Shown in pieces: positions 1-64,000 of a stretch of DNA of 64,000 nt. The position numbers and the translations under genes were made by a program. Position 1 is the stretch's first letter, and each line of letters begins with the position of its first letter. The notes under the pieces are model-generated. The model had not been told where the DNA came from. It saw nothing but the letters and a program-made list of their open reading frames with translations, and ran no database searches. This DNA comes from Dehalogenimonas alkenigignens. GTDB lineage: Bacteria; Chloroflexota; Dehalococcoidia; Dehalococcoidales; Dehalococcoidaceae. The stretch spans positions 803,684 through 867,683 of the forward strand of contig NZ_KQ758903.1 of assembly GCF_001466665.1 (NCBI RefSeq), written 5' to 3'.

Positions 1-1
1 C

Positions 2-82
2 ATCAGCCTGGTGTCGAAATGCCGCGAGTGCGCCGTTGAATCCTGCCCGATCCATTGCCCGCCGCAGCATCACGTGATCTGA
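2..82 (+). CDS. Partial: C-terminal end of an unidentified Cys-rich protein
   Basis: Only the last 26 codons lie in the window; the gene begins upstream. The tail holds four cysteines in a CxxC then CxxxxxC-type arrangement (CREC, then SCPIHC) followed by two histidines, which suggests metal binding. The stop at 80-82 is 24 bases before the flavodoxin start, so the two may share a transcript. The family cannot be named from so short a fragment. Confidence 0.5.
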   Translation: MSLVSKCRECAVESCPIHCPPQHHVI

Positions 83-106
83 ATTTATTTAAACGGGGAA
101 GCGTCA

Positions 107-541
107 ATGAGTAAAGTCCTGATTTCCTACCAATCATTCACCGGCAACTGCAAGGCTCTGGCTGAAGCGGCGGCCAGGGGAGTTGCCGAGGCCGGCGGCC
201 GGGCTGATGTCAAGAATGTCGCTGAGACGACCGCGCCGGACCTGGCCGGACACGACGCCTTCATCCTGGTGACGACCCAGCCGTTCCAGTCACTGGCCGG
301 GGAGACTAAAACAATGTTCGAAAGACTGTGGCCCGAGAGAGCCAAGATACAGCCCGGCCTGCCTTTCGCCGCGGTCATCTGTCACGGAACGGATGCCGCC
401 GGGAGCGCCGCTGCCCTGGATATGTTCGCCAAGTATTTCGGATGGAAGAAAGCCGGCGATTGGCTGCTGGCCAGCATGACTTCTTCGGATAAACAGGAAC
501 GCGCCCGGCAACTCGGAATCGCGGTGGCTCAGGGCGGGTAA
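107..541 (+). CDS. Flavodoxin-family protein
   Basis: A 144-residue protein that fits a single flavodoxin domain. The N-terminus (MSKVLISYQSFTGNCKALAE) is a beta strand followed by the phosphate-binding loop that grips FMN, here with SFTGNC in place of the classic TGNTE signature. It is expected to be a soluble FMN electron carrier or the flavodoxin part of an NAD(P)H-dependent reductase. A purine-rich GGGGAAG lies just before the ATG. It follows closely the end of a Cys-rich protein. FMN binding is inferred from the fold; the partner is unknown. Confidence 0.75.
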   Translation: MSKVLISYQSFTGNCKALAEAAARGVAEAGGRADVKNVAETTAPDLAGHDAFILVTTQPFQSLAGETKTMFERLWPERAKIQPGLPFAAVICHGTDAAGSAAALDMFAKYFGWKKAGDWLLASMTSSDKQERARQLGIAVAQGG

Positions 542-594
542 GCCGGATTCGGCTTCAAGAAGCGGGGCAAAGCTGTTTTTCAGGTTTCCCAATA

Positions 595-1443
595 TTACCG
601 GGGAGCCGATTCTTCCAACCGCAGCACCACGGCATCGATAGTCTCAGGCGCGGTCGAGGCGCCGGCGGTGACGCCGATAAGCTCCTTGCCCGCAAGCCAA
701 CCCGAATTGATCTCGGCGGCGGTCTCTATCAGGTGGGTTTCGGTATGCGGCGAACACAGGTCCACCAGGTGGCGCGTGTTGGCCGAGTGGTGCCCGCCGA
801 TGACCAGCATCAGGTCGGCGCGGCGCGCGAGGTCCAGGGCGGCGGCCTGGCGTTGCCGGATGTCGTGGCAGACGGTGTCCACCAGCCGGAGTTCGGCGTC
901 TTTAACAAGTGCCCGTTCCGTAATCGTCTTAACGAAGTCGATGAACCGCGCCGGCACCTGGGTGGTCTGGGACAGCAAGCCGATATGCCGCGGCAGTTCG
1001 ATTTGATCGAGGTCGCCGGCAGACAGGGTGGCGATGCCCTTGCCTTCGGCCCAGCCCAATATACCCTTTACCTCCGGGTGGTTGACATCGCCGTAGATAA
1101 CGGTAAAGAAACCGGCCTCCGACAGGCGGCGGGCGGCGGTCTGGGCGCGCTGCACGAAGGGGCAGGTGGTGTCGACGATGCCGATGCCTCTGGATTTGAT
1201 CTCGGCCAGCACCTTGGGCCCGACCCCGTGGGAGCTGATAACGACGGTATCGCCGGCGATCTCGGCGATGTCCTTGACGACACGGACTCCCAGGCCGTTA
1301 AGACGGGACATGACCTGCTGGTTATGGACTAAGGCCCCGAGGGTTTCCACGCCGCCTTTTTGACGGGCGACGTCCTCCAGTATCGCCAGGGCACGCTTGA
1401 CGCCGAAGCAAAAACCCAGGCCTTCGGCGCGTTCAATCCTCAT
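595..1443 (-). CDS. ispH: 4-hydroxy-3-methylbut-2-enyl diphosphate reductase
   Basis: Last enzyme of the MEP isoprenoid pathway; it reduces HMBPP to IPP and DMAPP with an iron-sulfur cluster. The 282 residues match the usual IspH length. The three conserved cluster cysteines are visible: GFCFGVKRA near residue 12, TTCPFV near 95 and TVCHD near 193. The catalytic glutamate region (NHPEVKG) and the SHGVGP motif are also present. The start overlaps the stop of plsC by four bases (ATGA), so the two are translationally coupled. The polyprenyl synthase at 20382 would use its product. Confidence 0.95.
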   Translation of the reverse strand: MRIERAEGLGFCFGVKRALAILEDVARQKGGVETLGALVHNQQVMSRLNGLGVRVVKDIAEIAGDTVVISSHGVGPKVLAEIKSRGIGIVDTTCPFVQRAQTAARRLSEAGFFTVIYGDVNHPEVKGILGWAEGKGIATLSAGDLDQIELPRHIGLLSQTTQVPARFIDFVKTITERALVKDAELRLVDTVCHDIRQRQAAALDLARRADLMLVIGGHHSANTRHLVDLCSPHTETHLIETAAEINSGWLAGKELIGVTAGASTAPETIDAVVLRLEESAPR

Positions 1444-2087
1444 TCCGGGACGTTCCCGTACACACCGCGGTATGACGGCGGTAAAAGTCCGGCGACAGCC
1501 TCCATGATCCTGTCCCCGTGGCCGCCGAGGTCGTCTTTTTCAATCTGCACGTCCGCTTCGGTGAGCCGGAAAGGCCGGCCAAAAGCAATGGTCACCCTGC
1601 GGCTTTTTAAAAACCACCAGCGCCCCTTAACCGTTTCCGTTCCGGTGATGGCAGCCGGAACAATGGGCACACCGAACGTCGCGGCGAGGTAAGCAGCGCC
1701 GGGCTGGGCGCTGGAAAGCCGGCCGTCGGGATTGCGCTTGCCTTCCGGAAAGATAATCAGGGCGCCTCCATGGTCGAGAACCTGACGCGCCAGCTTAATG
1801 CTGCCGCCGGAAACCCCAGCCCGGTTCAGTGGAATAGCCCCCGAGCCTCTAAGAACGCGGCCGAAAAACTTGTTTTGGAAAAGTTCTTTTTTGGCTAAGA
1901 AAAAGACCGGGTTGCGCGGCACCTGCAGCCCTAACAGGGGCGGGTCAGCAGAATTGATATGATTGGCGCAGACGATGACCGGTCCGGTTCTGGGGAAGTA
2001 TTCCCTGCCGGTCACTTTAACTCTGGTCAGTAAGAAAGCGGTCCGGGCGGTCAGGCGCACCAGGGGGTAGAACCAGGCGGTCTTCAT
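1440..2087 (-). CDS. plsC: 1-acyl-sn-glycerol-3-phosphate acyltransferase (PlsC family)
   Basis: A 215-residue membrane-associated acyltransferase that adds the second acyl chain to lysophosphatidic acid in phospholipid synthesis. The HX4D catalytic motif is seen as NHINSADPP, and the FPEGKR motif binds the glycerol phosphate. One hydrophobic stretch near the N-terminus would hold it to the inner face of the membrane. It overlaps ispH by four bases and follows the acylphosphatase on the same strand. Its exact acyl donor cannot be read from sequence. Confidence 0.9.
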   Translation of the reverse strand: MKTAWFYPLVRLTARTAFLLTRVKVTGREYFPRTGPVIVCANHINSADPPLLGLQVPRNPVFFLAKKELFQNKFFGRVLRGSGAIPLNRAGVSGGSIKLARQVLDHGGALIIFPEGKRNPDGRLSSAQPGAAYLAATFGVPIVPAAITGTETVKGRWWFLKSRRVTIAFGRPFRLTEADVQIEKDDLGGHGDRIMEAVAGLLPPSYRGVYGNVPE

Positions 2088-2177
2088 GTCGTTAGATTAT
2101 AGCGTTTAAGATCACTGGCGAACAAACGCAGACCCGCGAATTGGGTTGAGGAACTTAAAAAAGCCTGATTGGCAGGG

Positions 2178-2441
2178 TCAGTAGCGGATAGAGAAATCGG
2201 TAAAGTCGCCCGAAGGCTTAACCCACTGGGTATCCACCGAGTTGACGGCGGCATGGGGCGGCCCCGACATCAGTTGCTCAATAAAGTGCAGGATGTCCGG
2301 GCGCTGGCCTTCGGCTATCACCTGGACGGTGCCGTCTTCCAGATTCCTGACACAACCGACAAGATGGTGTTCCTCAGCCTGACGGCGGGTGAAATCCCGG
2401 AAGTTCACGCCCTGCACCCGTCCGCCGAAAATCAGGCGCAC
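2178..2441 (-). CDS. acyP: Acylphosphatase
   Basis: An 87-residue protein of the acylphosphatase family, which hydrolyses carboxyl-phosphate bonds. The signature GRVQGVNFRDF carries the catalytic Arg, and the second conserved region (GCVRNLEDGTVQVIAEG) holds the catalytic Asn. The GTG at 2441 is the only reasonable start, because the upstream in-frame codons have no ATG, GTG or TTG before the stop region of the neighbouring small gene. It sits between that small gene and plsC, all on the minus strand. The physiological substrate is unknown. Confidence 0.88.
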   Translation of the reverse strand: MRLIFGGRVQGVNFRDFTRRQAEEHHLVGCVRNLEDGTVQVIAEGQRPDILHFIEQLMSGPPHAAVNSVDTQWVKPSGDFTDFSIRY

Positions 2442-2479
2442 CGCCGCTTCTTTGGATGCGGATAAAGGCCGATCGATGG

Positions 2480-2620
2480 TTATTCGCCCTTGAGTTTCTT
2501 GCCTTTTTTGATGACTTCAACCGGCGGTGGCGGAGGGGTGAACTGGCTGCTGACGACTGGTTTGGAGGCGTCCTTCCTGACCTTTTTCTGTTCGCGGCCG
2601 CCTTTATCTCTCTGTCCCAT
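2480..2620 (-). CDS. Small basic hypothetical protein with a polyproline stretch (46 aa)
   Basis: ATG at 2620 reads to TAA at 2480, giving 46 residues. The N-terminus (MGQRDKGGREQKKVRKD) and the C-terminus (KKGKKLKGE) are lysine and arginine rich, and five prolines in a row lie between them. A GAGG ribosome-binding site stands about nine bases before the ATG. The gene fits neatly between rnc and acyP, with 22 bases to rnc. The charge suggests RNA or ribosome contact, which would suit its neighbour RNase III, but this is only inference; no family is recognised. Confidence 0.65.
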   Translation of the reverse strand: MGQRDKGGREQKKVRKDASKPVVSSQFTPPPPPVEVIKKGKKLKGE

Positions 2621-2642
2621 GGCGTTTGCCTCGTATATTTGT

Positions 2643-3371
2643 TTATTTCGAATCCAAGTTTAACAAAGGACTGCCGGGGTGTAAAGAATTTTCCAGCGCC
2701 GCAATCGCCTGGCGGGCGGCGTGGGCCTCCGCCTCTTTCTTGCTGCGGCCCCGGCCGGAACCCAGGTATGAAGATTTAACCCGGACCTCGGCGTTGAACG
2801 CCGGTTCGTCGCTATCGGAAACATCAACGACTGTGTAGGCCGGGGTCGCCTGGAACCTGGCCTGAACAATTTCCTGCAGCCTGCTTTTTGAGTCGGCGAC
2901 GCTTGCCAGCGTCTCGATGCGCTCGAGTTCCCCGGCAAACAGACGGTGGATGAAACGGGCGGCGCGGTCGCAACCCTGGTCAAGGTATACCGCCGCAATT
3001 ACCGCTTCCAGAGCCCGCGACAGGTTGGCCGGCTTGGCACGCCCGCCGCTTTGCTCCTCGCCGCGGCCCAGATAAAGGAAAGCGCCCAGGTCCAGCGAGA
3101 CCGCCAGGCGGGTCAGGGTTTCCCGCCGCACCAGGAGAGAGCGGAACCGGGTGAGTTCACCTTCATCGGCATTCGGGAAATCCAGGTAGAGCTTTTCGGC
3201 GATATACAGGCCGAGCACGGCGTCGCCCAGGAATTCAAGACGTTCGTTGGAAACCAGTCCCGAGCCGGGGCGTTCATTGATGAAGGAGCTGTGGATCAGG
3301 GCCAGTTCCAGAAGTGCCGGGTCCTTGAATTTGATGCCAAGGGTGGATTGAACTTGTTCCAGGTCGGCCAT
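2643..3371 (-). CDS. rnc: Ribonuclease III
   Basis: Double-stranded RNA endonuclease for rRNA maturation and mRNA turnover, 242 residues. The RNase III signature ERLEFLGDAVLG lies near residue 43 and carries the acidic metal ligands; the second acidic cluster is in ALEAVIAAVYLDQG. The C-terminal dsRNA-binding domain is recognised from about residue 165, with SKKEAEAHAARQAIAAL near the end. Start at the ATG at 3371. It leads the minus-strand group with a small basic gene, acyP, plsC and ispH. Confidence 0.95.
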   Translation of the reverse strand: MADLEQVQSTLGIKFKDPALLELALIHSSFINERPGSGLVSNERLEFLGDAVLGLYIAEKLYLDFPNADEGELTRFRSLLVRRETLTRLAVSLDLGAFLYLGRGEEQSGGRAKPANLSRALEAVIAAVYLDQGCDRAARFIHRLFAGELERIETLASVADSKSRLQEIVQARFQATPAYTVVDVSDSDEPAFNAEVRVKSSYLGSGRGRSKKEAEAHAARQAIAALENSLHPGSPLLNLDSK

Positions 3372-3441
3372 TCAACTAGGATAGACGGGCGCCGCGCCGT
3401 TGTCAATTGAAAAAGGTATTAATTCTTTAGGTCTAAAACCC

Positions 3442-3470
3442 TTGACGATAACGGCTGATGCGGGTATTAT
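3442..3470 (+). promoter_or_regulatory. Sigma70-type promoter for the small membrane protein
   Basis: TTGACG at 3442-3447 and TATTAT at 3465-3470 are separated by exactly 17 bases, close to consensus. Initiation near 3477 would give a short leader before the GGAGG at 3488 and the TTG start at 3499. Confidence 0.7.
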
Positions 3471-3498
3471 ATAGGCATTAACGTCTCGGAGGCGGACC

Positions 3499-3615
3499 TT
3501 GCGAAGCTTGATTGATAACCTGGTAGCGCTTGCCGTCATAGCCGGCATGGCTTTCGTAGCCTTCGGCATCTCCTATGTCCTGTTCTGGGGTTTCATGAAT
3601 CATAACCCCGCCTAA
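3499..3615 (+). CDS. Single-span small membrane protein (38 aa)
   Basis: TTG at 3499 opens a 38-residue frame ending with TAA at 3613. A GGAGG Shine-Dalgarno lies six bases upstream and a strong promoter precedes it, so expression is likely. After a short N-terminal segment with Arg and Asp, the residues NLVALAVIAGMAFVAFGISY continue into a hydrophobic stretch long enough for one membrane helix; the C-terminus is short and polar. No family is recognised. It stands alone between rnc (opposite strand) and the tRNA pair. Confidence 0.6.
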   Translation: MRSLIDNLVALAVIAGMAFVAFGISYVLFWGFMNHNPA

Positions 3616-3635
3616 AGGCACCAATCTAATCGGGT

Positions 3636-3677
3636 CTACACCACCGGTCGACCGTATTGGCGGTTGCGGTGGTGTAG
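3636..3677 (+). other. Long hairpin upstream of the tRNA pair
   Basis: CTACACCACC at 3636-3645 is the exact reverse complement of GGTGGTGTAG at 3668-3677, with further complementary bases inside. It lies just after the small membrane protein gene and runs into the tRNA-Gln promoter. There is no T-run, so it may be a processing or weak stop signal rather than a classical terminator. Confidence 0.5.
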
Positions 3678-3693
3678 CTATTTGGGCTATAAT
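3664..3693 (+). promoter_or_regulatory. Promoter of the tRNA-Gln / tRNA-Glu unit
   Basis: TTGCGG at 3664-3669 and TATAAT at 3688-3693 are separated by 18 bases; the tRNA-Gln gene begins 26 bases downstream of the -10 element. Confidence 0.6.
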
Positions 3694-3718
3694 CTCCTCC
3701 GCTCGTCACGGAACCCGC

Positions 3719-3792
3719 TGGGGATTCGTCTAGCGGTAGGACAGCAGACTCTGGATCTGCTTGGCCAGGTTCGAATCCTGGATCCCCAGCCA
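3719..3792 (+). tRNA. tRNA-Gln (anticodon CTG)
   Basis: The acceptor arms TGGGGAT and ATCCCCA pair over seven bases. The anticodon stem GCAGA/TCTGC encloses the loop CTCTGGA with anticodon CTG, reading CAG. The T loop TTCGAAT is canonical and CCA is encoded at 3790-3792. It is followed eight bases later by tRNA-Glu. Confidence 0.93.
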
Positions 3793-3800
3793 GTTTTCAG

Positions 3801-3877
3801 GGCGCATTCGTCTAGCGGCCTAGGACGCTGCCCTCTCAAGGCAGAGACCACGGGTTCGAATCCCGTATGCGCTACCA
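3801..3877 (+). tRNA. tRNA-Glu (anticodon CTC)
   Basis: Acceptor arms GGCGCAT and ATGCGCT pair with one terminal G-T. The anticodon stem CTGCC/GGCAG holds the loop CTCTCAA, anticodon CTC, reading GAG. The T arm is canonical (GGTTCGAATCC) and CCA is encoded. It is the second gene of the tRNA pair and is followed by a terminator. Confidence 0.93.
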
Positions 3878-3888
3878 AATGATAAGAC

Positions 3889-3918
3889 AAGAACCGGTTG
3901 ATACCGGTTCTTTTTTTT
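3889..3918 (+). terminator. Rho-independent terminator of the tRNA pair
   Basis: AAGAACCGG and CCGGTTCTT form a nine-base-pair stem around TTGATA, followed by a run of T. Confidence 0.88.
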
Positions 3919-4051
3919 ACCGAATCGAAGCCGGTATTCAAATCAGGTTCCACCGGCGCATCGAACTGGACCTTCGGTTCCCTTCTTTCGACGTTTATGA
4001 TTTCTTGAAACAGCCGCCGCCGCTGTATTATTGAACTTGAGGAGGGTTCAA

Positions 4052-4435
4052 ATGGAATACGGATATAAAAGACAGGCATCCGGTAAATTTGACGATATCG
4101 TCTTAAAAGTCAGGGCGGAACTCAAGAAAGAAGGCTTCGGGGTCATAACTGAGATCGATGTTAAAAAAACGGTTAAAGAAAAGCTCGGGGCTGATTTCGA
4201 GAACTACCTCATCCTGGGCGCCTGCAACCCGCCGTTCGCCCACAAAGCGCTTCTGGCCGAGCGTGACATAGGGTTGTTCATGCCGTGCAACGTCATTGTC
4301 TACGAGGACGGCGGGGCGGTTTTTGTGTCGGCCATACGGCCAACACTGGCGATGAGCATGACCGGCAACCCGGCCTTGAAACCGCTGGCCGATGAAGTTG
4401 AAAACAGACTTAAAAAAGCCGTGGACAGTATCTAG
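4052..4435 (+). CDS. DUF302 family protein
   Basis: A 127-residue protein of the DUF302 fold, a small alpha/beta domain often found in sulfur- or metal-related operons and of unproved function. Typical features are the GFGVITEIDVKKTVKEKLG segment and ILGACNPPFAHKALLAE, which holds a conserved Cys and His. The ATG at 4052 is chosen because GGAGG lies just upstream; an in-frame TTG at 4031 would put that site inside the gene. It precedes the YyaL-type gene by 40 bases. Confidence 0.82.
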   Translation: MEYGYKRQASGKFDDIVLKVRAELKKEGFGVITEIDVKKTVKEKLGADFENYLILGACNPPFAHKALLAERDIGLFMPCNVIVYEDGGAVFVSAIRPTLAMSMTGNPALKPLADEVENRLKKAVDSI

Positions 4436-4475
4436 GCGATCCGGGACCGTCTAAATTCAGCATCGGGAGGCAGCA

Positions 4476-6485
4476 ATGCCAAACCGTCTGGCCTCATCAT
4501 TCAGCCCTTATCTCAGGCAGCATGCCGAGAATCCGGTCGACTGGTATCCGTGGGGAGACGAGGCGCTCAACCGGGCGCGTTCCGAAAATAAACCGATACT
4601 CTTAAGCATCGGCTACTCGGCTTGTCACTGGTGTCATGTGATGGCTCATGAAAGCTTCGAAAATCCTGAAACCGCCCGGTTGATGAACCAACATTTCGTG
4701 AATATCAAAGTTGACCGCGAGGAACGGCCGGACCTGGACAGCGTGTATATGGCAGCTGTCCAGACCATGACAGGCCACGGCGGCTGGCCGATGACGGTCT
4801 TTTTGACCCCTGACGGACGGCCTTTTTATGGCGGTACTTATTTCCCGCCGGAGGACCGCCATGGCTTACCAGCCTTTCCGAGGGTCCTTGAGGCGGTTGC
4901 GGATACCTTCCGCAGCCAGCCGGCCCGGATCGCCCAAACCGCCGGTCGGCTGGAATCGGCACTGAAACGCAGCGAACCCTGCGGCTCAGGTTTAATTGCG
5001 CTGGCTCCGGACATACTGCACCGGGCTTATCAGGCGCTGGCCCAGGATTTTGACGTTAATCATGGTGGCTTCGGGGACGCGCCCAAATTCCCTCAGCCCC
5101 TGGCCCTGGAATTCCTGCTGCGCTACTTCCATAACACGAGATCGCCCGGGGCGCTTGGCATGGTTGAACGGACTCTAGCCGAAATGTACCGCGGCGGCGT
5201 TTATGACCACCTGGGCGGAGGTTTTCACCGCTATGCCACCGACGCCGCCTGGCAGGTACCCCATTTTGAAAAAATGCTTTACGACAACGCGCTGCTCAGC
5301 CGGGTCTACCTTCACGCTTTCCAGGTCACCGGCAATACCGCATACCGCAGCGTTGCCGAAGAAGTGTTCGCCTACGTCCTCCGGGAAATGACCGACCCTG
5401 CCACAGGCGGCTTTTTTAGCTCACAGGATGCCGACAGCGACGGCGAGGAGGGGAAATACTATACCTGGACCGCTGATGAAATTGACGAGGTCCTCGGGCC
5501 GGCTGGAGAGACTTTCCGAGAGCGCTTCGGCGTCACCCGTGGCGGCAATTTCGAGGGCAGAAATATTCTTCACCTGACCGATGAATTTTCGGAGGCTGCC
5601 ATCGCTCAGGATCGGGAGGCGCGGGAGGCATTGTGGCGCCGCCGCCAGTGGCGCAATGCCCCGGGCAAAGACACGAAAATCATCGCTTCCTGGAACGGCA
5701 TGATGGCCGGGAGCCTGGCCGAGGCTGCCTGTGTTCTGGGGCGGCCGGACTACCTGTCCGCCGCTGCGAGGGCGATGGAATACGTCTTGAATGAAATGGG
5801 TAACGGAGACCTGTTGCGGCATACCATTTCTGCCGAGATAGGCTTTTTAGAGGATTATGCCCAGATCATCGACGCTTCGCTCTGGTTGCACCAGGCATCC
5901 CTGTCTCCGCGGTGGCTCCGCAGCGCGCTCAAGCTGTCAGAACGTATGGTTGCCGAGTTCTGGGACGAGAGCGACGGGGGATTTTACGATGCCCCAACGG
6001 ATACAAAGGGACTGTTCATACGGCCGAGGAACCTCCAGGACGGCGCCGTGCCTTCAGGCGGCAGCACAGCCGCGATAGCGCTCCTGAAACTCGCCCGCAT
6101 TACCGATGACCAGAGGTACCATCAGATCGGCAGCCAGGCTTTAAAAACAATAGGAGACATAATGGGCAGGCATCCGCTGGGGTTTACCAACTGGCTTGCC
6201 GGTCTTGACATGTACCTTGGATCTGCAGAGGAAATAACTATTATTGGCGGCAAGGATGACCCCGCCGCAATGGCGTTAGCTCGGGCTGCCTGCCAAAGGT
6301 TCAGACCAAACAGGCTGGTTGTCGGCTTAGACCCGGAGGAACCTGGAACAATTTCAAACCTGCCGATTTTTACCGATCGCCCCCAGCGTAACGGTATGGC
6401 CACAGCCTACGTTTGCCGCGACTTCAGCTGCCGGCCGCCGGTAACCAGTCCTGAAGACCTGGAACAACTGTCGGCTGCCGAATAA
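4476..6485 (+). CDS. Thioredoxin-domain protein of the YyaL / DUF255 family
   Basis: A 669-residue protein with an N-terminal thioredoxin-like domain and a C-terminal (alpha/alpha)6 barrel similar to N-acylglucosamine 2-epimerase folds. The N-terminal domain has the hallmark [14 protein letters not shown], with a CHWC centre near residue 50. Further family features are [15 protein letters not shown] and [14 protein letters not shown]. Length fits the family, found from bacteria to human SPATA20, and no reaction is firmly established. The start follows GGGAGG. It ends about 100 bases before tRNA-Thr, so it is the last core gene before the arsenic island. Confidence 0.88.
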
Positions 6486-6542
6486 AGAATCCCGATATCC
6501 GGAAATCCCAGAGTGGAGCGATTCGCGAAAGTGCAGGCGCCG

Positions 6543-6572
6543 TTGCTGAGCTGAGAGGCTGTGGTCTATAAT
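6543..6572 (+). promoter_or_regulatory. Promoter of tRNA-Thr
   Basis: TTGCTG at 6543-6548 and TATAAT at 6567-6572 with 18 bases between; the tRNA begins 17 bases after the -10 element. Confidence 0.6.
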
Positions 6573-6588
6573 TACACTTCATTAAAGC

Positions 6589-6663
6589 GCCAGCGTAGCT
6601 CAGTGGTAGAGCAGCGGTTTCGTAAACCGCTGGCCGGAGGTTCGAATCCTCTCGCTGGCTCCA
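6589..6663 (+). tRNA. tRNA-Thr (anticodon CGT), integration site of the arsenic island
   Basis: Acceptor arms GCCAGCG and CGCTGGC pair perfectly. The anticodon stem GCGGT/ACCGC holds the loop TTCGTAA, anticodon CGT, reading ACG. CCA is encoded. The final 28 bases reappear with one mismatch at 16416-16443, so this gene looks like the attachment site used by the genomic island that follows; the tRNA itself remains intact. Confidence 0.93.
6636..6663 (+). repeat. attL-like copy of the island's flanking repeat
   Basis: These 28 bases are the T arm and 3' acceptor strand of tRNA-Thr plus CCA. They match 16416-16443 in 27 of 28 positions; the mismatch is C here and G there at the sixteenth base. 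A tRNA 3' end is the usual target of tyrosine integrases. Confidence 0.8.
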
Positions 6664-6675
6664 GAAAATAAAGCT

Positions 6676-6706
6676 AAAAGCCCCCAAAATGGGGGCTTTT
6701 CTATTT
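6676..6706 (+). terminator. Terminator after tRNA-Thr
   Basis: AAAAGCCCCC and GGGGGCTTTT pair over ten bases around AAAAT, followed by T-rich sequence. It lies inside the island boundary, so the island brought or preserved a stop for the tRNA transcript. Confidence 0.85.
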
Positions 6707-7125
6707 ACCATAATCCGTGACTGCTAACAAAACTTTAACGATTCCTCAAAGGCAAAGCCTGCCATTTTTCCGGTTGTTTCATTGGATTTGTACCCGTGTT
6801 CAGTGTTGTTTTTCAGAATGGCCTCGAATGCGTTAGAAACATCTCGGTCACCAGAGCTTAAACGCGACAGCCCGATTCTGGAAGGTTGCTGACGAGGAAC
6901 TCGTCGTTGGGGTGAGGATCTCCGGAAGCGTAACGGTTTAACAAAACCTGAGTCGGGCGACTTGATTCAACTGTCGGCTGACGGCGGTGAATAAGAGCAG
7001 ATTCAGTTAACCTTACTCTGGTTGATTAGAATTTGAGAGGAATCAATACTCACCGACATATCGGTAACATCAAGCATTGTGATGATTCTTTGGTATTCCC
7101 CCGGCACCCTTTTGAAGTAAAGCCA
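6707..7125. other. Island left-end region without a recognised gene
   Basis: About 400 bases between the tRNA-Thr terminator and the small thioredoxin gene. Six frames show only short, interrupted reading frames and nothing that resembles an integrase, excisionase or transposase. It may be a decayed end of the island. A 13-base identity to the 3' end of the YyaL-type gene occurs at 6968-6980 but is too short to interpret. Confidence 0.5.
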
Positions 7126-7371
7126 CTATCTCGCGGAGGCGTTTTTCAACAAGGTCGAGACTTCAGTTTTAGTTGGCACTTTGCCCGAGAGGACCACTTT
7201 TTCATCGATTACTAACGCAGGCGTCATCATCACCGGGTAGGCCATGATTTTGGCGATATCCTTAACTTTTTCGATCTCGGCATCAATGCCCATTTCTTTT
7301 ACCGCATCGCGAGTGATGGCTTCCAGTTGCTGACATTTAGGGCACCCCGTGCCCAGAATTTTGATTTTCAT
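7126..7371 (-). CDS. Small thioredoxin-fold protein (redox-active disulfide protein 2 type)
   Basis: An 81-residue minimal thioredoxin. It opens MKIKILGTGCPKCQQLEAI, with a CPKC redox pair directly after the first strand, and has the conserved cis-proline region in VMMTPALVIDEKVVLSGKVP. Such mini-thioredoxins often accompany DUF318/ArsP permeases and could reduce metalloid-bound or disulfide substrates. It lies 22 bases behind the permease on the same strand, so both are probably one transcript from the ArsR-type promoter near 8473-8501. Confidence 0.85.
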   Translation of the reverse strand: MKIKILGTGCPKCQQLEAITRDAVKEMGIDAEIEKVKDIAKIMAYPVMMTPALVIDEKVVLSGKVPTKTEVSTLLKNASAR

Positions 7372-7393
7372 CGATCAATAACTCCCTGTCCGT

Positions 7394-8422
7394 TTAAAGC
7401 ATTCCAAATATCAGTCCCGCTAACGTAGATGATACTACTACGAGGCAAATATAGGTAAAAGCCCGTTTATTGCCCATGATCTTGCGAATGACCAGCATGC
7501 TGGGCAGCGATAACGCGGGTCCGGCCAGCAACAGCGCCAGCGCAGGGCCTTTGTCCATGCCCAGTTCTAAAAAGGCCTTGAGAATCGGCACTTCGGTCAG
7601 GGTGGCGAAGTACATCAACGCGCCGAAAACCGAGGCGAGCGCATTCGATATAATATTGCTGCTGCCTACGGCGCCGGTGATGATGTCCGCGGGAATGACC
7701 TCCTTGATGACCCCGGCCAGGAAGACGCCGCCGATCAGCCACGGGAAGATGAGTTTTACGAAAGCCCAGGTTTCCCGAAGCCAGTGTTTGATCTCATCAA
7801 CATTGAAAAAGCGCCAAAGCACGACTCCCAGCGTGGCCAATAAGATGACAGTTGCCGGCCAGTTTGCCGTGGAGGCGAAGATGAGTATACCGACCAGTGT
7901 GCCGAAAAAGAGAAGCGTCTGCCACAAAGGCCTGGAATCTCCGCCATCGGCGGTAAAAAGTTCGGGATTCGGTTGGGATTCATGGTCCTTGCGGAAAAAG
8001 TAGGCCATGATCAACCCGATGACGATAGCCAGCGATACCGCGGCGACAGCCCTGGCTAAGCCGATATCCCAGCCAAGTAGGCGGGCTGAATAGACGATCG
8101 CCAGAATGTTGATGGCCGGGCCTGAGAACAGGAAGGTGGTTGCCGGACCGATGCCGCCGCCGCGTTTGTAGATGCCGGCAAATAACGGCAATACGGTACA
8201 GGAACAAACGGCCAGGATGCTGCCTGAAACTGAGGCGACGCCGTAGCTTAGAAACTTGTTGGCTTGCGGTCCGAAATACTTGAGAACGGCCGGCGCCGAG
8301 ATGAACACTGCGACGCCACCAGCGATGAAGAAGGCGGGTACCAAACAGGTGAGCACGTGCGCCGACAGATAGTCAAAGAGAGCGGCGACACCGCTGGAGA
8401 ACAGGTTTAATACGAAATCCAC
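7394..8422 (-). CDS. Permease of the DUF318 / ArsP family
   Basis: A 342-residue integral membrane protein with eight or more hydrophobic segments. The family core is seen in SILAVCSCTVLPLFAGIYK, where two cysteines sit in a membrane helix, followed by GGGIGPATTFLFSGPAIN; a second SLPSMLVIRKIMG repeat lies near the C-terminus. ArsP members export trivalent methyl-arsenicals, and other members handle other metals, so the substrate is inferred from context. GTG at 8422 is the start, with AAAGGA upstream. The ArsR-like operator lies between promoter and start. Confidence 0.82.
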   Translation of the reverse strand: MDFVLNLFSSGVAALFDYLSAHVLTCLVPAFFIAGGVAVFISAPAVLKYFGPQANKFLSYGVASVSGSILAVCSCTVLPLFAGIYKRGGGIGPATTFLFSGPAINILAIVYSARLLGWDIGLARAVAAVSLAIVIGLIMAYFFRKDHESQPNPELFTADGGDSRPLWQTLLFFGTLVGILIFASTANWPATVILLATLGVVLWRFFNVDEIKHWLRETWAFVKLIFPWLIGGVFLAGVIKEVIPADIITGAVGSSNIISNALASVFGALMYFATLTEVPILKAFLELGMDKGPALALLLAGPALSLPSMLVIRKIMGNKRAFTYICLVVVSSTLAGLIFGML

Positions 8423-8454
8423 TTATATTTTCCTTTACCGGCAGCCAATAGAAT

Positions 8455-8474
8455 ATATGCATATATGCGCATAT
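8455..8474 (-). promoter_or_regulatory. ArsR-type operator of the permease unit
   Basis: A 20-base inverted repeat with ATATGC at one end and GCATAT at the other. It matches the site in front of arsR (16059-16078) at 18 of 20 positions when read in the same orientation. It abuts the -10 element of the permease promoter, so a bound repressor would block initiation. Confidence 0.8.
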
Positions 8475-8501
8475 TCTATATTCTATTGGAAAGCCTGTCA
8501 A
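8473..8501 (-). promoter_or_regulatory. Promoter of the ArsP-like permease unit
   Basis: On the minus strand TTGACA (8501-8496) and TAGAAT (8478-8473) are separated by 17 bases. The -35 is perfect. The operator starts directly at the -10 element. Confidence 0.8.
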
Positions 8502-8571
8502 CACCACATATCATGGTCTTGCGCCAATTGGCTCACAAGGAAGCACCAGTATGGTTAACTGGAGGTCAGGG

Positions 8572-10335
8572 TTATTCCACCATATCCGCATATTTCCCTA
8601 TGTTTTGGATCGACGAGTCTTGAAGCCAGGGGATCACCACAAAATTTTCACTGCTTATCTCTTTGACCCTATCGATCCAAGGTTTTTCAGCTTCAGCCCG
8701 GGCGACGAGCATCGGATCGAGCGTATCGGTCAACGACAAGCTTTGGTTGATCACCCACCATCGGTTAGTGATACCGGCGCGGCACAGATCCTCCCGCAGG
8801 CGCTGCGCTTCAAAGACCGGGGTCGCCTCGGGCAGGGTGACGATGATGATTTCCGTCTGTTTTTCATCACGCAACCTGGGCAGCAGCCTTCGGACTGAAA
8901 CGGGGACTTCTCCTTTGGTTCGCTGCACCTCGCGGTGGTAGCTCTGGGTAGAGTCCAGAAGTAAAAGGGTATGCCCCGTCGGCGCGGTGTCGATAATCAC
9001 TACTTCGTTCTCGGCCCGGTCGACGATCTCGGCAAAAGCCCGGAACACGGCGATTTCCTGAGTGCAGGGGGAACGCAGGTCCTCCTCAACGTATGCTATA
9101 TCTGCCTCACACATGGTTTCGCGGGCTTTAGTCAAGACCTCGGTCTGGTAGTTCAATAATTCTCGCTGCTCATCGATCCGGCTTAAGGTAATGTTTTCGG
9201 TCTTTGCGATGACGTGCCTCAGGTTGTCAGCCGGGTCGGTCGAAGTCAGGTGCACCTTCACCCCTTTTTCGGCTAACGCCAGGGCGACAGCGGCGGCGAC
9301 CGCCGTTTTACCTACGCCGCCTTTACCCATGGTGAAAATGACCCTCTTACTAGTCCGATGCAGGTCGTCGACTAAGTCGGCCAGGGGTCTCAATGCCGGA
9401 AGTTGGTTTTTTGGCTGGCTGCTGCGATAGGCATCATCCTGGAAAAAAGCCCTGATTCGATCGAGACCGATGATATTATAAGACCGGAGCGGTACGGTGA
9501 AGGTGCGGAAATCCCGCAGCTGCAGCGACATTTCGTCGAGTGCTCGCCGTTGCTTGGCAAGAATACTCTGGGACACCGTGTCCGAGGCTGTACTCAATAC
9601 GCCGTTAATAATCAGTATCTGATTATTGATACCCAGATCACGGAGTTCAAGGCTGGTACGCCCGACTTCGATCAAGGGGAGTTCTTCCGGCCGAGACACC
9701 AGCACCAGGGTCGTTTTGGCTCCATCGGCAAGATTTAATACGGTGTCTTTGTATATCCCTTTTTTGGCTTCAAGTCCTGCAAGTTGACCTAAGCAAGATG
9801 CGCCATGGGTGCTTTCACTGATGAAATTACTCCAGGCAGAAGGCAGTTGCAGCATGCGAAGGGTATGACCGGTAGGTGCGGTGTCGAAGATGATGTGGTC
9901 GTACCGGGCGCCGATCTCCCGATCGGTGATGAACTTTGAGAACTGATCGAATGCGGCGATCTCTACGGTGCAGGAGCCGGAAAGTTGCTCCTCCATGTTG
10001 GCGATGACGCTTTCCGGCAACTTGCCACGATACGGCGCGACGACCGATTCCCTGTAGTGGCGGGCGGCCTCCACCGGGTCAAGATTGGCCGCTACCAGTC
10101 CCGGTACGCCTTCGATGGATACGCCTTTGCCATCGAGGGCGGTATCGAAGACATCCTGCAGATTGGATGCCGGGTCGGTACTTATTAAAAGTACCTTTTT
10201 GCCCCTGTCAGCCAAGTTCACGGCAACGGCGCAAGCGATTGAAGTTTTACCCACTCCGCCTTTACCTGTGAAGAACAGGTACTTGGTTGGATTGAGTTTG
10301 TCCAGGGTGAATGGTTCCGACCCGGTCGTGATCAC
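8572..10335 (-). CDS. arsA: Arsenite pump-driving ATPase ArsA
   Basis: A 587-residue two-domain ATPase of the GET3/ArsA group that couples ATP hydrolysis to arsenite efflux. Each half has its own P-loop: FFTGKGGVGKTSIA near residue 22 and FTMGKGGVGKTAVA near 335, and each has the DTAPTGHTLR signature. Cysteines that in ArsA bind As(III) are visible as SGSCTVE and ASCLG in the first half and SPCTQE in the second. It is the last gene of the long arsR operon, 19 bases after the ArsD fusion, its expected metallochaperone. Classical ArsA works with ArsB; here only Acr3 is present. Confidence 0.93.
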   Translation of the reverse strand: MITTGSEPFTLDKLNPTKYLFFTGKGGVGKTSIACAVAVNLADRGKKVLLISTDPASNLQDVFDTALDGKGVSIEGVPGLVAANLDPVEAARHYRESVVAPYRGKLPESVIANMEEQLSGSCTVEIAAFDQFSKFITDREIGARYDHIIFDTAPTGHTLRMLQLPSAWSNFISESTHGASCLGQLAGLEAKKGIYKDTVLNLADGAKTTLVLVSRPEELPLIEVGRTSLELRDLGINNQILIINGVLSTASDTVSQSILAKQRRALDEMSLQLRDFRTFTVPLRSYNIIGLDRIRAFFQDDAYRSSQPKNQLPALRPLADLVDDLHRTSKRVIFTMGKGGVGKTAVAAAVALALAEKGVKVHLTSTDPADNLRHVIAKTENITLSRIDEQRELLNYQTEVLTKARETMCEADIAYVEEDLRSPCTQEIAVFRAFAEIVDRAENEVVIIDTAPTGHTLLLLDSTQSYHREVQRTKGEVPVSVRRLLPRLRDEKQTEIIIVTLPEATPVFEAQRLREDLCRAGITNRWWVINQSLSLTDTLDPMLVARAEAEKPWIDRVKEISSENFVVIPWLQDSSIQNIGKYADMVE

Positions 10336-10354
10336 TTTAAAACTCCCCTTTTTG

Positions 10355-11266
10355 TCAGCAACATCCGCTGCGTTTCGGCGGTTTAACGGTCTCCAATTTC
10401 GTCTTCAGCCAACCCGTGAACTCTTGGTCGGTGGGGTAGGATTTTGTTTTTACCACTTCGCCATTAAGCAGGGTGACAGGCAAGACCCCGGCCCCCTCTT
10501 TTTCCAGAAGGTCGCTGACCACCGGGTTGGAGATGAAGCGCTGGGTATCGGTTGAAAGACCGTACCTCTGGACGATGATCCCCTTCTCTTTAAAGCTATT
10601 GATAGTTGTTGCCACTCTCATCAGTTCCGGGTCAATTGACGGGCCGCAAACTCCGGTTGAGCAGCACATAGCGGGGTCATAAATCTCAATTTCCTTCGCC
10701 ATGAGGCCTTGTTTCTTGTTATCGAAGTACCGCTGCAAATTGACCGGCAGTTCTTCAAGGGGAGCCGGAACAAGCGGTGGCATCTGATCAATATTCAACA
10801 TTGCTTCCATGATTGCTTCGATCAACAATGGAAGCGGAACGGAAGAGAAAACCTGGCCACGGTAATGCCACTCACGACAATCAACAATGGTTTCATTTTC
10901 AGTAAGATCTCCACAAGACTCACAAACAGATTCATGAATATCCTGATCGATATCCCGACCGTTGAGCCTGATGGTCGGCGAGCTTACCAAAGCATTCAAC
11001 TTTGCTTCGGCCGCAGTTTGTACAACAATCTCATGGTGACGTAATTCAATCCCCAGGGCATCGGCCGCTGGCTCAAGGATTTGGACCGCCGTTTTGAGTT
11101 CGTCTCCGGTCGGCACGCATCGTTTACAGGTTTCCAGGTCGATGACCAACAGATCGATGTTTAATACCTTCTCCATCTGCTGTTTTCCCTTGTTCCCTTT
11201 CGGACCAGCTTCAGGTTTGGTACCACATCCGCAATTTATTCCATTCACCGGTTTACAACAGTCCAA
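10355..11266 (-). CDS. arsD: DUF2703-ArsD fusion, arsenic metallochaperone
   Basis: A 303-residue protein joining two thiol domains. Residues about 35-155 match DUF2703, with ETCKRC (C47, C50) and CESC (C115, C118). Residues about 190-295 are an ArsD domain with the As(III)-binding CCSTGVC (C201, C202, C207) and a final Cys pair (RSGCC). The N-terminus is also Cys-rich (MDCCKPVNGINCGCG). ArsD hands As(III) to ArsA, the next gene. The TTG at 11266 is taken as start because the Cys-rich leader fits and GGGAGA precedes it. A separate ArsD start at the internal ATG (about 10701) lacks a good ribosome-binding site. Confidence 0.85.
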   Translation of the reverse strand: MDCCKPVNGINCGCGTKPEAGPKGNKGKQQMEKVLNIDLLVIDLETCKRCVPTGDELKTAVQILEPAADALGIELRHHEIVVQTAAEAKLNALVSSPTIRLNGRDIDQDIHESVCESCGDLTENETIVDCREWHYRGQVFSSVPLPLLIEAIMEAMLNIDQMPPLVPAPLEELPVNLQRYFDNKKQGLMAKEIEIYDPAMCCSTGVCGPSIDPELMRVATTINSFKEKGIIVQRYGLSTDTQRFISNPVVSDLLEKEGAGVLPVTLLNGEVVKTKSYPTDQEFTGWLKTKLETVKPPKRSGCC

Positions 11267-11402
11267 TTATTCTTTCTCCCGTTTTAGATTTAGCGCTAGC
11301 CAATGGCAATCAATTCATTCAATTTACGCCAGCAGCTTCCATCATGAAAACATTTCAACCGCAGCAACCAGCCTCGCCGTCCACCGGACGGCAGGATAAC
11401 GA

Positions 11403-11546
11403 TCAGACTGGCCCGTCGGTATTTGCCAGGGCCCCAAAGACCTGTACCAGGTTGACACTGCCGCAGACCAGGCAGGTCGCTTCGACTTCTTCGTCAGCGT
11501 CTGTTTCGACCTGTTCGCCGCAGTCTAAACACTTGTAGGTATCCAA
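11403..11546 (-). CDS. Zinc-ribbon miniprotein (47 aa)
   Basis: TTG at 11546 reads 47 residues to TGA at 11403. It starts MDTYKCLDCGEQ and carries a second knuckle TCLVCGSVNL, a rubredoxin/zinc-ribbon CxxC-CxxC layout with an acidic linker between. The TTG lies one base after the stop of the thioredoxin-fold gene, and AGAGG in the end of that gene serves as the ribosome-binding site, so translation is coupled. In this operon it may bind zinc or be a direct As(III) thiol site; that role is inference. Confidence 0.75.
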   Translation of the reverse strand: MDTYKCLDCGEQVETDADEEVEATCLVCGSVNLVQVFGALANTDGPV

Positions 11547-11547
11547 T

Positions 11548-11892
11548 CTACTTTGCCTCTGTTCTTTTCCTGAGCTCCCGCTCCAGGACCGTCACTATCT
11601 GGGAAGGATAGATGGTAGCCATGCATACGGGCTTACCATTCAAGGTGATTATGGGTAACGCGCCGATACCGTAGGTATTGAAAGCCTTGATGACCGGGGC
11701 GAATTTCTCGTCTTCGGTGTCGATCTCCTGGATGTCGACAACTTCCGCTGGCTCCTTCAGTACTTTCTCCACGGCCGCTTTGATCGCTTCAATCGTCTCC
11801 GACGATTGCCCCTTGGGCCCTCAGCAGCTTGACTGGGGACCGCAGGGATTGCTTTCAGGGAATACGACGATGGCGGCTTTAAGATTGTCCAT
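11548..11892 (-). CDS. Thioredoxin-fold protein with in-frame UGA: candidate selenoprotein
   Basis: ATG at 11892 has a strong AAAGGAG six bases upstream and sits 12 bases after acr3. Twenty-three codons lead to UGA at 11823-11821, directly after Cys23, in the context NPCGPQSSC-UGA-GPKG. The same frame then stays open for 90 more codons to TAG at 11548, giving 114 residues. The downstream part looks like a thioredoxin-fold C-terminus: EVVDIQEIDTEDE, then GIGALPIITLNGKPV with the cis-proline. The only internal start (GTG 11772) has no ribosome-binding site. A SECIS-like hairpin follows the UGA. Reading UGA as Sec would give a Cys-Sec pair where relatives would be expected to have Cys-Cys. Alternative: a recent nonsense mutation or a truncated gene. 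Confidence 0.65.
11790..11808 (-). promoter_or_regulatory. SECIS-like hairpin after the in-frame UGA
   Basis: CAATCGTC and GACGATTG form a perfect eight-base-pair stem around the loop GGA, on the mRNA strand. The stem spans nucleotides +13 to +31 after the UGA, so the apical loop is at +21 to +23 and starts with G. Bacterial SECIS elements have a short G-containing apical loop roughly 16-37 nt after the UGA; this fits by eye. Confidence 0.5.
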
Positions 11893-11904
11893 GTTTTCTC
11901 CTTT

Positions 11905-12981
11905 CTATTTGTACACAATTTCGAAGGGTTTATCGAAATAGCGCCGCTTGAAGTAGAGCGCTACGTTGACCAGGATGATAAGCGCCGGCACTTCGATCAG
12001 AGGCCCGATTACAGTGGCGAAGGCTTCGCCGGAATGCAGGCCGAAGATGGCGATAGCCACAGCGATAGCTAGCTCGAAATCATTGGAGGCCGCGGTGAAT
12101 GATACGGCAGTCGTCTGTGGGTAGGTCGCCCCCATCTTGCGGGCGATGAAAAAGGTTGCGAACCACATGATGCCGAAATATAGCGCTAACGGCAAGGCGA
12201 TACGGGCCACATCCAGCGGCAATGCGATGATGTTCTCGCCTTTGAGCGAGAACATGACGATGATCGTGAATAGAAGAGCCGCCGGAGTGATGTAGCTGAT
12301 TTTGGGCAGATACGATTTTTCCAGCCACTCTTTGCCTTTAACTTTGATCAGGGCGTACCGGCTTATAACACCGGCGATCAACGGTATGCCAAGAAAGATG
12401 AATACCACTCGGGCGGACTCAGCGATCGAGATTGACGCCGATATCTCTTCAACCAAGCCTAATTTGGGCAGGAGGAACGAAATAAAGATGAAGATATAGA
12501 CGGCATACAGAAGCATTTGGAACAGGGCGTTGAAAGCCACCATGCCTACCGCTAACTCCCGGTCGCCTTTGGCCAGGTCGTTCCAGACGATGACCATAGC
12601 GATGCACCGGGCCAGCCCGACCAGGATGAGGCCTACCATATACTCCGGCATATCGCGTAAGAACAGGATAGCCAGGCCGAACATCACCAAAGGGCCAATA
12701 ATCCAGTTCTGTACAAGTGAAAAAGCCAGCAGTTTCAGGTTTTTGAGCACTTTTGGCAGCTGATCGTAATTAACTTTGGTCAGCGGCGGATACATCATCA
12801 GGATGAGACCTATGGCGATGGGAATGGATATGGCCCCAGCCTGGAGGGAAGTGATGGCCTCGGTGACGCCGGGGGCTATCTGCCCCATCAGAATACCGAA
12901 ACCCATAGCTAGGAATATCCATAACGTTAGGAACCGCTCCAGAATGGGAAGCTTGGCGGCGATGGATTTTCCTTGGTTCAT
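11905..12981 (-). CDS. acr3: Arsenite efflux permease Acr3
   Basis: A 358-residue ten-helix transporter of the Acr3 (BART) family that exports As(III). Diagnostic is [19 protein letters not shown], with the conserved Cys of helix 4, and [19 protein letters not shown] near the C-terminus. The ATG at 12981 overlaps the usp stop (TGATG) and has GGAGG upstream; a longer in-frame reading to 13035 would lie inside usp and lacks a signal. Acr3 can work alone by the membrane potential; the presence of ArsA and ArsD in the same operon suggests an ATP-assisted mode. Confidence 0.93.
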
Positions 12982-13457
12982 CAAACGTGTCCTCCCTGAC
13001 GGGTGTCCCTTTTGATTATCAGCACCGGCTGACAACTACGCTTGATGACTCCTTCCGATACGGAGCCTAAGATGGTCTCCTGCAGATTGCTTTTACCCGT
13101 CGAACCGATCACGATTACCGAGACCGCTTCGTCTTCGGCCGTTTTCAGTATTTCGGCTAAAGGATTGCCTTCACGTACAATACCTTTGGCGCTGAAACCG
13201 GCTGTCTTCAATTCATTGACAATATTCCGTACGTTCTCCAGGTGTTCATTCTCGAGGCGCTTGAACTCCGTGTTGAGGTCGATAGGGTAGTTTCCGGTCA
13301 CTCCGCCGAGAAGTGCTAAATTTCGGAGTTCTTTCCGGTCGAGAATATGCAATATCACCACCTCCTGCGCGCCGGCTGGTTTTAATTGTTTAATATATTC
13401 CAGTGCCCTCGTCGCAACCTCGGAGAAATCCGTTGGGTATAGAACCTTTCTGAACAT
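12981..13457 (-). CDS. Universal stress protein, UspA family
   Basis: A 158-residue Usp domain. It begins [21 protein letters not shown] and ends with the nucleotide-binding signature [25 protein letters not shown] in which G-2x-G-9x-G(S/T) can be traced, so it belongs to the ATP-binding branch. Its stop overlaps the acr3 start, showing that the two are translated together. Usp genes are not standard arsenic genes, but they occur in some ars operons; here it may signal stress or tune the pump. That role is inferred. Confidence 0.88.
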
Positions 13458-13476
13458 CGATTTTCTCCTTCCAGCC

Positions 13477-14169
13477 CTAAATCCAAAACGTCAAAGCAAA
13501 ATATATCCCGGCTCCGATCATGAGGACTCCCGCCGCTTTTTTGAAGTAAAGAGATATGTTCCCGATTCCTTTTGAAGCAAGAACTCTTTGAGCAAATCCC
13601 ACCGAGATTCCAGCGCCAAGCACCAGCATCCAGTGTCCGAGCGCGTATGTTAGAAGAAGACCACTGCTGAAGGCAATATTGTCTTGAGCCGCCGCCATGA
13701 CCAGGATCACCGCCAGTACCGGCGTAGCGCATGGCGAGGCAATAATGCCGAAGAAAAGGCCCATGAGCAACGCTCCCCACAGCGCTTTCTGTTCAGGCAC
13801 TATCCTCTGGGGGATATTGATTGAGAAATTGAATACACCGAGAAGAAGCAGTCCCAGGACGATAGCCGCCGGCGGCAGCAGGTATTTCCAAAAGCCGCCG
13901 ACATCGCCAAACAAACGCCCCAATGTCCCTGCCACGACTCCCAGTAGGGTGAAGGTGATGGTTAGACCAAGAACAAAAACCACAGAGTACTGCACGGCCT
14001 TGGTCCTGGAACCTTCGGCATAGCCGCCAACGTAACCGATGATAAGGGGTATCGTCGGTAGAACGCAGGGGCTGGCACTGGAAGCAATCCCTCCGGCGAA
14101 AGCAGCGGGAAATGCCAGCCAGCTTTGAGCCTGGATAGTCTCGCCAAGCCCGCTTAGTAATCCTTCCAT
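13477..14169 (-). CDS. ccdA: CcdA/DsbD-type thiol electron carrier
   Basis: A 230-residue, six-helix membrane protein of the CcdA family, which moves reducing power from cytoplasmic thioredoxin to thiol proteins outside the membrane. Both half-site cysteines appear: ASSASPCVLPTIPLIIGYVGG near residue 33 and FFGIIASPCATPVLAVI near 145. Its start touches the stop of the thioredoxin lipoprotein gene, the natural electron acceptor. Elsewhere CcdA serves cytochrome c maturation; here the arsenic context suggests reduction of an external thiol or metalloid. Confidence 0.9.
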   Translation of the reverse strand: MEGLLSGLGETIQAQSWLAFPAAFAGGIASSASPCVLPTIPLIIGYVGGYAEGSRTKAVQYSVVFVLGLTITFTLLGVVAGTLGRLFGDVGGFWKYLLPPAAIVLGLLLLGVFNFSINIPQRIVPEQKALWGALLMGLFFGIIASPCATPVLAVILVMAAAQDNIAFSSGLLLTYALGHWMLVLGAGISVGFAQRVLASKGIGNISLYFKKAAGVLMIGAGIYFALTFWI

Positions 14170-14576
14170 CAGGTCAGCCCCAAACTCCTCAGTTGCACTA
14201 ATATCGAACTCAGCGACCAGACCCCGACATGACGGGTGACTTCCTTGCCGCTCGAATCGAAGACGATCTGGGTCGGGATTCCCAGGATACCGTATTGTTG
14301 AGTCAGCGCTTTTTGCTCGTATACATCGATAATGACCACGTTGAGTTGGCTATCGTACATGTTAGCCAGGTCTTCCAGTATCGGTTTCATCTCCCTGCAA
14401 GGTATACAACTATTCGATCCGAATTCAGCCAGGGTTATTTTTCCGTTTGACAGCGCCGCTGGTAATGCGATTGTGATCGGTGCCGGCTCAGGGGTCTTTT
14501 GGCAGGCAACGGGTAAAGCCAGGATTCCAAGGGCAAGCAATACTGCCAACAGGTGTCTCATCTTAAGCAGCCTCAC
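14169..14576 (-). CDS. Thioredoxin-family lipoprotein
   Basis: A 135-residue secreted lipoprotein. The N-terminus is a signal peptide (MRHLLAVLLALGILALPVAC) with lipobox LPVAC, so Cys25 would be lipidated and the protein held outside the membrane. The mature part has a thioredoxin fold with EFGSNSCIPCREMKPIL (CIPC) and the cis-proline in GILGIPTQIVFD. It overlaps ccdA by one base and the permease by four, so CcdA very likely keeps it reduced. An alternative start at MRHLL, five codons in, is possible. Confidence 0.88.
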   Translation of the reverse strand: MRLLKMRHLLAVLLALGILALPVACQKTPEPAPITIALPAALSNGKITLAEFGSNSCIPCREMKPILEDLANMYDSQLNVVIIDVYEQKALTQQYGILGIPTQIVFDSSGKEVTRHVGVWSLSSILVQLRSLGLT

Positions 14577-15142
14577 GCCCTATTTGGCACTTTCGCCCCG
14601 GCTGGAACAGCCTCGCCCGGGTTCAACACCTCGAAGTTCTTGCTTTCGAGGTATTTTTCCATGAGCAGGCCGATGCCGATGAACAAAGGCAGGGAGATGA
14701 GCGTTCTCGCCAGTGTGAATTCCAATCCGAGGTAACCGATCTCAATGCCCAGCATGGGCAACTTCATCGAAGAGAAAGCCCCTAGGTAGATAAAGATGTT
14801 GCGGACGCTGGTGCCCTTTTTATAAAGGACATAGGCCACGGGGAAGGCGCCGTACAGTGGCCCGGCTTGGAGCATGGCCAATAGTACAACAAGGAACATC
14901 CCCTTGATCCCTGACTCCTTGCCGAGGTGCTTCTGGATCTGTTCCTTAGGCACCCAGACATCGAACAAGCCAACAATGATAAACAGGAAGGGTACGAACG
15001 ATAGTAGTTCGAAGACCGACACTCGGAAATTGGTGAACACCGTCTTGCCCGGGTCAAAGCCGATGGCGAAAGATAATAAGGTGGCGACAGCAAAGGCGGC
15101 TAACCATACGTACGGCTGATACCTTTTGGCGAACTTTTTCAC
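14573..15142 (-). CDS. Permease, second half (DUF318-like)
   Basis: A 189-residue membrane protein with about five helices. It carries the family segment MLQAGPLYGAFPVAYVLYKKG and SSMKLPMLGIEIGYLG, which correspond to one repeat of the two-repeat DUF318/ArsP permease. The preceding gene encodes the other repeat, so the transporter is probably a heterodimer of split halves. Its start overlaps that gene by four bases. Substrate unknown; context suggests a metalloid or thiol compound. Confidence 0.75.
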   Translation of the reverse strand: MKKFAKRYQPYVWLAAFAVATLLSFAIGFDPGKTVFTNFRVSVFELLSFVPFLFIIVGLFDVWVPKEQIQKHLGKESGIKGMFLVVLLAMLQAGPLYGAFPVAYVLYKKGTSVRNIFIYLGAFSSMKLPMLGIEIGYLGLEFTLARTLISLPLFIGIGLLMEKYLESKNFEVLNPGEAVPAGAKVPNRA

Positions 15143-15621
15143 AGAATGACTCCGATCGCCAGGCCGATGATGATGGCGGCGAAGAAATTGAGGACATTTC
15201 GGGCGATGGCGGCCCGGCGGCCGAGATACTGGATCTCCAATGGCAGGGTAACGATTCCGACCATGATCAGCGTGGTCATCAACGTAGCAACCACGGCATA
15301 GCTAGCCCCCTGCTGGAGCAAGCCGGCGGCAATCGGGTAGGAGATGAACGGCGGGATAAAGGCGATTGAACCGACGATCGCGGCGATGAAGAAGCCGCCA
15401 ACGCCTGATCCTGCGCCGAGGTATTCCTCGATGGCGCTGGGCGGAATGGCGAACAAGGCAATGCTGACGATGATCAGGATATTCAGAAGAGGCAAGAGAA
15501 TCCGCTTGAACATCTGCCAGCCCCTCTTGAAGCCAGCCATAGTTTTCTCTTTGTCGAGAAAAAAGGAAACTGCCGACACTGCGACGGCCACGGAAATGAA
15601 GATGAGAGCGTTACTGCTCAA
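15139..15621 (-). CDS. Permease, first half (DUF318-like)
   Basis: A 160-residue membrane protein with about four helices, including GGFFIAAIVGSIAFIPPFIS then YPIAAGLLQQGASYAVVATL, which resembles the other half of DUF318 permeases. It is the first gene after arsR (19-base gap) and overlaps the partner half by four bases. In most relatives the two repeats are in one chain, as in the ArsP-like permease at 7394-8422 of this same island. Confidence 0.75.
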   Translation of the reverse strand: MSSNALIFISVAVAVSAVSFFLDKEKTMAGFKRGWQMFKRILLPLLNILIIVSIALFAIPPSAIEEYLGAGSGVGGFFIAAIVGSIAFIPPFISYPIAAGLLQQGASYAVVATLMTTLIMVGIVTLPLEIQYLGRRAAIARNVLNFFAAIIIGLAIGVIL

Positions 15622-15640
15622 GCGGGCTCCTTAAGTTTGT

Positions 15641-16045
15641 TTAATTTCGGGAGTCGATAACCTGAGATTCGGGGCGAGAGACAGCGCTGGTTACAACAGC
15701 TTTACTTCCCTGAGGGCAAAGCCGGGAGCTTTCTCTAAGTCGCCGGCGATCTTCGACGGCCAATGTAGTGCCCGAAAGAGACGCTTCGGCGGCGGATATT
15801 ATTAGCCGGCGAAAGTCGTTATTGATCATCGGTGAAAGATAATATATCGTCCAAAGTCCTTCACGCCGCTGTTCGAGCAGTCCCGCTTCATAGAGTTGCG
15901 ATAGATTTCGTGAGGCTCTCGTCTGTGAGATGCCTAACGCCTGCATCACCTCGCATACGCAACACTCGCGTTCAATAATCAAATTGAGGATGCGCAGCCT
16001 GGTCTCATCAGACAGCGCCTTGAAAATCCTGATTAGCTCCTTCAT
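15641..16045 (-). CDS. arsR: ArsR-family metalloregulatory repressor
   Basis: A 134-residue winged-helix repressor that releases DNA on binding As(III) or Sb(III). The metal site is visible as ERECCVCEVMQALG, an extended form of the ELCVCDL motif in the recognition-region helix, followed by the helix-turn-helix ISQTRASRNLSQLYEAGL. The C-terminal 35 residues are a tail beyond the usual 100-residue core. It is first in its operon and has its presumed operator over its own -10 element, so it autoregulates; the same site fronts the permease unit. Confidence 0.93.
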   Translation of the reverse strand: MKELIRIFKALSDETRLRILNLIIERECCVCEVMQALGISQTRASRNLSQLYEAGLLEQRREGLWTIYYLSPMINNDFRRLIISAAEASLSGTTLAVEDRRRLRESSRLCPQGSKAVVTSAVSRPESQVIDSRN

Positions 16046-16058
16046 ATATCACCTGCTT

Positions 16059-16078
16059 ATATGCGAATGTATGCATAT
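16059..16078 (-). promoter_or_regulatory. ArsR-type operator of the main ars operon
   Basis: A 20-base inverted repeat (ATATGC ... GCATAT), matching 18 of 20 positions of the site at 8455-8474. It overlaps the -10 element and lies 14 bases before the arsR start. Confidence 0.82.
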
Positions 16079-16103
16079 TAACAGGTAGATAAGTATACGT
16101 CAA
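16075..16103 (-). promoter_or_regulatory. Promoter of the arsR operon
   Basis: On the minus strand TTGACG (16103-16098), 17 bases, then TAATAT (16080-16075). The operator covers the -10 element and the start region. Confidence 0.8.
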
Positions 16104-16395
16104 ATAAAAACTGATATAAGGTACAACCACTCCCATTGGCTCCGGGCCTCGTCGGAAAGTTGCGTTACGAAATCCGTGGAGGTTGTCGATACCAGAGAAT
16201 GCCCGGAGATCGAAGTGGATACATCAATCGGCGGCGCCAGGATGGTGAGCGTCCCCAGCACTACCAATAGTTTTATTCTGAGCTTATGCTGAGCATGGCG
16301 GCAATCATACCGCTATGATAAGATAATGCGCGAGAGATGTTGCGCGAGCCATTCAGATAAACCGCTAACAATCCTGCTAACCAATTTTCAAACGG
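16104..16395. other. Island right-end region without a recognised gene
   Basis: Between the arsR promoter and the tRNA-Thr remnant. One open frame on the minus strand (TTG 16267 to TGA 16100, 55 codons) starts with a hydrophobic signal-like stretch (VVLGTLTILAPP) but has no ribosome-binding site and ends inside the arsR promoter. No integrase was found in any frame. I regard it as non-coding or decayed. Confidence 0.45.
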
Positions 16396-16415
16396 GCAGC
16401 GTTTTTACGATTGCA

Positions 16416-16443
16416 GGAGGTTCGAATCCTGTCGCTGGCTCCA
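16416..16443 (+). repeat. attR-like copy of the tRNA-Thr 3' end
   Basis: Matches 6636-6663 at 27 of 28 bases (T arm, acceptor strand and CCA). Bases 16396-16415 show weaker likeness to the anticodon arm of the tRNA (GCAGCG then TTT), so this is a decayed 3' half of the gene rather than a working tRNA. Confidence 0.8.
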
Positions 16444-16459
16444 CCGGTCAGGAGGTCAT

Positions 16460-16855
16460 ATGAGTATCTTTAAAGCTATTCTGGGTATCTGTGAAACCAA
16501 ACCGCTGGCCGAGGCGGCCTGGGAGAGAAGAGACGGCAAGGTCACGATAGATCTCAAGGCGGCGCCGCAGCTAGCGGCCAAAGGCGGGGGAGTCTATTTG
16601 AGAGGCAAGGGACTGACTAAACCGGTCTTGGTGGTCCGCGGAGACGACAACAAGCTTTACGCCTACGAAAACAGCTGTACTCATGGCCACCGTAAGATAG
16701 ACCCGGTGCCCGGGGAAGGCAAACTTAAGTGCTGCAGCGTCAACCATTCCACTTTCAGCTACGACGGCAAGCCGCTGTCCGGCCCGGCGAAACATGACAT
16801 CAAGCGCTATGAGGTCAGGGAGAACGGCGGCCGGCTCGAGATTAAGATCGTATAG
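16460..16855 (+). CDS. Rieske-type [2Fe-2S] protein with an atypical second ligand box
   Basis: A 131-residue single-domain protein, probably soluble. The first ligand box NSCTHGHRKID supplies C73 and H75. The second, KCCSVNHSTFSYDG, supplies C92, but the histidine is at C+4 (H96) rather than the usual C+3, where Asn stands. It follows GGAGG and is six bases ahead of the next gene, so they form an operon just outside the island. Role: an electron carrier or part of a small oxidoreductase; partner unknown. Cluster binding needs proof given the shifted His. Confidence 0.75.
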   Translation: MSIFKAILGICETKPLAEAAWERRDGKVTIDLKAAPQLAAKGGGVYLRGKGLTKPVLVVRGDDNKLYAYENSCTHGHRKIDPVPGEGKLKCCSVNHSTFSYDGKPLSGPAKHDIKRYEVRENGGRLEIKIV

Positions 16856-16861
16856 GATAAG

Positions 16862-17578
16862 ATGATGGCTAACCGATTCAGCGAGGAACTTGATAAGATC
16901 GCCCGCGGCAGCCGGCCGCAGATGGGTTTCGGCAAGTACGCACAGGCCGCCAAACCTCGCCTCTTCATCATGGCTGAGGCCTCGGGCATGGTCAAGGGCA
17001 CCGTTGTGCCCGGCGTGGATGCCGTGGTCGTGGCGGCGCCCTGCCGCTGCGAGTTTGACAAATCCGCCATTCTTCGCGGGTGCGCCGTCGGCCGGGAGAC
17101 GGAGCATACCGGCTGCGACTTCATCGTTCTCGACCTCGACGGATCAATCGTCGACACCGCTGATGATATGGCGCGGCTGTTTCGGATCTGCGGCGACCTC
17201 TCCGACGGCCAACTACGAGCGCTGGGCGGCCTTGACGCCGCGGCTTTCATCGCCGAAGCCGAGCTGGGCGAGAGCCTGGTCTACCGCGATCTTCTCTTCG
17301 TCCAGCGTCTGACCGACCTGTGCGGCAAGCCGCTTCTGCTGCGGTTGCCGGTAATATATAATAAGGCTGAACTCCAGGCGCTGTGGGATCGAGGCATCAC
17401 CGGCATCGTCGTTGACGCCAACAAGATCGATACCGCCGCCCTCAGGAATGTTGTCGACGAACTTGAGCCAAAAAAACGGGGCAAGGAACGGGCGGCGGCT
17501 ATCGTGTCCAACCCGCCGCCTGCCGCAGCCCAGTCAACTGAAGCCGAACCGGATTTAGAGCCCGACGAAGCCGAATAA
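16862..17578 (+). CDS. Conserved hypothetical protein (238 aa)
   Basis: No family is recognised with confidence. The chain alternates strands and helices (LFIMAEASGMVKG, DFIVLDLDGSIVD, PLLLRLPVIYN, GITGIVVDANKID), which looks like a TIM-barrel-type fold. Two Cys lie in AAPCRCEFD. The last 45 residues are charged and Pro/Ala/Glu rich, a probable disordered tail. It is six bases after the Rieske gene, so the two may work together, and 42 bases before rsmI. Confidence 0.65.
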   Translation: MMANRFSEELDKIARGSRPQMGFGKYAQAAKPRLFIMAEASGMVKGTVVPGVDAVVVAAPCRCEFDKSAILRGCAVGRETEHTGCDFIVLDLDGSIVDTADDMARLFRICGDLSDGQLRALGGLDAAAFIAEAELGESLVYRDLLFVQRLTDLCGKPLLLRLPVIYNKAELQALWDRGITGIVVDANKIDTAALRNVVDELEPKKRGKERAAAIVSNPPPAAAQSTEAEPDLEPDEAE

Positions 17579-17620
17579 TTTGCCCGCCGTATCTCCCTGC
17601 TGCCCGGGCCGGAGGTAACC

Positions 17621-18439
17621 GTGCCGACGCTCTACGTGGTGGCCACGCCTATCGGCAACCTCGAAGATATCACCGTCCGCGCCATGCGGGTGCTCAAAGA
17701 TGCCAGCCTCATCGCCGCCGAGGACACCCGCCACACCCTGAAGCTTCTAAACGCATTGGGCATCAAAACAGCGCTGACCAGCTATTACGAGCATAACAAG
17801 CTGTCCAAGCTGGATTACATCCTCGGCCAGCTCGAAAAAGGTGATGTGGCGCTGGTATCGGACGCCGGCACGCCAGGTATCGCCGATCCGGGGGCCGAGC
17901 TGATCGCCGCGGCTATCGGCCGAGGTTTCCGGGTAGAAGCGGTGCCGGGCCCTTCGGCGGTCATGGCGGCGCTTTCGGTATCCGGCCTGCCCACTGCGGA
18001 GTTCAGGTTCGTCGCCTTCCTGCCGAGAAAGGCCGGAGAGCGCTTAGCAGTGCTGGCAAGGCTGGTGTCTGATCCGGCGACGCTGATCCTTCTGGAGGCG
18101 CCGCACCGGCTGCGGGCGACGCTCGCAGCCCTGATCGAGTCGCTAGGCGACCGCAAAGCGGCCGTCTGCCGCGAGCTGACCAAGCTTCACGAGGAGGTCT
18201 TCCGCGGCCGGTTGTCGGAAGCACTCGGACATTTCACCGAGCCTCGAGGAGAGTTTGTCCTGGTGATCGAAGGCGCGAAAGCTGCCGAGCGACAGCCGGT
18301 ACTCGACGAGGCCGTCATTGACCGGCTGCGGCTGATGAAAGGGAGTGGAATTACCGCCAGGGACGCGGTCGACGAAGTGGCATCGGACACGGGCCTGCCG
18401 CGCAAGCAAATCTACGGTGCTTGGCTTAAATTGGGCTAA
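17621..18439 (+). CDS. rsmI: 16S rRNA (cytidine(1402)-2'-O)-methyltransferase
   Basis: A 272-residue SAM-dependent enzyme that methylates C1402 of 16S rRNA at the decoding site. The tetrapyrrole-methylase fold opens with LYVVATPIGNLEDIT and has AAEDTRHTLKLLNALG, then VALVSDAGTPGIADPGAELI and EAVPGPSAVMAALSVSGLPT, all typical of RsmI. The GTG at 17621 is preceded by GGAGG. It is followed 35 bases later by a small zinc-type protein and metG, a translation-centred group. Confidence 0.94.
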   Translation: MPTLYVVATPIGNLEDITVRAMRVLKDASLIAAEDTRHTLKLLNALGIKTALTSYYEHNKLSKLDYILGQLEKGDVALVSDAGTPGIADPGAELIAAAIGRGFRVEAVPGPSAVMAALSVSGLPTAEFRFVAFLPRKAGERLAVLARLVSDPATLILLEAPHRLRATLAALIESLGDRKAAVCRELTKLHEEVFRGRLSEALGHFTEPRGEFVLVIEGAKAAERQPVLDEAVIDRLRLMKGSGITARDAVDEVASDTGLPRKQIYGAWLKLG

Positions 18440-18474
18440 ACGTTTATAATACAGGGATATTTTCGGAGGACATA

Positions 18475-18690
18475 ATGCGACGCGGATGTATTTCATTGGG
18501 CAATATCAAATGTGACGTTTGCGGCCGGATCGTCGGCTACCCCGAACGCTACCTGGTGGTGGATGAGAAGGACGGCGAGGAAGTGCCCAAGGGTAACTCG
18601 GTGCGCTACTGCGTGGAGTGCGCTCTGACCAAGGGCTACGCCCACTACCGGGATGAGAAGGGCGAACGTACGCTAACTTTCCTGCCGTAA
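18475..18690 (+). CDS. Small zinc-finger-like hypothetical protein (71 aa)
   Basis: A 71-residue protein with two CxxC knuckles, KCDVCGRIVGYPER and RYCVECALTKGYA, about 30 residues apart, which should bind one zinc. GGAGG lies six bases before the ATG, and TATAAT at 18446 gives a possible promoter. It is three bases ahead of metG, suggesting a translation-linked role, but no family is known to me. Confidence 0.72.
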   Translation: MRRGCISLGNIKCDVCGRIVGYPERYLVVDEKDGEEVPKGNSVRYCVECALTKGYAHYRDEKGERTLTFLP

Positions 18691-18693
18691 GAT

Positions 18694-20370
18694 ATGTCGG
18701 AACGCATCTTTATCGGCGTGGCCTGGCCTTACGCCAACAACCGCCTGCACCTGGGGCACGTGGCCGGGGCTTACCTGCCCCCGGACATTTTCGCCCGGTA
18801 TCATCGGACCAAGGGCAACGAAGTGCTGATGGTCTCCGGATCCGATCAGCACGGCACGCCGGTAACCATCAGGGCCGAGGCCGAGGGCAAGTCCCCGGCT
18901 GAGGTGGCGGCCTTCTTTCACCAGAAATTCGTGGATAGCTGGGCAGCCCTGGGCATCACCTTCGACCTTTACACCAACACCGGCACAGCCAACCACGCCG
19001 CGGTGGTCCAGGATATTTTTCTGAGGCTGCTCGACAAAGACTATCTCTACAAGGATACCGTATCGCAGCCGTACTGCACCAAGTGCAAGCGGTTCCTGCC
19101 CGACCGATATGTCGAAGGTGTCTGCCCGTCGTGCAAGCTGCCCGGCGCCCGAGGCGACCAGTGCGATGCCTGCGGCAAGCCGATGAACCCGGCCGACCTG
19201 CTGAATGCCTGTTGCAAGCTGTGCGGCACGCCGCCGGAATTCCGGCAGACGGAGCATTTCTTTCTGAGGCTATCGGCCTTCCAGCAACCGCTGCTTGAGT
19301 GGGTCAATCAAAATGTTGACCACTGGCGACCCAACGTCCAGCGTTTCACCCGGCGCTACCTCGAAGAGGGCTTACGCGACCGGGCCATCACCCGGGACAT
19401 CACCTGGGGCATCCCGGTGCCGCTGCCGGGTTATGAAGATAAGCGCATCTATGTCTGGTTCGAGGCGGTCATCGGCTATCTTTCAGCCAGTAAGGAATGG
19501 GCCCAGGGAACGGGCGACCCAGAGGCGTGGCGGAAGTTCTGGCAGGAAGAGTGCAGGAGCTATTACTTCATCGGCAAGGATAACATTCCCTTCCATACCA
19601 TCATCTGGCCGGCCATGCTCATGGGCTACGGAGGATTGAACCTGCCTTACGACGTGCCATCGAACGAGTTTTTGACTGTCGAAGCGCAGAAGTTATCCAA
19701 GAGCAAGAATATCGCCATCTGGCTGGAAGACTTCCTCTCCCGCTACCGGCCCGACGCGTTACGCTACGTTCTATCGGTCAACATGCCTGATACGTCGGAT
19801 ACAGATTTCTCCTGGCGCGAGTTCGTCCGGCGCAACAACGATGAGCTGGTGGCTACCTACGGCAACCTGGTCAACCGGGTGCTTTCCATGCTCCAGCGCC
19901 ATTTCGAGGGAAAAGCGCCGCAGCCAGGCGATCTCGATGAACGGTCGGCGGGTATCATCGACCGGACTGAAGAAACGCTCCGGACAATGGACGAACTGCT
20001 CTATGCCTGCCGTTTCAAGGAAGCTATCAAGACGGCTATGGCCCTGGCCGCCGAGGCCAACCGCTACCTTGATGAGAAATCACCCTGGAAGGCGGTCAAG
20101 ACTGAAAAGAACGCTGCGGCTGCGGCGCTGTATACCGCGCTCTGTGTCATCTCCGGCCTGCGTACCGCTTTCTATCCCTTCTTGCCATTCAGTTCGGAGA
20201 AGCTGCATCGGTTTCTGGGCTTTGACGGCAGCGTCGAGGCCGACGGCTGGAAGCTGCGGCGTCCGGCCCCGGGCGCACAGCTGAATCCGCCGGAAGCTCT
20301 CTTCATCAAACTTGATGATTCGATCGTTGACGAAGAGATGTCACGCCTCGGCCTGATGCCGCCTAAGTAG
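18694..20370 (+). CDS. metG: Methionyl-tRNA synthetase
   Basis: A 558-residue class I synthetase that charges tRNA-Met. The HIGH motif reads HLGH in NNRLHLGHVAGAY, and the KMSKS motif is QKLSKSKN near residue 335. The insert holds four CxxC knuckles (CTKC, CPSC, CDAC, CKLC), as in the two-zinc MetG form. The C-terminal EMAP dimerisation domain is absent, a normal short form. It is close behind the zinc-finger-like gene and 11 bases ahead of the prenyl synthase. Confidence 0.95.
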   Translation: MSERIFIGVAWPYANNRLHLGHVAGAYLPPDIFARYHRTKGNEVLMVSGSDQHGTPVTIRAEAEGKSPAEVAAFFHQKFVDSWAALGITFDLYTNTGTANHAAVVQDIFLRLLDKDYLYKDTVSQPYCTKCKRFLPDRYVEGVCPSCKLPGARGDQCDACGKPMNPADLLNACCKLCGTPPEFRQTEHFFLRLSAFQQPLLEWVNQNVDHWRPNVQRFTRRYLEEGLRDRAITRDITWGIPVPLPGYEDKRIYVWFEAVIGYLSASKEWAQGTGDPEAWRKFWQEECRSYYFIGKDNIPFHTIIWPAMLMGYGGLNLPYDVPSNEFLTVEAQKLSKSKNIAIWLEDFLSRYRPDALRYVLSVNMPDTSDTDFSWREFVRRNNDELVATYGNLVNRVLSMLQRHFEGKAPQPGDLDERSAGIIDRTEETLRTMDELLYACRFKEAIKTAMALAAEANRYLDEKSPWKAVKTEKNAAAAALYTALCVISGLRTAFYPFLPFSSEKLHRFLGFDGSVEADGWKLRRPAPGAQLNPPEALFIKLDDSIVDEEMSRLGLMPPK

Positions 20371-20381
20371 CGAGTGACGAT

Positions 20382-21353
20382 TTGGATCTGAAGACACTTT
20401 ATGCTCCGGTTGCCCGAGACCTGGCCGATGTCGAGACCAACTTCAACGAGCTGGCCGACTACTGGAAAGCCGAGTTTCCCGAGCTTCACGATATGCTGCG
20501 CCATATCCTGGTCGGCGGCAAAATTCTCCGGCCGGCACTGACCTTCATGGCCGGACGCTGCATTGACGGGCAGTCGAAAAAGATACTCAATATGGCCACC
20601 GCCAACGAACTGATGCACATAGCAACGCTGGTCCACGATGACGCCATAGACCGGGCCGACACCCGGCGGGGGCGGCTGACAGTGAACAAGCTTTGGGGGA
20701 CCGAAAAAGCCATCCTGTTGGGCGACTTTCTTTTCGCCCGGGCCAGCGAGTTCGCCGCCTCGACCGACAACCTGCGGGTTACCAAACTCTTTTCCCAGAC
20801 GCTGGGCATCATCGCCGTGGGAGAGCTGCGGCAGGCGCGCGATATCTATTCATCGGACCAGGGAATGGAGAAATACCTGCAGCGCATCGCCGGCAAGACA
20901 GCGGCTCTCCTCAAAATGTCAGCGGAGTCAGGCGCCATACTGGCCGGCGGAAATGAGGCGCAGATTGAGGCTCTGGCCGGATACGGTTACAACTTAGGCA
21001 TGGCTTTCCAGATCGTCGACGACATCCTGGATTTCATCGGCACCGAGGCCGAACTTGGCAAGCCGGTGGGCTCCGACTTGCGGCAGGGCACGGTGACGCT
21101 GCCGGCACTGCTTTTAATCCAAAAACACCCGAGCGACAATCCGGTATCAGACTTTTTAGCCGGCAAAGACCGGGAAGGCAATATCGCCCGGGCAATCAAA
21201 TTGATAAAATCCGAAGGTTTGATCGAAGAGAGCTACAAGCTGGCGGAGAGCTTCTCCGGCAAGGCGATCAGCCTTCTCGAAGGCCTGCCCGACAACGCCT
21301 GCCGCCGCGGCCTCTCGGCGCTGGCTGATTATCTGGTGCGGCGGCGGAATTAG
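20382..21353 (+). CDS. Polyprenyl diphosphate synthase
   Basis: A 323-residue trans-prenyltransferase that elongates isoprenoid chains from IPP. The first aspartate-rich motif is LVHDDAIDRADTRRG, the second is AFQIVDDILDFIG, and the product-binding GGKILRPALT region is near residue 45. The chain length cannot be read with certainty, though the small quinone or undecaprenyl-type precursors are likely. TTG at 20382 is the start, 11 bases after metG. It ends before a strong terminator shared with ftsH. Confidence 0.9.
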   Translation: MDLKTLYAPVARDLADVETNFNELADYWKAEFPELHDMLRHILVGGKILRPALTFMAGRCIDGQSKKILNMATANELMHIATLVHDDAIDRADTRRGRLTVNKLWGTEKAILLGDFLFARASEFAASTDNLRVTKLFSQTLGIIAVGELRQARDIYSSDQGMEKYLQRIAGKTAALLKMSAESGAILAGGNEAQIEALAGYGYNLGMAFQIVDDILDFIGTEAELGKPVGSDLRQGTVTLPALLLIQKHPSDNPVSDFLAGKDREGNIARAIKLIKSEGLIEESYKLAESFSGKAISLLEGLPDNACRRGLSALADYLVRRRN

Positions 21354-21456
21354 ACCGCTGCCCAGGGGGAGATTAGCCGTTCTTTCACCGGGCACGGCCC
21401 AGTTCTCTACCAGGCAGGACTGAACGACCGGTGGCGTATCGGTAGAACGTTATTTG

Positions 21457-21492
21457 AAAAAAGGCGCCCCTTCGGAAAGGGGCGCCTTTTTT
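21457..21492. terminator. Bidirectional terminator between prenyl synthase and ftsH
   Basis: AAAAAAGGCGCCCC and GGGGCGCCTTTTTT pair around TTCGGAAA, giving a GC-rich stem with T-runs for both strands. Confidence 0.9.
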
Positions 21493-21505
21493 ACTTACGG
21501 ACCGG

Positions 21506-23458
21506 TCAGGCGGGGGCGAAACCGGGGGCGGCGGTACCGGGTTCGGCTGGTTTCTCCTTCGCCTTAAGTGTCGGTTCGGCCTGTTTTTCCACCGCAGGTT
21601 CGATTGTTTTCACCGCGGCTGGAGCGGCGGGTGGCGGCGAGCCGGGCGGCGGCAGAGGCTCGGTGAATAGTTTTTCCAGGCCGTCGCCTTCCAGGGTTTC
21701 CTCGGCCATCAGGTGTTCGGCGATGTATTGCAAACGGGCTTTGTTATCCACCAGAATGGTGCGCGCGGTCTGGTAAGCGGTTTGAATGATGGATTCGACT
21801 TCCTGGTCAATGAGATCGGCGGTTTTTTCACCGTAGTCGCGCTGTTCGTGAATTTCCTTGCCCAGGAAGACCATCTCTTCCTTGCTGCCGAAGGTGCGCG
21901 GCCCGAGTTTTTCGCTCATGCCGTAGGAGGTGACCATCTTCTTGGCCAGGTTGGTGGCTTCTTTGAAATCCTGGGAAGCGCCGGTGGACATCTCGCCGAA
22001 CATGATCTCCTCGGCAATGCGGCCACCCATGGAGATGGCGATCTTGGCCTTGAACTGGGAATCGGTGGCGATATAGCGGTCCTCGGCGGGCAGCTGCTTG
22101 GTGTAGCCGCCGGCCATGCCGCGGGCAACGATGGTGATTTTGTGCACCGGGTCGGCGTGGGGCAGCATCCGGGCTACCAGGGCGTGACCGGCCTCATGAT
22201 AGGCGGTGATCTCTTTCTCATGCGCCGAGACTTTACGGCTTTTACGCTCCGGTCCGGCGATGACCCGGTCGATCGACTCCTCGAGGTCTGACATCTCGAC
22301 GGCTTTTTTATCGGCGCGGGCGGCTAAAATGGCGGCCTCGTTCATCAGGTTGGAAAGATCGGCGCCGGAGAAACCGATGGTTTGCTTGGCCAGGTTCTCC
22401 AGGTTGACATCGTCCGCCAGGGGTTTGCCCTTGGCGTGGATCTTGAGGATGGCCAGGCGCCCGTTCAGGTCAGGCATGTCCAGCACCACCCGCCGGTCGA
22501 AGCGGCCGGGCCGCAGCAACGCCGGGTCGAGGACATCCGGGCGGTTGGTGGCGGCGATGACGATGATGGTGGTATTAGCCTCAAAGCCGTCCATTTCCAC
22601 CAGGATCTGGTTAAGTGTTTGTTCGCGCTCATCGTGACTGCCGCCCAAGCCGGCGCCGCGCTGGCGGCCGACGGCGTCGATCTCATCGATGAAAATAATG
22701 CACGGGGCGTTGCGTTTGGCCTGCTCGAACAGGTCGCGGACGCGGGAGGCGCCGACGCCGACGAACATCTCCACGAACTCCGAACCGGAAATGGAGAAGA
22801 AGGGCACGCCGGCCTCGCCGGCGATGGCCCGGGCGAGCAGCGTCTTGCCGGTGCCGGGGTAGCCGATTAAAAGGACGCCCTTGGGAATGCGGGCGCCGAG
22901 GGCCTGGAACTTCTCGCGTGATTTCAAAAACTCGACGATTTCCTGGACTTCCTGCTTGGCTTCGTCAACGCCGGCCACGTTTTCGAAGGTGGTCGTCGGC
23001 TTATCCACGTTGAAGAGCTTGGCCCGGGAGCGGCCGAAGCTCATAGCCTGGTTATTGGCGCCGCGCGCCTGGCTGAACAGGAAGATTATCATGCCGCCGA
23101 TGAATAGTATCGGGATGAGGTTGATCAGGATCGAACCCCAGTCGAAGCCGGAGGAACCCTTGATATTAACCTCAGCGACGCTGCTTAGGTCGATGCCGGG
23201 GATGTCGTAGATCGAGGTCAATTGCTCCTTATAGGTGAAAAGTTCCCTGGGCGGGTTGTCCCGGGTGATGAAGTCTATGCGTTCACCTTCGACGGTGATC
23301 TCAGAGACGTTATTTGCCTGGGTTTCGGCGACGAGGACGCTCTGCGCCACCTCCTCGGGCTGGTCCTGGGTATTGGGGAGGAGGATGGCGAAGATAATGA
23401 TGCTGGCGACCAGCATGACGACATAGGCAATGGTGGTGCGCTTCCAGTTAAATTTCAT
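21506..23458 (-). CDS. ftsH: ATP-dependent zinc metalloprotease FtsH
   Basis: A 650-residue membrane-bound AAA protease. Two transmembrane segments (about 8-26 and 108-128) flank a small outer domain. The AAA module has Walker [14 protein letters not shown] and Walker [12 protein letters not shown], then the second region of homology. The zinc protease motif is [14 protein letters not shown] (HEAGH). The last 50 residues are Pro/Ala/Glu rich and probably disordered. GAGG precedes the ATG. It follows the endonuclease IV gene by 59 bases, with TATAAT in the gap for its own promoter. Confidence 0.96.
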
Positions 23459-23517
23459 GTTGCCTCAAACCGGAATCTAAACTTTGAAAAAAGTTTACAG
23501 AATATTATACCAAAGCA

Positions 23518-24360
23518 TTATACTTTTGGCGACAAATCACGGAAAACGCTTTGCAGCAGCAGGGCGTCTTCCTCGATATTGGGGCTTTCACAGATGAGCA
23601 AGCCGCCGGCTTTGACGTCGGCGAGAGCTTGCAGCAGTTCTTCGTAGCGAAAGTCCGACTCCTGGAGGTTGAGATGCCGCCGCTCGCCGCTGCCGCGGTA
23701 TTCGATCCCAGAGACGTGAAGGTGGAGATCGTCAAGGGATTCCCTGCCCAGCGCCTCCCCAAGCCGCTCCAGCACCTCCGCGAATTCGGCGTAGGAGTTG
23801 TACCGGCCGGTGGCGGCGTGGAGGTGGGCGAAATCCACCGCCGGGGCGACGCCTGACAGTTCCTTAGACAGGCGGATGATCTCGGCCAGATTCCCAAACT
23901 GGGAGGTCTTGCCCGCCAGTTCCGGCCGCAGGGTAATTTTCACCGCCTCGTCGCGCAACTTGCCCAGGACTGTTTCGATTTCGGCCTTGATGGCGTCGTA
24001 AACCGTCTCCGGGGAGTCCTTCAAATAGTAGCCGGCATGAAAAACGATAGTCTCGGCTCCGGCGGCGGCGGCCATCCGGGCGGCATGGTGCAGCACGCCC
24101 CCGGCCTGGCGCCGGCGCGTTTCATCGGCGTGGTTCAGGTTCAGGTAGTAGGGCGCGTGGCAGGACAGCCTCAGGCCGAGTTTCCTGGCGACATAGGCCA
24201 CCGGCGCGGCGGTTTTGTCCTTCAGGTAGACACCTCGGACAAACTCGATCTCCATACTCGAGAGACCAAGTTCAGCGACGCGCTTGAGGCCGGCCACGGT
24301 GTCGCCGGTGGCTTTGGTGGAGGCCGGGATACCGGCGGTGCCGAAGCGAAGCATATCCAA
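23518..24360 (-). CDS. nfo: Endonuclease IV-like AP endonuclease
   Basis: A 280-residue TIM-barrel protein of the AP endonuclease family 2, which cuts at abasic sites with a trinuclear zinc centre. Metal-ligand segments are seen in LSCHAPYYLNLNH, IVFHAGYYLKDS, APAVDFAHLHA, LHLHVSGIEYRG and LLICESPNIEED. The start is MDMLRFGTAGIP at 24360; MLRF two codons later is an alternative. A long leader lies upstream. A sugar-phosphate isomerase role is a less likely option in this superfamily. Confidence 0.87.
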   Translation of the reverse strand: MDMLRFGTAGIPASTKATGDTVAGLKRVAELGLSSMEIEFVRGVYLKDKTAAPVAYVARKLGLRLSCHAPYYLNLNHADETRRRQAGGVLHHAARMAAAAGAETIVFHAGYYLKDSPETVYDAIKAEIETVLGKLRDEAVKITLRPELAGKTSQFGNLAEIIRLSKELSGVAPAVDFAHLHAATGRYNSYAEFAEVLERLGEALGRESLDDLHLHVSGIEYRGSGERRHLNLQESDFRYEELLQALADVKAGGLLICESPNIEEDALLLQSVFRDLSPKV

Positions 24361-24853
24361 GTATATCAGCTTTCAGATGTATCCTATCAGGCAAGTCCCA
24401 GCATTCCGCCGGAAAGACCATATTCGAAAACGACTGGAACGACTCCTGTCGCCCTGGTGGAGACTTCGATGATTTGATTTTTGTTTCGTCCAATATACAA
24501 AAAGTGTGAAACGATTCTTCTCCGAAGACGTTCAGTTTCAACGTAAGATTCGTTTTTGGAAACGAATGATACCCGAGAGCGATTCAGCCCGCTAAGAAGC
24601 CAATATCTGGAAGCGATGCATTCCATGGTAGCCTAACCTTCACCACGCTGACACTTCCGGCACAGGCCTGAGACCTGACTTGGGAGGCAATGAATATAGC
24701 ACAAAAGTTCATATCACTGTCAAGCGTTTCGTGTCGTTTTTGGTGGGGGAAGAAAAATATTTCCTGTCAAGTGGTCTTGCCATAGCCCATTACTAAACAT
24801 GTTTGAAAGGAGGGGGAGCTTGAGCTTACACATGTGCATTGAGATGTTAATGG
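24361..24853. other. Long intergenic region, probable nfo promoter and leader
   Basis: On the minus strand TTGACA (24723-24718), 17 bases, GCTATA (24700-24695) looks like a promoter; the leader to nfo would be about 330 bases. One minus-strand frame inside it (ATG 24626 to stop 24387, 79 codons) has no ribosome-binding site and no known relative. No riboswitch pattern was recognised. The plus strand shows nothing. Confidence 0.45.
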
Positions 24854-25189
24854 CTAAAAGGGTTTTCTGTGAGTTGATATATACAACGTGAAGCTGCCAA
24901 AAAAATATAACGCAGCTAAGACGACAAGTGTAAATTTGAACGAACGAGCAAAATCGAAAGGAGCGAACGCGATAAACACCAATACAGCTAAAATAATGGC
25001 AGATAACGCAACTGCCGGTTCACTCAAATCCCGGGGGTGGCGAAATACCCCGACAAAGAAAGTCACGCTGATCAAAAAGAATGACAGAGCCAAGGGAAAA
25101 CCTATTGCCATCAATACTACGGACGTTATGAGGCTGGAGGTTGCCATCAACACATATCCAACGGCTGATAAACTTTTAGAGTACTTCAT
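24854..25189 (-). CDS. Hypothetical membrane protein (111 aa)
   Basis: About four hydrophobic segments (YVLMATSSLITSVVLMAIGF, LALSFFLISVTFFVGVF, ALSAIILAVLVFIAFAPFDF and the LVVLAALYFFGSFTLYIS region) fill most of the chain, with short basic loops. ATG at 25189 is preferred; a TTG 16 codons upstream gives a polar extension without a ribosome-binding site. The surrounding DNA is AT-richer than average. No family recognised. Confidence 0.55.
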   Translation of the reverse strand: MKYSKSLSAVGYVLMATSSLITSVVLMAIGFPLALSFFLISVTFFVGVFRHPRDLSEPAVALSAIILAVLVFIAFAPFDFARSFKFTLVVLAALYFFGSFTLYISTHRKPF

Positions 25190-25389
25190 TTTACTTTCGC
25201 TAACCACTGGATTGCTGAACTTCCATTGTCGGGTCAACGCACAATGTATTGTACACTAACGATCAAGACCATGATTTCATCCAAGATGCACAGCAAGAGA
25301 TCATGACGATTTCATTCGAGGATTAACCAACAATCCTTGCGGAGTATGCCATTGAGGCACGCAGTTTTCAGTGTTACAATTTGTCGGCA

Positions 25390-25584
25390 ATGTCCGAGAT
25401 CGTAGTCATCATCGTCGGTGAAGTTCTGATAATCGGGATATCGGCCGTTATGGTATTCCGCAACGGGAAAGCGATAACGGGGGTCCAGCGGCTCGGCAGA
25501 TTTATTATTTACTTCCTCACGATTAACGTAATGCTAATCGTTATAATGTTCACAGTAGACAAAATCGCTCTTCAATTAAACTAA
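25390..25584 (+). CDS. Hypothetical two-helix membrane protein (64 aa)
   Basis: ATG at 25390 (or TTG at 25381) gives 64-67 residues with two hydrophobic helices, IVVIIVGEVLIIGISAVMVF and FIIYFLTINVMLIVIMF, joined by the basic loop RNGKAITGVQRLGR. No clear ribosome-binding site is seen. No family recognised; the reading frame and topology look plausible, but coding status is unproved. Confidence 0.45.
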   Translation: MSEIVVIIVGEVLIIGISAVMVFRNGKAITGVQRLGRFIIYFLTINVMLIVIMFTVDKIALQLN

Positions 25585-25665
25585 GGCAAAGGCTTTATTT
25601 GTCGGGATGAATGACTCCCGATGGCGAGGCATACCTTGCCCACAACGCTTACCCTCACCGTCTTA

Positions 25666-25690
25666 TCCCTCTCCCACTCGGGGAGAGGGA
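25666..25690. repeat. Perfect palindromic hairpin, REP-like
   Basis: TCCCTCTCCC and GGGAGAGGGA pair over ten bases around ACTCG. It follows CCCTCACC and lies 30 bases before the nuclease gene. There is no T-run, so it looks like the kind of dispersed intergenic palindrome found in many copies in bacterial genomes rather than a terminator. Confidence 0.5.
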
Positions 25691-25707
25691 GGTTGGAGAG
25701 TTAGTGA

Positions 25708-25713
25708 TATAAT
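25708..25713 (+). promoter_or_regulatory. -10 element six bases before the nuclease start (leaderless mRNA)
   Basis: TATAAT ends six bases before the ATG at 25720, so transcription should begin at or next to the start codon. No Shine-Dalgarno exists. The stretch GATATAATCCGG is also found in front of thiL. Confidence 0.55.
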
Positions 25714-25719
25714 CCGGCT

Positions 25720-26370
25720 ATGACCGTCGCCCGTCCCGGTTTGTACGTCTGGGTGACCTGGCTTGCCAAGCTGATGGCCGGCGAGGTCCAGTGCCACTGG
25801 GCGGCTTATTTCCGCGCCCGGTACATGGGCTACGCTAAGGCGCCGTCCGATTTCCAGGCGGCGGCCTGGATGGTGGCCCACAACCAGTGCCTTGACGAAT
25901 TGTGCCGGGAATACTCAGAGGCGGCGGCGGTATTCAGGGAAGACCAGAACCAGTTTCGCGTTACCCGCAAAAGCGGTACCGTCGTTTCCGGCAAACCGGA
26001 CGTTATCGCCCTCGATGCCGGCGGCGGGGCGACGGTGTACGACATCAAAACCGGCGCGCCGAGGCATTCAGACATTATCCAGGTGATGCTCTACATGCTG
26101 ATGCTGCCTTACGGCTCTCCGGTATACAAGGGCAAGAAGATCTCCGGCTGCGTGGTCTACCATGACTCCAGGACGCCGATTCCGGCATCGGCAATCGATA
26201 AAGAGTTTCAGGATCGGGTGACCTATTTCCTCAACATCCTGGAGGCTCAAGAGCCGCCGCGGCGAACGCCATCCGCCGCGGAGTGCCGGTATTGCGACCT
26301 GACGAGGGGCGACTGCCCTGAGAAAATCGAGCGGGAGGATGAGAGGGAGGGCGGGGAGTTGCCGTTTTAG
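25720..26370 (+). CDS. PD-(D/E)XK nuclease, Cas4/RecB-like with Cys cluster
   Basis: A 216-residue nuclease-fold protein. The core motif is GKPDVIALDAGG then ATVYDIKTGAPRHSD, giving the D ... D-x-K catalytic set, followed by the QVMLYMLML motif of the RecB family. Cysteines at VQCHW near the start and CRYCDLTRGDC near the end could hold a 4Fe-4S cluster, as in Cas4. No CRISPR array or other cas gene is in the window, so it is a stand-alone member, probably DNA-repair related. The transcript looks leaderless. Confidence 0.8.
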   Translation: MTVARPGLYVWVTWLAKLMAGEVQCHWAAYFRARYMGYAKAPSDFQAAAWMVAHNQCLDELCREYSEAAAVFREDQNQFRVTRKSGTVVSGKPDVIALDAGGGATVYDIKTGAPRHSDIIQVMLYMLMLPYGSPVYKGKKISGCVVYHDSRTPIPASAIDKEFQDRVTYFLNILEAQEPPRRTPSAAECRYCDLTRGDCPEKIEREDEREGGELPF

Positions 26371-26561
26371 ACGAGCGACGGTGCCTGTTAAAGCCCGGAG
26401 ATTATCGCCGTGCTCAGGATGATACCGAGGGGCCTGCACGATTTATCACGCCCAATATAGCCCAAACAGTAGATTACCGCGCCTTTCTTTCAGGGAAAGT
26501 CTCTTCGCAACGACCGAAGGCGATGGCATGCGTACGACACTTCCGGTAACGAACGATATGA

Positions 26562-26567
26562 TATAAT
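26562..26567 (+). promoter_or_regulatory. -10 element eight bases before thiL
   Basis: TATAAT in GATATAATCCGG, eight bases ahead of the ATG at 26576, so the mRNA would be leaderless or nearly so. No Shine-Dalgarno is present. No clear -35 element was found. Confidence 0.5.
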
Positions 26568-26575
26568 CCGGTGGT

Positions 26576-27565
26576 ATGAAAGCTTCCAAAACGGGCGAAT
26601 TCGGGTTGATCGACCGGATTATCGAAGAGATCAAAAAGGTCGAACCGGGGGACTGGGACAGCCTGATATCAGGTATCGGCGACGACGCCGCGCTCATTGA
26701 ATTCAAGAGCAAATACCAGCTGGCGACGACTGACAGCCTGATCGAAGATATCCACTTTGAGATGAACTTCCTGGACTGGGAGGCGCTGGGCTGGAAGGCG
26801 CTGGCGGTCAATCTTTCCGACATCGCCGCCATGGGCGGGACGCCTAAATACGCGCTGGTATCGCTGAATCTGCCGGCCTCGACTGACTTCGACGACGTGG
26901 TCAGGCTTTACCGGGGGATGCTGCAACTGGCCAAAGCTTCAGGCACGATTATCTCCGGGGGCAACATCTCCCGCGCCGAAAAACTGGCGGTGCACGTCAC
27001 CGCGGTGGGCGAGGCGGCCGGCAAATCCAAAACGCTGCTCCGCGGCGGGGCGCGGAACGGCGACCTGATCGCCGTCACCGGCATCCTAGGCGGGGCGGCG
27101 GCGGCGCTGGAGACGCCTTACCGATCGATTAACATCGACCGGCAGGATGCCGAGGCGCTTAAGAAAGCCTTCTGGCGGCCGCAGCCGCGGCTACAGGCAG
27201 GCAAAGTCATGGTCAAACACGGCATCCGCTGCGCCATCGATATCTCCGACGGGCTGCTGGCTGACCTGAGCCACATACTTGAGGCCAGCGGGACGGGGGC
27301 GAGGATTGAAGCCTCGAAGATTCCGGTTAACCCAGCCGCCGCCGCGACCTGCGGCACAAAGTCGCTGGAGTTGGCGCTTACCGGCGGCGAAGACTATGAA
27401 CTACTCTTCACCGGCAAGTCTGGAGCTATAAAAAAGGTGGCCATTGACGCCGGCTGCCCGGTGACGGTCATCGGCAAGATGACCCGCCATGCCGGCAAAC
27501 TGGAAGTGATAGACGGCCGAGGCCGCAGGATGAACTTCGAAGGCGGCGGGTGGCGGCATTTTTAG
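26576..27565 (+). CDS. thiL: Thiamine-monophosphate kinase
   Basis: A 329-residue enzyme that phosphorylates thiamine monophosphate to the cofactor thiamine diphosphate. The AIR-synthase-like fold is seen in SGIGDDAALIE and SLIEDIHFEMNF (Mg/ATP ligands), NLSDIAAMGGTPKYAL and DISDGLLADLSHI. The C-terminal LTGGEDYELLFTG is diagnostic. It is followed 74 bases later by tsaE. Other thiamine genes are not in the window. Confidence 0.94.
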   Translation: MKASKTGEFGLIDRIIEEIKKVEPGDWDSLISGIGDDAALIEFKSKYQLATTDSLIEDIHFEMNFLDWEALGWKALAVNLSDIAAMGGTPKYALVSLNLPASTDFDDVVRLYRGMLQLAKASGTIISGGNISRAEKLAVHVTAVGEAAGKSKTLLRGGARNGDLIAVTGILGGAAAALETPYRSINIDRQDAEALKKAFWRPQPRLQAGKVMVKHGIRCAIDISDGLLADLSHILEASGTGARIEASKIPVNPAAAATCGTKSLELALTGGEDYELLFTGKSGAIKKVAIDAGCPVTVIGKMTRHAGKLEVIDGRGRRMNFEGGGWRHF

Positions 27566-27639
27566 ACCAGAACCACAGATTCTGAAGCATTTGGGCGGGT
27601 TTTTGACCCGCCCTTAGGATGTAAACGGGCGAATCAGGA

Positions 27640-28122
27640 ATGAAATCGATCAGCATTGAATCGAAGACGGCAGCGGTGACGCGGAAGATCGGGCAGGCTA
27701 TCGGCCAGGGGCTGCGGCCGGGAGACGTCATTCTTTTAGCCGGGCCTTTGGGCGCGGGCAAGACGACGCTGGTGCAAGGAATTGCCAAAGGGCTTGGGGT
27801 CATGGGCAGCGTCATGAGCCCGACCTTTGTGTTGATGCGGGAATTGGATGGACGCCTGAAGCTTTACCACCTGGACCTCTACCGCCTCGAAAAGATGCCC
27901 GAGATCGCCGACCTGGGGCTCGATGATTATCTCTTCGGCGAAGGGGTGACGGTGGTCGAGTGGGCCGACCGGGCGACGGCGCTGTGGCCGGAAGCCCATT
28001 TGCGCATCGACCTGGAATACGGGGAAGGCGCCAGGGGGCGGAGGCTGCGGGCTGAGGCGCATGGGGAACGATACCGCAAACTACTCGACAATTTGGCGGC
28101 CAAGTTCGGGGACTGGCGATGA
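27640..28122 (+). CDS. tsaE: tRNA threonylcarbamoyladenosine biosynthesis ATPase TsaE
   Basis: A 160-residue P-loop ATPase needed for the t6A modification of ANN-decoding tRNAs. Walker A is LAGPLGAGKTTLVQGIA, and the family motif SPTFVLMREL and LYRLEKMPEIADLGLDDYL with VTVVEWADR follow. Its stop overlaps the tsaB start by four bases, so the two TsaBDE partners are coupled. TsaD and TsaC are not in the window. Confidence 0.94.
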   Translation: MKSISIESKTAAVTRKIGQAIGQGLRPGDVILLAGPLGAGKTTLVQGIAKGLGVMGSVMSPTFVLMRELDGRLKLYHLDLYRLEKMPEIADLGLDDYLFGEGVTVVEWADRATALWPEAHLRIDLEYGEGARGRRLRAEAHGERYRKLLDNLAAKFGDWR

Positions 28123-29483
28123 CGACGATTTTGGCCATAGACTGCGCCACCAGCCGCTCCGGGCTAGCCCTGGTTAAGGGCGGCGAGGTTATCGCTGAGA
28201 CGTGCTGGTTGACCAGGCACAACCAGACGGTCGAGATGTACCCGAGGCTCGATGCCCTCCTGAAGGATGCGGGAATCGGCTTGAAAGAAATTGATGCCCT
28301 GGCCGTGACCAGGGGACCGGGCAGCTACAACGGGGTGCGGGTAGGGATGGCGGCGGCCAAAGGGTTTGCTTTCGCCCTGGGCAAGCCGCTGATCGGCGTG
28401 TCAACGCTGGAGGCTGAGGCGCGGCGGTTCATGGGCACGAACCGGCCGGTTACCGCAGTCCTGCCGCTCGGACACGATTATGCCGTCGCTGTTTTCGAGG
28501 AAATCGATGGTACCTGGAATAAAAGTATCGGCGAACAGGCGATGACAGCCGGCGGACTCATTGCCGCGCTTAAACCCCTAACTATTTTGACCGGGGATAT
28601 CCCCGAACGCCTGATCTCAGCGCTGCGCGAGTCAGGAAACGATGCGGATATCGTCTGTGAGGCAGAGGTATCCCGGGCGGCGGCGCTGGGGCGGATAGCG
28701 AAAGAACGATTAGAAAGGGGCGAAACTGGCAGCGCCGCCTCGCTTCAGGCGCTGTACCTGCGGCGGCCGCAGGTAACGCCTCCCAGGACACCCAGGGACA
28801 TGACCGGGGTGCCGGGCCGCGGTGTCATCTGGGATATGGACGGTGTTATAATCGACTCCGCCGACCTGCACTACCGGTCATGGAAGGACGCCCTGGAAAA
28901 GCGAGGCATCCAGATGAGCCGGGCGCAGTTCGACGAGACCTTCGGGCGGCGCAATGACGACATCATCGAACATGTCACCGGGAAGCGGCCGGCGGGCTCT
29001 GAAGTTGCGAGGATAGGCGGCGAAAAAGAAGACGCCTACCGGAAAATGGTGCGCGGCGGCGCCCGGTTTTTCCCGGGGGTGCTGGAACTGATGCGCTCTC
29101 TTAAAGAGGGCGGTTTCAGGCAGGCGATCGCCTCTTCGGCGCCGGCGGCCAACGTGGCGCTGATCATCGAAGAGATGAAACTCAGCCCGTTTATCGAAGC
29201 CGCCGTCGACGGATCACAGGTTTCCACGGGGAAGCCGGACCCGGAGGTCTTTATCAGGGCGGCATCAAAGCTGGGGCTGGAGGCCGGGGCTTGCCTGGTC
29301 ATCGAAGACGCAGCGGCCGGAGTCGAGGCGGCGCGCCGGGCCGGCATGGCAGTCATTGCCGTATCCAATACGCTGCCGGCGGCGCGGCTGATGGCAGCCG
29401 ATCTGGTGGTCGGTTCGCTCGAAGAAGTCGAAGCGGCGAGAGTGCTGGAACTGATCAATTCAAGAGCGGAAAGGCCAGCCTGA
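28119..29483 (+). CDS. tsaB: TsaB fused to a HAD hydrolase
   Basis: A 454-residue two-domain protein. Residues 1-220 are TsaB, the ASKHA scaffold of the t6A complex (ILAIDCATSRSGLALVKGG, ALAVTRGPGSYNGVRVGMA). From about residue 232 a HAD hydrolase of the beta-phosphoglucomutase group begins: VIWDMDGVIIDSADLHY (nucleophile Asp239), then IASSAPAANVA, KPDPEVFIRAASKLG and LVIEDAAAGVEAARRAGM. There is no stop between the parts; an ATG at residue 228 might also give a free HAD. The HAD part may remove phosphate from a sugar; its link to t6A is unknown. Confidence 0.88.
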   Translation: MTTILAIDCATSRSGLALVKGGEVIAETCWLTRHNQTVEMYPRLDALLKDAGIGLKEIDALAVTRGPGSYNGVRVGMAAAKGFAFALGKPLIGVSTLEAEARRFMGTNRPVTAVLPLGHDYAVAVFEEIDGTWNKSIGEQAMTAGGLIAALKPLTILTGDIPERLISALRESGNDADIVCEAEVSRAAALGRIAKERLERGETGSAASLQALYLRRPQVTPPRTPRDMTGVPGRGVIWDMDGVIIDSADLHYRSWKDALEKRGIQMSRAQFDETFGRRNDDIIEHVTGKRPAGSEVARIGGEKEDAYRKMVRGGARFFPGVLELMRSLKEGGFRQAIASSAPAANVALIIEEMKLSPFIEAAVDGSQVSTGKPDPEVFIRAASKLGLEAGACLVIEDAAAGVEAARRAGMAVIAVSNTLPAARLMAADLVVGSLEEVEAARVLELINSRAERPA

Positions 29484-29502
29484 GAAAGTCGCCCCTGGAA
29501 AA

Positions 29503-29529
29503 AAGCCTTCGCCGTTCATCCGAAGGCTT
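29503..29529 (+). terminator. Hairpin after tsaB-HAD
   Basis: AAGCCTTCG and CGAAGGCTT pair over nine bases around a nine-base loop. No T-run follows, so termination would be weak. TATAAT at 29541-29546 just after it may start the ndk transcript. Confidence 0.5.
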
Positions 29530-29559
29530 CAGAATGACAGTATAATTTAAGGAGCATAG

Positions 29560-29979
29560 ATGGAAAGAACCCTGGTACTGGTCAAACCCGACGCCGTGGC
29601 TAAAGGCTGTTCCGGCGCCATCCTGGCGAGGCTGGAGGCTACCGGCGCCAAGCTGGTGGCAGCCAAGATGCTGCAGATACCCAGAGCTTTAGCGGAAAAG
29701 CACTACGAGGCGCACCGGGCCAAGCCCTTTTTTGCCGGCGTGGTGGGTTTCATCACCTCCGGGCCGGTGGTGGCCGCGGTCTTTGAAGGCGAAGGCGCGG
29801 TGGCCAAAGTGCGCAAGGCTATGGGCGCCACCAACCCGGCCAACGCCGAGCCGGGCACTATCCGCAGGGATTTTGCCGAAAGCATCGAGCGGAACGCCGT
29901 TCACGGCTCTGATTCCCCGGAATCGGCGGCGATCGAGATCAGCCTGTATTTCAAACCCGAAGAAATTATCTCCCGCTGA
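29560..29979 (+). CDS. ndk: Nucleoside-diphosphate kinase
   Basis: A 139-residue enzyme that balances nucleoside triphosphate pools by a phosphohistidine ping-pong. The start MERTLVLVKPDAVAKG and the active-site region ERNAVHGSDSPESA with the catalytic His are diagnostic; GPVVAAVFEGEGAV and MGATNPANAEPGTIR complete the family pattern. GGAG lies seven bases before the ATG. Length is normal. A good terminator follows. Confidence 0.95.
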   Translation: MERTLVLVKPDAVAKGCSGAILARLEATGAKLVAAKMLQIPRALAEKHYEAHRAKPFFAGVVGFITSGPVVAAVFEGEGAVAKVRKAMGATNPANAEPGTIRRDFAESIERNAVHGSDSPESAAIEISLYFKPEEIISR

Positions 29980-30004
29980 AAGAAACGGGATAAAAACGGT
30001 TTCG

Positions 30005-30036
30005 GCGGAGGAAGCCCGCAGCTTCCTCCGCTTTTT
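30005..30036 (+). terminator. Terminator of ndk
   Basis: GCGGAGGAAGC and GCTTCCTCCGC form an 11-base-pair stem around CCGCA, followed by TTTTT. Confidence 0.88.
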
Positions 30037-30057
30037 AGCCGGAGACCGGAACGCTGC

Positions 30058-30063
30058 TATAAT
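30058..30063 (+). promoter_or_regulatory. -10 element before the lipid kinase
   Basis: TATAAT lies 11 bases ahead of the ATG at 30075, leaving room for at most a few leader bases and no Shine-Dalgarno. Confidence 0.5.
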
Positions 30064-30074
30064 CATCCACAGAG

Positions 30075-30959
30075 ATGAACGGTAAAGGCTACCTGGCGCT
30101 GGTGTCCAAAAAAGCCGGCGGCTTCCGCCCCGGGGTCTGCCGCCAGTTGACCCGCACCTTCAGCAGGGCGGGCATCCCGCTGCGGTTTCATTTTATCGAA
30201 GACGCGGCGCAGCTGGCGGCGGAGATGGACTGGGCCCTCGGCTCCGGCTACCGCGACTTCATAGCGGTGGGCGGCGACGGCACGGTCAGCCGGGTAGCCT
30301 CTTTTTTGTACGGCCATCCGCACCGGTTGGCTATCATTCCGGCCGGTACGGCCAACACCCTGGCGCGGTTGCTCAGAGTGCCGCTGACCACCGGCCGGGC
30401 GGTCAGGCTGGCCGCCTCATCGAACCGGACGAAAGCGGTTGACGGCATGGACGTCGGCGGCAGATTGTACCTCTTAAATGTCTCGACAGGGCTGTCTTCG
30501 GCATCGCTGGACTGTCTGGATGATAAAGAAAAGGCGGCGCTGGGCATGGCTTCTTACGTTGTCGGTGTGGCCAGGGCGACGCTGAAGACGTCGCCTCAGG
30601 ACTACGAGGTCAGCATCGACGGGCGGCCTTCGGCTACCCGGGCGGTCGAGATCCATGTTACCAACAACGGCGTGCTGGCGACGCCGCAGTACCACCTCCA
30701 CGAAGGCTCGCGCATCGACGACGGCAAGGTGGAGGTGCTGGGGTTGTCCCGGCTGTCTCCGACCACTGTCGCCGGGGCTGTCCTGGACGTGCTGCTGCGC
30801 CGGAAAAAGCGTGCCATCAGGCTTCTCGGCGAGGGGAGGGCAATCCGGATCTCCAGCGAGCCGAGGATGGCGGTCCAGGGCGACGGCGATATTATCGGCC
30901 CGACTCCGGTCACCATCCTGGTGCGGCCGCAGGCCATTAACTTTATCGTACCCGAATGA
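30075..30959 (+). CDS. Diacylglycerol/sphingosine kinase-family lipid kinase (DagK type)
   Basis: A 294-residue lipid kinase. The nucleotide-binding motif GGDGTVSRVASFLYG and IPAGTANTLARLLRVP are the hallmarks of the DAGK catalytic domain, and the C-terminal beta-rich half (VEIHVTNNGVLATP, DDGKVEVLGLSRL) is typical of YegS/DgkB proteins. It would phosphorylate diacylglycerol or a related lipid. No substrate can be assigned. The gene starts 96 bases after ndk; the -10 element sits next to the ATG. Confidence 0.85.
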   Translation: MNGKGYLALVSKKAGGFRPGVCRQLTRTFSRAGIPLRFHFIEDAAQLAAEMDWALGSGYRDFIAVGGDGTVSRVASFLYGHPHRLAIIPAGTANTLARLLRVPLTTGRAVRLAASSNRTKAVDGMDVGGRLYLLNVSTGLSSASLDCLDDKEKAALGMASYVVGVARATLKTSPQDYEVSIDGRPSATRAVEIHVTNNGVLATPQYHLHEGSRIDDGKVEVLGLSRLSPTTVAGAVLDVLLRRKKRAIRLLGEGRAIRISSEPRMAVQGDGDIIGPTPVTILVRPQAINFIVPE

Positions 30960-30996
30960 ATACGCGAATTAACACCCGGTCGGAAGGCATCGCCGC

Positions 30997-31581
30997 ATGA
31001 GTCCTGAAGATAAGGCAAGCGAATTTAATCTGGCTCCGGTGCTGGCGCTCATCGAGCAGAAGCGCAAGCGCCACGGGGAAAAATATCAGCGGTTTATCGG
31101 CGCAGTGGCGGCGCTGCTGCGGGCCGAGTTTCCGGAAGCATTTGGTAAAATGCCCGATGACCGGCTGAGTGAGATGATCGCATTTGTCGATGTCGTCGGC
31201 GAGGATTCCAAGGCGATGATGAAGCGCCTCAAGGAGGGTTGTGCCGGCTGCGGCTGGTGCTGCTCCCAGACCTCGGGCATTATTGTCTCCGCGGAGGACG
31301 CCGAGCGTATCAGCCGAGAGTTGAAGCAGAAGAAAGCCGACCTCTTTGTCTTCAGGGAGGGCGTCTGGTGGATCAAAGAAGCTCATCCGTGCCGCTGGTG
31401 GAATCCACGCAACGGGCGGTGCCGGATCTATAATATCAGACCGCAGACCTGCCGCAACTGGCCGACTATAGACAACCATGACGGCGTGGCTTGCCTGCAG
31501 CCGGTAGCTGAATGTGCCTACGCCGTCAGAGTGACGGCGGTCAAGGTGCTGGATCTGCTGGATCCGGCGAAACCGCGTTAG
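30997..31581 (+). CDS. YkgJ-family cysteine cluster protein
   Basis: A 194-residue protein with the Fe/Zn-binding cysteine cluster of the YkgJ/UPF0153 family: CAGCGWCCSQTSGIIVS near residue 80, then PCRWWNPRNGRCRIYNIRPQ and TCRNWP. The N-terminal 75 residues are helical and charged. Function is not established in the family; some members are linked to metal or iron-sulfur handling. The stop is 12 bases from the convergent rsfS stop. Confidence 0.82.
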   Translation: MSPEDKASEFNLAPVLALIEQKRKRHGEKYQRFIGAVAALLRAEFPEAFGKMPDDRLSEMIAFVDVVGEDSKAMMKRLKEGCAGCGWCCSQTSGIIVSAEDAERISRELKQKKADLFVFREGVWWIKEAHPCRWWNPRNGRCRIYNIRPQTCRNWPTIDNHDGVACLQPVAECAYAVRVTAVKVLDLLDPAKPR

Positions 31582-31593
31582 CGCTAGGAGCGG

Positions 31594-31968
31594 TTATTGA
31601 AGAGCCAGGACGGTTTTCGCCTGCGGCCACAGCCGGTCGAAATCGTATAGGGCGCGCTTCTCCGGAGTGAAGACATGCATCATCACCGGGCCGTAGTCAA
31701 CGATCAGCCAGTCCTGGTCAGGTCCGAGACCTTCGGTATGCAGCGGGCGGACGCTTTCCTTCTTGAGCTTGTCCGAGACTTCATCCAGGATGGCTCGCGC
31801 CAGGCGGGTATTGTCTGCAGAGAGCACTACCTGGTAGTCGGTGATGGACGACAGGCCGCGTACGTCGGTGACGACGATATCGGCCCCCTGTTTTTCAGAG
31901 GCGATATCGGCGATGCGGCGGGCGATCTCAATAGTTTCCAGCGGGGTACCTCCAGCGTGGTCAGTCAA
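31594..31968 (-). CDS. rsfS: Ribosome silencing factor RsfS
   Basis: A 114-124 residue protein that binds uL14 and keeps the large ribosomal subunit from joining under starvation. Family features are IARRIADIASEKQGADIVVTD, GLSSITDYQVVLSADN, LHTEGLGPDQDWLIVDYGPVM and MHVFTPEKRALYDFDRLW. The TTG at 31968 gives 124 residues but lies beside the -10-like TATAAT (31983-31978). A GGAGGT at 31953-31948 lies six bases before an in-frame CTG at 31941, which may be the real start and gives the usual family N-terminus (LETIEIARR). Confidence 0.92.
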   Translation of the reverse strand: MTDHAGGTPLETIEIARRIADIASEKQGADIVVTDVRGLSSITDYQVVLSADNTRLARAILDEVSDKLKKESVRPLHTEGLGPDQDWLIVDYGPVMMHVFTPEKRALYDFDRLWPQAKTVLALQ

Positions 31969-32043
31969 CGTTCGTTTATTATATCATAGGGTACCCGGGA
32001 CGAAGTACTGCGGTACACCCGCCCCGGAGAGGAGGCACTTCCT

Positions 32044-32241
32044 ATGGTTTTTATGAGGGTTTGTGGCTTGATCCTGATAGTGGCGGCGATTATCTGCATG
32101 TTTGCCGCGGTTATCGCCGGCGATTCTGTGGCTTTATTCGTGGCAGCGCTGGTGAGCGGCGTAATCGGCAATATCCTGTTCTGGATGGCCAAACAGCGGC
32201 AAGGCCGAGATGAGTCCGACTCCGAAAGCGAGGCGCCGTAG
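32044..32241 (+). CDS. Hypothetical two-helix membrane protein (65 aa)
   Basis: ATG at 32044 has GGAGG upstream. Two hydrophobic helices (MRVCGLILIVAAIICMFAAV and VALFVAALVSGVIGNILFWM) are followed by a highly charged tail (KQRQGRDESDSESE). The upstream gap also holds the divergent rsfS promoter. No family recognised; good translation signals make it a likely gene. Confidence 0.65.
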   Translation: MVFMRVCGLILIVAAIICMFAAVIAGDSVALFVAALVSGVIGNILFWMAKQRQGRDESDSESEAP

Positions 32242-32284
32242 GTGCGCTCCGGCGGCCCCTGGCGCCAACCCTAAAGCCCGCCGG

Positions 32285-32313
32285 TTGAGGCGCCCCGCCC
32301 TGTGTGGTATATT
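32285..32313 (+). promoter_or_regulatory. Promoter of tRNA-Ser
   Basis: TTGAGG at 32285-32290 and TATATT at 32308-32313 with 17 bases between; the tRNA begins 19 bases after the -10 element. Confidence 0.6.
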
Positions 32314-32331
32314 ACAATCCTTGCCTTTCCC

Positions 32332-32423
32332 GGAGGGATCGCATAGTGGTCTAGTGCGGGCGCCTGCTAAGCGCTTGCCTCGGGTAACCGGGGTCGGGAG
32401 TTCGAATCTCCCTCCCTCCGCCA
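32332..32423 (+). tRNA. tRNA-Ser (anticodon GCT)
   Basis: A long-variable-arm tRNA of 92 bases. Acceptor arms GGAGGGA and TCCCTCC pair; the loop CTGCTAA in the anticodon arm carries GCT, reading AGC/AGU. A variable arm of about 17 bases (CCTCGGGTAACCGGGG) and the T arm with TTCGAAT follow. CCA is encoded. Confidence 0.93.
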
Positions 32424-32622
32424 GCACATCCCGCTGCCATCAGCCTCTCCAATAAGTGCCAGGGTTGGCGTATCCATACTTCGCCCAGCTTTTTCACAGG
32501 AATCATAACCAGCCCGTTTCACGGTACTATTTTCTGCCGGATTCGGTACTAAAGGGGGATTGTGGCATTTCCGGTTGGGGGCTAGGATAGAGACGGTGAC
32601 AGAAAGTTTGTTGGAGTAAGGT

Positions 32623-33363
32623 ATGGTTAAGAAAAATGCTGAAAAAGTCGAAGACGCCAAAGAGGAAGAACTCGAGGCTGTTGAAGTGGTCCGGCCTCCG
32701 GCCAAGATAGATGTAACCGAGCTGATGAAGGCATCTACCGAAACGGGGCCTAAGCAAACTGAAGAAAAGACCGAACAGATCAATGTTGATGAGGTCGTTA
32801 AGGCAGTCGGCGGCGCCGAAGTCGCCGAGGCCATCAAAACCACAGATATTGAAGCCGCGGTCAAAAGCGGTCCATCGATGATCGAACAGATCGCTACCCA
32901 GGCGCGTTTAGAAGCCCAGCGGGCGTCGGAAGCGGCAATGAAAGAATACCGCAACCGCCTTCAAGGGATTCTGGCCGATTTGCAGCGTAACGTCCGAGAT
33001 GAAGGTGCCCGGGTAGCCGACGAAATTTGTTCCGCTATTACCGAGAAGATACGGCGGGCGATGGCGGTCCAGACTGAAAAGAAAGCTCAGGCTATCGCCG
33101 ATGAGTTGATCCTGAACTGGCAGATTGAAGCAGAAAGCTTCCCGCAGCACCTCTTCCCAGCCATCACCGGGATGCCGGAGGAGGCCGAGAAGCATAAAAG
33201 CGAAATGCCCCCGGTGAAAGCAACCGCCGAGTCCGCCAAAGCTGAGGCTCAGGATGAAACCGCCAGCGACGATTCAGTTGATGATGCCGAACTCCCGGAT
33301 TCGAAAACGGTATTCGATTTCGCCTCGTTTATCTCCCGGTCAAAAACCCCGGTCAAGTCATAA
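32623..33363 (+). CDS. Hypothetical acidic coiled-coil protein (246 aa)
   Basis: No family recognised. Residues 1-85 are acidic and Lys/Glu rich with repeated short motifs (VDVTELMKAS- and INVDEVVKAV-like). Residues about 90-165 are predicted to be a long coiled coil (IATQARLEAQRASEAAMKEYRNR onward, shown here in part), and the C-terminus (ESAKAEAQDETASDDSVDD) is acidic and disordered. There is no signal peptide or membrane helix. The ATG follows GGAGTAAGGT. It stands alone between tRNA-Ser and a strong terminator. It resembles cytoplasmic scaffold or DNA-binding tails only loosely. Confidence 0.65.
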   Translation: MVKKNAEKVEDAKEEELEAVEVVRPPAKIDVTELMKASTETGPKQTEEKTEQINVDEVVKAVGGAEVAEAIKTTDIEAAVKSGPSMIEQIATQARLEAQRASEAAMKEYRNRLQGILADLQRNVRDEGARVADEICSAITEKIRRAMAVQTEKKAQAIADELILNWQIEAESFPQHLFPAITGMPEEAEKHKSEMPPVKATAESAKAEAQDETASDDSVDDAELPDSKTVFDFASFISRSKTPVKS

Positions 33364-33383
33364 ACCTTCGCCCTCCCTGAGCA

Positions 33384-33418
33384 CCGCCCTGCTCCGTCGG
33401 AGCAGGGCGGTTGCTTTT
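33384..33418 (+). terminator. Terminator after the coiled-coil gene
   Basis: CCGCCCTGCTCC and GGAGCAGGGCGG form a 12-base-pair stem around GTC, followed by TTGCTTTT. Confidence 0.88.
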
Positions 33419-33616
33419 CTGCCGGATTGTCGCCGCCCGGTTCGACGTCTATAATGACGGCTGGTTTGTCTCGCAAGCTCCCTTAAACCGGTACCGTGCA
33501 AAAGGCGTTTTGGGTTATGGTGGTAGACATAAATATTCAATTTGCAGATAACAGGTTGAGGCGGATTCAGACATGGGATTTGTCTCTGCCTGTGACTGAT
33601 TGGTTTACGATCCCTG

Positions 33617-34879
33617 ATGCCTAGCTATCATATCTTCACCATCGGTTGTCAGATGAACCAGGCCGAGGCTGAGAGGCTGGAGAGCCTGCTGGCGCAGAAA
33701 GACTTTTTCCCCGTCGGGTCGGCCGAAGCGGCTGATCTGGTACTGCTGGTAAGCTGCGCCGTGCGCGGCAGCGCCGAGGACCGGATCACCAACCGCCTGG
33801 CGCTGCTGCGACGGATAAAAGAGCGACGGCCGGCGCTCAAGATCGCCTTGACCGGGTGTATGGTCGAAGACAATCTTTCGGCAATGAAAAAAAAGTACCC
33901 CATGGTAGACCACTTCTTCAGCGCCGGGTCGCTGCCGGATTTCCTGGACAAACTGCCAGAGGACATTCTGCCGGCGTCTCCAGCGGTGGCCGAGTGCGTG
34001 CCTATCATTCAGGGCTGCGACAACTTCTGTTCCTATTGCATTGTGCCTTACCGGCGCGGCCGGGAGAGGTCGCGGTCGCTTGAAAACATCGTTGCTGAGG
34101 TCAGGGAACTAGTGCGCCGCGGCGCCCGCGAGGTGACGCTGCTGGGGCAAAACGTTAATGCCTGGGGCCACGACCTGGCAGGGAATCCGGACCTGGCCGA
34201 TCTCCTGGCGGCGGTGGATGCTGTCAGCGGGCTGTACCGTATCCGTTTCCTGACCAATCATCCCAAGGATATGAGCCAGCGGCTCATTGAAGCGATGTCA
34301 AACCTCCCGAAAGTATGCCCTTCGTTGAATTTGCCGGCGCAGGCCGGCGATGACGCCGTCCTTGAGCGCATGCGCCGCGGCTATACTATCGGTGAATACA
34401 AACGCCTCGCAGCCGCTATCCGGCAGGCGGTGCCGGAAGCTGGCCTGACCACCGACGTCATCGTCGGCTTTCCCGGCGAAACTGCGGAACAGTTCGGCAA
34501 TACCCGTAGGCTGCTGGAAGAACTCAGGTTCGATGCCGTCCATCTAGCGGCATATTCGCCGCGGCCGGGCACAGAGGCGGCTGAAAAATACCCCGACGAT
34601 GTCGGTAAAGCAGAGAAAGGGCGGCGGCTGGCTGAACTCGAAGCCCTCCAGGAGAGTATCGCCCGGCAGATAAACGAAGCCTGCATCGGGCAGACCGTCG
34701 AGGTGCTGGTCGAGAGCTTGCATAAAACACAGTGGCGAGGCCGGGAACGGCGTGGTAAACTGGTGTTCTTCAAAGGCAAAGCGGATCTCAAAGGGCAAAT
34801 TGTAAACGTGAAGATCACCGGCGCCGGTCCCTGGTCGCTGCGCGGCGAGGCGGCGGATCCGGCTGAAATCCAGGCCTAA
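33617..34879 (+). CDS. miaB: tRNA-2-methylthio-N6-dimethylallyladenosine synthase
   Basis: A 420-residue radical SAM methylthiotransferase that makes ms2i6A37 in tRNA. The N-terminal UPF0004 domain opens with YHIFTIGCQMNQAEAERL, and two more cluster Cys are in LVSCAVRGSAEDR and ALTGCMVEDN. The radical SAM CxxxCxxC is CDNFCSYCIVPYRRGRERSR, and a TRAM domain closes the chain (QTVEVLVESLHKTQWRGR region). Start at the ATG at 33617; no strong ribosome-binding site. It leads a cluster with yajC, nadB and nadC. Confidence 0.93.
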   Translation: MPSYHIFTIGCQMNQAEAERLESLLAQKDFFPVGSAEAADLVLLVSCAVRGSAEDRITNRLALLRRIKERRPALKIALTGCMVEDNLSAMKKKYPMVDHFFSAGSLPDFLDKLPEDILPASPAVAECVPIIQGCDNFCSYCIVPYRRGRERSRSLENIVAEVRELVRRGAREVTLLGQNVNAWGHDLAGNPDLADLLAAVDAVSGLYRIRFLTNHPKDMSQRLIEAMSNLPKVCPSLNLPAQAGDDAVLERMRRGYTIGEYKRLAAAIRQAVPEAGLTTDVIVGFPGETAEQFGNTRRLLEELRFDAVHLAAYSPRPGTEAAEKYPDDVGKAEKGRRLAELEALQESIARQINEACIGQTVEVLVESLHKTQWRGRERRGKLVFFKGKADLKGQIVNVKITGAGPWSLRGEAADPAEIQA

Positions 34880-34896
34880 TACTGCAAGGAGAATAA

Positions 34897-35181
34897 ATGA
34901 CCAACGACACGGTAACTTTAATCGGCTTCATGGTACTGATGTTCATCATGTTTTATTTTCTGATCATCCGGCCGCAGCAGAAGCGTCAGAAATCTCAACA
35001 GCAGATGTTGTCCGAGCTCAAGCGCGGCGATAAAGTCATCACCATCGGCGGCATCTTCGGGGTGATCGAAGCCATCGACGAGAAGAGCGTGGTCATCAAA
35101 ACCGAATCCGGAAACCTGCTGCGCCTGGTCCGGGGCGGCATCGCCATGAAACAACAGGAAGAGGAAACCGCCCAGCCATAA
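34897..35181 (+). CDS. yajC: Preprotein translocase subunit YajC
   Basis: A 94-residue protein with a single N-terminal membrane helix (LIGFMVLMFIMFYFLIIRPQ) directly followed by the family motif RPQQKRQKSQQQML and GDKVITIGGIFGVIEAID. It accompanies SecDF in protein export. AAGGAG precedes the ATG. It is 17 bases after miaB and 34 before nadB; secDF is not in the window. Confidence 0.93.
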   Translation: MTNDTVTLIGFMVLMFIMFYFLIIRPQQKRQKSQQQMLSELKRGDKVITIGGIFGVIEAIDEKSVVIKTESGNLLRLVRGGIAMKQQEEETAQP

Positions 35182-35215
35182 CCGCCGCCTGCTCAGGCAG
35201 CCCAACGGAGGCCTA

Positions 35216-36748
35216 TTGGCGTCATACGACTTCATCATCGTCGGTTCCGGCATCGCCGGACTGTACAGCGCCCTGTTGGCTCACCGCCGCGGCAGCGTGC
35301 TGATCGTCACCAAGGGCAGCATCGAAGAATGCAACACTCGTTATGCCCAGGGCGGCATTGCCGCCGCCATTGGCCCCGGTGATTCAGCCGCTCTCCACTT
35401 TAAGGATACGGTCAGCGCCGGCGCCGGGCTGTCCGACGAGGCGATGGTGCATATCCTGGCCGAGGAGGCGCCGCTGCGGATCAGGGACCTCATTGAGCTG
35501 GGCGTGCCGTTCGACACCGTCGAGGGAGAGGTTGCTCTGACCCTCGAAGCGGCTCACAGCGTGCCCCGGATTCTCCATGCCGGCGGCGACGCCACCGGCC
35601 GCCACATTGAAGAAACGCTGTCGGCCAGGGTGCGGGCCGCCGGGATCAGGGTAGCCGAGCACACCCTTGTCACCGAGATCCTGGTTGAAGGCGGCCGGGC
35701 TGCCGGCTTGAAGACGCTGTCGGCGCTCACCGGGGAAGTTGAGACCTGCGCCTGCCGGCACCTTATCCTGGCTTCGGGCGGCGCCGGCCAGCTATTTTCC
35801 CTGACCACCAATCCGGCAGTGGCAACCGGCGATGGCGTCGCCCTGGCCTACCGCGCCGGAGCCGATGTCATGGACATGGAGTTTTTCCAGTTCCATCCCA
35901 CCGCTTTGAAGCTGGCCGGGGCGCCGCCTTTTCTTATCTCCGAATCGGTCCGCGGGGAGGGCGGCCTGCTTCGCAACGTTGACGGCCGGCGCTTCATGAC
36001 CGATTATCATGAGAAGGCTGAACTGGCCCCGCGCGACATCGTTTCCCGCGCGATCGTCTCTGAAATGACCCGGACCGCGGCGCCAAGCGTTTTTCTTGAT
36101 CTCAGCCACCTTCCGGCGGCGCTGGTGCTGACCCGCTTTCCGCAAATCTACCGCCAGTGCCGCGAATACGGGTTGGATATCACCCGGGACTTGATACCGG
36201 TGGCCCCGGCGGCTCATTACATGATCGGCGGCGTCAGGGTGGACGCCTGGGGGGCGTCTTCCCTGCCGGGCTTATACGCCGCCGGCGAAGTGTCCTGCAC
36301 CGGCGTTCACGGCGCCAACCGCCTCGCCTCCAATTCGCTGCTTGAAGTCCTGGTATTCTGCCACCGCATCGTCGAACAAACGGGCCGCCCCGGCAGGGCG
36401 GCCGCCATGGCCCCGGCGCAGCGGCGGAGGCTTGCCCCGGCCGAACTTAATGATGTAACATCACTACCTGACAAAAGCCGGCTGCAGGACTCGATGTGGC
36501 GGTACGGCGGCATCGTCAGGAACGGCGCGGGGCTCAAAGAGCTGGCGGCCATCCTGGCAGCATGGCAGGCGGCTGCGGGTGAACCGGTCGACCGGGAATC
36601 ACACGAACTGCGCAACCTGATAATCTGCGGCCGGCTGCTGGCTGAGGCGGCGCTGTACCGCGAAGAAAGCCGCGGCGCGCACTTCCGCGCCGATTTCCCC
36701 TGGACTTCAGAAAAATGGCGCCGGCACATACTCATCGGCATCGGGTAA
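35216..36748 (+). CDS. nadB: L-aspartate oxidase
   Basis: A 510-residue FAD enzyme that oxidises L-aspartate to iminoaspartate, the first step of de novo NAD synthesis. The N-terminal FAD motif is DFIIVGSGIAGLYSALLA, then CNTRYAQGGIAAAIGPGD, and the catalytic region FHPTALKLAGAPPFLISESV with RGEGGLLRN. The C-terminal GEVSCTGVHGANRLASNSLL is diagnostic. TTG at 35216 has GGAGG five bases upstream. It is followed ten bases later by nadC; nadA is not in the window. Confidence 0.94.
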   Translation: MASYDFIIVGSGIAGLYSALLAHRRGSVLIVTKGSIEECNTRYAQGGIAAAIGPGDSAALHFKDTVSAGAGLSDEAMVHILAEEAPLRIRDLIELGVPFDTVEGEVALTLEAAHSVPRILHAGGDATGRHIEETLSARVRAAGIRVAEHTLVTEILVEGGRAAGLKTLSALTGEVETCACRHLILASGGAGQLFSLTTNPAVATGDGVALAYRAGADVMDMEFFQFHPTALKLAGAPPFLISESVRGEGGLLRNVDGRRFMTDYHEKAELAPRDIVSRAIVSEMTRTAAPSVFLDLSHLPAALVLTRFPQIYRQCREYGLDITRDLIPVAPAAHYMIGGVRVDAWGASSLPGLYAAGEVSCTGVHGANRLASNSLLEVLVFCHRIVEQTGRPGRAAAMAPAQRRRLAPAELNDVTSLPDKSRLQDSMWRYGGIVRNGAGLKELAAILAAWQAAAGEPVDRESHELRNLIICGRLLAEAALYREESRGAHFRADFPWTSEKWRRHILIGIG

Positions 36749-36758
36749 GGAGGTAACA

Positions 36759-37619
36759 ATGGCAACCCAGGTTCAAATAGAACAGATCATCGACACTGCG
36801 CTGTCCGAGGATCTCGGGCGCGGCGACAAAACTACCGAACTGGTCATTCCGCCGAGCCTCGGCGGCACCGCCGGCATCATCGCCCGGGAGGCGGCGATGG
36901 TCTGCGGCGCCGAGATCATCCGCATCGCTTTCCTTAAAGTGGACAATACTCTTCAGATCAAGGTCAACGTGCCCGACGGCGGCAGAGTCAAGCCGGGGGA
37001 TGTCGTCCTGGTGGTCACCGGCCGGGTCAGTTCCATTTTAAAAACGGAGCGGGTGGCCTTGAACATCCTGTCCCACCTCTCCGGCGTGGCTACGGCCACG
37101 GCACAGTACATCGAAAAGGTCAAGGGGCTGGATGTCAAGATTTCCGACACCCGCAAGACGCTGCCCGGGCTGCGCCTGCTTGAAAAGTATGCCGTTTACG
37201 CCGCCGGCGGGCAGAACCACCGGCCTGATCTGGCCAGTGGCATCCTGATCAAAGACAATCACCTGACGGCCCTGTCGGCCCGCGGCATCTCCATAGCCGA
37301 TGCCATTGCCAAGGCCAAGCAAGGGGGGAGGGGGATGAAAGTTGAGATCGAGGTTCAGAACCTTGATCAGTTGAAGCAGGCTATCTCCGGCGGTGCGGAT
37401 ATTATCATGCTTGACAATATGTCCATCGACGATATGAAAAAGGCGGTCAAGATGGTGCCGGCATCGATCAAACTGGAAGCCTCAGGCGGGATTACTCTGG
37501 ATAACATCCGGGCAGTAGCTGAGACCGGTGTGGATGTCATTTCGATCGGCGCCATCACTCACTCGGCCAAAGCGATCGATTTCAACCTGTCTTTCGTAAC
37601 CGGGCGCCCGGCGCAGTAG
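36759..37619 (+). CDS. nadC: Nicotinate-nucleotide pyrophosphorylase (carboxylating)
   Basis: A 286-residue quinolinate phosphoribosyltransferase. Diagnostic segments are LSEDLGRGDKTTE, LNILSHLSGVATATAQYI, ISDTRKTLPGLRLLEKYAV, AGGQNHRPDLASGILIKDNH and IKLEASGGITLDNIRAVAE. A strong AAGGAGG precedes the ATG. It shares an operon with nadB, joining two steps of NAD synthesis, and ends before a terminator that also serves the opposite gene. Confidence 0.95.
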   Translation: MATQVQIEQIIDTALSEDLGRGDKTTELVIPPSLGGTAGIIAREAAMVCGAEIIRIAFLKVDNTLQIKVNVPDGGRVKPGDVVLVVTGRVSSILKTERVALNILSHLSGVATATAQYIEKVKGLDVKISDTRKTLPGLRLLEKYAVYAAGGQNHRPDLASGILIKDNHLTALSARGISIADAIAKAKQGGRGMKVEIEVQNLDQLKQAISGGADIIMLDNMSIDDMKKAVKMVPASIKLEASGGITLDNIRAVAETGVDVISIGAITHSAKAIDFNLSFVTGRPAQ

Positions 37620-37639
37620 AGACCTATCCTGGTATCTAG

Positions 37640-37676
37640 AGAAGTCCCCGCCGGATGACGGCGGGGACTTCTGTTA
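37640..37676. terminator. Terminator between nadC and the c-di-GMP gene
   Basis: AGAAGTCCCCGCC and GGCGGGGACTTCT form a 13-base-pair stem around GGATGAC, followed by GTTATTT. It lies between converging genes and may act on both strands. Confidence 0.85.
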
Positions 37677-40600
37677 TTTAGGTCCGGCTTGATTTGAGGG
37701 TCCATATTCGGCGCGGCGTTCGATTCCCGGAACGGCGCCGGCTCCCGGCTGCATCAGTTCGCAGAAGACCGGAACGAGGCTGGGGTCGAATTGAGTACCG
37801 GCGCAGCGGCGGAGTTCTGCCAGGGCGTCCTTGAGCGCCAGCTGGTTGCGATACGGCCGGGGTGAAGTGATGGCGTCATAGGCGTCAGCCACTGACAGGA
37901 TGCGCGCCTCCAAAGGTATGGCGGGGCCTTTGAGCCCCTGAGGATAGCCGGTACCATCCCAATTTTCATGGTGGTGCATGATAGCCGGCAGGCATTGGGA
38001 CAGATCGGTGACGTGGCGCAATATTTCGACGCCCAGTTCCGGGTGAGTGCGGATAGGTTCCCACTCCTTCTGCTCCAGCGCCCCCGGTTTGGTCAGGATC
38101 GAGTCCGGCACGCCGATTTTGCCGATGTCATGCAGCAGCCCGGCGGCGCGGATGGTATGGATGGTATCCTGCGGCAGCCGCAGCGCTTCAGCCAGGGCGA
38201 CGGCATATTCTGAAACCTTGCGCGAATGGCCGTAGGTGTAGTGGTCTTTGGCGTCAACGGTAGCTGCCAGAGCATAAATAATCGACAGGGCTTTGGGTTG
38301 GGAATCCCCTTCAGCTGCGGCCGCCGCCGGCTGGGCGATGGGCTGCTGGACCTCAGAAGCTAGGCAGGTGCGGTTGCGCCCGGTCTGCTTGGCGCGGTAG
38401 AGGGCGGTATCCGCCCGGTGAATGACCTCTTCCTTCATCACCCCGTCCGACGGCCAGGTAGCCACGCCGAGAGAAGCGGTCACCGGCATCTCACGGAAGC
38501 TGGATTTAGCCTCAACCGTTTTTCTTAACCGTTCCGCCACCCGGTAGGCGTCTTCGATCCGGGTTTCAGGCAGGATGATGGCGAATTCCTCGCCGCCGTA
38601 ACGGAAGGACAGGTCAATGGACCTGACGGAACTCTGAATGATCTTGCCGACTTTTCTGAGCAGTTGATCGCCGGCTAGATGGCCGTAGATGTCGTTGTAA
38701 ACTTTGAACAGGTCGAGGTCGAGGATGATGAGCGAGAAAGAGATGCCGAAGCGGCTGCCTCGGGCGATCTCCTGTTCGATGCGCTCGTGGAAGTGGCGGT
38801 GGTTATACAGGCCGGTGAGCTCGTCGGTGTTGGCGCGGGTGGTAGCCTGAACATAAAGCTGGGCGTTTTCGATGATTACCCCGGCCTGAGAGGCGATCCT
38901 GGAGATGAGTTCCAGGTCCTCGGTGTTGTAGATGCCGCCGCGTTTCTTCTGACCGACGGCGATCAGGCCGATGAGCTTGCCGCGGCTCTTGATAGGATGT
39001 AGCAGGGCCAGGTTGGCGCCGGTAAGCTGTTCGCGCTCAGTCTGCCACAGGCCTTTGAACTCCGGGATGGACTCGACCTGCGACGGCGCCAGGGGGCGGC
39101 CTTCGCGGTCCATCCATTCGATGATGGGGTTATCGACCGGCAGGCGCAGCGTCCCGCGCAGTTCATGATTGTCCGGGAAGGTGTACTGGACGGTGAAATC
39201 GGCGGCGCTGTTGTCCTGGAAAAGCAGGGCGGCATGGGTGATGCCCAGGGCTTTGGTCAGGGGCGGCAGGAGCGCCTGGGACAACTCGTCCAGGTTGAGT
39301 ATGTGGCTCATTTTGGTGGAGAAATCTAATAGCTCCAGGCGGTGGCGGTAAGTGTCGCGGTAGAACAGCCGGTCGATTGAAACCGAGATAAAATGGGCCA
39401 GCGACCGCCCGGACAGCGCCAGCATGGTGACAGCAATCCCGGCGATGAGAACGATGGTGGAGTTGGGGGCGCCGGGAAACAGCCGGGAGACAATGAAGAC
39501 CAGCCCGCCGTAACCGGCGCCGATGGCAGCCACCAGAGCGATTAAAGTCAGGCCGCGGCGGGCGACCAGCTTGATGTCGAACAAATGGTAGCGGGACATG
39601 GCATAGGCGATGAGACCGGCGTTGGCGATATTGCCCAGGTGGTCGGTGGTCAGTCCAGCCAGAGCCGGCGTGAACGGGGTGATGTAGCTGAACAGGATCA
39701 GCGCGCCGGAGCCGATAATGAGATAGATGGTGCGGTTGCGGTCCACCGGGTCTGTTGAGGTGCGGTAACGGCGGATAAGCATGATCATGCCGGCAGCGAT
39801 GAAGGGGGCGATGAAGCCGCCGACGATCAGGTCCCACGGCCGGATGTCATGGAACAGGTAGCCGTCTACCAGCCTGACGTTGCTGACCACCTCGCCCGCC
39901 AGCGCCAGGCCCAGCAGGATGAGGGTAAAGGCGTAGCCGATCCAGATCCAGATGCCGCCGCTCTGGTTGTTGTAAGCCCGGACGAAATGAAAATAGGCGA
40001 TGCTGACCCAGGCGATGGCGACCACCACAATTTCGTTCCAGAACTGAAGGTAGCCGGGGCTTGCTGCCGAGTTGAATACCAGCATGAAGGAACTGAAACT
40101 CCAGAAAGCGCCGACGCCGAGAAAATAGGCGAAGAAGCGGTTGGCGCGGCGCTCCGAATCCTGGGCGACCATGAACAGCAGGATGATATAAACCACGCTG
40201 GCCACCAGCGGGATGACCGCCCAGCCGTTGAAGCGCCCGATTTCCGGCACGGCGCCGTTAATGCCGAAGGTCACCGAAATAATACCGGCCAGCGAAATGA
40301 CCACGGCGGGGACGATAAGCACGTAGGTCAATCCCCGGTGCGGATCGCGGAACTTGAGGTTGACGAAGCGGAAGCGGGAGACAATCAACCCGATGAAGGC
40401 GGCGTTGATGAAGCTGGCGAGCTGGTCGATCGGCAGCCCGGAAATATTGGGGTCGCCGCTGAGATTAGAGAAACCGGCGGTAACGGTAATGAGGAGTCCG
40501 CCGAGCAGGAACAAGACACTCTGCCGTTCGAGTCCCGGCGCCAGGGAGCTGTACTTCCGCAGCAAGCCGGCGGCGATAAGTCCGGCCATGACCGCGCTGG

Positions 40601-41012
40601 CGGCGGCAATGAGATAAACCGGCGCCCCGATTTCCGAGTAAACGATGCCATCCTCGACGCGGGCGGATTCAACCAGCTTCCCTGCAGCGGCCAGCCCGGC
40701 GACAACAGCCAGCACGCTGTAAGCCGCCACCATGCTGGGACCCGCTTTGTCATAGACATAAACGCGGACGAAATGAAAATAGGCGACCAGCGCCCATACA
40801 AGGCTGACCGCCAGCAGGTTGTTCCACAGCAGGGTTTCCGATGCCGGGGCATCCAGGTGGATCATGAAGGAGCAGAAGCCCCACACCGAAGCCGCCGCCA
40901 AAAAATAAGCCAGGTAGCGGCTGACCCGTTGCTGAGCGTTGGGCAGGACTAAAAGCAGCAGAAGCAGGTAGGCGAGGCATGCGGCCAGCGGTATAGCGGC
41001 CCAGATATTCAA
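37674..41012 (-). CDS. Membrane sensor GAF-GGDEF-HD-GYP protein
   Basis: A 1112-residue signalling protein. Residues about 1-225 and 262-490 are two copies of the same multi-helix membrane module (each with RYLAYFLAA.. / NRFFAYFLGV.. and the shared VAYFHFVR / IAYFHFVR motif), about 14-16 helices in all. A GAF domain follows at about 570-740, then a GGDEF domain (intact GGEEF active site in FRYGGEEFAIILPE) and an HD-GYP domain (LLHDIGKIGVPDSIL, MHHHENWDGTGYPQG). So it has both cyclase and phosphodiesterase motifs for cyclic di-GMP. Input signal unknown. It is unusually long for this lineage. Confidence 0.85.
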   Translation of the reverse strand: MNIWAAIPLAACLAYLLLLLLVLPNAQQRVSRYLAYFLAAASVWGFCSFMIHLDAPASETLLWNNLLAVSLVWALVAYFHFVRVYVYDKAGPSMVAAYSVLAVVAGLAAAGKLVESARVEDGIVYSEIGAPVYLIAAASAVMAGLIAAGLLRKYSSLAPGLERQSVLFLLGGLLITVTAGFSNLSGDPNISGLPIDQLASFINAAFIGLIVSRFRFVNLKFRDPHRGLTYVLIVPAVVISLAGIISVTFGINGAVPEIGRFNGWAVIPLVASVVYIILLFMVAQDSERRANRFFAYFLGVGAFWSFSSFMLVFNSAASPGYLQFWNEIVVVAIAWVSIAYFHFVRAYNNQSGGIWIWIGYAFTLILLGLALAGEVVSNVRLVDGYLFHDIRPWDLIVGGFIAPFIAAGMIMLIRRYRTSTDPVDRNRTIYLIIGSGALILFSYITPFTPALAGLTTDHLGNIANAGLIAYAMSRYHLFDIKLVARRGLTLIALVAAIGAGYGGLVFIVSRLFPGAPNSTIVLIAGIAVTMLALSGRSLAHFISVSIDRLFYRDTYRHRLELLDFSTKMSHILNLDELSQALLPPLTKALGITHAALLFQDNSAADFTVQYTFPDNHELRGTLRLPVDNPIIEWMDREGRPLAPSQVESIPEFKGLWQTEREQLTGANLALLHPIKSRGKLIGLIAVGQKKRGGIYNTEDLELISRIASQAGVIIENAQLYVQATTRANTDELTGLYNHRHFHERIEQEIARGSRFGISFSLIILDLDLFKVYNDIYGHLAGDQLLRKVGKIIQSSVRSIDLSFRYGGEEFAIILPETRIEDAYRVAERLRKTVEAKSSFREMPVTASLGVATWPSDGVMKEEVIHRADTALYRAKQTGRNRTCLASEVQQPIAQPAAAAAEGDSQPKALSIIYALAATVDAKDHYTYGHSRKVSEYAVALAEALRLPQDTIHTIRAAGLLHDIGKIGVPDSILTKPGALEQKEWEPIRTHPELGVEILRHVTDLSQCLPAIMHHHENWDGTGYPQGLKGPAIPLEARILSVADAYDAITSPRPYRNQLALKDALAELRRCAGTQFDPSLVPVFCELMQPGAGAVPGIERRAEYGPSNQAGPK

Positions 41013-41207
41013 TCGTTACCGGCTCCGGAAGAAAATACCGTTTGTTGCCACATTATGGCTGTCGCCAGTTTGGATGTCAACGTAAACCATCGTAAGACCG
41101 GGTAAAATGGTACTTATTTACTATACTCAGGCCGGTTCGGAACGTTTCTACCCGTCCGGAGACTACGACCTGAGCCGAGGGCGTCCATACCAGAACTGGC
41201 AGGCGGT

Positions 41208-42305
41208 TCAGCGCTTGAACGGGTCCGGACCGCGGACATTGCGCTTGGCCTCTTCGATGAGGCGTTCCAGCCGGTCCGGGTTGTCCGATTTCATCAAGGC
41301 TTCGTCCTTGGAGATAACCCCGTTGGCCGCCAGTTCGGCCAGGTGCTGGTCCAGCGTCTGCATGCCCATCTGGCGGTTGAGCTGCATAATGGATTGGAGT
41401 TCGAAAGTCTTACCCTCACGGACCAGGTTGCGCACGGCGGTCGTGGCCAGCAGTATTTCATAGACGCCTACACGGCCCCTGCCGTTGGCCCGGATAACCA
41501 GAGTCTGGGAGATGACGGCCTCCAGCACCTGTGACAATTGCAGCCGGATCTGGTGCTGCTGACCCGGCGGGTACATGTCAATGACACGGTCGACCGTCTG
41601 GACGGCGTTAATCGTGTGCAGAGTTCCCAGCACCAGGTGGCCGGTTTCGGCGGCGGCGATGGCGGTGGTCAGGCTCTCGACGTCGCGGATTTCGCCGACG
41701 ACGATGACGTCCGGGTCATGGCGCAGGGCATGCCGCAGGGCGATAGGGTATGACGCGGTATCGCCGCCCAGTTCTCGCTGGGCGATGATGCACTTATTGT
41801 CCTGGAAGACATACTCGATTGGATCCTCAATGGTGATGACGCTGGAGTGGCGGTTCTCGTTCAGGTGCTGCAGCATGGCGGCCATGGTGGTTGATTTGCC
41901 GGAGCCGGTTGGCCCGGTGACCAGGATCATGCCGCGCGGCTTCATGATAAGGCTCTTGAAAGTAGCCGGCTGGTTGAGCATATCTATGGTCATTATTTGG
42001 AAGGGGACCATGCGCACGCAGATGGAGATGCTGCCGCGCTGGTACAGGATGTTAACTCTGAAGCGGGAGACATCGGGCACCGAAATTGCGAAGTCCAGCT
42101 CTTTGGTGCTCAGGAAGGTCTCCTGCTGCTGCGGGTTGGTCATTTCCCGGAACAGCCTCTCCATATCACCGGGGGTGACGCAGGCGTACTGGGACTGCCT
42201 TTTTAATACGCCGTCGATACGGAATACGGGCGGATTGGGTACCTTGAGGTGCATGTCCGAGGCTCCAGCCTTGACCATTGCCCTTAAAAGTTCGTCAGCC
42301 CTCAT
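41208..42305 (-). CDS. pilT: PilT/PilU-type type IV pilus retraction ATPase
   Basis: A 365-residue hexameric secretion ATPase. Walker A is LVTGPTGSGKSTTMAAML, the Asp box is VITIEDPIEYVFQD, Walker B is DPDVIVVGEIRDVESLTTAI, and the His box is GHLVLGTLHTINAVQTVDRVID. The N-terminus (MRADELLRAMVKAGASDMHLKV) matches PilT rather than PilB, and the chain is short as in PilT. No pilB, pilC or pilin lies within the window, so it is an orphan here. Divergent small genes follow. Confidence 0.9.
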   Translation of the reverse strand: MRADELLRAMVKAGASDMHLKVPNPPVFRIDGVLKRQSQYACVTPGDMERLFREMTNPQQQETFLSTKELDFAISVPDVSRFRVNILYQRGSISICVRMVPFQIMTIDMLNQPATFKSLIMKPRGMILVTGPTGSGKSTTMAAMLQHLNENRHSSVITIEDPIEYVFQDNKCIIAQRELGGDTASYPIALRHALRHDPDVIVVGEIRDVESLTTAIAAAETGHLVLGTLHTINAVQTVDRVIDMYPPGQQHQIRLQLSQVLEAVISQTLVIRANGRGRVGVYEILLATTAVRNLVREGKTFELQSIMQLNRQMGMQTLDQHLAELAANGVISKDEALMKSDNPDRLERLIEEAKRNVRGPDPFKR

Positions 42306-42446
42306 GCCGGTCTCCTATGCCGAACTGATAATATTGGGGATATTGTACACCAGAACTCTTGACTTGGGTAGTATAATAGTACTATCTTCATAAAAGATAA
42401 CCTGAAGCTAAGCCTAAAGTACTGATAGTCTGAGAAGCTGACAGAG

Positions 42447-42728
42447 ATGAGATTAGACCGCCGACGGTCCAGCATAGAGATCATCGCCGACATGCTGCGG
42501 CTGGGTGAAGCAGGCAAGACGGAGATCATGTATTCCGTCAACATGAGCTATTTCCAGCTTCAGAAATACCTAAACTTCATGGTTGAGCGGGAACTCATCG
42601 ACAAAGTAAAGCTGGGCAATCCTTCAGTCGCTTACCGGGTGACTAAGAAGGGGCTGACTCTGCTGCGGCACATTGACGAGATCCTCGACACCCTCAATCT
42701 CAAAGACGACGGCGAAGACACGCCCTAA
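42447..42728 (+). CDS. Winged-helix DNA-binding protein (HTH_45 type)
   Basis: A 93-residue single-domain regulator. Residues about 8-80 read as a winged helix: IIADMLRLGEAGKTEIMYSV, then NMSYFQLQKYLNFMVERELI (recognition helix) and the wing NPSVAYRVTKKGLTLLRHI. This pattern is common in archaeal-type small regulators. No metal or ligand site is seen. It lies 12 bases before the next hypothetical gene and diverges from pilT, which it may control. Confidence 0.75.
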   Translation: MRLDRRRSSIEIIADMLRLGEAGKTEIMYSVNMSYFQLQKYLNFMVERELIDKVKLGNPSVAYRVTKKGLTLLRHIDEILDTLNLKDDGEDTP

Positions 42729-42740
42729 ACAGGAGCCCGT

Positions 42741-43163
42741 ATGACCGAAAAGCGCATGCTCATCTTGCCAGCTGAACTGGTAAAGAAGATCGACGACAAC
42801 CGCGGCGATCTGCCGCAGGCTGAATTCATCGACTTCCTGATTGAAAACCAGTTAAAAGGCCCGGCGGCTGCCGCCGGCGGCGTTTCCCGCGCCGACCTTG
42901 ACGCCCTGAAGGCCGAATTCGCCAAGATGCTCAACAAAGAGAGCTACAAGTACGCCCTCAAAGACGAGATGGCCGGTTTCCAGGAAGACACCAAGAAGCT
43001 GCTCAAGAGTTTTGTTGACTTCTTCATCGGCTATGGCCTGGAACTGGGCAAAGACGGGCCGATCGACCTGAAAGAGATCACCAGCAAGATGGCCGGTCTG
43101 GATAAGGAAGCCGACAAGGACATTCCTGAAGAAGGGCGCGAAGTCAAGATCAAATGGAAGTAG
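42741..43163 (+). CDS. Hypothetical protein with ribbon-helix-helix-like start (140 aa)
   Basis: No family assigned. The first 35 residues (KRMLILPAELVKKIDDNR, then LPQAEFIDFLIENQL) have the spacing of a ribbon-helix-helix DNA-binding motif. The middle is a charged helical segment (LKAEFAKMLNKESYKYALKD) and the end (KDIPEEGREVKIKWK) is charged. It follows the winged-helix gene by 12 bases and ends before a terminator, so the pair forms one small regulatory unit. Confidence 0.6.
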   Translation: MTEKRMLILPAELVKKIDDNRGDLPQAEFIDFLIENQLKGPAAAAGGVSRADLDALKAEFAKMLNKESYKYALKDEMAGFQEDTKKLLKSFVDFFIGYGLELGKDGPIDLKEITSKMAGLDKEADKDIPEEGREVKIKWK

Positions 43164-43209
43164 CCCCGGCACGGTCGGACCAGCCGGCCGCGGATCTAAC
43201 CCAAAGTAC

Positions 43210-43238
43210 TCTCCCCCAACCCGGGGGAGAATTTTTTT
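43210..43238 (+). terminator. Terminator of the winged-helix pair
   Basis: TCTCCCCC and GGGGGAGA pair over eight bases around AACCC, followed by a run of T. Confidence 0.88.
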
Positions 43239-43253
43239 ATTCGTGAGCCAGCT

Positions 43254-43283
43254 TTGACTAGAACATTGTTCTAGTACTTTATA
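43254..43283 (+). promoter_or_regulatory. Promoter with an embedded perfect palindrome
   Basis: TTGACT at 43254-43259 and TTTATA at 43278-43283 are 18 bases apart. The 17-base palindrome CTAGAACATTGTTCTAG (43258-43274) fills the spacer, an arrangement typical of a repressor operator. The methyltransferase and GH3-family genes lie downstream. Confidence 0.65.
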
Positions 43284-43330
43284 CCTTCCAACCTCCCGGC
43301 GACGGTGTCATAGTATCCGGCGAAAGTACT

Positions 43331-43912
43331 ATGAAATACATCTTGCTGGGCGCCGCCGGGTTCCTCCTGATGCACCTTATGGACTTTGCTTCCATGAGGC
43401 GGCTGCCTCTGCTTAAGCCCTTCCTGTCGGTCTCCGGCACCACGATGATAATTGTGGCGGCGACCGCGGCAGCCTTTGAAGAGGTCAAATTCAATCTGCC
43501 GCTGTGGCTGTCCGTTGCCGGCTGGAGCCTGACGGCGGCGGCATCGGCGGGCATGGTCTATGCCCTGTACATCGCTTTGCCGGCCGGTAAGACCTATATC
43601 GCCCCGGGGACGAGCGGGCAGCTGGTCACCGGCGGCATCTACCGCCTGGTCCGCCACCCCTGGCTTCTTTTCTTCGCTCTGACTGTGGCCGGCCTGGCGC
43701 TGGGATCACGATCGGTATTGGCCGCTCAGGCCGGCGCCGTCTGGACGCTATTTTCCGCCGCTCTGGTATGGTTCCAGGACCGGAAGGTCTTCCCGAAGAT
43801 GTTCCCGGGCTACGCCGCATACCAGAAGTCCACCCCGATGCTCCTGCCCAACCGCAACAGCCTGTCCGCCTTCATCGAAGGCTTGAAACAGAAAAAATAT
43901 TCGGAGGTATAA
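43331..43912 (+). CDS. Integral-membrane methyltransferase (ICMT/PEMT family)
   Basis: A 193-residue membrane protein with five or so helices. The family signature lies near the C-terminus: TGGIYRLVRHPWLLFFALTV and then FQDRKVFPKMFPGYAAYQKS with a conserved E/D-R pattern. ICMT-like enzymes methylate carboxyls, and PEMT-like enzymes methylate lipid head groups; which applies cannot be told. It is four bases ahead of the GH3-family gene, so both are one operon under the palindromic operator. Confidence 0.78.
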   Translation: MKYILLGAAGFLLMHLMDFASMRRLPLLKPFLSVSGTTMIIVAATAAAFEEVKFNLPLWLSVAGWSLTAAASAGMVYALYIALPAGKTYIAPGTSGQLVTGGIYRLVRHPWLLFFALTVAGLALGSRSVLAAQAGAVWTLFSAALVWFQDRKVFPKMFPGYAAYQKSTPMLLPNRNSLSAFIEGLKQKKYSEV

Positions 43913-43916
43913 CCAG

Positions 43917-45554
43917 GTGAGCCAGTTATCAGAGCTATTCCGCCAGGGTAAATACGAAGAAATGTGGGACCGCTGCTGCGGCTTCATCGACCTGTCGCTG
44001 CCGGAGTTCATGAATGTCCAGAAGCGGCTGCTTCTGGAGCAGCTGGAACTGCTGAAAAACTGCCAGCTGGGACGCGGCATTCTCAAGGGCGCCAACCCGA
44101 CCACGGTGGAGGAGTTCCGCAAGATGGTGCCTCTGACTTCCTATGAAGACTACGCGCCTTACTTATTAAAGCGCCGCTGGGAAGTGCTGCCGCGGAAGCC
44201 TATCCTGTGGCAGTACACTTCCGGCAAAAGCTCCGAGTACTCGTACCGCTGGGCGCCGGTGACGGCCCGGATGCTTGACGAAACCGAAGCCCTGGTCTTT
44301 GCCCTGTCATTTTTCTCCTCGGCCACCAAGCGGCGCGATATCAAAATCCGCCCCGGCGACCGGGTGCTCTACGGCATGGCCCCGCCCCCCTACGCAACCG
44401 GCACGATGACCCGCGTCTTCCCCCACGAGATGTTCGACTTTCTGCCCCCGGTGTCGGAGGCGGAGCAAGCTTCTTTCGAAGACCGCATCAACACCGGTTT
44501 CAAGATGGGCCTGGACCGGGGCATGGATTACGTCCTGTCCATGTCCAGCGTGGCTTACGCCATCGGCGAACGGTTCAAGCACAACGGCGGCTCGGTTGAT
44601 ATCAAGAAACTGGTCAGGAAACCCAAGACGCTGGCCAGGCTGGTCAAAGGCAAGCTGGCGGCCCGGCTGGCCGGCCGCAAAATGCTGCCCCGCGACCTGT
44701 GGAAACTCAAGGGGCTCATCACCTACGGCATCGACGGCGAGGTCTTCCGCGACAAGATCAAGGAGATGTGGGGCCGGTACCCGCTGGACTTCCACGGCTG
44801 CACCGAAGCCCCGGTGATCGCCATGCAGACCTGGGACCACCAGGGCATGACCTTCATCCCGCACCTGAATTTCTTCGAGTTCATACCGGAGGCCGAGGCG
44901 ATCAAATGCTGGCAGGATCCGGCTTACCAGCCTCAGACGTTCCTCATGGACGAACTCAAACCAGGCAACTACGAACTGGTCATTACCAACCTTCACGGCG
45001 GCGCTTTCGTCCGCTACCGATTGGGGCACCTGGTGCAGATCACATCCATGCGCAACGATAAGCTGGACATCGATATCCCGCAGATGCGCTTTCTCGCTCG
45101 CGTCGACGATCAGATCGACATCGCCGGTTTCACCCGCCTGTCTGAAAAGGTCATCTGGAAGGCGCTGGAGAATTCCGGGGTCGAATACGAAGAATGGACA
45201 GCCCGCAAAGAGGTGGTCGCCGGCAAACCCGAGCTGCGGATCTACGTCGAGCTCAAGAAAAACGAAAGCCGCGGCACCGCCCAGATCGCCGATGCCGTTC
45301 ATGCCGAGTTAAAACAGCTGGATACCCCCTATGCCGAATTGGAAGAATTCACCGGCCTGCGGCCGATCGAAGTCACAGTGCTGCCACACGGGGCGTTCAA
45401 ACTCTACAAGATGAAGCAGCAGGCGGCCGGGGCCGAACTGGCGCACCTCAAACCGCCGCACCTCAACGCGAATGACGCCATTATCGAGTTCCTGACTTCG
45501 ACTGCCAGGACGGTCAGAGTCGCCGAGGCCGCGCCGGTGGCTGCGGCAGCCTAA
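43917..45554 (+). CDS. GH3-family acyl-adenylating enzyme
   Basis: A 545-residue protein that matches the GH3 group of the ANL adenylate-forming superfamily. The nucleotide-binding site is seen in ILWQYTSGKSSEYSYRWAP, and the C-terminal domain contains LPHGAFKLYKMKQQAAGAEL. Plant GH3 enzymes conjugate acyl acids to amino acids; the substrate of bacterial members is unknown. GTG at 43917 follows GGAGG. It shares an operon with the methyltransferase and ends before a strong terminator. Confidence 0.8.
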   Translation: MSQLSELFRQGKYEEMWDRCCGFIDLSLPEFMNVQKRLLLEQLELLKNCQLGRGILKGANPTTVEEFRKMVPLTSYEDYAPYLLKRRWEVLPRKPILWQYTSGKSSEYSYRWAPVTARMLDETEALVFALSFFSSATKRRDIKIRPGDRVLYGMAPPPYATGTMTRVFPHEMFDFLPPVSEAEQASFEDRINTGFKMGLDRGMDYVLSMSSVAYAIGERFKHNGGSVDIKKLVRKPKTLARLVKGKLAARLAGRKMLPRDLWKLKGLITYGIDGEVFRDKIKEMWGRYPLDFHGCTEAPVIAMQTWDHQGMTFIPHLNFFEFIPEAEAIKCWQDPAYQPQTFLMDELKPGNYELVITNLHGGAFVRYRLGHLVQITSMRNDKLDIDIPQMRFLARVDDQIDIAGFTRLSEKVIWKALENSGVEYEEWTARKEVVAGKPELRIYVELKKNESRGTAQIADAVHAELKQLDTPYAELEEFTGLRPIEVTVLPHGAFKLYKMKQQAAGAELAHLKPPHLNANDAIIEFLTSTARTVRVAEAAPVAAAA

Positions 45555-45574
45555 CCGCCACGAAATCCGGTTTG

Positions 45575-45607
45575 CAGCAGGGGCGCTAGCGCCCCTGCTG
45601 TTTTATT
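45575..45607. terminator. Bidirectional terminator between GH3 and Smr genes
   Basis: CAGCAGGGGCGC and GCGCCCCTGCTG form a 12-base-pair stem around TA, with TTTTATTT on the plus strand. The genes on both sides converge here. Confidence 0.88.
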
Positions 45608-45902
45608 TATCGCTTAAATCAACTTCAGTGGCGCCAATGCCGCCGTGATAGACGTCTGAGGCCCGATATCCGATGACGAGGGGATGGGTGGAGAGATACC
45701 GGGAGACCTCTATCTTAAGGACTCCGGTGCCCTTGCCGTGGACCACCCGCACCCTGTGGTAGCCGGCCCGGTAGCAGTCGTGGAGGAACAAGTCCACCCT
45801 GGGCAGGGCCTCGACGACGGTCAGGGCATGCAGGTCGAGCGACGGCACAGCTTCCGGCGCCCAGGCGCTGCCGGTTGAAGCCCGGCGGACTTTTTTAGCC
45901 AC
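45603..45902 (-). CDS. Smr (MutS2-type) domain protein
   Basis: A 99-residue stand-alone Smr domain, a family with DNA or RNA endonuclease or binding activity. The N-terminal LDLHALTVVEALPRVDLFLH and the central VRVVHGKGTGVLKIEV (HGKG motif) are diagnostic. The short stand-alone form is normal. It overlaps the end of the DUF2779 gene by eight bases on the same strand, so the two may be coupled. Confidence 0.85.
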   Translation of the reverse strand: MAKKVRRASTGSAWAPEAVPSLDLHALTVVEALPRVDLFLHDCYRAGYHRVRVVHGKGTGVLKIEVSRYLSTHPLVIGYRASDVYHGGIGATEVDLSDK

Positions 45903-47373
45903 CGGATATCTCCCGCAGCCGCCCGACGATGCGTACCATGCCCCAGGTATCCTGGCCGCAATACTCCAGCAGGTTGGAGAAAACCTTCCGGCGTTCAGCC
46001 TCCGGCAGGCCGCCGTAAGCTGCGGAAAAATATTTTAGAGAAGCCACCTGGCCGTCGCAGATCTCCAGGCTGTCGTAACTGATGCCGGTAAGCGCGGGCA
46101 GCACCTGCTTCAAAGAGGCGCTGCCGCCCTGAGCCGGGTGGTAGTAGTGGAAGCTGCGGAAGGGGATGAGCAGGTCGGCCATCCGGGCAGTGATACCGTT
46201 GACCCATTCGGTGTATTCCGGGAAAGCCTCGGCCAGCTTCTTGAGGACACCTTCCTCGAAGCCCTGGTTATAAACGATGATGGTGCCGGCCTCGACGAGG
46301 TCGCGTTTCAGGGCGCTGATAAACTCCGGGCGCGGGTCGGCGTTGCCCTGGTACAGAAAGTAGCGGTGTCCCGCCTCCGCGCTCGGTGCGGCGATGGTAT
46401 GCAAAGAGTACTGGAAAGGAATATTCTGGTAAGGCCTGGTGCCGTCGAACATCGGAACGGCGGTGGCGAAAGTTTCAAAGTCCAGGTATTGGTGGGGAAA
46501 TTCCAGGCTTGACAGGAATTTGGAAATCTCGCCTGATTCTACATGGGGCTGGCCGCACTCCACGCAGCTCTTCTGGATAGCCTGTTTGTCGTTCAGCTTG
46601 AAATGGGCCGGGATGTCGGCGATAGCGGTCACGCCGAGTTTGAGCAGGTCATCAGACCTGGCCCCGATGCGGTAGAGACCGGTCACCGGGTGCTGCGGCA
46701 TATCTGCCCAACACTCGTCTTTCAGCGGGCAGCCGTAGGGGGAATCGCACAGGCGGCCAATGACCGAATCCGGGCAGTCGCCGGCGACGGTCTGAAGCAT
46801 ATCCTCGGTCATGTCCGCGACGCCGCCGTACACCTCCGCGACCTGATCGGTAATGTCCGCGGACTGCAGCAGGCCGGCGGGGTCGATCTCGCCTTGCTTT
46901 ACATAATCGCGGTTGATATGGATGAGATGGCAGCGGTTGACAGCCAGGCCGCAGCGCTCGACGACATAGCGCTGAAAAGCCACGTCGGCGATATTTTCGT
47001 CTTTGACGTCGGTGGAGCTCTTGACCTCGACGATGTCCCAGCCGCCGTCGGCGGAGGGATTGAGGATATCCACGCGGGCGTAAAGCTGGCCGCACTGGAA
47101 AGCCGCTTCGAAGATGGGCTTGCGGTCGCGGAGGCGGGCCGAGGTCTCGGTCAGCATTTCCCGAAAGCCGAGGCCGGACATGTCCAGGCCGCCGGGAAAC
47201 AGCTCCTTGGCGATCTCGCCGACTTCATGCCCCTGGTCGAAGGTGTGTTGGGTGACCAGGTCCGGCTGCGGAATGCGGCCGGGATCGTTGACGTAGATCC
47301 ACAGATAGCGCGGGCACTGGAGACCGGCCATGAATTTGGATTTGGTGAGAAGCTTGCCAGAGCGGTTTTTCAC
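45895..47373 (-). CDS. DUF2779 protein, nuclease-like
   Basis: A 492-residue protein. The first part is a PD-(D/E)XK-type domain (GWDIVEVKSSTDVKDENIAD) with a Cys cluster further on (CDSPYGCPLKDEC). The rest is an RNase H-like 3'-5' exonuclease-type domain (YLDFETFATAVPMFDG, VYNQGFEEGVLKKLAE). These layouts suggest a DNA/RNA-processing enzyme, often found near restriction or defence genes; no activity is proved. It leads the Smr gene by an eight-base overlap. Confidence 0.82.
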   Translation of the reverse strand: MKNRSGKLLTKSKFMAGLQCPRYLWIYVNDPGRIPQPDLVTQHTFDQGHEVGEIAKELFPGGLDMSGLGFREMLTETSARLRDRKPIFEAAFQCGQLYARVDILNPSADGGWDIVEVKSSTDVKDENIADVAFQRYVVERCGLAVNRCHLIHINRDYVKQGEIDPAGLLQSADITDQVAEVYGGVADMTEDMLQTVAGDCPDSVIGRLCDSPYGCPLKDECWADMPQHPVTGLYRIGARSDDLLKLGVTAIADIPAHFKLNDKQAIQKSCVECGQPHVESGEISKFLSSLEFPHQYLDFETFATAVPMFDGTRPYQNIPFQYSLHTIAAPSAEAGHRYFLYQGNADPRPEFISALKRDLVEAGTIIVYNQGFEEGVLKKLAEAFPEYTEWVNGITARMADLLIPFRSFHYYHPAQGGSASLKQVLPALTGISYDSLEICDGQVASLKYFSAAYGGLPEAERRKVFSNLLEYCGQDTWGMVRIVGRLREISGG

Positions 47374-47390
47374 GGTCTTATTTTAGACCG

Positions 47391-47450
47391 TTCGCCCTAA
47401 GCCTGTCGAAGGGGAGCGAGGACGATGGATTCCCCGCCATAGCGGGGAAT
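47391..47450. repeat. Intergenic palindromic repeat pair (REP-like)
   Basis: Two hairpins in tandem. 47391-47414 contains TTCGCCCTAAGCCTGTCGAA, a widely met bacterial intergenic motif with an inverted repeat. 47429-47450 is ATTCCCCGC CATA GCGGGGAAT, a nine-base-pair stem. Both lie in the gap between two minus-strand genes. Confidence 0.5.
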
Positions 47451-47471
47451 GACAAAGGAATCAGGCCGAAT

Positions 47472-48245
47472 TCAAGCCACAAGGTATTTTAGGTTGAACT
47501 CGTCGATGACAGCTAGAAGGGGAGGGTCAAGGTGTTTCCTGACCTCGGCGACGATGTGTTTTGGCACACCGCCATAAAAGGCCTGGGCGATGCCGCCGGT
47601 GATGCAGGCGATGGTATCCGAATCGCCGCTGAGGGTCACAGCCTTGCGGATGGCGTCTTCGAAGTCCGATGACTCGAGGAAGACGGTGATAGCCTCCGGC
47701 ACCGAGCCCTGGCACGTCTCGTCGAAGGTGTAGGTCGGCCGAATCTCGTCGAGGGTGCGGCTGAGGTCGTAGCCGAAGGTCGAGGTGATGTAACTTCTAA
47801 TACGTTGCTTGGACTCGCCGCGGCGGGCGAGAAAAATAGCCGCTGCCACAGACTGGGCGCCCTTGATGCCCTCCGGGTGGTTGTGGGTGACCTCCGCGCT
47901 GCGGCGGGCCTCGGCCAGGGTATCCTCCAGAGTCCCAAAGGCAAAGCTTACCGGTGAAACCCGCATGGCCGACCCGTTGCCGAAGGAGTTGTAGGGCTTC
48001 AGGTCTTTGGAACTGAGCCAGTGGAGGAAACGGGTACCATAGCCGGCATCGGGATAGCGGTTGCCGTATTCCCAGATGGTGCGGGCGTAATCTTTGCCGT
48101 GCAGGATGCAATCCGCCACGGCCACGGTCAGGACGGTGTCATCGGTGAAAGTGGAGCGGGGTGTGAAAAGCTCAAAGTCAGACTGTTGAGTGTTGTTGAA
48201 CTCATACACTGACCCGATAATGTCCCCTGCGACGGCACCGAGCAT
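47472..48245 (-). CDS. ADP-ribosylglycohydrolase-family protein
   Basis: A 257-residue protein of the DraG/ARH fold, which removes ADP-ribose from proteins or other molecules using a dimetal centre. The Mg-binding motifs are STFTDDTVLTVAVADC near the N-terminus and SGDSDTIACITGGIAQAFYG near the C-terminus. Other conserved stretches are SFGNGSAMRVSPV and THNHPEGIKGAQSV. It lies between the nuclease gene and the HNH gene on the same strand. The target is unknown. Confidence 0.87.
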   Translation of the reverse strand: MLGAVAGDIIGSVYEFNNTQQSDFELFTPRSTFTDDTVLTVAVADCILHGKDYARTIWEYGNRYPDAGYGTRFLHWLSSKDLKPYNSFGNGSAMRVSPVSFAFGTLEDTLAEARRSAEVTHNHPEGIKGAQSVAAAIFLARRGESKQRIRSYITSTFGYDLSRTLDEIRPTYTFDETCQGSVPEAITVFLESSDFEDAIRKAVTLSGDSDTIACITGGIAQAFYGGVPKHIVAEVRKHLDPPLLAVIDEFNLKYLVA

Positions 48246-48260
48246 CCTTGGACTCTTATT

Positions 48261-49244
48261 TCAACCGGGTTTTGACGAATTATCGGACATTAACCACATA
48301 TTCTGTCCTTGATCACAGCGAGATAAATTACATAGTTTCTGATCCTTAGTGTATTCAAAAAAATAGCTTCTAAATTCCAACGTGTCTCCATAAGGGCCAA
48401 GTATCAAGAAAAATTTGCCTTTAGTTGCGTAGAACAATGGATTAATATCCCGTCTGACTACATCGGCTAACCAGTTTATGGCTTTAGTCGCTTCGATAAT
48501 ATGGTTTTCACATTTGGTATGCCAGCATTTATATTCTTCAAATAACTCATCATATTCTTTTTGGGGTAACCAGCCTTGTGTCTTATAGAATACATCCTCA
48601 ACCATATATTCTATTTTTGTAGTGCTTGGTTTGCAATGAAGCGCGAACGTTTGAACGGCTTCATATAACTCATATGTGACCATTTTAATGGTACATTCCA
48701 ATTCGGGTAAGGTTTTCGGCCAGATTGCGCCTATAATCTTATTCTTGAATCTAAATAGCCTATCATGCGCATCTTTATCCCAGCGGATTGTTAATGCTGC
48801 GGCTCTGCTTGCCCAAGTGTCCCAAGTATCAAGCTGGCAGGCTTCAACAACAGAGTCTATCAAGTTTCCGTAAATCACAGCTTGGGCGGTTTCTAATGTG
48901 TCCTTCTTGCCGACTAAGGAACGCTCAACCCAGTATTCGTGTTGATCTTTGAGAAGGTGAAGCTTTTCTATCGTATAGTCATTCACATTTTTATCAATTA
49001 GCGTATGATGAGTTGGGCAAAGGAGTATTAAATTGAAATATGAATCTCTATCCACTAGGGATAAGTTACTATCTCCCCTCGGTGCGTTCTCAGACTCTCC
49101 AACGATATGCGCCATCTCGCCTAAAGGGAATCCTTCATGAGCTGTTTTTTTATTCTCAGACAACACTCTTTGGCAATCCGGAAAGGCACACCTTTGGGCT
49201 GCCCTGCCCCATAATAATTTGATGTCTTGCGTAGAAATTGTCAT
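48261..49244 (-). CDS. HNH-type endonuclease-domain protein, foreign composition
   Basis: A 327-residue protein. Residues about 8-100 carry an HNH-like zinc nuclease: LWGRAAQRCAFPDCQ then MAHIVGESENAPRGDSNLSL and LLCPTHHTLIDKNVNDYTI. This N-terminal type is met in several defence effectors. The remaining 220 residues are not recognised. The coding DNA is much more AT-rich than its neighbours, pointing to recent transfer. No methylase or restriction partner is adjacent. It starts at ATG 49244, with GGAGG upstream. Confidence 0.75.
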   Translation of the reverse strand: MTISTQDIKLLWGRAAQRCAFPDCQRVLSENKKTAHEGFPLGEMAHIVGESENAPRGDSNLSLVDRDSYFNLILLCPTHHTLIDKNVNDYTIEKLHLLKDQHEYWVERSLVGKKDTLETAQAVIYGNLIDSVVEACQLDTWDTWASRAAALTIRWDKDAHDRLFRFKNKIIGAIWPKTLPELECTIKMVTYELYEAVQTFALHCKPSTTKIEYMVEDVFYKTQGWLPQKEYDELFEEYKCWHTKCENHIIEATKAINWLADVVRRDINPLFYATKGKFFLILGPYGDTLEFRSYFFEYTKDQKLCNLSRCDQGQNMWLMSDNSSKPG

Positions 49245-49297
49245 TGTTCCTCCTTCCTATCCAATCCGGATCTTGAACAATGAAAAGACTAACCTAA

Positions 49298-50125
49298 TCA
49301 CCCCTCCCCCCGCACCTTGTTGATCGCCTCGGTGACACCGCGGGTGACGGCCCGGGCAATCATTTCGCCCAGCTTGACCTGCCCTGATACATAAAAGCAG
49401 CGGTCCCCGTTGCCCGGCACGATGCACACCTGGTCGGTGCTGGTGCCGGTGGCTTGCCACTTGGGATTGTAGGCGCTTCGGATGTCCAGGTCCTGGAGGG
49501 CGGCGGTCTTAGCCTCGGTGATGGTAATGAAAGAACTTGCCATGGCCGCCTGGCCCAGGTCGGACGAGGTCAGGACGATGATGTTGATGGTGCCGGGCTG
49601 GGGCGGGGCTTTGTGGTTGAATGGCTGCCATAGGCCGTGGCGCTCGATGCCGTAGGCGGCGTCCCGGCCGATTCTAAGGGCGTTGGTCTTGACCCCGGCG
49701 GTGACCCAGGCTTGAACCCACAGCTCCTCGAAGGTCTCCTCAACCATGACATGCTTGTGCATATCCACGCCGGTGAAAAGAAGCGCTGTCTTTTCGCCCG
49801 GGGCCACCTGCTTCAGCATTTCCCGGTGGATCCAGCGGGTATATTCCCAGTAGGTGCGGTCGGTATTGTCCACGGCATGCCAGGACTCCGGCGGGTGGAA
49901 GCAGTTAAGGACGGAGGTCACCTTGCGGTAGCCCTGGTAGGCGCACAGCACCCACTTTGGCTGCGGCAGGCGGAGGGCCAGGGTGTTGGCCGGGAAGTCC
50001 CAGACGCGGTGGCCGACGATCTCGGCCTTGACGCCGTGGAACTCCCCGAGCGGCTCTCGATAAGTGACTTTCGAGACCGGCTTGCCGGTGTCGGCGGCGC
50101 AGTTTTTTGTTTTTGTTTTGTCCAT
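49298..50125 (-). CDS. cbiZ: Adenosylcobinamide amidohydrolase
   Basis: A 275-residue enzyme that cuts the linker of cobinamides so that corrinoids can be remodelled with a new lower ligand. Family features are LIVLTSSDLGQAAMASSF-like (NIIVLTSSDLGQAAM), ATGTSTDQVCIVPGNGD and KLGEMIARAVTRGVTEAI near the C-terminus. ATG at 50125 is chosen; a longer frame to 50383 overlaps the preceding gene and is a shadow. It ends the B12-linked operon with the two radical SAM genes, and corrinoid remodelling fits a B12-dependent lineage. Confidence 0.87.
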   Translation of the reverse strand: MDKTKTKNCAADTGKPVSKVTYREPLGEFHGVKAEIVGHRVWDFPANTLALRLPQPKWVLCAYQGYRKVTSVLNCFHPPESWHAVDNTDRTYWEYTRWIHREMLKQVAPGEKTALLFTGVDMHKHVMVEETFEELWVQAWVTAGVKTNALRIGRDAAYGIERHGLWQPFNHKAPPQPGTINIIVLTSSDLGQAAMASSFITITEAKTAALQDLDIRSAYNPKWQATGTSTDQVCIVPGNGDRCFYVSGQVKLGEMIARAVTRGVTEAINKVRGEG

Positions 50126-50142
50126 CTTGATTCTCAGCTTTA

Positions 50143-51561
50143 TTAGTGTCCCGTTATCGGGCGGGTGACGTAGTAGCGCCACCAGAAGCGTATGACGCGG
50201 AAAAATTCCTTCGGGCTGGGGTTTACCGGTATGTAGAAGGAGAACATCCCGTGCCGCAGCGCGAAGAAGGTCCGCCGCCAGAAGTAATATTTTACCAGCT
50301 TCTGCTTGAATTCGGCGGTCATTTCTTTGGGCACTTCCGACCATCGGATGCCGCAGTCCGGCTGGGAGATAAAAGCCGCCCATTCCTCGGTCGTTTTTGG
50401 GGGCTCAAGGCCGCGGGCGACGCAGTAATTATAGAGTTCGGTGCCGGGGTATGGCAGGAAGGAAACGTACTGGTACGGCGGGTTGCCGAGTTCCTTGATG
50501 AGGGTCTTGGTGGCTTCGAAGTCCGCGACGGTCTCGGTCGGCAGCTCCGAGATGAGATAGAGCTTGGGCAGTATCTTGTGCTTGACCAGGAGTTTGAACG
50601 TCTGCTTGATGTCCTCGAGCTTGGCCGTCTTGCGTATGAACTTCAAAAGCCGCGGCGAACCGCTCTCAACTCCGAAGCCCACCGAGGCGCAGCCGCTTCG
50701 CTTCATCAGGCTGACGTCTTCCTCGGTCAGGCCGGCGCGCGCGTCGCAGTCCCAGCGGATCTTCATCTTTTTCTCGATGACCAGTTTGCAAAAAGTATGC
50801 AGCCGAGGTCGGTTGTGGCAGAAATCATCCTCGAAGAAGCGGAACAGGGTCACGCCGTAGCGGTTCTTTAGCGTCTCCATCTGAGATACGATGCGTTCCG
50901 CGGAAAACTCGCCGAGCTGCCCCTTGTGGAACGGCGGGTTGTAACAAAAGATGCACTTTGACGGGCAGCCGCGGGAGGTATTGAGGGATTTCTCCCAGTA
51001 GTCTTCCATGGGCACCAGGTGCCATGCCGGGTCCGGCAGTTCGTCCAGGTTCTGGATGAAAGGGCGGTCGGGGTTGACGATAATTTTGCCATTGTCCCTG
51101 AAAGCGAGTCCATTGATCTCCGCGAGTGTCGCCGGCGTGCCCTTTTTTCCTAGGTGGTCGGTCAGTTCAAGGAGGGTGTACTCGCCGGGACCGATGACCA
51201 CGAAGTCAACGTAATCCTCGGCCAGCGTTTGTTCCGGCAGCATCGAGGGGTGGACGTTGCCCCAGACGATTTTGATCGAGGGATCGAGGCTCTTAAATTC
51301 CTTCGACTGCTCGATGGCCTCGTAAATGATGCCGCCGACAGAGACAGAGAAGCCGACTATTTGGGGATTGAAGGCGGCGAAGAAATCGGTGGATTTGCGA
51401 TCATCTACCTGCTGGTCCCAGATCATGACCTGATGGCCGCCGCGCTCCAGCACCGCGCCGATATAGAGAAGGGAATTGGGCAGCACCGTCGGCTGCAGCG
51501 ACCTGGTTTTGCCCAGGAAGCCTTTAAAGCGCTTGGCGGGGTTGACTAACAGGACGCGCAT
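50143..51561 (-). CDS. B12-binding radical SAM protein (copy 1)
   Basis: A 472-residue protein. The N-terminal cobalamin-binding-like domain (MRVLLVNPAKRFKGFLGK) is followed by a radical SAM domain with CPSKCIFCYNPPFHKG, the CxxxCxxC cluster motif. Further SAM-family segments are VTLFRFFEDDF and GVESGSPRLLKFIRK. It is paralogous to the next gene, with the same length and domain order, 16 bases apart. These proteins usually perform unusual methylations or ring changes; the substrate is unknown. Cobalamin binding needs proof, since the DxHxxG motif is not clear. Confidence 0.85.
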   Translation of the reverse strand: MRVLLVNPAKRFKGFLGKTRSLQPTVLPNSLLYIGAVLERGGHQVMIWDQQVDDRKSTDFFAAFNPQIVGFSVSVGGIIYEAIEQSKEFKSLDPSIKIVWGNVHPSMLPEQTLAEDYVDFVVIGPGEYTLLELTDHLGKKGTPATLAEINGLAFRDNGKIIVNPDRPFIQNLDELPDPAWHLVPMEDYWEKSLNTSRGCPSKCIFCYNPPFHKGQLGEFSAERIVSQMETLKNRYGVTLFRFFEDDFCHNRPRLHTFCKLVIEKKMKIRWDCDARAGLTEEDVSLMKRSGCASVGFGVESGSPRLLKFIRKTAKLEDIKQTFKLLVKHKILPKLYLISELPTETVADFEATKTLIKELGNPPYQYVSFLPYPGTELYNYCVARGLEPPKTTEEWAAFISQPDCGIRWSEVPKEMTAEFKQKLVKYYFWRRTFFALRHGMFSFYIPVNPSPKEFFRVIRFWWRYYVTRPITGH

Positions 51562-51577
51562 CGGTGAAAGTCCGCAA

Positions 51578-52993
51578 TCATCGCAACTGTCCCCGGATTC
51601 TGCCCTCCGGCAGCGGCCGGGTGCTGAAATACAGCCAGAAACGCTTCAAGCCCTTTAGCAGATTGCCGGGCGTCGGCGCCAGGCGGGTGAAGTAGAGCGG
51701 CATGTGGCGCAGGGCGAAGCGCAGCGGGCGAAGGAAATACATGTCCCGCAGGTCGTCAAGGGCTTTGTCCAGCATCTCCGGCGGCACTTTGAGGTAGCTG
51801 GGGTTCATCGATCTTAGCGTCAGCACCCCGGCCCATTCAGCCAGGTGCTTAGGTTCCTGGATCAGGCCTTCTTTGATGATGTAATCGTAAAGCACCGTAG
51901 CCGGGAATGGCATGTACGGCATGTACTGGTACGGCGGTTTGTCCAGCCGCTTGATGAGGTCCTGGGTTTCCTTGAACTCCTCGACCGTCTCGGTGGGCAG
52001 TTCGGCGATGAAATACAAACGGGGCATGATTTTGTGGCGGGCCAGGCGCTCGATAGTCTCCTCCACCGCCTTGACGGTGATGCCCTTCTTGATGAACTTG
52101 ATGACGCGCGGCGAGCCGCTTTCTATCCCTAAGCCGACGCTTAAACACCCGGCTTTCGACATCAGCCCGATGTCCTCGTCAGACAGGCCGATTCGGGAGT
52201 CGCAGTCCCACTGCACCGGCACTTTGCGCTCAATCATCAGCTCGCAGAACTTCCGCAGCCGGTCGCGGTTGCAGGTGAAGGTGTCCTCGAAGAAGCGCAT
52301 GAACTTCACGCCGTAGGCGCGGTAAAGGTGCTCTATCTGTGAGACGATGCGCTCGGCGGACAAATCGCCGGAGTAACCCTTGTAGAACAGCGGCGAGTAG
52401 CAGAAGGTGCATTTTGACGGGCAGCCGCGGGATGTGTTCAAGGACTTTTCCCAGTATTTGGGCACGTCGATGAGGTGCCAGGCCGGGTCCGGCAGCTCGT
52501 CGAGGTTCTTGATGAACTCGCTCGGTTCATTGACTACAGTATTGCCGTTGTTCTTCCAGACCAGCCCTTTAATCCTGTCGATTGACGGCGCGCCGGTTTC
52601 GAGGTGGGATGCCAACTCTGACATCATATATTCCCCGGCGCCGATACACAGGTAATCTATATAATCTTCAGCCGCGGTCTGTTCCGGCAGGACGCTGGGA
52701 TGAACATTGCCCCAGACGGTCTTTACCCCAGGCAGCAGCGCCTTGAATTCTTTCGTCTGTTGGATAGCCTCGGCGATGTTCGGACCGGACAAGACTGAAA
52801 AGCCCACGAGCTGGGGGTTAAACTCGACGAAGTCTTTCGGCTCGCGCAGGTCTACCTGGTTGTCATAGATGCGCACGTCATGGCCGGCCTTCTCCAGCAC
52901 CGCCGCTATATAAAGCAGGCTGTTGGGGAAAACGCTGTGATGGCCGAAGGTGGCCAGGTGTTTCCGGGCGGGATTAACCAGGAGAATTTTCAA
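51578..52993 (-). CDS. B12-binding radical SAM protein (copy 2)
   Basis: A 471-residue paralogue of the gene at 50143. It begins LKILLVNPARKHLATFGHHS, and carries CPSKCTFCYSPLFYKG as its cluster motif and GIESGSPRVIKFIKK later. TTG at 52993 is preferred because GGAG lies nine bases upstream and the lengths then agree with copy 1; a longer frame to 53212 is a shadow of the upstream region. It heads the operon with copy 1 and cbiZ. Confidence 0.85.
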   Translation of the reverse strand: MKILLVNPARKHLATFGHHSVFPNSLLYIAAVLEKAGHDVRIYDNQVDLREPKDFVEFNPQLVGFSVLSGPNIAEAIQQTKEFKALLPGVKTVWGNVHPSVLPEQTAAEDYIDYLCIGAGEYMMSELASHLETGAPSIDRIKGLVWKNNGNTVVNEPSEFIKNLDELPDPAWHLIDVPKYWEKSLNTSRGCPSKCTFCYSPLFYKGYSGDLSAERIVSQIEHLYRAYGVKFMRFFEDTFTCNRDRLRKFCELMIERKVPVQWDCDSRIGLSDEDIGLMSKAGCLSVGLGIESGSPRVIKFIKKGITVKAVEETIERLARHKIMPRLYFIAELPTETVEEFKETQDLIKRLDKPPYQYMPYMPFPATVLYDYIIKEGLIQEPKHLAEWAGVLTLRSMNPSYLKVPPEMLDKALDDLRDMYFLRPLRFALRHMPLYFTRLAPTPGNLLKGLKRFWLYFSTRPLPEGRIRGQLR

Positions 52994-53019
52994 ACAAGAT
53001 GCTCCGGCGGCCAGGATAG

Positions 53020-53112
53020 TTACTGCAGATGCCGGTATACTCCGGCGATAACCCAGATTATGAGATAAACGGCTGCGGCGGCGGCAATGAAGATAAACAT
53101 TTGATGAGGCAT
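53020..53112 (-). CDS. Possible 30-residue single-span membrane peptide
   Basis: ATG at 53112 reads 30 residues to TAA at 53020 (a second ATG, four codons later, gives 26). One hydrophobic helix, MFIFIAAAAAVYLIIWVIAG, is followed by the basic end VYRHLQ. It lies just ahead of the radical SAM operon, but no ribosome-binding site is seen, so it may be chance. Confidence 0.35.
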   Translation of the reverse strand: MPHQMFIFIAAAAAVYLIIWVIAGVYRHLQ

Positions 53113-53151
53113 TATGCCGTAAGGCGCGATGCCGGCGCAAATGGGTGATTT

Positions 53152-53180
53152 TTGGACATCCCGACAACCGATGCTGTAAA
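53152..53180 (+). promoter_or_regulatory. Promoter of the ABC transporter operon
   Basis: TTGGAC at 53152-53157 and TGTAAA at 53175-53180 with 17 bases between. The substrate-binding gene starts 36 bases further on, with AGGAG upstream. Confidence 0.55.
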
Positions 53181-53215
53181 CTTGGACATTCAAATCTCAA
53201 GATAGGAGACAAGGC

Positions 53216-53983
53216 ATGAAAAAATTCCTCTGGATCCTGGTTGCCCTGGTTGCTGTCTTCGGCCTGGCGCTGCCCGGCTGCGGTGACAGCAGCGCCAATC
53301 CCACAACTTCAGCCCCCCCGCTGAAGATCCGCGTCGCCACAGATGCTACCTGGGCACCTTTCGAATTTGTGGACACGGCATCCGGTAAAATTGTCGGTTT
53401 CGACATCGACCTGTTCAACGAGATCGCCAAGAAGGCCAATATCGAGGTCGAATACGTCAATGTTGAATGGGATTCACTGCTGGCCGGCATGGCTCAGGGT
53501 ACCTACGACGCCGCCATCTCTTCCATCACCATCACCGAAGACCGCAAGAAAGAGATGAATTTCACCAATCCATACTATGCCGCCGGTCAGATCATCGTCG
53601 TTCGCTCCAATAACACCACCATTACCGGCGCGGCCAATATCAAGGGCAAGGTCGGCGTCCAGTCCGGCACCACCGGTGATACCGAGGTTTCCGCTATGAC
53701 CGGGGTTGAAAAGGTCGCCTACGATGAAATCGGCCTGGCCTTCGCCGCCCTTTTGACCAACCAGATTGATGCCATCGTGTGCGATACCCCGGTAGCCGCC
53801 GGCTACACTAAAAAGAATCCCACCCAATTGAAAACAGTTGGCGCCATGCTCTCCGCCGAGGAATACGGCATCGCCGTACCCAAGGGCAAGGAAGACCTGC
53901 TGGCCAAGCTCAACACGGCTTTGGCTCAGGTCAAAGCCGCCGGGACCATCCCGACACTCCTTGCCAAGTGGGAAATCGAGTAA
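53216..53983 (+). CDS. Amino-acid ABC transporter substrate-binding lipoprotein
   Basis: A 255-residue periplasmic-type binding protein. The N-terminal signal (MKKFLWILVALVAVFGLA then LPGCGDSS) has the lipobox LPGC, so the mature protein would be lipid-anchored. The type-3 fold is seen in KIRVATDATWAPFEFVD, IVGFDIDLFNEIAKKANIEV and VEWDSLLAGMAQGTYDAAIS. The set fits polar amino acids such as glutamine or arginine. It leads the operon and is followed by a terminator-like hairpin before the permease. Confidence 0.9.
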   Translation: MKKFLWILVALVAVFGLALPGCGDSSANPTTSAPPLKIRVATDATWAPFEFVDTASGKIVGFDIDLFNEIAKKANIEVEYVNVEWDSLLAGMAQGTYDAAISSITITEDRKKEMNFTNPYYAAGQIIVVRSNNTTITGAANIKGKVGVQSGTTGDTEVSAMTGVEKVAYDEIGLAFAALLTNQIDAIVCDTPVAAGYTKKNPTQLKTVGAMLSAEEYGIAVPKGKEDLLAKLNTALAQVKAAGTIPTLLAKWEIE

Positions 53984-53998
53984 GGTTAATTGAAAAGA

Positions 53999-54030
53999 GG
54001 GGGCGCCCAGCGGGCGCCCCCTTCTGTTTT
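53999..54030 (+). terminator. Terminator-like hairpin inside the ABC operon
   Basis: GGGGGCGCCC and GGGCGCCCCC pair around AGC, followed by TTCTGTTTT. It lies between the binding-protein and permease genes and would let only part of the transcripts go on, giving more binding protein than membrane subunits. Confidence 0.8.
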
Positions 54031-54035
54031 ACCGC

Positions 54036-54860
54036 ATGACAGAACCGATCAAAAATACTCCAGACCAGGAATTAAGCTTTGTCACCGGTGGCGAGGTCAA
54101 TATCCGCCAGGACCCCTGGTGGTGGCTGGTTGCTGCCGTGGCCGCCCTGATCCTGGTGCTGGTCGTTGCCCAGCCTGACCCCTTCAAAGATATCGTCGTT
54201 TTCGCCCGCGACGGCATCGCTATCACGGTACTGGTGACGGTGGTGTCATATATTCTGATGCTCGTCGCCGGGCTTTTTGGCGGTCTGGGGCGGATGGCCA
54301 AGAACAAGATCCTGTTCACCATTTCCACCCTCTATGTCGAGATCGTCCGCGGCATTCCGCTGCTGGTTCAGCTCATCGCCTGGTATTTCGCCTCGCCGGT
54401 CATTATCCAGCAGGTCGGCACCTGGCTCAACCTTGCGCCGCTCATCGAATACCGGGCCAATCCCATCGTGACCGCCATCATCGCCATCACCGTCTGTTAC
54501 GGCGCCTATATGTCGGAGATCGTCCGCGCCGGCATCCAGAGCATTCCCAAGGGCCAGATGGAAGCTGCCCGCTCCCTGGGCATGAGCCATTTCCAGGCGA
54601 TGCGCTTCGTGGTGCTGCCGCAGGCCTTCCGTGTCATCCTGCCGCCCATGGGCAACGAATTCATCGCCTTGCTCAAAGATTCGTCGCTGGTTTCCGTCGT
54701 CGCCGTGGCTGACCTGACCCGCCGCGGCCGGGAGTTCATGGCAGCCAATTTCAATCCCATCGAGACCTGGACGATGGTGGCCTTGCTCTACCTCATCATG
54801 ACCCTGTTCGCCGCGCGCATCGTCTCCTTCATCGAGAAAAAGACACGGTACGAGAGATAA
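54036..54860 (+). CDS. Amino-acid ABC transporter permease (HisM/GlnP family)
   Basis: A 274-residue permease with five to six helices. The EAA loop that docks the ATPase is seen as GQMEAARSLGMSHFQAMRFV, then LPQAFRVILPPMGNEFIALLKDSS. The N-terminal 40 residues form a polar extension with TDPV-like composition. It starts six bases after the hairpin and abuts the ATPase gene; together with it and the binding protein it makes a complete importer. Confidence 0.93.
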   Translation: MTEPIKNTPDQELSFVTGGEVNIRQDPWWWLVAAVAALILVLVVAQPDPFKDIVVFARDGIAITVLVTVVSYILMLVAGLFGGLGRMAKNKILFTISTLYVEIVRGIPLLVQLIAWYFASPVIIQQVGTWLNLAPLIEYRANPIVTAIIAITVCYGAYMSEIVRAGIQSIPKGQMEAARSLGMSHFQAMRFVVLPQAFRVILPPMGNEFIALLKDSSLVSVVAVADLTRRGREFMAANFNPIETWTMVALLYLIMTLFAARIVSFIEKKTRYER

Positions 54861-55601
54861 ATGGCCGAGCCGATTATACAGATAGAAGATATCCACAAGC
54901 GCTTCGGCCGGGTGCAGGCCCTGCGAGGCGTCAGCCTCAATGTCGAGAAGGGCGAGGTCGTAGTCATCATCGGCCCGTCCGGCTCAGGAAAATCAACCCT
55001 CCTGCGCTGCATCAACAGGCTGGAAGAATATAACTCCGGCAAGATAGTCGTCGACGGCATTCCGCTGGATACCACCGAGAACATTAACGCCGTCCGCCGC
55101 GAGGTAGGCATGGTCTTTCAGCAGTTCAACCTCTTTTCCCATCTCTCGGTGCTGGACAACCTGGTGCTGGCCCAATGCCAGGTGCGCAAGCGCTCCAGGG
55201 AAGAAGCCGTTGAGACGGCGCGCCAGCTTTTAAAGAAGGTGGGCATACCGGAGAAGGAAGGCGCCTTCCCGGGCCAGCTTTCCGGCGGCCAGCAGCAGCG
55301 GGTGGCCATTGCCCGGGCGCTGGCCATGAATCCCAAGATCATGCTCTTCGACGAGCCGACCTCGGCCCTTGACCCGGAAATGATTAAAGAGGTCCTCGAT
55401 GTCATGGCCGCCCTGGCCGCTGAAGGCATGACCATGGTGGTGGTGTCCCACGAGATGGGCTTTGCCCGCGCCGCCGCCGACCGCATGATCTTCATGGACG
55501 AAGGTCGGATTGTGGAGATGGCCTCGCCCAAAGAATTCTTCACCAACCCCAAAGAGGAGAGGTCGCGGGCATTTCTGTCCAAGGTGCTGCATATCCACTA
55601 G
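54861..55601 (+). CDS. glnQ: Amino-acid ABC transporter ATP-binding protein (GlnQ family)
   Basis: A 246-residue ATPase with Walker A ([19 protein letters not shown]), the Q-loop at [14 protein letters not shown], signature [17 protein letters not shown] and Walker [16 protein letters not shown]. It is complete and typical of polar amino-acid importers. Its start abuts the permease stop (TAA-ATG). The last gene of the transporter, followed 12 bases later by a membrane protein. Confidence 0.94.
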
Positions 55602-55613
55602 TTATCCAAAAAT

Positions 55614-56150
55614 ATGAAACGCATCCTTAGATGGGAACTCCTCGGCATCCTCTTCGTCTTCAGCCTCGGCGCGCTGCTGCATTTTGTTTTTGAATGGTCG
55701 GGTGAATCCCTGCTGGCTGGCGCCTTTGCCTCGGTCAATGAGAGTGTCTGGGAGCATTTCAAGCAGGGTTTCTGGCCAATGGTGATCTGGGCGGCGATCG
55801 AATATCCGGTCTTTCGAGGCAAAGTAAACAACTTCTTTGCCGCCAAGGGCACGGCTGTTTACCTTATTCCCGCCGTAACGGCGCTGATCTTCTACGCCTA
55901 CACCGCGGCCACCGGCGAGGAAATCCTCATCGTCGATATCCTGATCTTCGCCGCGGCAGTCGCTATCGGGCAATTAGTCAGCTACAAGATTCTGACGTCG
56001 GGCAAACTGCCCGGTTATATGAATTGGGTGGGGCTGGCTATGATTATAGCCCTCGGGTCGGCGATGATATTGTTCACCTTTAACCCGCCGGAACTGCCCA
56101 TTTTCCTGGACCCGAACGGCTTTTACGGCATCCCCTTCGGCGCCCGCTAA
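55614..56150 (+). CDS. DUF6512-type membrane protein (178 aa)
   Basis: A 178-residue membrane protein with four or five helices. The helix-loop FVFSLGALLHFVFEWSGES and the SVNESVWEHFKQGFWPMV segment are the family traits. Role unknown. It begins 12 bases after glnQ, so read-through is likely, and overlaps by four bases the stop of the convergent XRE gene. Confidence 0.75.
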   Translation: MKRILRWELLGILFVFSLGALLHFVFEWSGESLLAGAFASVNESVWEHFKQGFWPMVIWAAIEYPVFRGKVNNFFAAKGTAVYLIPAVTALIFYAYTAATGEEILIVDILIFAAAVAIGQLVSYKILTSGKLPGYMNWVGLAMIIALGSAMILFTFNPPELPIFLDPNGFYGIPFGAR

Positions 56151-56347
56151 TCGGCATCTTCCCGGGAAAAAACGTCCTCGATTTTCACCTTGAACAACCC
56201 GGCGATCTTGAACGCCAGCCCCAGAGAAGGGTCGTAGCGGCCGCTTTCGATGGAGATGATCGTCTGCCGCGTTACCCCCAGTTTTTCAGCTAGAGCTTCC
56301 TGAGTCAGATCATGCATCGCCCGGTAAACTTTAAGTTTGTTGCGCAT
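56147..56347 (-). CDS. XRE-family helix-turn-helix regulator
   Basis: A 66-residue small regulator made of a single HTH domain: KLKVYRAMHDLTQEALAEKL, then GVTRQTIISIESGRYDPSLG, typical of the Cro/CI (YozG-like) type. It ends with a short dimer segment (VKIEDVFSRED). It follows the DUF2178 gene by four bases, so the two are one unit; such pairs are often co-transcribed. The direct repeats in their promoter are its probable target. Confidence 0.9.
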   Translation of the reverse strand: MRNKLKVYRAMHDLTQEALAEKLGVTRQTIISIESGRYDPSLGLAFKIAGLFKVKIEDVFSREDAD

Positions 56348-56351
56348 CGGG

Positions 56352-56735
56352 CTATAACTTCCCCGAATAATACTTGATGACTGCCAGATGCAGCAGCATC
56401 AGAGCGCAAAGGGCAAAGGCGACGGCCTGACCGGCGATGAAAGCCCACTCCGGCAGGCTGCTGCGCAGCATCATCACCAAAAGGACTCCCAAAGCGGTCA
56501 CGGTGGTGAAGACACGGTAGGTTAAGACCGTGGCCTTCTCGTCGACACGGCGGCTGCGTTCATCAGCCAGCACCTCTTTAACCCCTCGGCGGAAGATATT
56601 GGCTGCGACCAGCGCCAGCATCACCGCCAATAACGGCACCCACACCGGCAGCTCGGCGACGATAGCGAAAGCGATCAACGCCCCCAGGCCTAGAGCGATG
56701 ATGCTCATTAATTTCCTGAAACTGTCAGCGCTCAA
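56352..56735 (-). CDS. DUF2178-type membrane protein
   Basis: A 127-residue membrane protein with four helices and the basic loop VLADERSRRVDEKATVLTYR, a typical feature of DUF2178. TTG at 56735 has GGAGG upstream and is used as the start. It is the first gene of the XRE unit. Function unknown; the pairing with an XRE regulator is a common arrangement in Bacteria and Archaea. Confidence 0.8.
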   Translation of the reverse strand: MSADSFRKLMSIIALGLGALIAFAIVAELPVWVPLLAVMLALVAANIFRRGVKEVLADERSRRVDEKATVLTYRVFTTVTALGVLLVMMLRSSLPEWAFIAGQAVAFALCALMLLHLAVIKYYSGKL

Positions 56736-56757
56736 ATCTCTCCTCCATAGTAAATTT

Positions 56758-56788
56758 AACTATACATAGTGTAAAATAAACTATACAC
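56758..56788. repeat. Direct repeats in the DUF2178-XRE promoter
   Basis: AACTATACAT (56758-56767) and AACTATACAC (56779-56788) are spaced 21 bases apart, two helical turns. They lie on both sides of the -10 element of the minus-strand promoter, so a small HTH dimer could bind them. Confidence 0.65.
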
Positions 56789-56796
56789 AATGTCAA
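56768..56796 (-). promoter_or_regulatory. Promoter of the DUF2178-XRE unit
   Basis: On the minus strand TTGACA (56796-56791) and TACACT (56773-56768) with 17 bases between; the direct repeats overlap it. Confidence 0.7.
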
Positions 56797-56857
56797 TATC
56801 TATTTTCACTGACGCCGGCGTCCTGACGTTTTTAGCCGCTGTCCGTTACAGTGAGTG

Positions 56858-57094
56858 ATGAATATGACACCAACCCTAGATGGCCACAGGCTGCTTAGCA
56901 CCCGGGACGCATCCGAATTGCTGAAGGTGTCCCCGGATACGCTGCGGCGCTGGGGGGATGAAGGCAGGATAGAGTGCTGGCGCATCTCCCCGAGGGGCGA
57001 CCGGCGCTTCCGGAGAGAAGACATCGAACGCCTGGCCTGGCTGCAGTTCAAAAATGCCGGCGGCGGATCCTCGGCTGCTGTTTCCGCGGTCTAA
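56858..57094 (+). CDS. MerR/excisionase-type helix-turn-helix protein
   Basis: A 78-residue protein. Residues 12-55 form a winged helix of the MerR/Xis group: LLSTRDASELLKVSPDTLRR, then WGDEGRIECWRISPRGDRRF. The C-terminus is Gly/Ala rich and lacks a sensor domain, so it is the minimal binding form found in excisionases and small regulators. No phage genes lie near it. The start could be GTG three bases earlier. Confidence 0.75.
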   Translation: MNMTPTLDGHRLLSTRDASELLKVSPDTLRRWGDEGRIECWRISPRGDRRFRREDIERLAWLQFKNAGGGSSAAVSAV

Positions 57095-57114
57095 CGGCAC
57101 GCCAGCCCCGGGTG

Positions 57115-57120
57115 TATAAT
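57115..57120 (+). promoter_or_regulatory. -10 element before the DUF998 gene (leaderless)
   Basis: TATAAT ends seven bases before the ATG at 57128. The mRNA would start at or beside the ATG, with no Shine-Dalgarno. Confidence 0.55.
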
Positions 57121-57127
57121 CCTCTCC

Positions 57128-57814
57128 ATGACCCGGCGCCGGTTCTATCTGGCTATCGCGCCTGCCCTGCCGTTTATTTGCGGCGCGGCGGCGGTCATCA
57201 TGATCACCTGCGATGTCATCGCCATTTCCCTTAATCCCGGATATGATCCCCTGCGCGAATCCATCAGTGATCTGGTGCTGCTGCCCAACGGCTGGATGGA
57301 GGAATGGGGCATGGCCGCGGCAGGCATAGCCAACGCATTTCTGGCCGGCCTGATGCTTTCCTCCGACGCCGGCAGGCGGCACCGGGGACTGCTGGTTTCC
57401 GGCGGGCTGTTTGCCGTCAGCACCGCCTGTTTTGGCGTGATCATCATTTTCAATACCGACCCCGGAACGGCCGTGACCACCGTCGCCGGGGGCATCCACG
57501 TGGCCGCGGTAATCCTGCTGGCGGTGTTGTTTCCGGTTACCGGATTGGTTCTGGCCAGGTCCGTCCGGGGGTTTCATGATGCCGTCGCGGTGGGCAATCT
57601 GGCCAGGATTATGGCGGTGATCGGGGCTGTGGTTGCCTGGCAGGTACTGCCGATCCACCAGGATACTTTTATCGGCCTGAGCGAACGTTTCCTATCCGGC
57701 GTCGGCCTGGCCTGGATGGTTTTTGCCGGCAGCCATCTCCCCGGATTGCTCGAAGGATTGGACCGGGCTTCCCGCGGGGCTGCGGATCAGATATCGGCTT
57801 CGTATAAAAGATAG
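57128..57814 (+). CDS. DUF998 membrane protein
   Basis: A 228-residue protein with six hydrophobic segments. DUF998 traits include PGYDPLRESISDLVLLPNGW near residue 40 and the later helices (AVILLAVLFPVTGLVLARSV). Function unknown. Its 3' end overlaps by 28 bases the stop of the convergent acetyltransferase gene. The transcript appears leaderless. Confidence 0.82.
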   Translation: MTRRRFYLAIAPALPFICGAAAVIMITCDVIAISLNPGYDPLRESISDLVLLPNGWMEEWGMAAAGIANAFLAGLMLSSDAGRRHRGLLVSGGLFAVSTACFGVIIIFNTDPGTAVTTVAGGIHVAAVILLAVLFPVTGLVLARSVRGFHDAVAVGNLARIMAVIGAVVAWQVLPIHQDTFIGLSERFLSGVGLAWMVFAGSHLPGLLEGLDRASRGAADQISASYKR

Positions 57815-58245
57815 CGGCTCGGCATCATACCCAGCGCCTGATAGGTTTGCCGCGCGGCGGTATTGTCCTGGTCGACATACAGCCGCAACTCTTTCACCCC
57901 GCCGTCCTGCGCCGCCAGCTCCCTGACTTGTTGATAAAGCTTGCGGTACAGACCGAGGCGCCGCCAGGCGGCACTGACATAAACGCTCTGGATCCACCAG
58001 ATGACGCCGTTGCGCCAGTCACTCCATTCGTATGTAATCATCGTCTGGGCCACCGGCTCGCCGCCTGCCTCGGCGATGATATAAAAGCCGTACTCCGGGT
58101 GTTCTAAAAAAGCGGTTACGCCCGCGGTTACGGTGGCCTGGTCAAGATGCCGTTTTTCGGTTTCCGCCGCCAGAGCCATGTTGTAGTGGACGATTACAGG
58201 GATATCCCTGCTTTCGGCGCGGCGGATGGCAGGTTCGACTGTCAC
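57787..58245 (-). CDS. GNAT-family N-acetyltransferase
   Basis: A 152-residue GNAT domain. The acetyl-CoA motif is seen in IQSVYVSAAWRRLGLYRKLY (motif A with Q/R-x-x-G-x-G/A-like pattern) and the C-terminal RLYVDQDNTAARQTYQALGM is diagnostic. The substrate is unknown. Its last 28 bases overlap the DUF998 gene. Confidence 0.88.
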   Translation of the reverse strand: MTVEPAIRRAESRDIPVIVHYNMALAAETEKRHLDQATVTAGVTAFLEHPEYGFYIIAEAGGEPVAQTMITYEWSDWRNGVIWWIQSVYVSAAWRRLGLYRKLYQQVRELAAQDGGVKELRLYVDQDNTAARQTYQALGMMPSRYLLYEADI

Positions 58246-58325
58246 ATGTCTGTCCTTTGTAAAAATTTTCCAGGGTGAATCTTAACCCATCGCCGCGGCG
58301 CTGTCATCCTCGCCGGCTGCCCGGT

Positions 58326-58355
58326 TTGACAAGAGTTTGCCTTATGCTGTATTTT
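58326..58355 (+). promoter_or_regulatory. Promoter of the trp operon
   Basis: TTGACA at 58326-58331 and TATTTT at 58350-58355 with 18 bases between; the T-box leader begins shortly after. Confidence 0.65.
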
Positions 58356-58361
58356 GAAAGG

Positions 58362-58655
58362 CAATTTAACAACTCAAAAGCGTTGATCCAGACGAGTAAG
58401 CGTCAGGCGGACTCCAGAGAGCCGGGTAAGGTGTGAGCCGGCAGTTGCGCGGGCGTTGAATGGACTGGGAAGCTGCGGACCGAAAGTTTTGCGAGTAGGC
58501 TCCGCCGGGAAGGGCGCCGTTAACCGGCCCAGGGTATCGTTTTGATAACCGTACCCGACAAAAGATGGTTCTTGAGCCGCAGGGCTTTCGAGCCGAACCA
58601 GGGTGGCACCGCGAAGTATTTTGACCTTCGCCCCTAGGGGGCGAGGGTTTTTTAT
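58362..58655 (+). promoter_or_regulatory. Tryptophan T-box riboswitch of the trp operon
   Basis: The leader contains the T-box sequence AACCAGGGTGGCACCGCG at 58596-58613. In Stem I, GAGTA (58394-58398) and GAA followed by TGG at 58461-58463 match the S-turn and specifier loop, so the specifier is UGG (Trp). A terminator hairpin (CCTTCGCCCC with GGGGCGAGGG, then TTTTTTATTTT) closes the leader at about 58625-58657. Uncharged tRNA-Trp would stabilise the antiterminator and turn on trpE. Confidence 0.9.
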
Positions 58656-58670
58656 TTTCGCGGAGGCACG

Positions 58671-60101
58671 ATGTACACGCCAACCCTGGAACAAATACGA
58701 AGGTTGACCGGTGAGGGCAACCTCGCCGCCGTCTCCCGCGACCTCATGGCGGATCTTGAGACCCCGGTTTCCGCCTTCCTTAAAATTTCCCGCGGGGGGC
58801 CTTCCTTCCTCCTCGAGAGCGTCGAGGGCGGCCAGCGTATGGCCCGCTACTCCTTCATCGGCACTGAACCCAGACACCTCCTGGTCACTCCGTCCGGCTC
58901 GGCGGAAGACTCGATCAAGTCCGTCGAGGCCGCTTTAGCGGGCCGGAAACTGGCTGGACAGCCCGACTTGCCTCGCTTCTGCGGCGGCGCCGTGGGCTAT
59001 CTGTCGTACGAGGCGGCGGGCAAGTTCGAGAGGCTGCCGACGCCTGGGGCTGATTCCCTCGGCTTGCCGGAAGCCGTCTTCATGCTGGCCGAGACCTTTC
59101 TGGTTTTCGACCATGTCTCCCACCGCATCCGGGTGGTCTCGCTGATGCCGCTGGACGGCGACCTCGATACCGCATACTCCGAAGCCATCGCCCGAATCGA
59201 CGAACTGTGCCGCCGCCTGGCAGGACCGTTGCCGCCTCGGGCAGCCGGGGAAGCACCGGAGGTTGCGCCCGCCTTCATCTCTTCGGTCAGCCGGCAGTCG
59301 TTTGAAGCCAGCGTCGCCGATATCCAAGAGGCCATCGCCGCCGGCGAAGCCATTCAGGTGGTGCTGTCGCAGCGCCTGTCCAGGGTCACCGGGGCCCGGC
59401 CTTTCGACATCTACCGCGCTCTCAGGAGCATCAACCCGTCTCCCTATATGTTCTATCTGGATTTCCAGGACTTTCAGATCATCGGCGCTTCGCCCGAGAT
59501 ACTCGTCCGCGTTGAGGGCGGCGAGGTAATCACCCGGCCGCTGGCCGGCACCCGGAGGCGGGGAAAGACTTCAGAGGAGGACCTGGAGCTTGAAGCTGAA
59601 CTCAGGGCCGATCCCAAGGAACGCGCCGAGCACATTATGCTGGTGGACCTCGGCCGCAACGACATCGGCCGCGTTTCGATGCCCGGCTCGGTGGAAGTGT
59701 CCGATCTGATGAACGTCGAGAGGTATTCTCACGTCATGCACCTGGTCAGCCATGTCAAGGGCAGGCTGCAGCCTGGGCTTTCCGCCGGCGACGCGCTGCG
59801 GGCTGCCTTCCCCGCCGGCACCGTCTCCGGCGCGCCGAAGGTTCGCGCCATGCAGCTTATCGCCGAGCATGAGCCGGAGCGGCGGGGACCTTACGCCGGG
59901 GCAGTCGGCTACTTCAGCTATAGCGGCGGCATGGACATGGCTATCGCCATCCGTACTATGGTTGCCGCCCGCGGCAGGGTTTACGTCCAGGCCGGCGCCG
60001 GCATCGTCTATGACTCCAACCCGGAGTCGGAATATTTAGAGACGCTGAGCAAAGCCCAGGCGCTGTTTAAAGCCGTCGAGCGGGCTGAGGCTGGAGTCTA
60101 G
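58671..60101 (+). CDS. trpE: Anthranilate synthase component I
   Basis: A 476-residue chorismate-binding enzyme that makes anthranilate with TrpG. The chorismate-binding domain is seen in [20 protein letters not shown], then [20 protein letters not shown] and [19 protein letters not shown]. The feedback site [14 protein letters not shown] near residue 43 (ES-x(8)-RYS pattern) suggests Trp inhibition. GGAGG lies just before the ATG and the T-box leader controls it. It leads trpEGDCFB. Confidence 0.95.
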
Positions 60102-60112
60102 GGGGGACCGCG

Positions 60113-60685
60113 ATGATACTGCTTATCGATAATTACGACTCCTTCACCTACAACCTCTTCCAGTACCTGTGCGAACTTGGCGCCGACGTCTGCGTCCGGC
60201 GCAACGACGAGATTGATATTCGCGGCATCCAGCTGCTCAATCCCGAGCGGATCGTGGTCTCCCCCGGTCCATCGTCGCCGGAACACGCCGGCATCTCCAA
60301 TGAGGTCATCCGATATTTCGGCCCAACGCTGCCGGTCTTGGGGGTTTGTCTGGGGCATCAGTGCCTGGGCCACGTTTACGGCGGCGACGTCATCAGGGCT
60401 AAATCGGTGATGCACGGCAAAACGTCTGCCATCGAACACACCGGGAAGGGCATCTTTGAGGGTGTTCCGTCGCCTTTTACCGCCGTCCGCTATCATTCGC
60501 TTGCGGTGGCCGGGGACACCCTGCCTGATTGCCTGGAGGTGACTGCCTGGGCAGCCGATGGTGAAATCATGGGGCTGCGGCACCGGGAATTCCCCGTCCA
60601 GGGCGTCCAATTCCACCCGGAGTCTTTCATGTCGCAATACGGCAAGGAACTGCTGAGAAATTTCTTGAACGGGGGCGGGCGATGA
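60113..60685 (+). CDS. trpG: Anthranilate synthase component II (glutamine amidotransferase)
   Basis: A 190-residue class I glutaminase that feeds ammonia to TrpE. It opens [19 protein letters not shown], has the oxyanion and nucleophile box [17 protein letters not shown] (Cys), and the final His-Glu ([13 protein letters not shown]). It is 11 bases after trpE and overlaps trpD by four. Confidence 0.95.
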
Positions 60686-61707
60686 TTAAGGAAGCGATTC
60701 AGAATCTGGTATCCGGCAAATCCCTTTCCGCAGATGAAGCCTCGGCGGTCATGGGGGAGATCATGGACGGGGCAGCCACCCCGGCCCAGTTCGGCGCCTT
60801 TGTTACCGCCTTAAGGTGCAAGGGCGAAACAGTGGAAGAGATGGTTGGTCTGGCGCGGACGATGCGGGCCCGGGCGCTGCCGGTAAAATCGGCCAGCCCG
60901 GTGGTGGACACCTGCGGCACCGGCGGCGACGGGGCGGGCACCTTTAATATCTCCACCGCCGCGGCCATCATCGCCGCCGCCTGCGGCGTCAAGGTGGCCA
61001 AGCACGGCAACCGTGCCATGTCGTCGCGCTGCGGTTCAGCCGATGTCCTGGAGGCGCTGGGCGTTCGTATTAACCTGTCGCCCGAGGAGGCTGCAGAATG
61101 TCTGGAGCGTGTCGGCATCGTTTTTATGTTCGCACCCATGTTCCATCCGGCCATGAAACATGCGGGGCCGCCGCGGAAAGAGATCGGCATCCGCACCGTC
61201 TTCAACCTGCTGGGGCCGCTGTGCAACCCGGCCGGGGCTACCGCTCAGGTCATCGGCGTGCCCGGCAAGGACCTGGTGCTCAAGATGGCCGCGGCGCTGC
61301 GAGCTCTGGGCGGCGCCCATGCTCTGGTAGTTCACGGCGACGGACTGGACGAACTTACGGTCACCGGACCGACTCAAGTATGCGAGCTTATCGGCGATGA
61401 ACTGAACCGCTACACCGTCGCCCCCGAGGATGTCGGTCTATCCCGGCACTCGATTGACGCAATAAAAGGCGGTGACGCCGGGTCGAACGCCGCCGCCATG
61501 CTGCGGCTGCTCGAAGGCGCGCCCGGGGCGCTGCGTGACGCCTCCGTTTTGAACGCCGCCGCAGCACTGCTCGTCGCCGACCGGGTAAAAACCATGACTG
61601 AGGGCGTCATCATGGCCGCCGAAGCCATCGACAACGGGTGGGCGCTCGCCAAACTTGAAAAATTCGTCGAAATGACTCAGATGCTGGAGGCCAGGCGTGC
61701 TGCTTGA
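60682..61707 (+). CDS. trpD: Anthranilate phosphoribosyltransferase
   Basis: A 341-residue enzyme that joins anthranilate to PRPP. Diagnostic are [40 protein letters not shown] and [20 protein letters not shown]. Start overlaps trpG by four bases; end overlaps trpC by 11. Length is normal. Confidence 0.95.
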
Positions 61708-62476
61708 TGAAATTGTCGCGGCGACGCGGTCGGCCGTCAGTGAGCGTAAGCGGCGGGTACCCCTCGACCTGCTTATCAGCGAGATCGAGAAGCGGCCGCC
61801 GCCGAAAGATTTCGCCGCCGCCATCGCCGGTGGCGGAGTGAAGATTATCGCCGAGGTAAAAAAAGCGTCTCCATCGAAAGGAGTGATCAAGGCTGATTTC
61901 GACCCGGTGGTCATTGCCCGGGAATACGCCCGCGGCGGCGCGGCGGCTATTTCGGTGTTAACTGAGGAAAAGTACTTCCATGGCAGCCCTGCCTATTTAA
62001 GTGACATCGCAGAGTATCTGGATGATACCCGACCGCCGCTGCTCCGTAAGGACTTCATCACGGATGAATACCAGGTCTACGAGGCGCGGGCCTGCGGCGC
62101 CGATGCGGTGCTGCTTATCGTCGCTGTATTGACTGCTCCGGAGCTAACCTCGCTGCTTGAATTAGCCCGCCGCCTGGGTATGGCGGCGCTGGTAGAGGCG
62201 CATGACGAAGCCGAGGTCAAAGCGGCCGTCCGCAGCGGCGCCAATATTATCGGCATCAATAACCGCGATCTCAAGACATTCAGGGTTGACCTGGCGACAA
62301 CCGGCAGGCTCAGGCGGCTGATACCTGCCGGACGGCTCACGGTGAGCGAGAGCGGCATCACCTGCAGTGATGACATAAAGTACCTTCAAAACCTCGACAT
62401 CGACGCTGCGCTGGTCGGTGAGGCGCTGGTGACAGCGCCCGATATCGGGCACAAACTGAGGGAACTGCTGGGATGA
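61697..62476 (+). CDS. trpC: Indole-3-glycerol-phosphate synthase
   Basis: A 259-residue TIM barrel that closes the indole ring. Catalytic segments are IIAEVKKASPSKGVIKADFD, VLTEEKYFHGSPAYLSDIAE, PLLRKDFITDEYQVYEARAC and IIGINNRDLKTFRVDL. It overlaps trpD by 11 bases and trpF by four. It is not fused with TrpF, unlike in many enterics. Confidence 0.95.
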   Translation: MLLDEIVAATRSAVSERKRRVPLDLLISEIEKRPPPKDFAAAIAGGGVKIIAEVKKASPSKGVIKADFDPVVIAREYARGGAAAISVLTEEKYFHGSPAYLSDIAEYLDDTRPPLLRKDFITDEYQVYEARACGADAVLLIVAVLTAPELTSLLELARRLGMAALVEAHDEAEVKAAVRSGANIIGINNRDLKTFRVDLATTGRLRRLIPAGRLTVSESGITCSDDIKYLQNLDIDAALVGEALVTAPDIGHKLRELLG

Positions 62477-63135
62477 CGCGCATCAAGATCTGCGGCATCA
62501 CAGATGTGGAGACAATTGGCCTGTGCGCCCGTCTGGGGGCGGACTTCATCGGGCTGGTCTTCGCCGAGAGCCGTCGCAAATTGACGCCGGAACGGGCTCT
62601 GGAGTTGACCCATCATCTTTTTACCATGCCGAAGCGGCCGAAACTGGCCGGCGTCTTCGTCAATGCCCCGGCCTACGAGGTCAACCGCATCGCCGAATAC
62701 TGCCGTCTTGACCGGGTACAGCTTTCCGGCGATGAGGACGAGGATTACTGCCGCCGCATCGAGCGGCCGCTGATCAGGGCTACCCGGATCGACGGCGACA
62801 CTGGCGCCGAGGAGATCGAGAGCCGTATCGCCGCCGCCCGGCCGCGAACCATCCATCTGTTAGACCGCCGCGGCGATGACACTTACGGCGGCTCCGGCGA
62901 AAAATTCGACTGGACCATTTTGGGGGGGCTTGAACCTTCGCTGCCGTTGATGGTGGCCGGGGGACTTACCCCGGAAAATGTCGGGGAACTGATACTGCGC
63001 TACCATCCCTGGGGGGTGGATGTGTCATCAGGCGTCGAGAGCCGCGGCATCAAGGATCCGGCCAAAATCCTGGCCTTTATCCGGGCTGTAAAAGCCGCGG
63101 ACGCCCGCTTGAAAGGAGTTAGGAATGCTGCCTGA
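62473..63135 (+). CDS. trpF: Phosphoribosylanthranilate isomerase
   Basis: A 220-residue TIM barrel. The start [20 protein letters not shown] carries the catalytic Cys, and [15 protein letters not shown], the [14 protein letters not shown] region and [20 protein letters not shown] (catalytic Asp region) complete the family pattern. It overlaps trpC by four bases and trpB by 11. Confidence 0.94.
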
Positions 63136-64000
63136 TAACAGGGGATATTTTGGGGGTTACGGCGGACGCTATGTCCCGGAGACGCTGGTGCCGGCGCTTA
63201 CGGACTTGACCGCCGGCTATGAAGGGGTCAAAAATGACACCTCATTCCAAAGTGAACTCGACGGGCTGCTGGCTCACTACGCCGGCCGCGCCACGCCGCT
63301 GTATTACGCCGCTAATCTGACCCGCCGCTGCGGCGGGGCAAGAATCTTTTTGAAGCGCGAGGATTTAGCCCATACCGGCTCGCATAAGATCAACAACGCC
63401 CTTGGCCAGGGACTGCTGGCAAAACGCCTGGGCAAGCAGCGGATTATCGCCGAAACCGGCGCCGGGCAGCACGGCGTGGCCTCCGCCGCCGTCTGCGCCA
63501 TGTTTGGGCTTGACTGTGTCGTTTATATGGGTGAAGACGACGTCAAGCGGCAGGCCTTGAATGTCTTCCGCATGCGCCTGATGGGCGCTGAAGTCAGGCC
63601 GGTGGCTTCAGGGTCGCGGACGCTGAAAGACGCCATCAACGAGGCCATGCGAGACTGGGTATCCCACCCGGAGGACAGCTATTACCTGATCGGCTCGGTC
63701 GTCGGGCCGCACCCGTACCCGATGATGGTACGGGACTTCCAGTCGGTCATCGGGCGCGAGGCTCGGACGCAAATGCTCGACGCCGCCGGGAAACTCCCGG
63801 ACTACGCCGTGGCTTGTGTCGGCGGCGGTTCAAACTCCATCGGCCTGTTCTATCCTTTCATCACCGATTCGTCGGTAAAGCTGATTGGCGTTGAGGCCGG
63901 CGGCTCCGGCATCGATACCGGCAGACATGCCGCCACCCTTTCAGCCGGGCGGCCTGGAGTGCTTCACGGGGCGCGGTCCTACCTGATGCAGGACGCCTGC
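63125..64000 (+). CDS. trpB: Tryptophan synthase beta chain, partial (3' end outside the window)
   Basis: ATG at 63125 opens a frame of 292 codons that is still open at the end of the window; the usual length is about 400. The first residues ([18 protein letters not shown]) are typical, and the PLP site is [16 protein letters not shown] with the catalytic Lys. [20 protein letters not shown] and [15 protein letters not shown] (phosphate loop) follow. It makes Trp from indole and serine. trpA is expected next. Confidence 0.95.

Follow-up and report, generated by a model that had tools for sequence, protein, structure and literature searches.

ArsD, an arsenite metallochaperone with a thioredoxin-type fold that is encoded in ars operons (PF06953, NF033727; PDB 3kgk, 3mwh, 3ktb), is among the closest described counterparts of the protein reported here. 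Three of its residues, Cys12, Cys13 and Cys18, are involved in the transfer of As(III) to ArsA (PMC12607644). Selenocysteine (Sec), for its part, is mostly discussed as a redox residue. Selenoproteins that act on arsenic, as we infer for the present protein, include arsenate reductase (UxxS), an arsenate reductase-like protein (UxxC) and arsenite methyltransferase (UxxG), which are other families with other motifs; none of them matches the protein described below. Among the 119 selenoprotein families and subfamilies catalogued in 2026 are arsenate reductases and arsenite methyltransferases, but no ArsD-like family (PMC13188914), and the openly licensed literature that we searched holds nothing on an ArsD selenoprotein.

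On the Sec-assisted organometallic (SAO) system, the same literature search returned nothing beyond a review (PMC13188914). The SAO operon encodes several selenoproteins with a presumed role in metal handling, and the SaoC and SaoL proteins carry adjacent Cys and Sec in CU motifs (PMC13188914). In addition, FmdB selenoproteins with a CxxU motif have been predicted in the GOS metagenome (PMC2398784).

Here we describe an ars operon within the window, the 64,000-nt stretch of DNA from Dehalogenimonas alkenigignens, an anaerobic member of the Chloroflexota, that was analysed. The frame from 11892 to 11548 is very likely a single gene whose UGA at codon 24 is decoded as Sec; this conclusion is drawn from comparative evidence, without protein or labelling data. 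We place the probability that the product is a Sec-containing, ArsD-related protein of the ars operon at roughly 0.92.

Genomic context

The features of the locus are collected in Table 1. The original prediction placed the gene in an arsenic operon, and this holds, with ACR3, ArsA and ArsD all scoring above their NCBIfam cut-offs. Across the homologous loci described below, ACR3 lies directly upstream of the ArsD-like gene in seven of nine. In most loci the gene is preceded by ArsR and a split permease and followed by an ArsP-type permease and ArsE-type thioredoxin, with ArsD and ArsA additionally present in the window and in the locus of genome G242. The operon genes examined include none recognised as an arsenate reductase. 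The operon resembles SAO in its adjacent Cys-Sec pair and in its probable second selenoprotein, and its ArsP-type permease resembles SaoE, below cut-off. It differs in that no Sao family matched the ArsD-like protein and in its composition of ACR3, ArsP, ArsD and ArsA.

Table 1 Features of the ars locus, in window coordinates
Feature	Position	Strand	Remarks
ArsR-type repressor	15641..16045	(-)	
Thioredoxin	14169-14576	(-)	Relative in G657 operon
DsbD-like membrane protein	13477-14169	(-)	Relative in G657 operon
ACR3 arsenite exporter	11905..13035	(-)	Directly upstream of the ArsD-like gene; TIGR00832 426.8 bits, cut-off 282.8
Shine-Dalgarno AAGGAG	11898..11903	(-)	Upstream of ATG 11892
Selenoprotein gene (very likely)	11548..11892	(-)	114 codons, Sec at codon 24; thioredoxin fold, remote ArsD relative
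UGA read as Sec (very likely), codon 24	11821..11823	(-)	UGA in 9/9 genus homologues; TGC in G657 relative
SECIS hairpin CAATCGTC-GGA-GACGATTG	11790..11808	(-)	+13 to +31 after UGA; same spacing in 9/9; 208/208 synonymous identity
FmdB-type zinc ribbon	11355..11546	(-)	Probable Sec in tail ...GPV-U-SLSCRPVDGEAGCCG; probable start TTG 11546, end TGA 11357-11355
UGA of FmdB-type gene, probably Sec	11403..11405	(-)	
SECIS-like hairpin GCCGTCC-GGT-GGACGGC	11376..11392	(-)	Loop start 17 nt after UGA
DUF2703-ArsD fusion	10355..11266	(-)	ArsD over NCBIfam cut-off
ArsA arsenical pump-driving ATPase	8572..10335	(-)	TIGR04291 815.5 bits, cut-off 650
ArsP-type permease	7394..8422	(-)	PF03773
MTH895/ArsE-family thioredoxin-like protein	7126..7371	(-)	TIGR00412 over cut-off

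Adjacent small membrane proteins at 15139-15621 and 14573-15142 (minus strand) look as if a single SO_0444/ArsP-type permease had been split in two. In the fusion protein (10355-11266), the DUF2703 portion shows a similarity below cut-off (E 7.5e-9) to NF049942, the 'DF family (seleno)protein' model.

The ArsD-like gene starts at ATG 11892 on the minus strand, and 90 sense codons separate the UGA at codon 24 from the TAG at 11550-11548. This start, its ribosome-binding site, the UGA and the 90-codon continuation had all been proposed from sequence alone, and every detail held when checked. So did the claimed lack of a ribosome-binding site at the internal start, a GTG at 11772 without a Shine-Dalgarno sequence that is not kept in the homologues.

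Conservation of the UGA codon and its hairpin

A protein search that reads through stops, run over 400 genomes of the phylum, recovered nine homologues from all eight genomes of the genus, with 35-81% identity to the window protein. Each contains exactly one in-frame TGA, and the nine TGAs occupy one alignment column. This uniformity is not an artefact of the method, because a stop-tolerant search would have found Cys forms too. An ATG with a purine-rich, Shine-Dalgarno-like sequence upstream is present in all nine, and no internal start codon is conserved among them, G242 having none in the 50 codons after the UGA. Constraint is similar on either side of the UGA (pN/pS 0.62 before, 0.51 after). 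Cys directly precedes Sec in seven copies and stands four residues before it in G256a (one of two copies in genome G256) and in the copy of genome G178; the window and G242 proteins have one extra Cys, six residues before the Cys-Sec pair. Single-sequence and alignment scans of the genome contig collection found no relative, although records near the window's genome may have been left out, and a plasmid tblastn for the ArsD-like gene gave no match.

The SECIS hairpin begins 12 nt after the TGA in all nine homologues and is frozen at the nucleotide level: beneath it, 208 of 208 same-residue codon pairs are identical, whereas outside it the figure is 632 of 1507 (42%). It comprises a perfect 8-bp stem and a 3-nt GGA loop starting 20 nt after the UGA, and it meets the published bacterial SECIS model; the stem, loop and +13 to +31 placement had been correctly predicted (11808-11790). 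In G256b, the other G256 copy, GTC replaces GGA in the loop, exchanging Glu for Ser and keeping the G[G/U] start. The hairpins of selD and FdhA have the loops CGGGT and AGTTT, which, like the GGA or GTC of the ArsD-like family, contain G[G/U] near their start.

To ask whether the site could be chance, UGA trinucleotides were counted on both strands of the 64,000-nt window. Of 2093, only codon 24 is followed, at the spacing of a bacterial SECIS, by a perfect stem of at least 8 bp with a G[G/U] loop; the combination of UGA and hairpin is more than chance. At a stem length of at least 7 bp, with the same loop and spacing, five of the 2093 qualify, including UGA 11405 of the next gene downstream. 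The remaining three strong sites lie in short open stretches that are not gene-like. Folding energy contributes less: the 48-nt stretch containing the hairpin has -13.4 kcal/mol, and the z-score of the single sequence is a modest -1.5, so that the case rests on conservation and comparison rather than on energy. Searching the genome with a loose hairpin pattern returned only noise. A purely regulatory hairpin was considered and rejected on conservation.

Two loci deserve separate mention. The G256a copy (L017, G256:C1:1164500-1179500, gene near 7405) is an orphan without an adjoining ACR3, outside any ars operon; its flanks are like those of the G178 operon, and both UGA and SECIS are retained. 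The second G256 copy (L019) heads a permease operon. G178 itself is apparently close to the window's genome, with near-identical tRNA-Sec and selD scores; its copy of the ArsD-like gene is only ~43% identical to that of the window and lies at another site. The divergence and location of this copy hint at a possible exchange of ars operons within the genus.

Sec machinery and a Cys-containing relative

In the window's genome, the genes for tRNA-Sec, selD, selA and selB form one cluster (C1:448759-453491). Sec is used elsewhere in the genus, with an in-frame TGA in selD in all eight genomes, the host included, and in FdhA in seven of eight. The same sel genes are described for a published Dehalogenimonas genome, in which SelD and FdhA contain Sec (PMC4918011). 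In three genomes of a sister genus, selB and selD were not above cut-off, and the ArsD-like gene is also absent.

One further clear relative (E 4.3e-20) emerged when 393 genomes of the class were searched with a profile; it comes from genome G657, which belongs to another family of the class, and lies in a similar ars operon. Its gene is one continuous open frame from ATG and reads SSC-C-GPAVGQTEEEI, with the codons TGC TGC GGT, placing Cys where the genus has Sec. No selB was found above cut-off in G657, a genome that is 82% complete. The neighbouring genes are homologues of the window's ArsR, ArsP-type permease, ArsE-type thioredoxin and zinc ribbon, and they also match the thioredoxin, DsbD-like, ACR3-like (26% identity) and USP genes of the window. 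The G657 match was reported with an internal TAG, but this does not coincide with the Sec site. The same profile search gave weak matches in G406 and G027, and matches in G501 and G738 proved to be true ArsD.

Relation to ArsD

An AlphaFold2 prediction based on the nine sequences has a thioredoxin fold (mean pLDDT 79) that includes the N-terminal strand; confidence drops below 50 in residues 14-25, which hold the Sec. The seven best PDB chains found by Foldseek are all ArsD, with modest E-values of 4.3e-3 to 1.6e-2. VIA-align ranks generic thioredoxin folds at Z about 7 and ArsD slightly lower, 3kgk sharing its Z of 6.6 with other thioredoxin folds. When the family is aligned to three ArsD sequences with hhalign (E 1.4e-7), U24 falls on the VCGP Cys, Cys18 in the numbering of ArsD. 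The two thus share a [C/U]GP motif and a cis-Pro-like LP...G region, in addition to fold and operon.

Against the ArsD profiles, the window protein scores 16.5 bits in Pfam (cut-off 27, E 0.011) and 15.3 bits in NCBIfam (cut-off 90), and the G657 relative reaches 26 bits in Pfam (E 1.2e-5), one below the cut-off. No Pfam or NCBIfam cut-off (June 2026) is reached by the ArsD-like selenoprotein. Unlike ArsD, the window protein has Sec for Cys18 and lacks both the Cys12-Cys13 pair and the C-terminal Cys pairs, and its family usually occurs without ArsA in the locus. The As(III) site of ArsD, Cys12-Cys13 plus Cys18 (PMC12607644), is not reproduced: only the Cys18 position is retained, as Sec, preceded by a different Cys, and with the Cys12-Cys13 pair missing the protein is not ArsD by the defining features of ArsD. 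The kinship is remote, and the structural model is weak exactly in the Sec loop. The proposal of a thioredoxin-fold C-terminal part is upheld and refined, from a generic thioredoxin to a remote relative of ArsD.

A probable second selenoprotein

Directly downstream of the ArsD-like gene lies an FmdB-type zinc ribbon gene, whose UGA at 11405-11403 closes an annotated-looking frame. This site had been missed by the original prediction. The zinc ribbon of G657 continues through a Cys codon at this point (...TSC-SLSCRPTDGSTCCG versus ...GPV-U-SLSCRPVDGEAGCCG in the window), so that the UGA falls on Cys. Eleven of 15 residues after this position match between the two, and the tail beyond the UGA is therefore coding. 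A second selenoprotein is the likely reading, although its basis is one UGA and one Cys sequence, and it is less secure than the ArsD-like gene. The window protein does not meet the FmdB model TIGR02605 (21-22 bits, cut-off 31.3), versus 45.5 bits for the G657 counterpart. Like the GOS proteins (PMC2398784), this is an FmdB-type zinc ribbon with a predicted Sec, but here the Sec lies in the C-terminal tail (U-SLSCRP) rather than in CxxU.

Other matches of a class-wide FmdB search have no such tail where read. In several Dehalococcoidia genomes, a similar hairpin, of the type GTGAGGCAG-GTT-GCCTCAC follows the UGA stop of FmdB genes (L065, L066, L067, L069, L074, L081); given further in-frame stops, Sec at those sites is unlikely.

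Discussion

The selenoprotein reading rests on the UGA shared by all nine homologues, the frozen hairpin, the complete sel machinery, the other Sec genes of the genus and the Cys-containing relative in G657. It would have been refuted, according to the original prediction, by a host without sel genes together with relatives that all carry Cys. This is not the case: selA, selB, selC and selD are all present in the host genome, and the aligned homologues of the genus have UGA at codon 24 without exception, none having Cys, with the hairpin conserved at the nucleotide level. That prediction is thus supported by comparison, and Sec remains without protein-level proof. Its further suggestion of a metalloid-binding redox protein is still an inference.

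Comparison shows UGA codon 24 to be a selected sense codon in a host that decodes Sec; SelB and tRNA-Sec very likely read it, guided by the SECIS hairpin that begins 12 nt after it. In the most likely role of the protein, its Cys-Sec ligands would bind trivalent arsenic or organoarsenicals, which would be handed to the exporters ACR3 and ArsP, or to ArsA where it is present. We infer such a role because the gene lies directly behind ACR3 and has both an ArsP-type exporter and an ArsE-type thioredoxin in its vicinity. Arsenic handling is a likely function on this inference. For binding and delivery over redox catalysis our preference is slight, also inferred, and the evidence decides neither.

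The main rival is accordingly a redox enzyme, in which Sec at the start of helix 1 would reduce arsenate, a pentavalent organoarsenical or a different oxidant, after which the ArsE-type thioredoxin of the operon would regenerate it. In its favour are the thioredoxin fold, the presence of an ArsE-type thioredoxin, a thioredoxin and a DsbD-like protein in the operon, the lack of a recognised arsenate reductase among the operon genes examined, and the fact that most selenoproteins of known function are redox enzymes (PMC13188914). However, the protein has neither CxxU nor UxxC, the partner Cys being adjacent to Sec or four residues before it, and the best fold matches are to ArsD, a binding protein. 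We rate this rival below binding and delivery, at less than even odds.

A two-cistron arrangement, with a 23-residue peptide terminated by the UGA and a protein started separately, is very unlikely. GTG 11772 could serve as an internal start, but no such start is conserved, and the first 50 codons beyond the UGA contain none at all in G242. The G657 relative reads through the site in an unbroken frame, with Cys there, and the N-terminal strand belongs to the predicted fold. A nonsense mutation, pseudogene or sequencing error, suggested by a single UGA interrupting an otherwise good frame in the window's genome, is all but excluded, as far as sequence can show, by the same UGA in nine copies from eight genomes, by constraint on both sides and by the frozen hairpin.

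Returning to binding and delivery, a bolder version would join the ArsD-like and FmdB-like proteins in a two-selenoprotein metalloid relay, a Sec-dependent arsenic metallochaperone system. In each protein, As(III) or organoarsenicals would be bound by Sec together with neighbouring Cys and passed on to ACR3 and ArsP. We regard this as tentative, with the balance tipped modestly against it.

Automatic annotation likely truncates or misses the ArsD-like selenoprotein gene across the genus. The gene would represent a new selenoprotein family, one in which Sec occupies the place of a metalloid ligand. The still growing list of selenoproteins would thereby become one family longer, and for FmdB-type proteins the position of the Sec is probably new as well. 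With Sec at the metal-ligand position of an ArsD-like fold, this selenoprotein makes the idea of Sec as a soft metalloid ligand testable.
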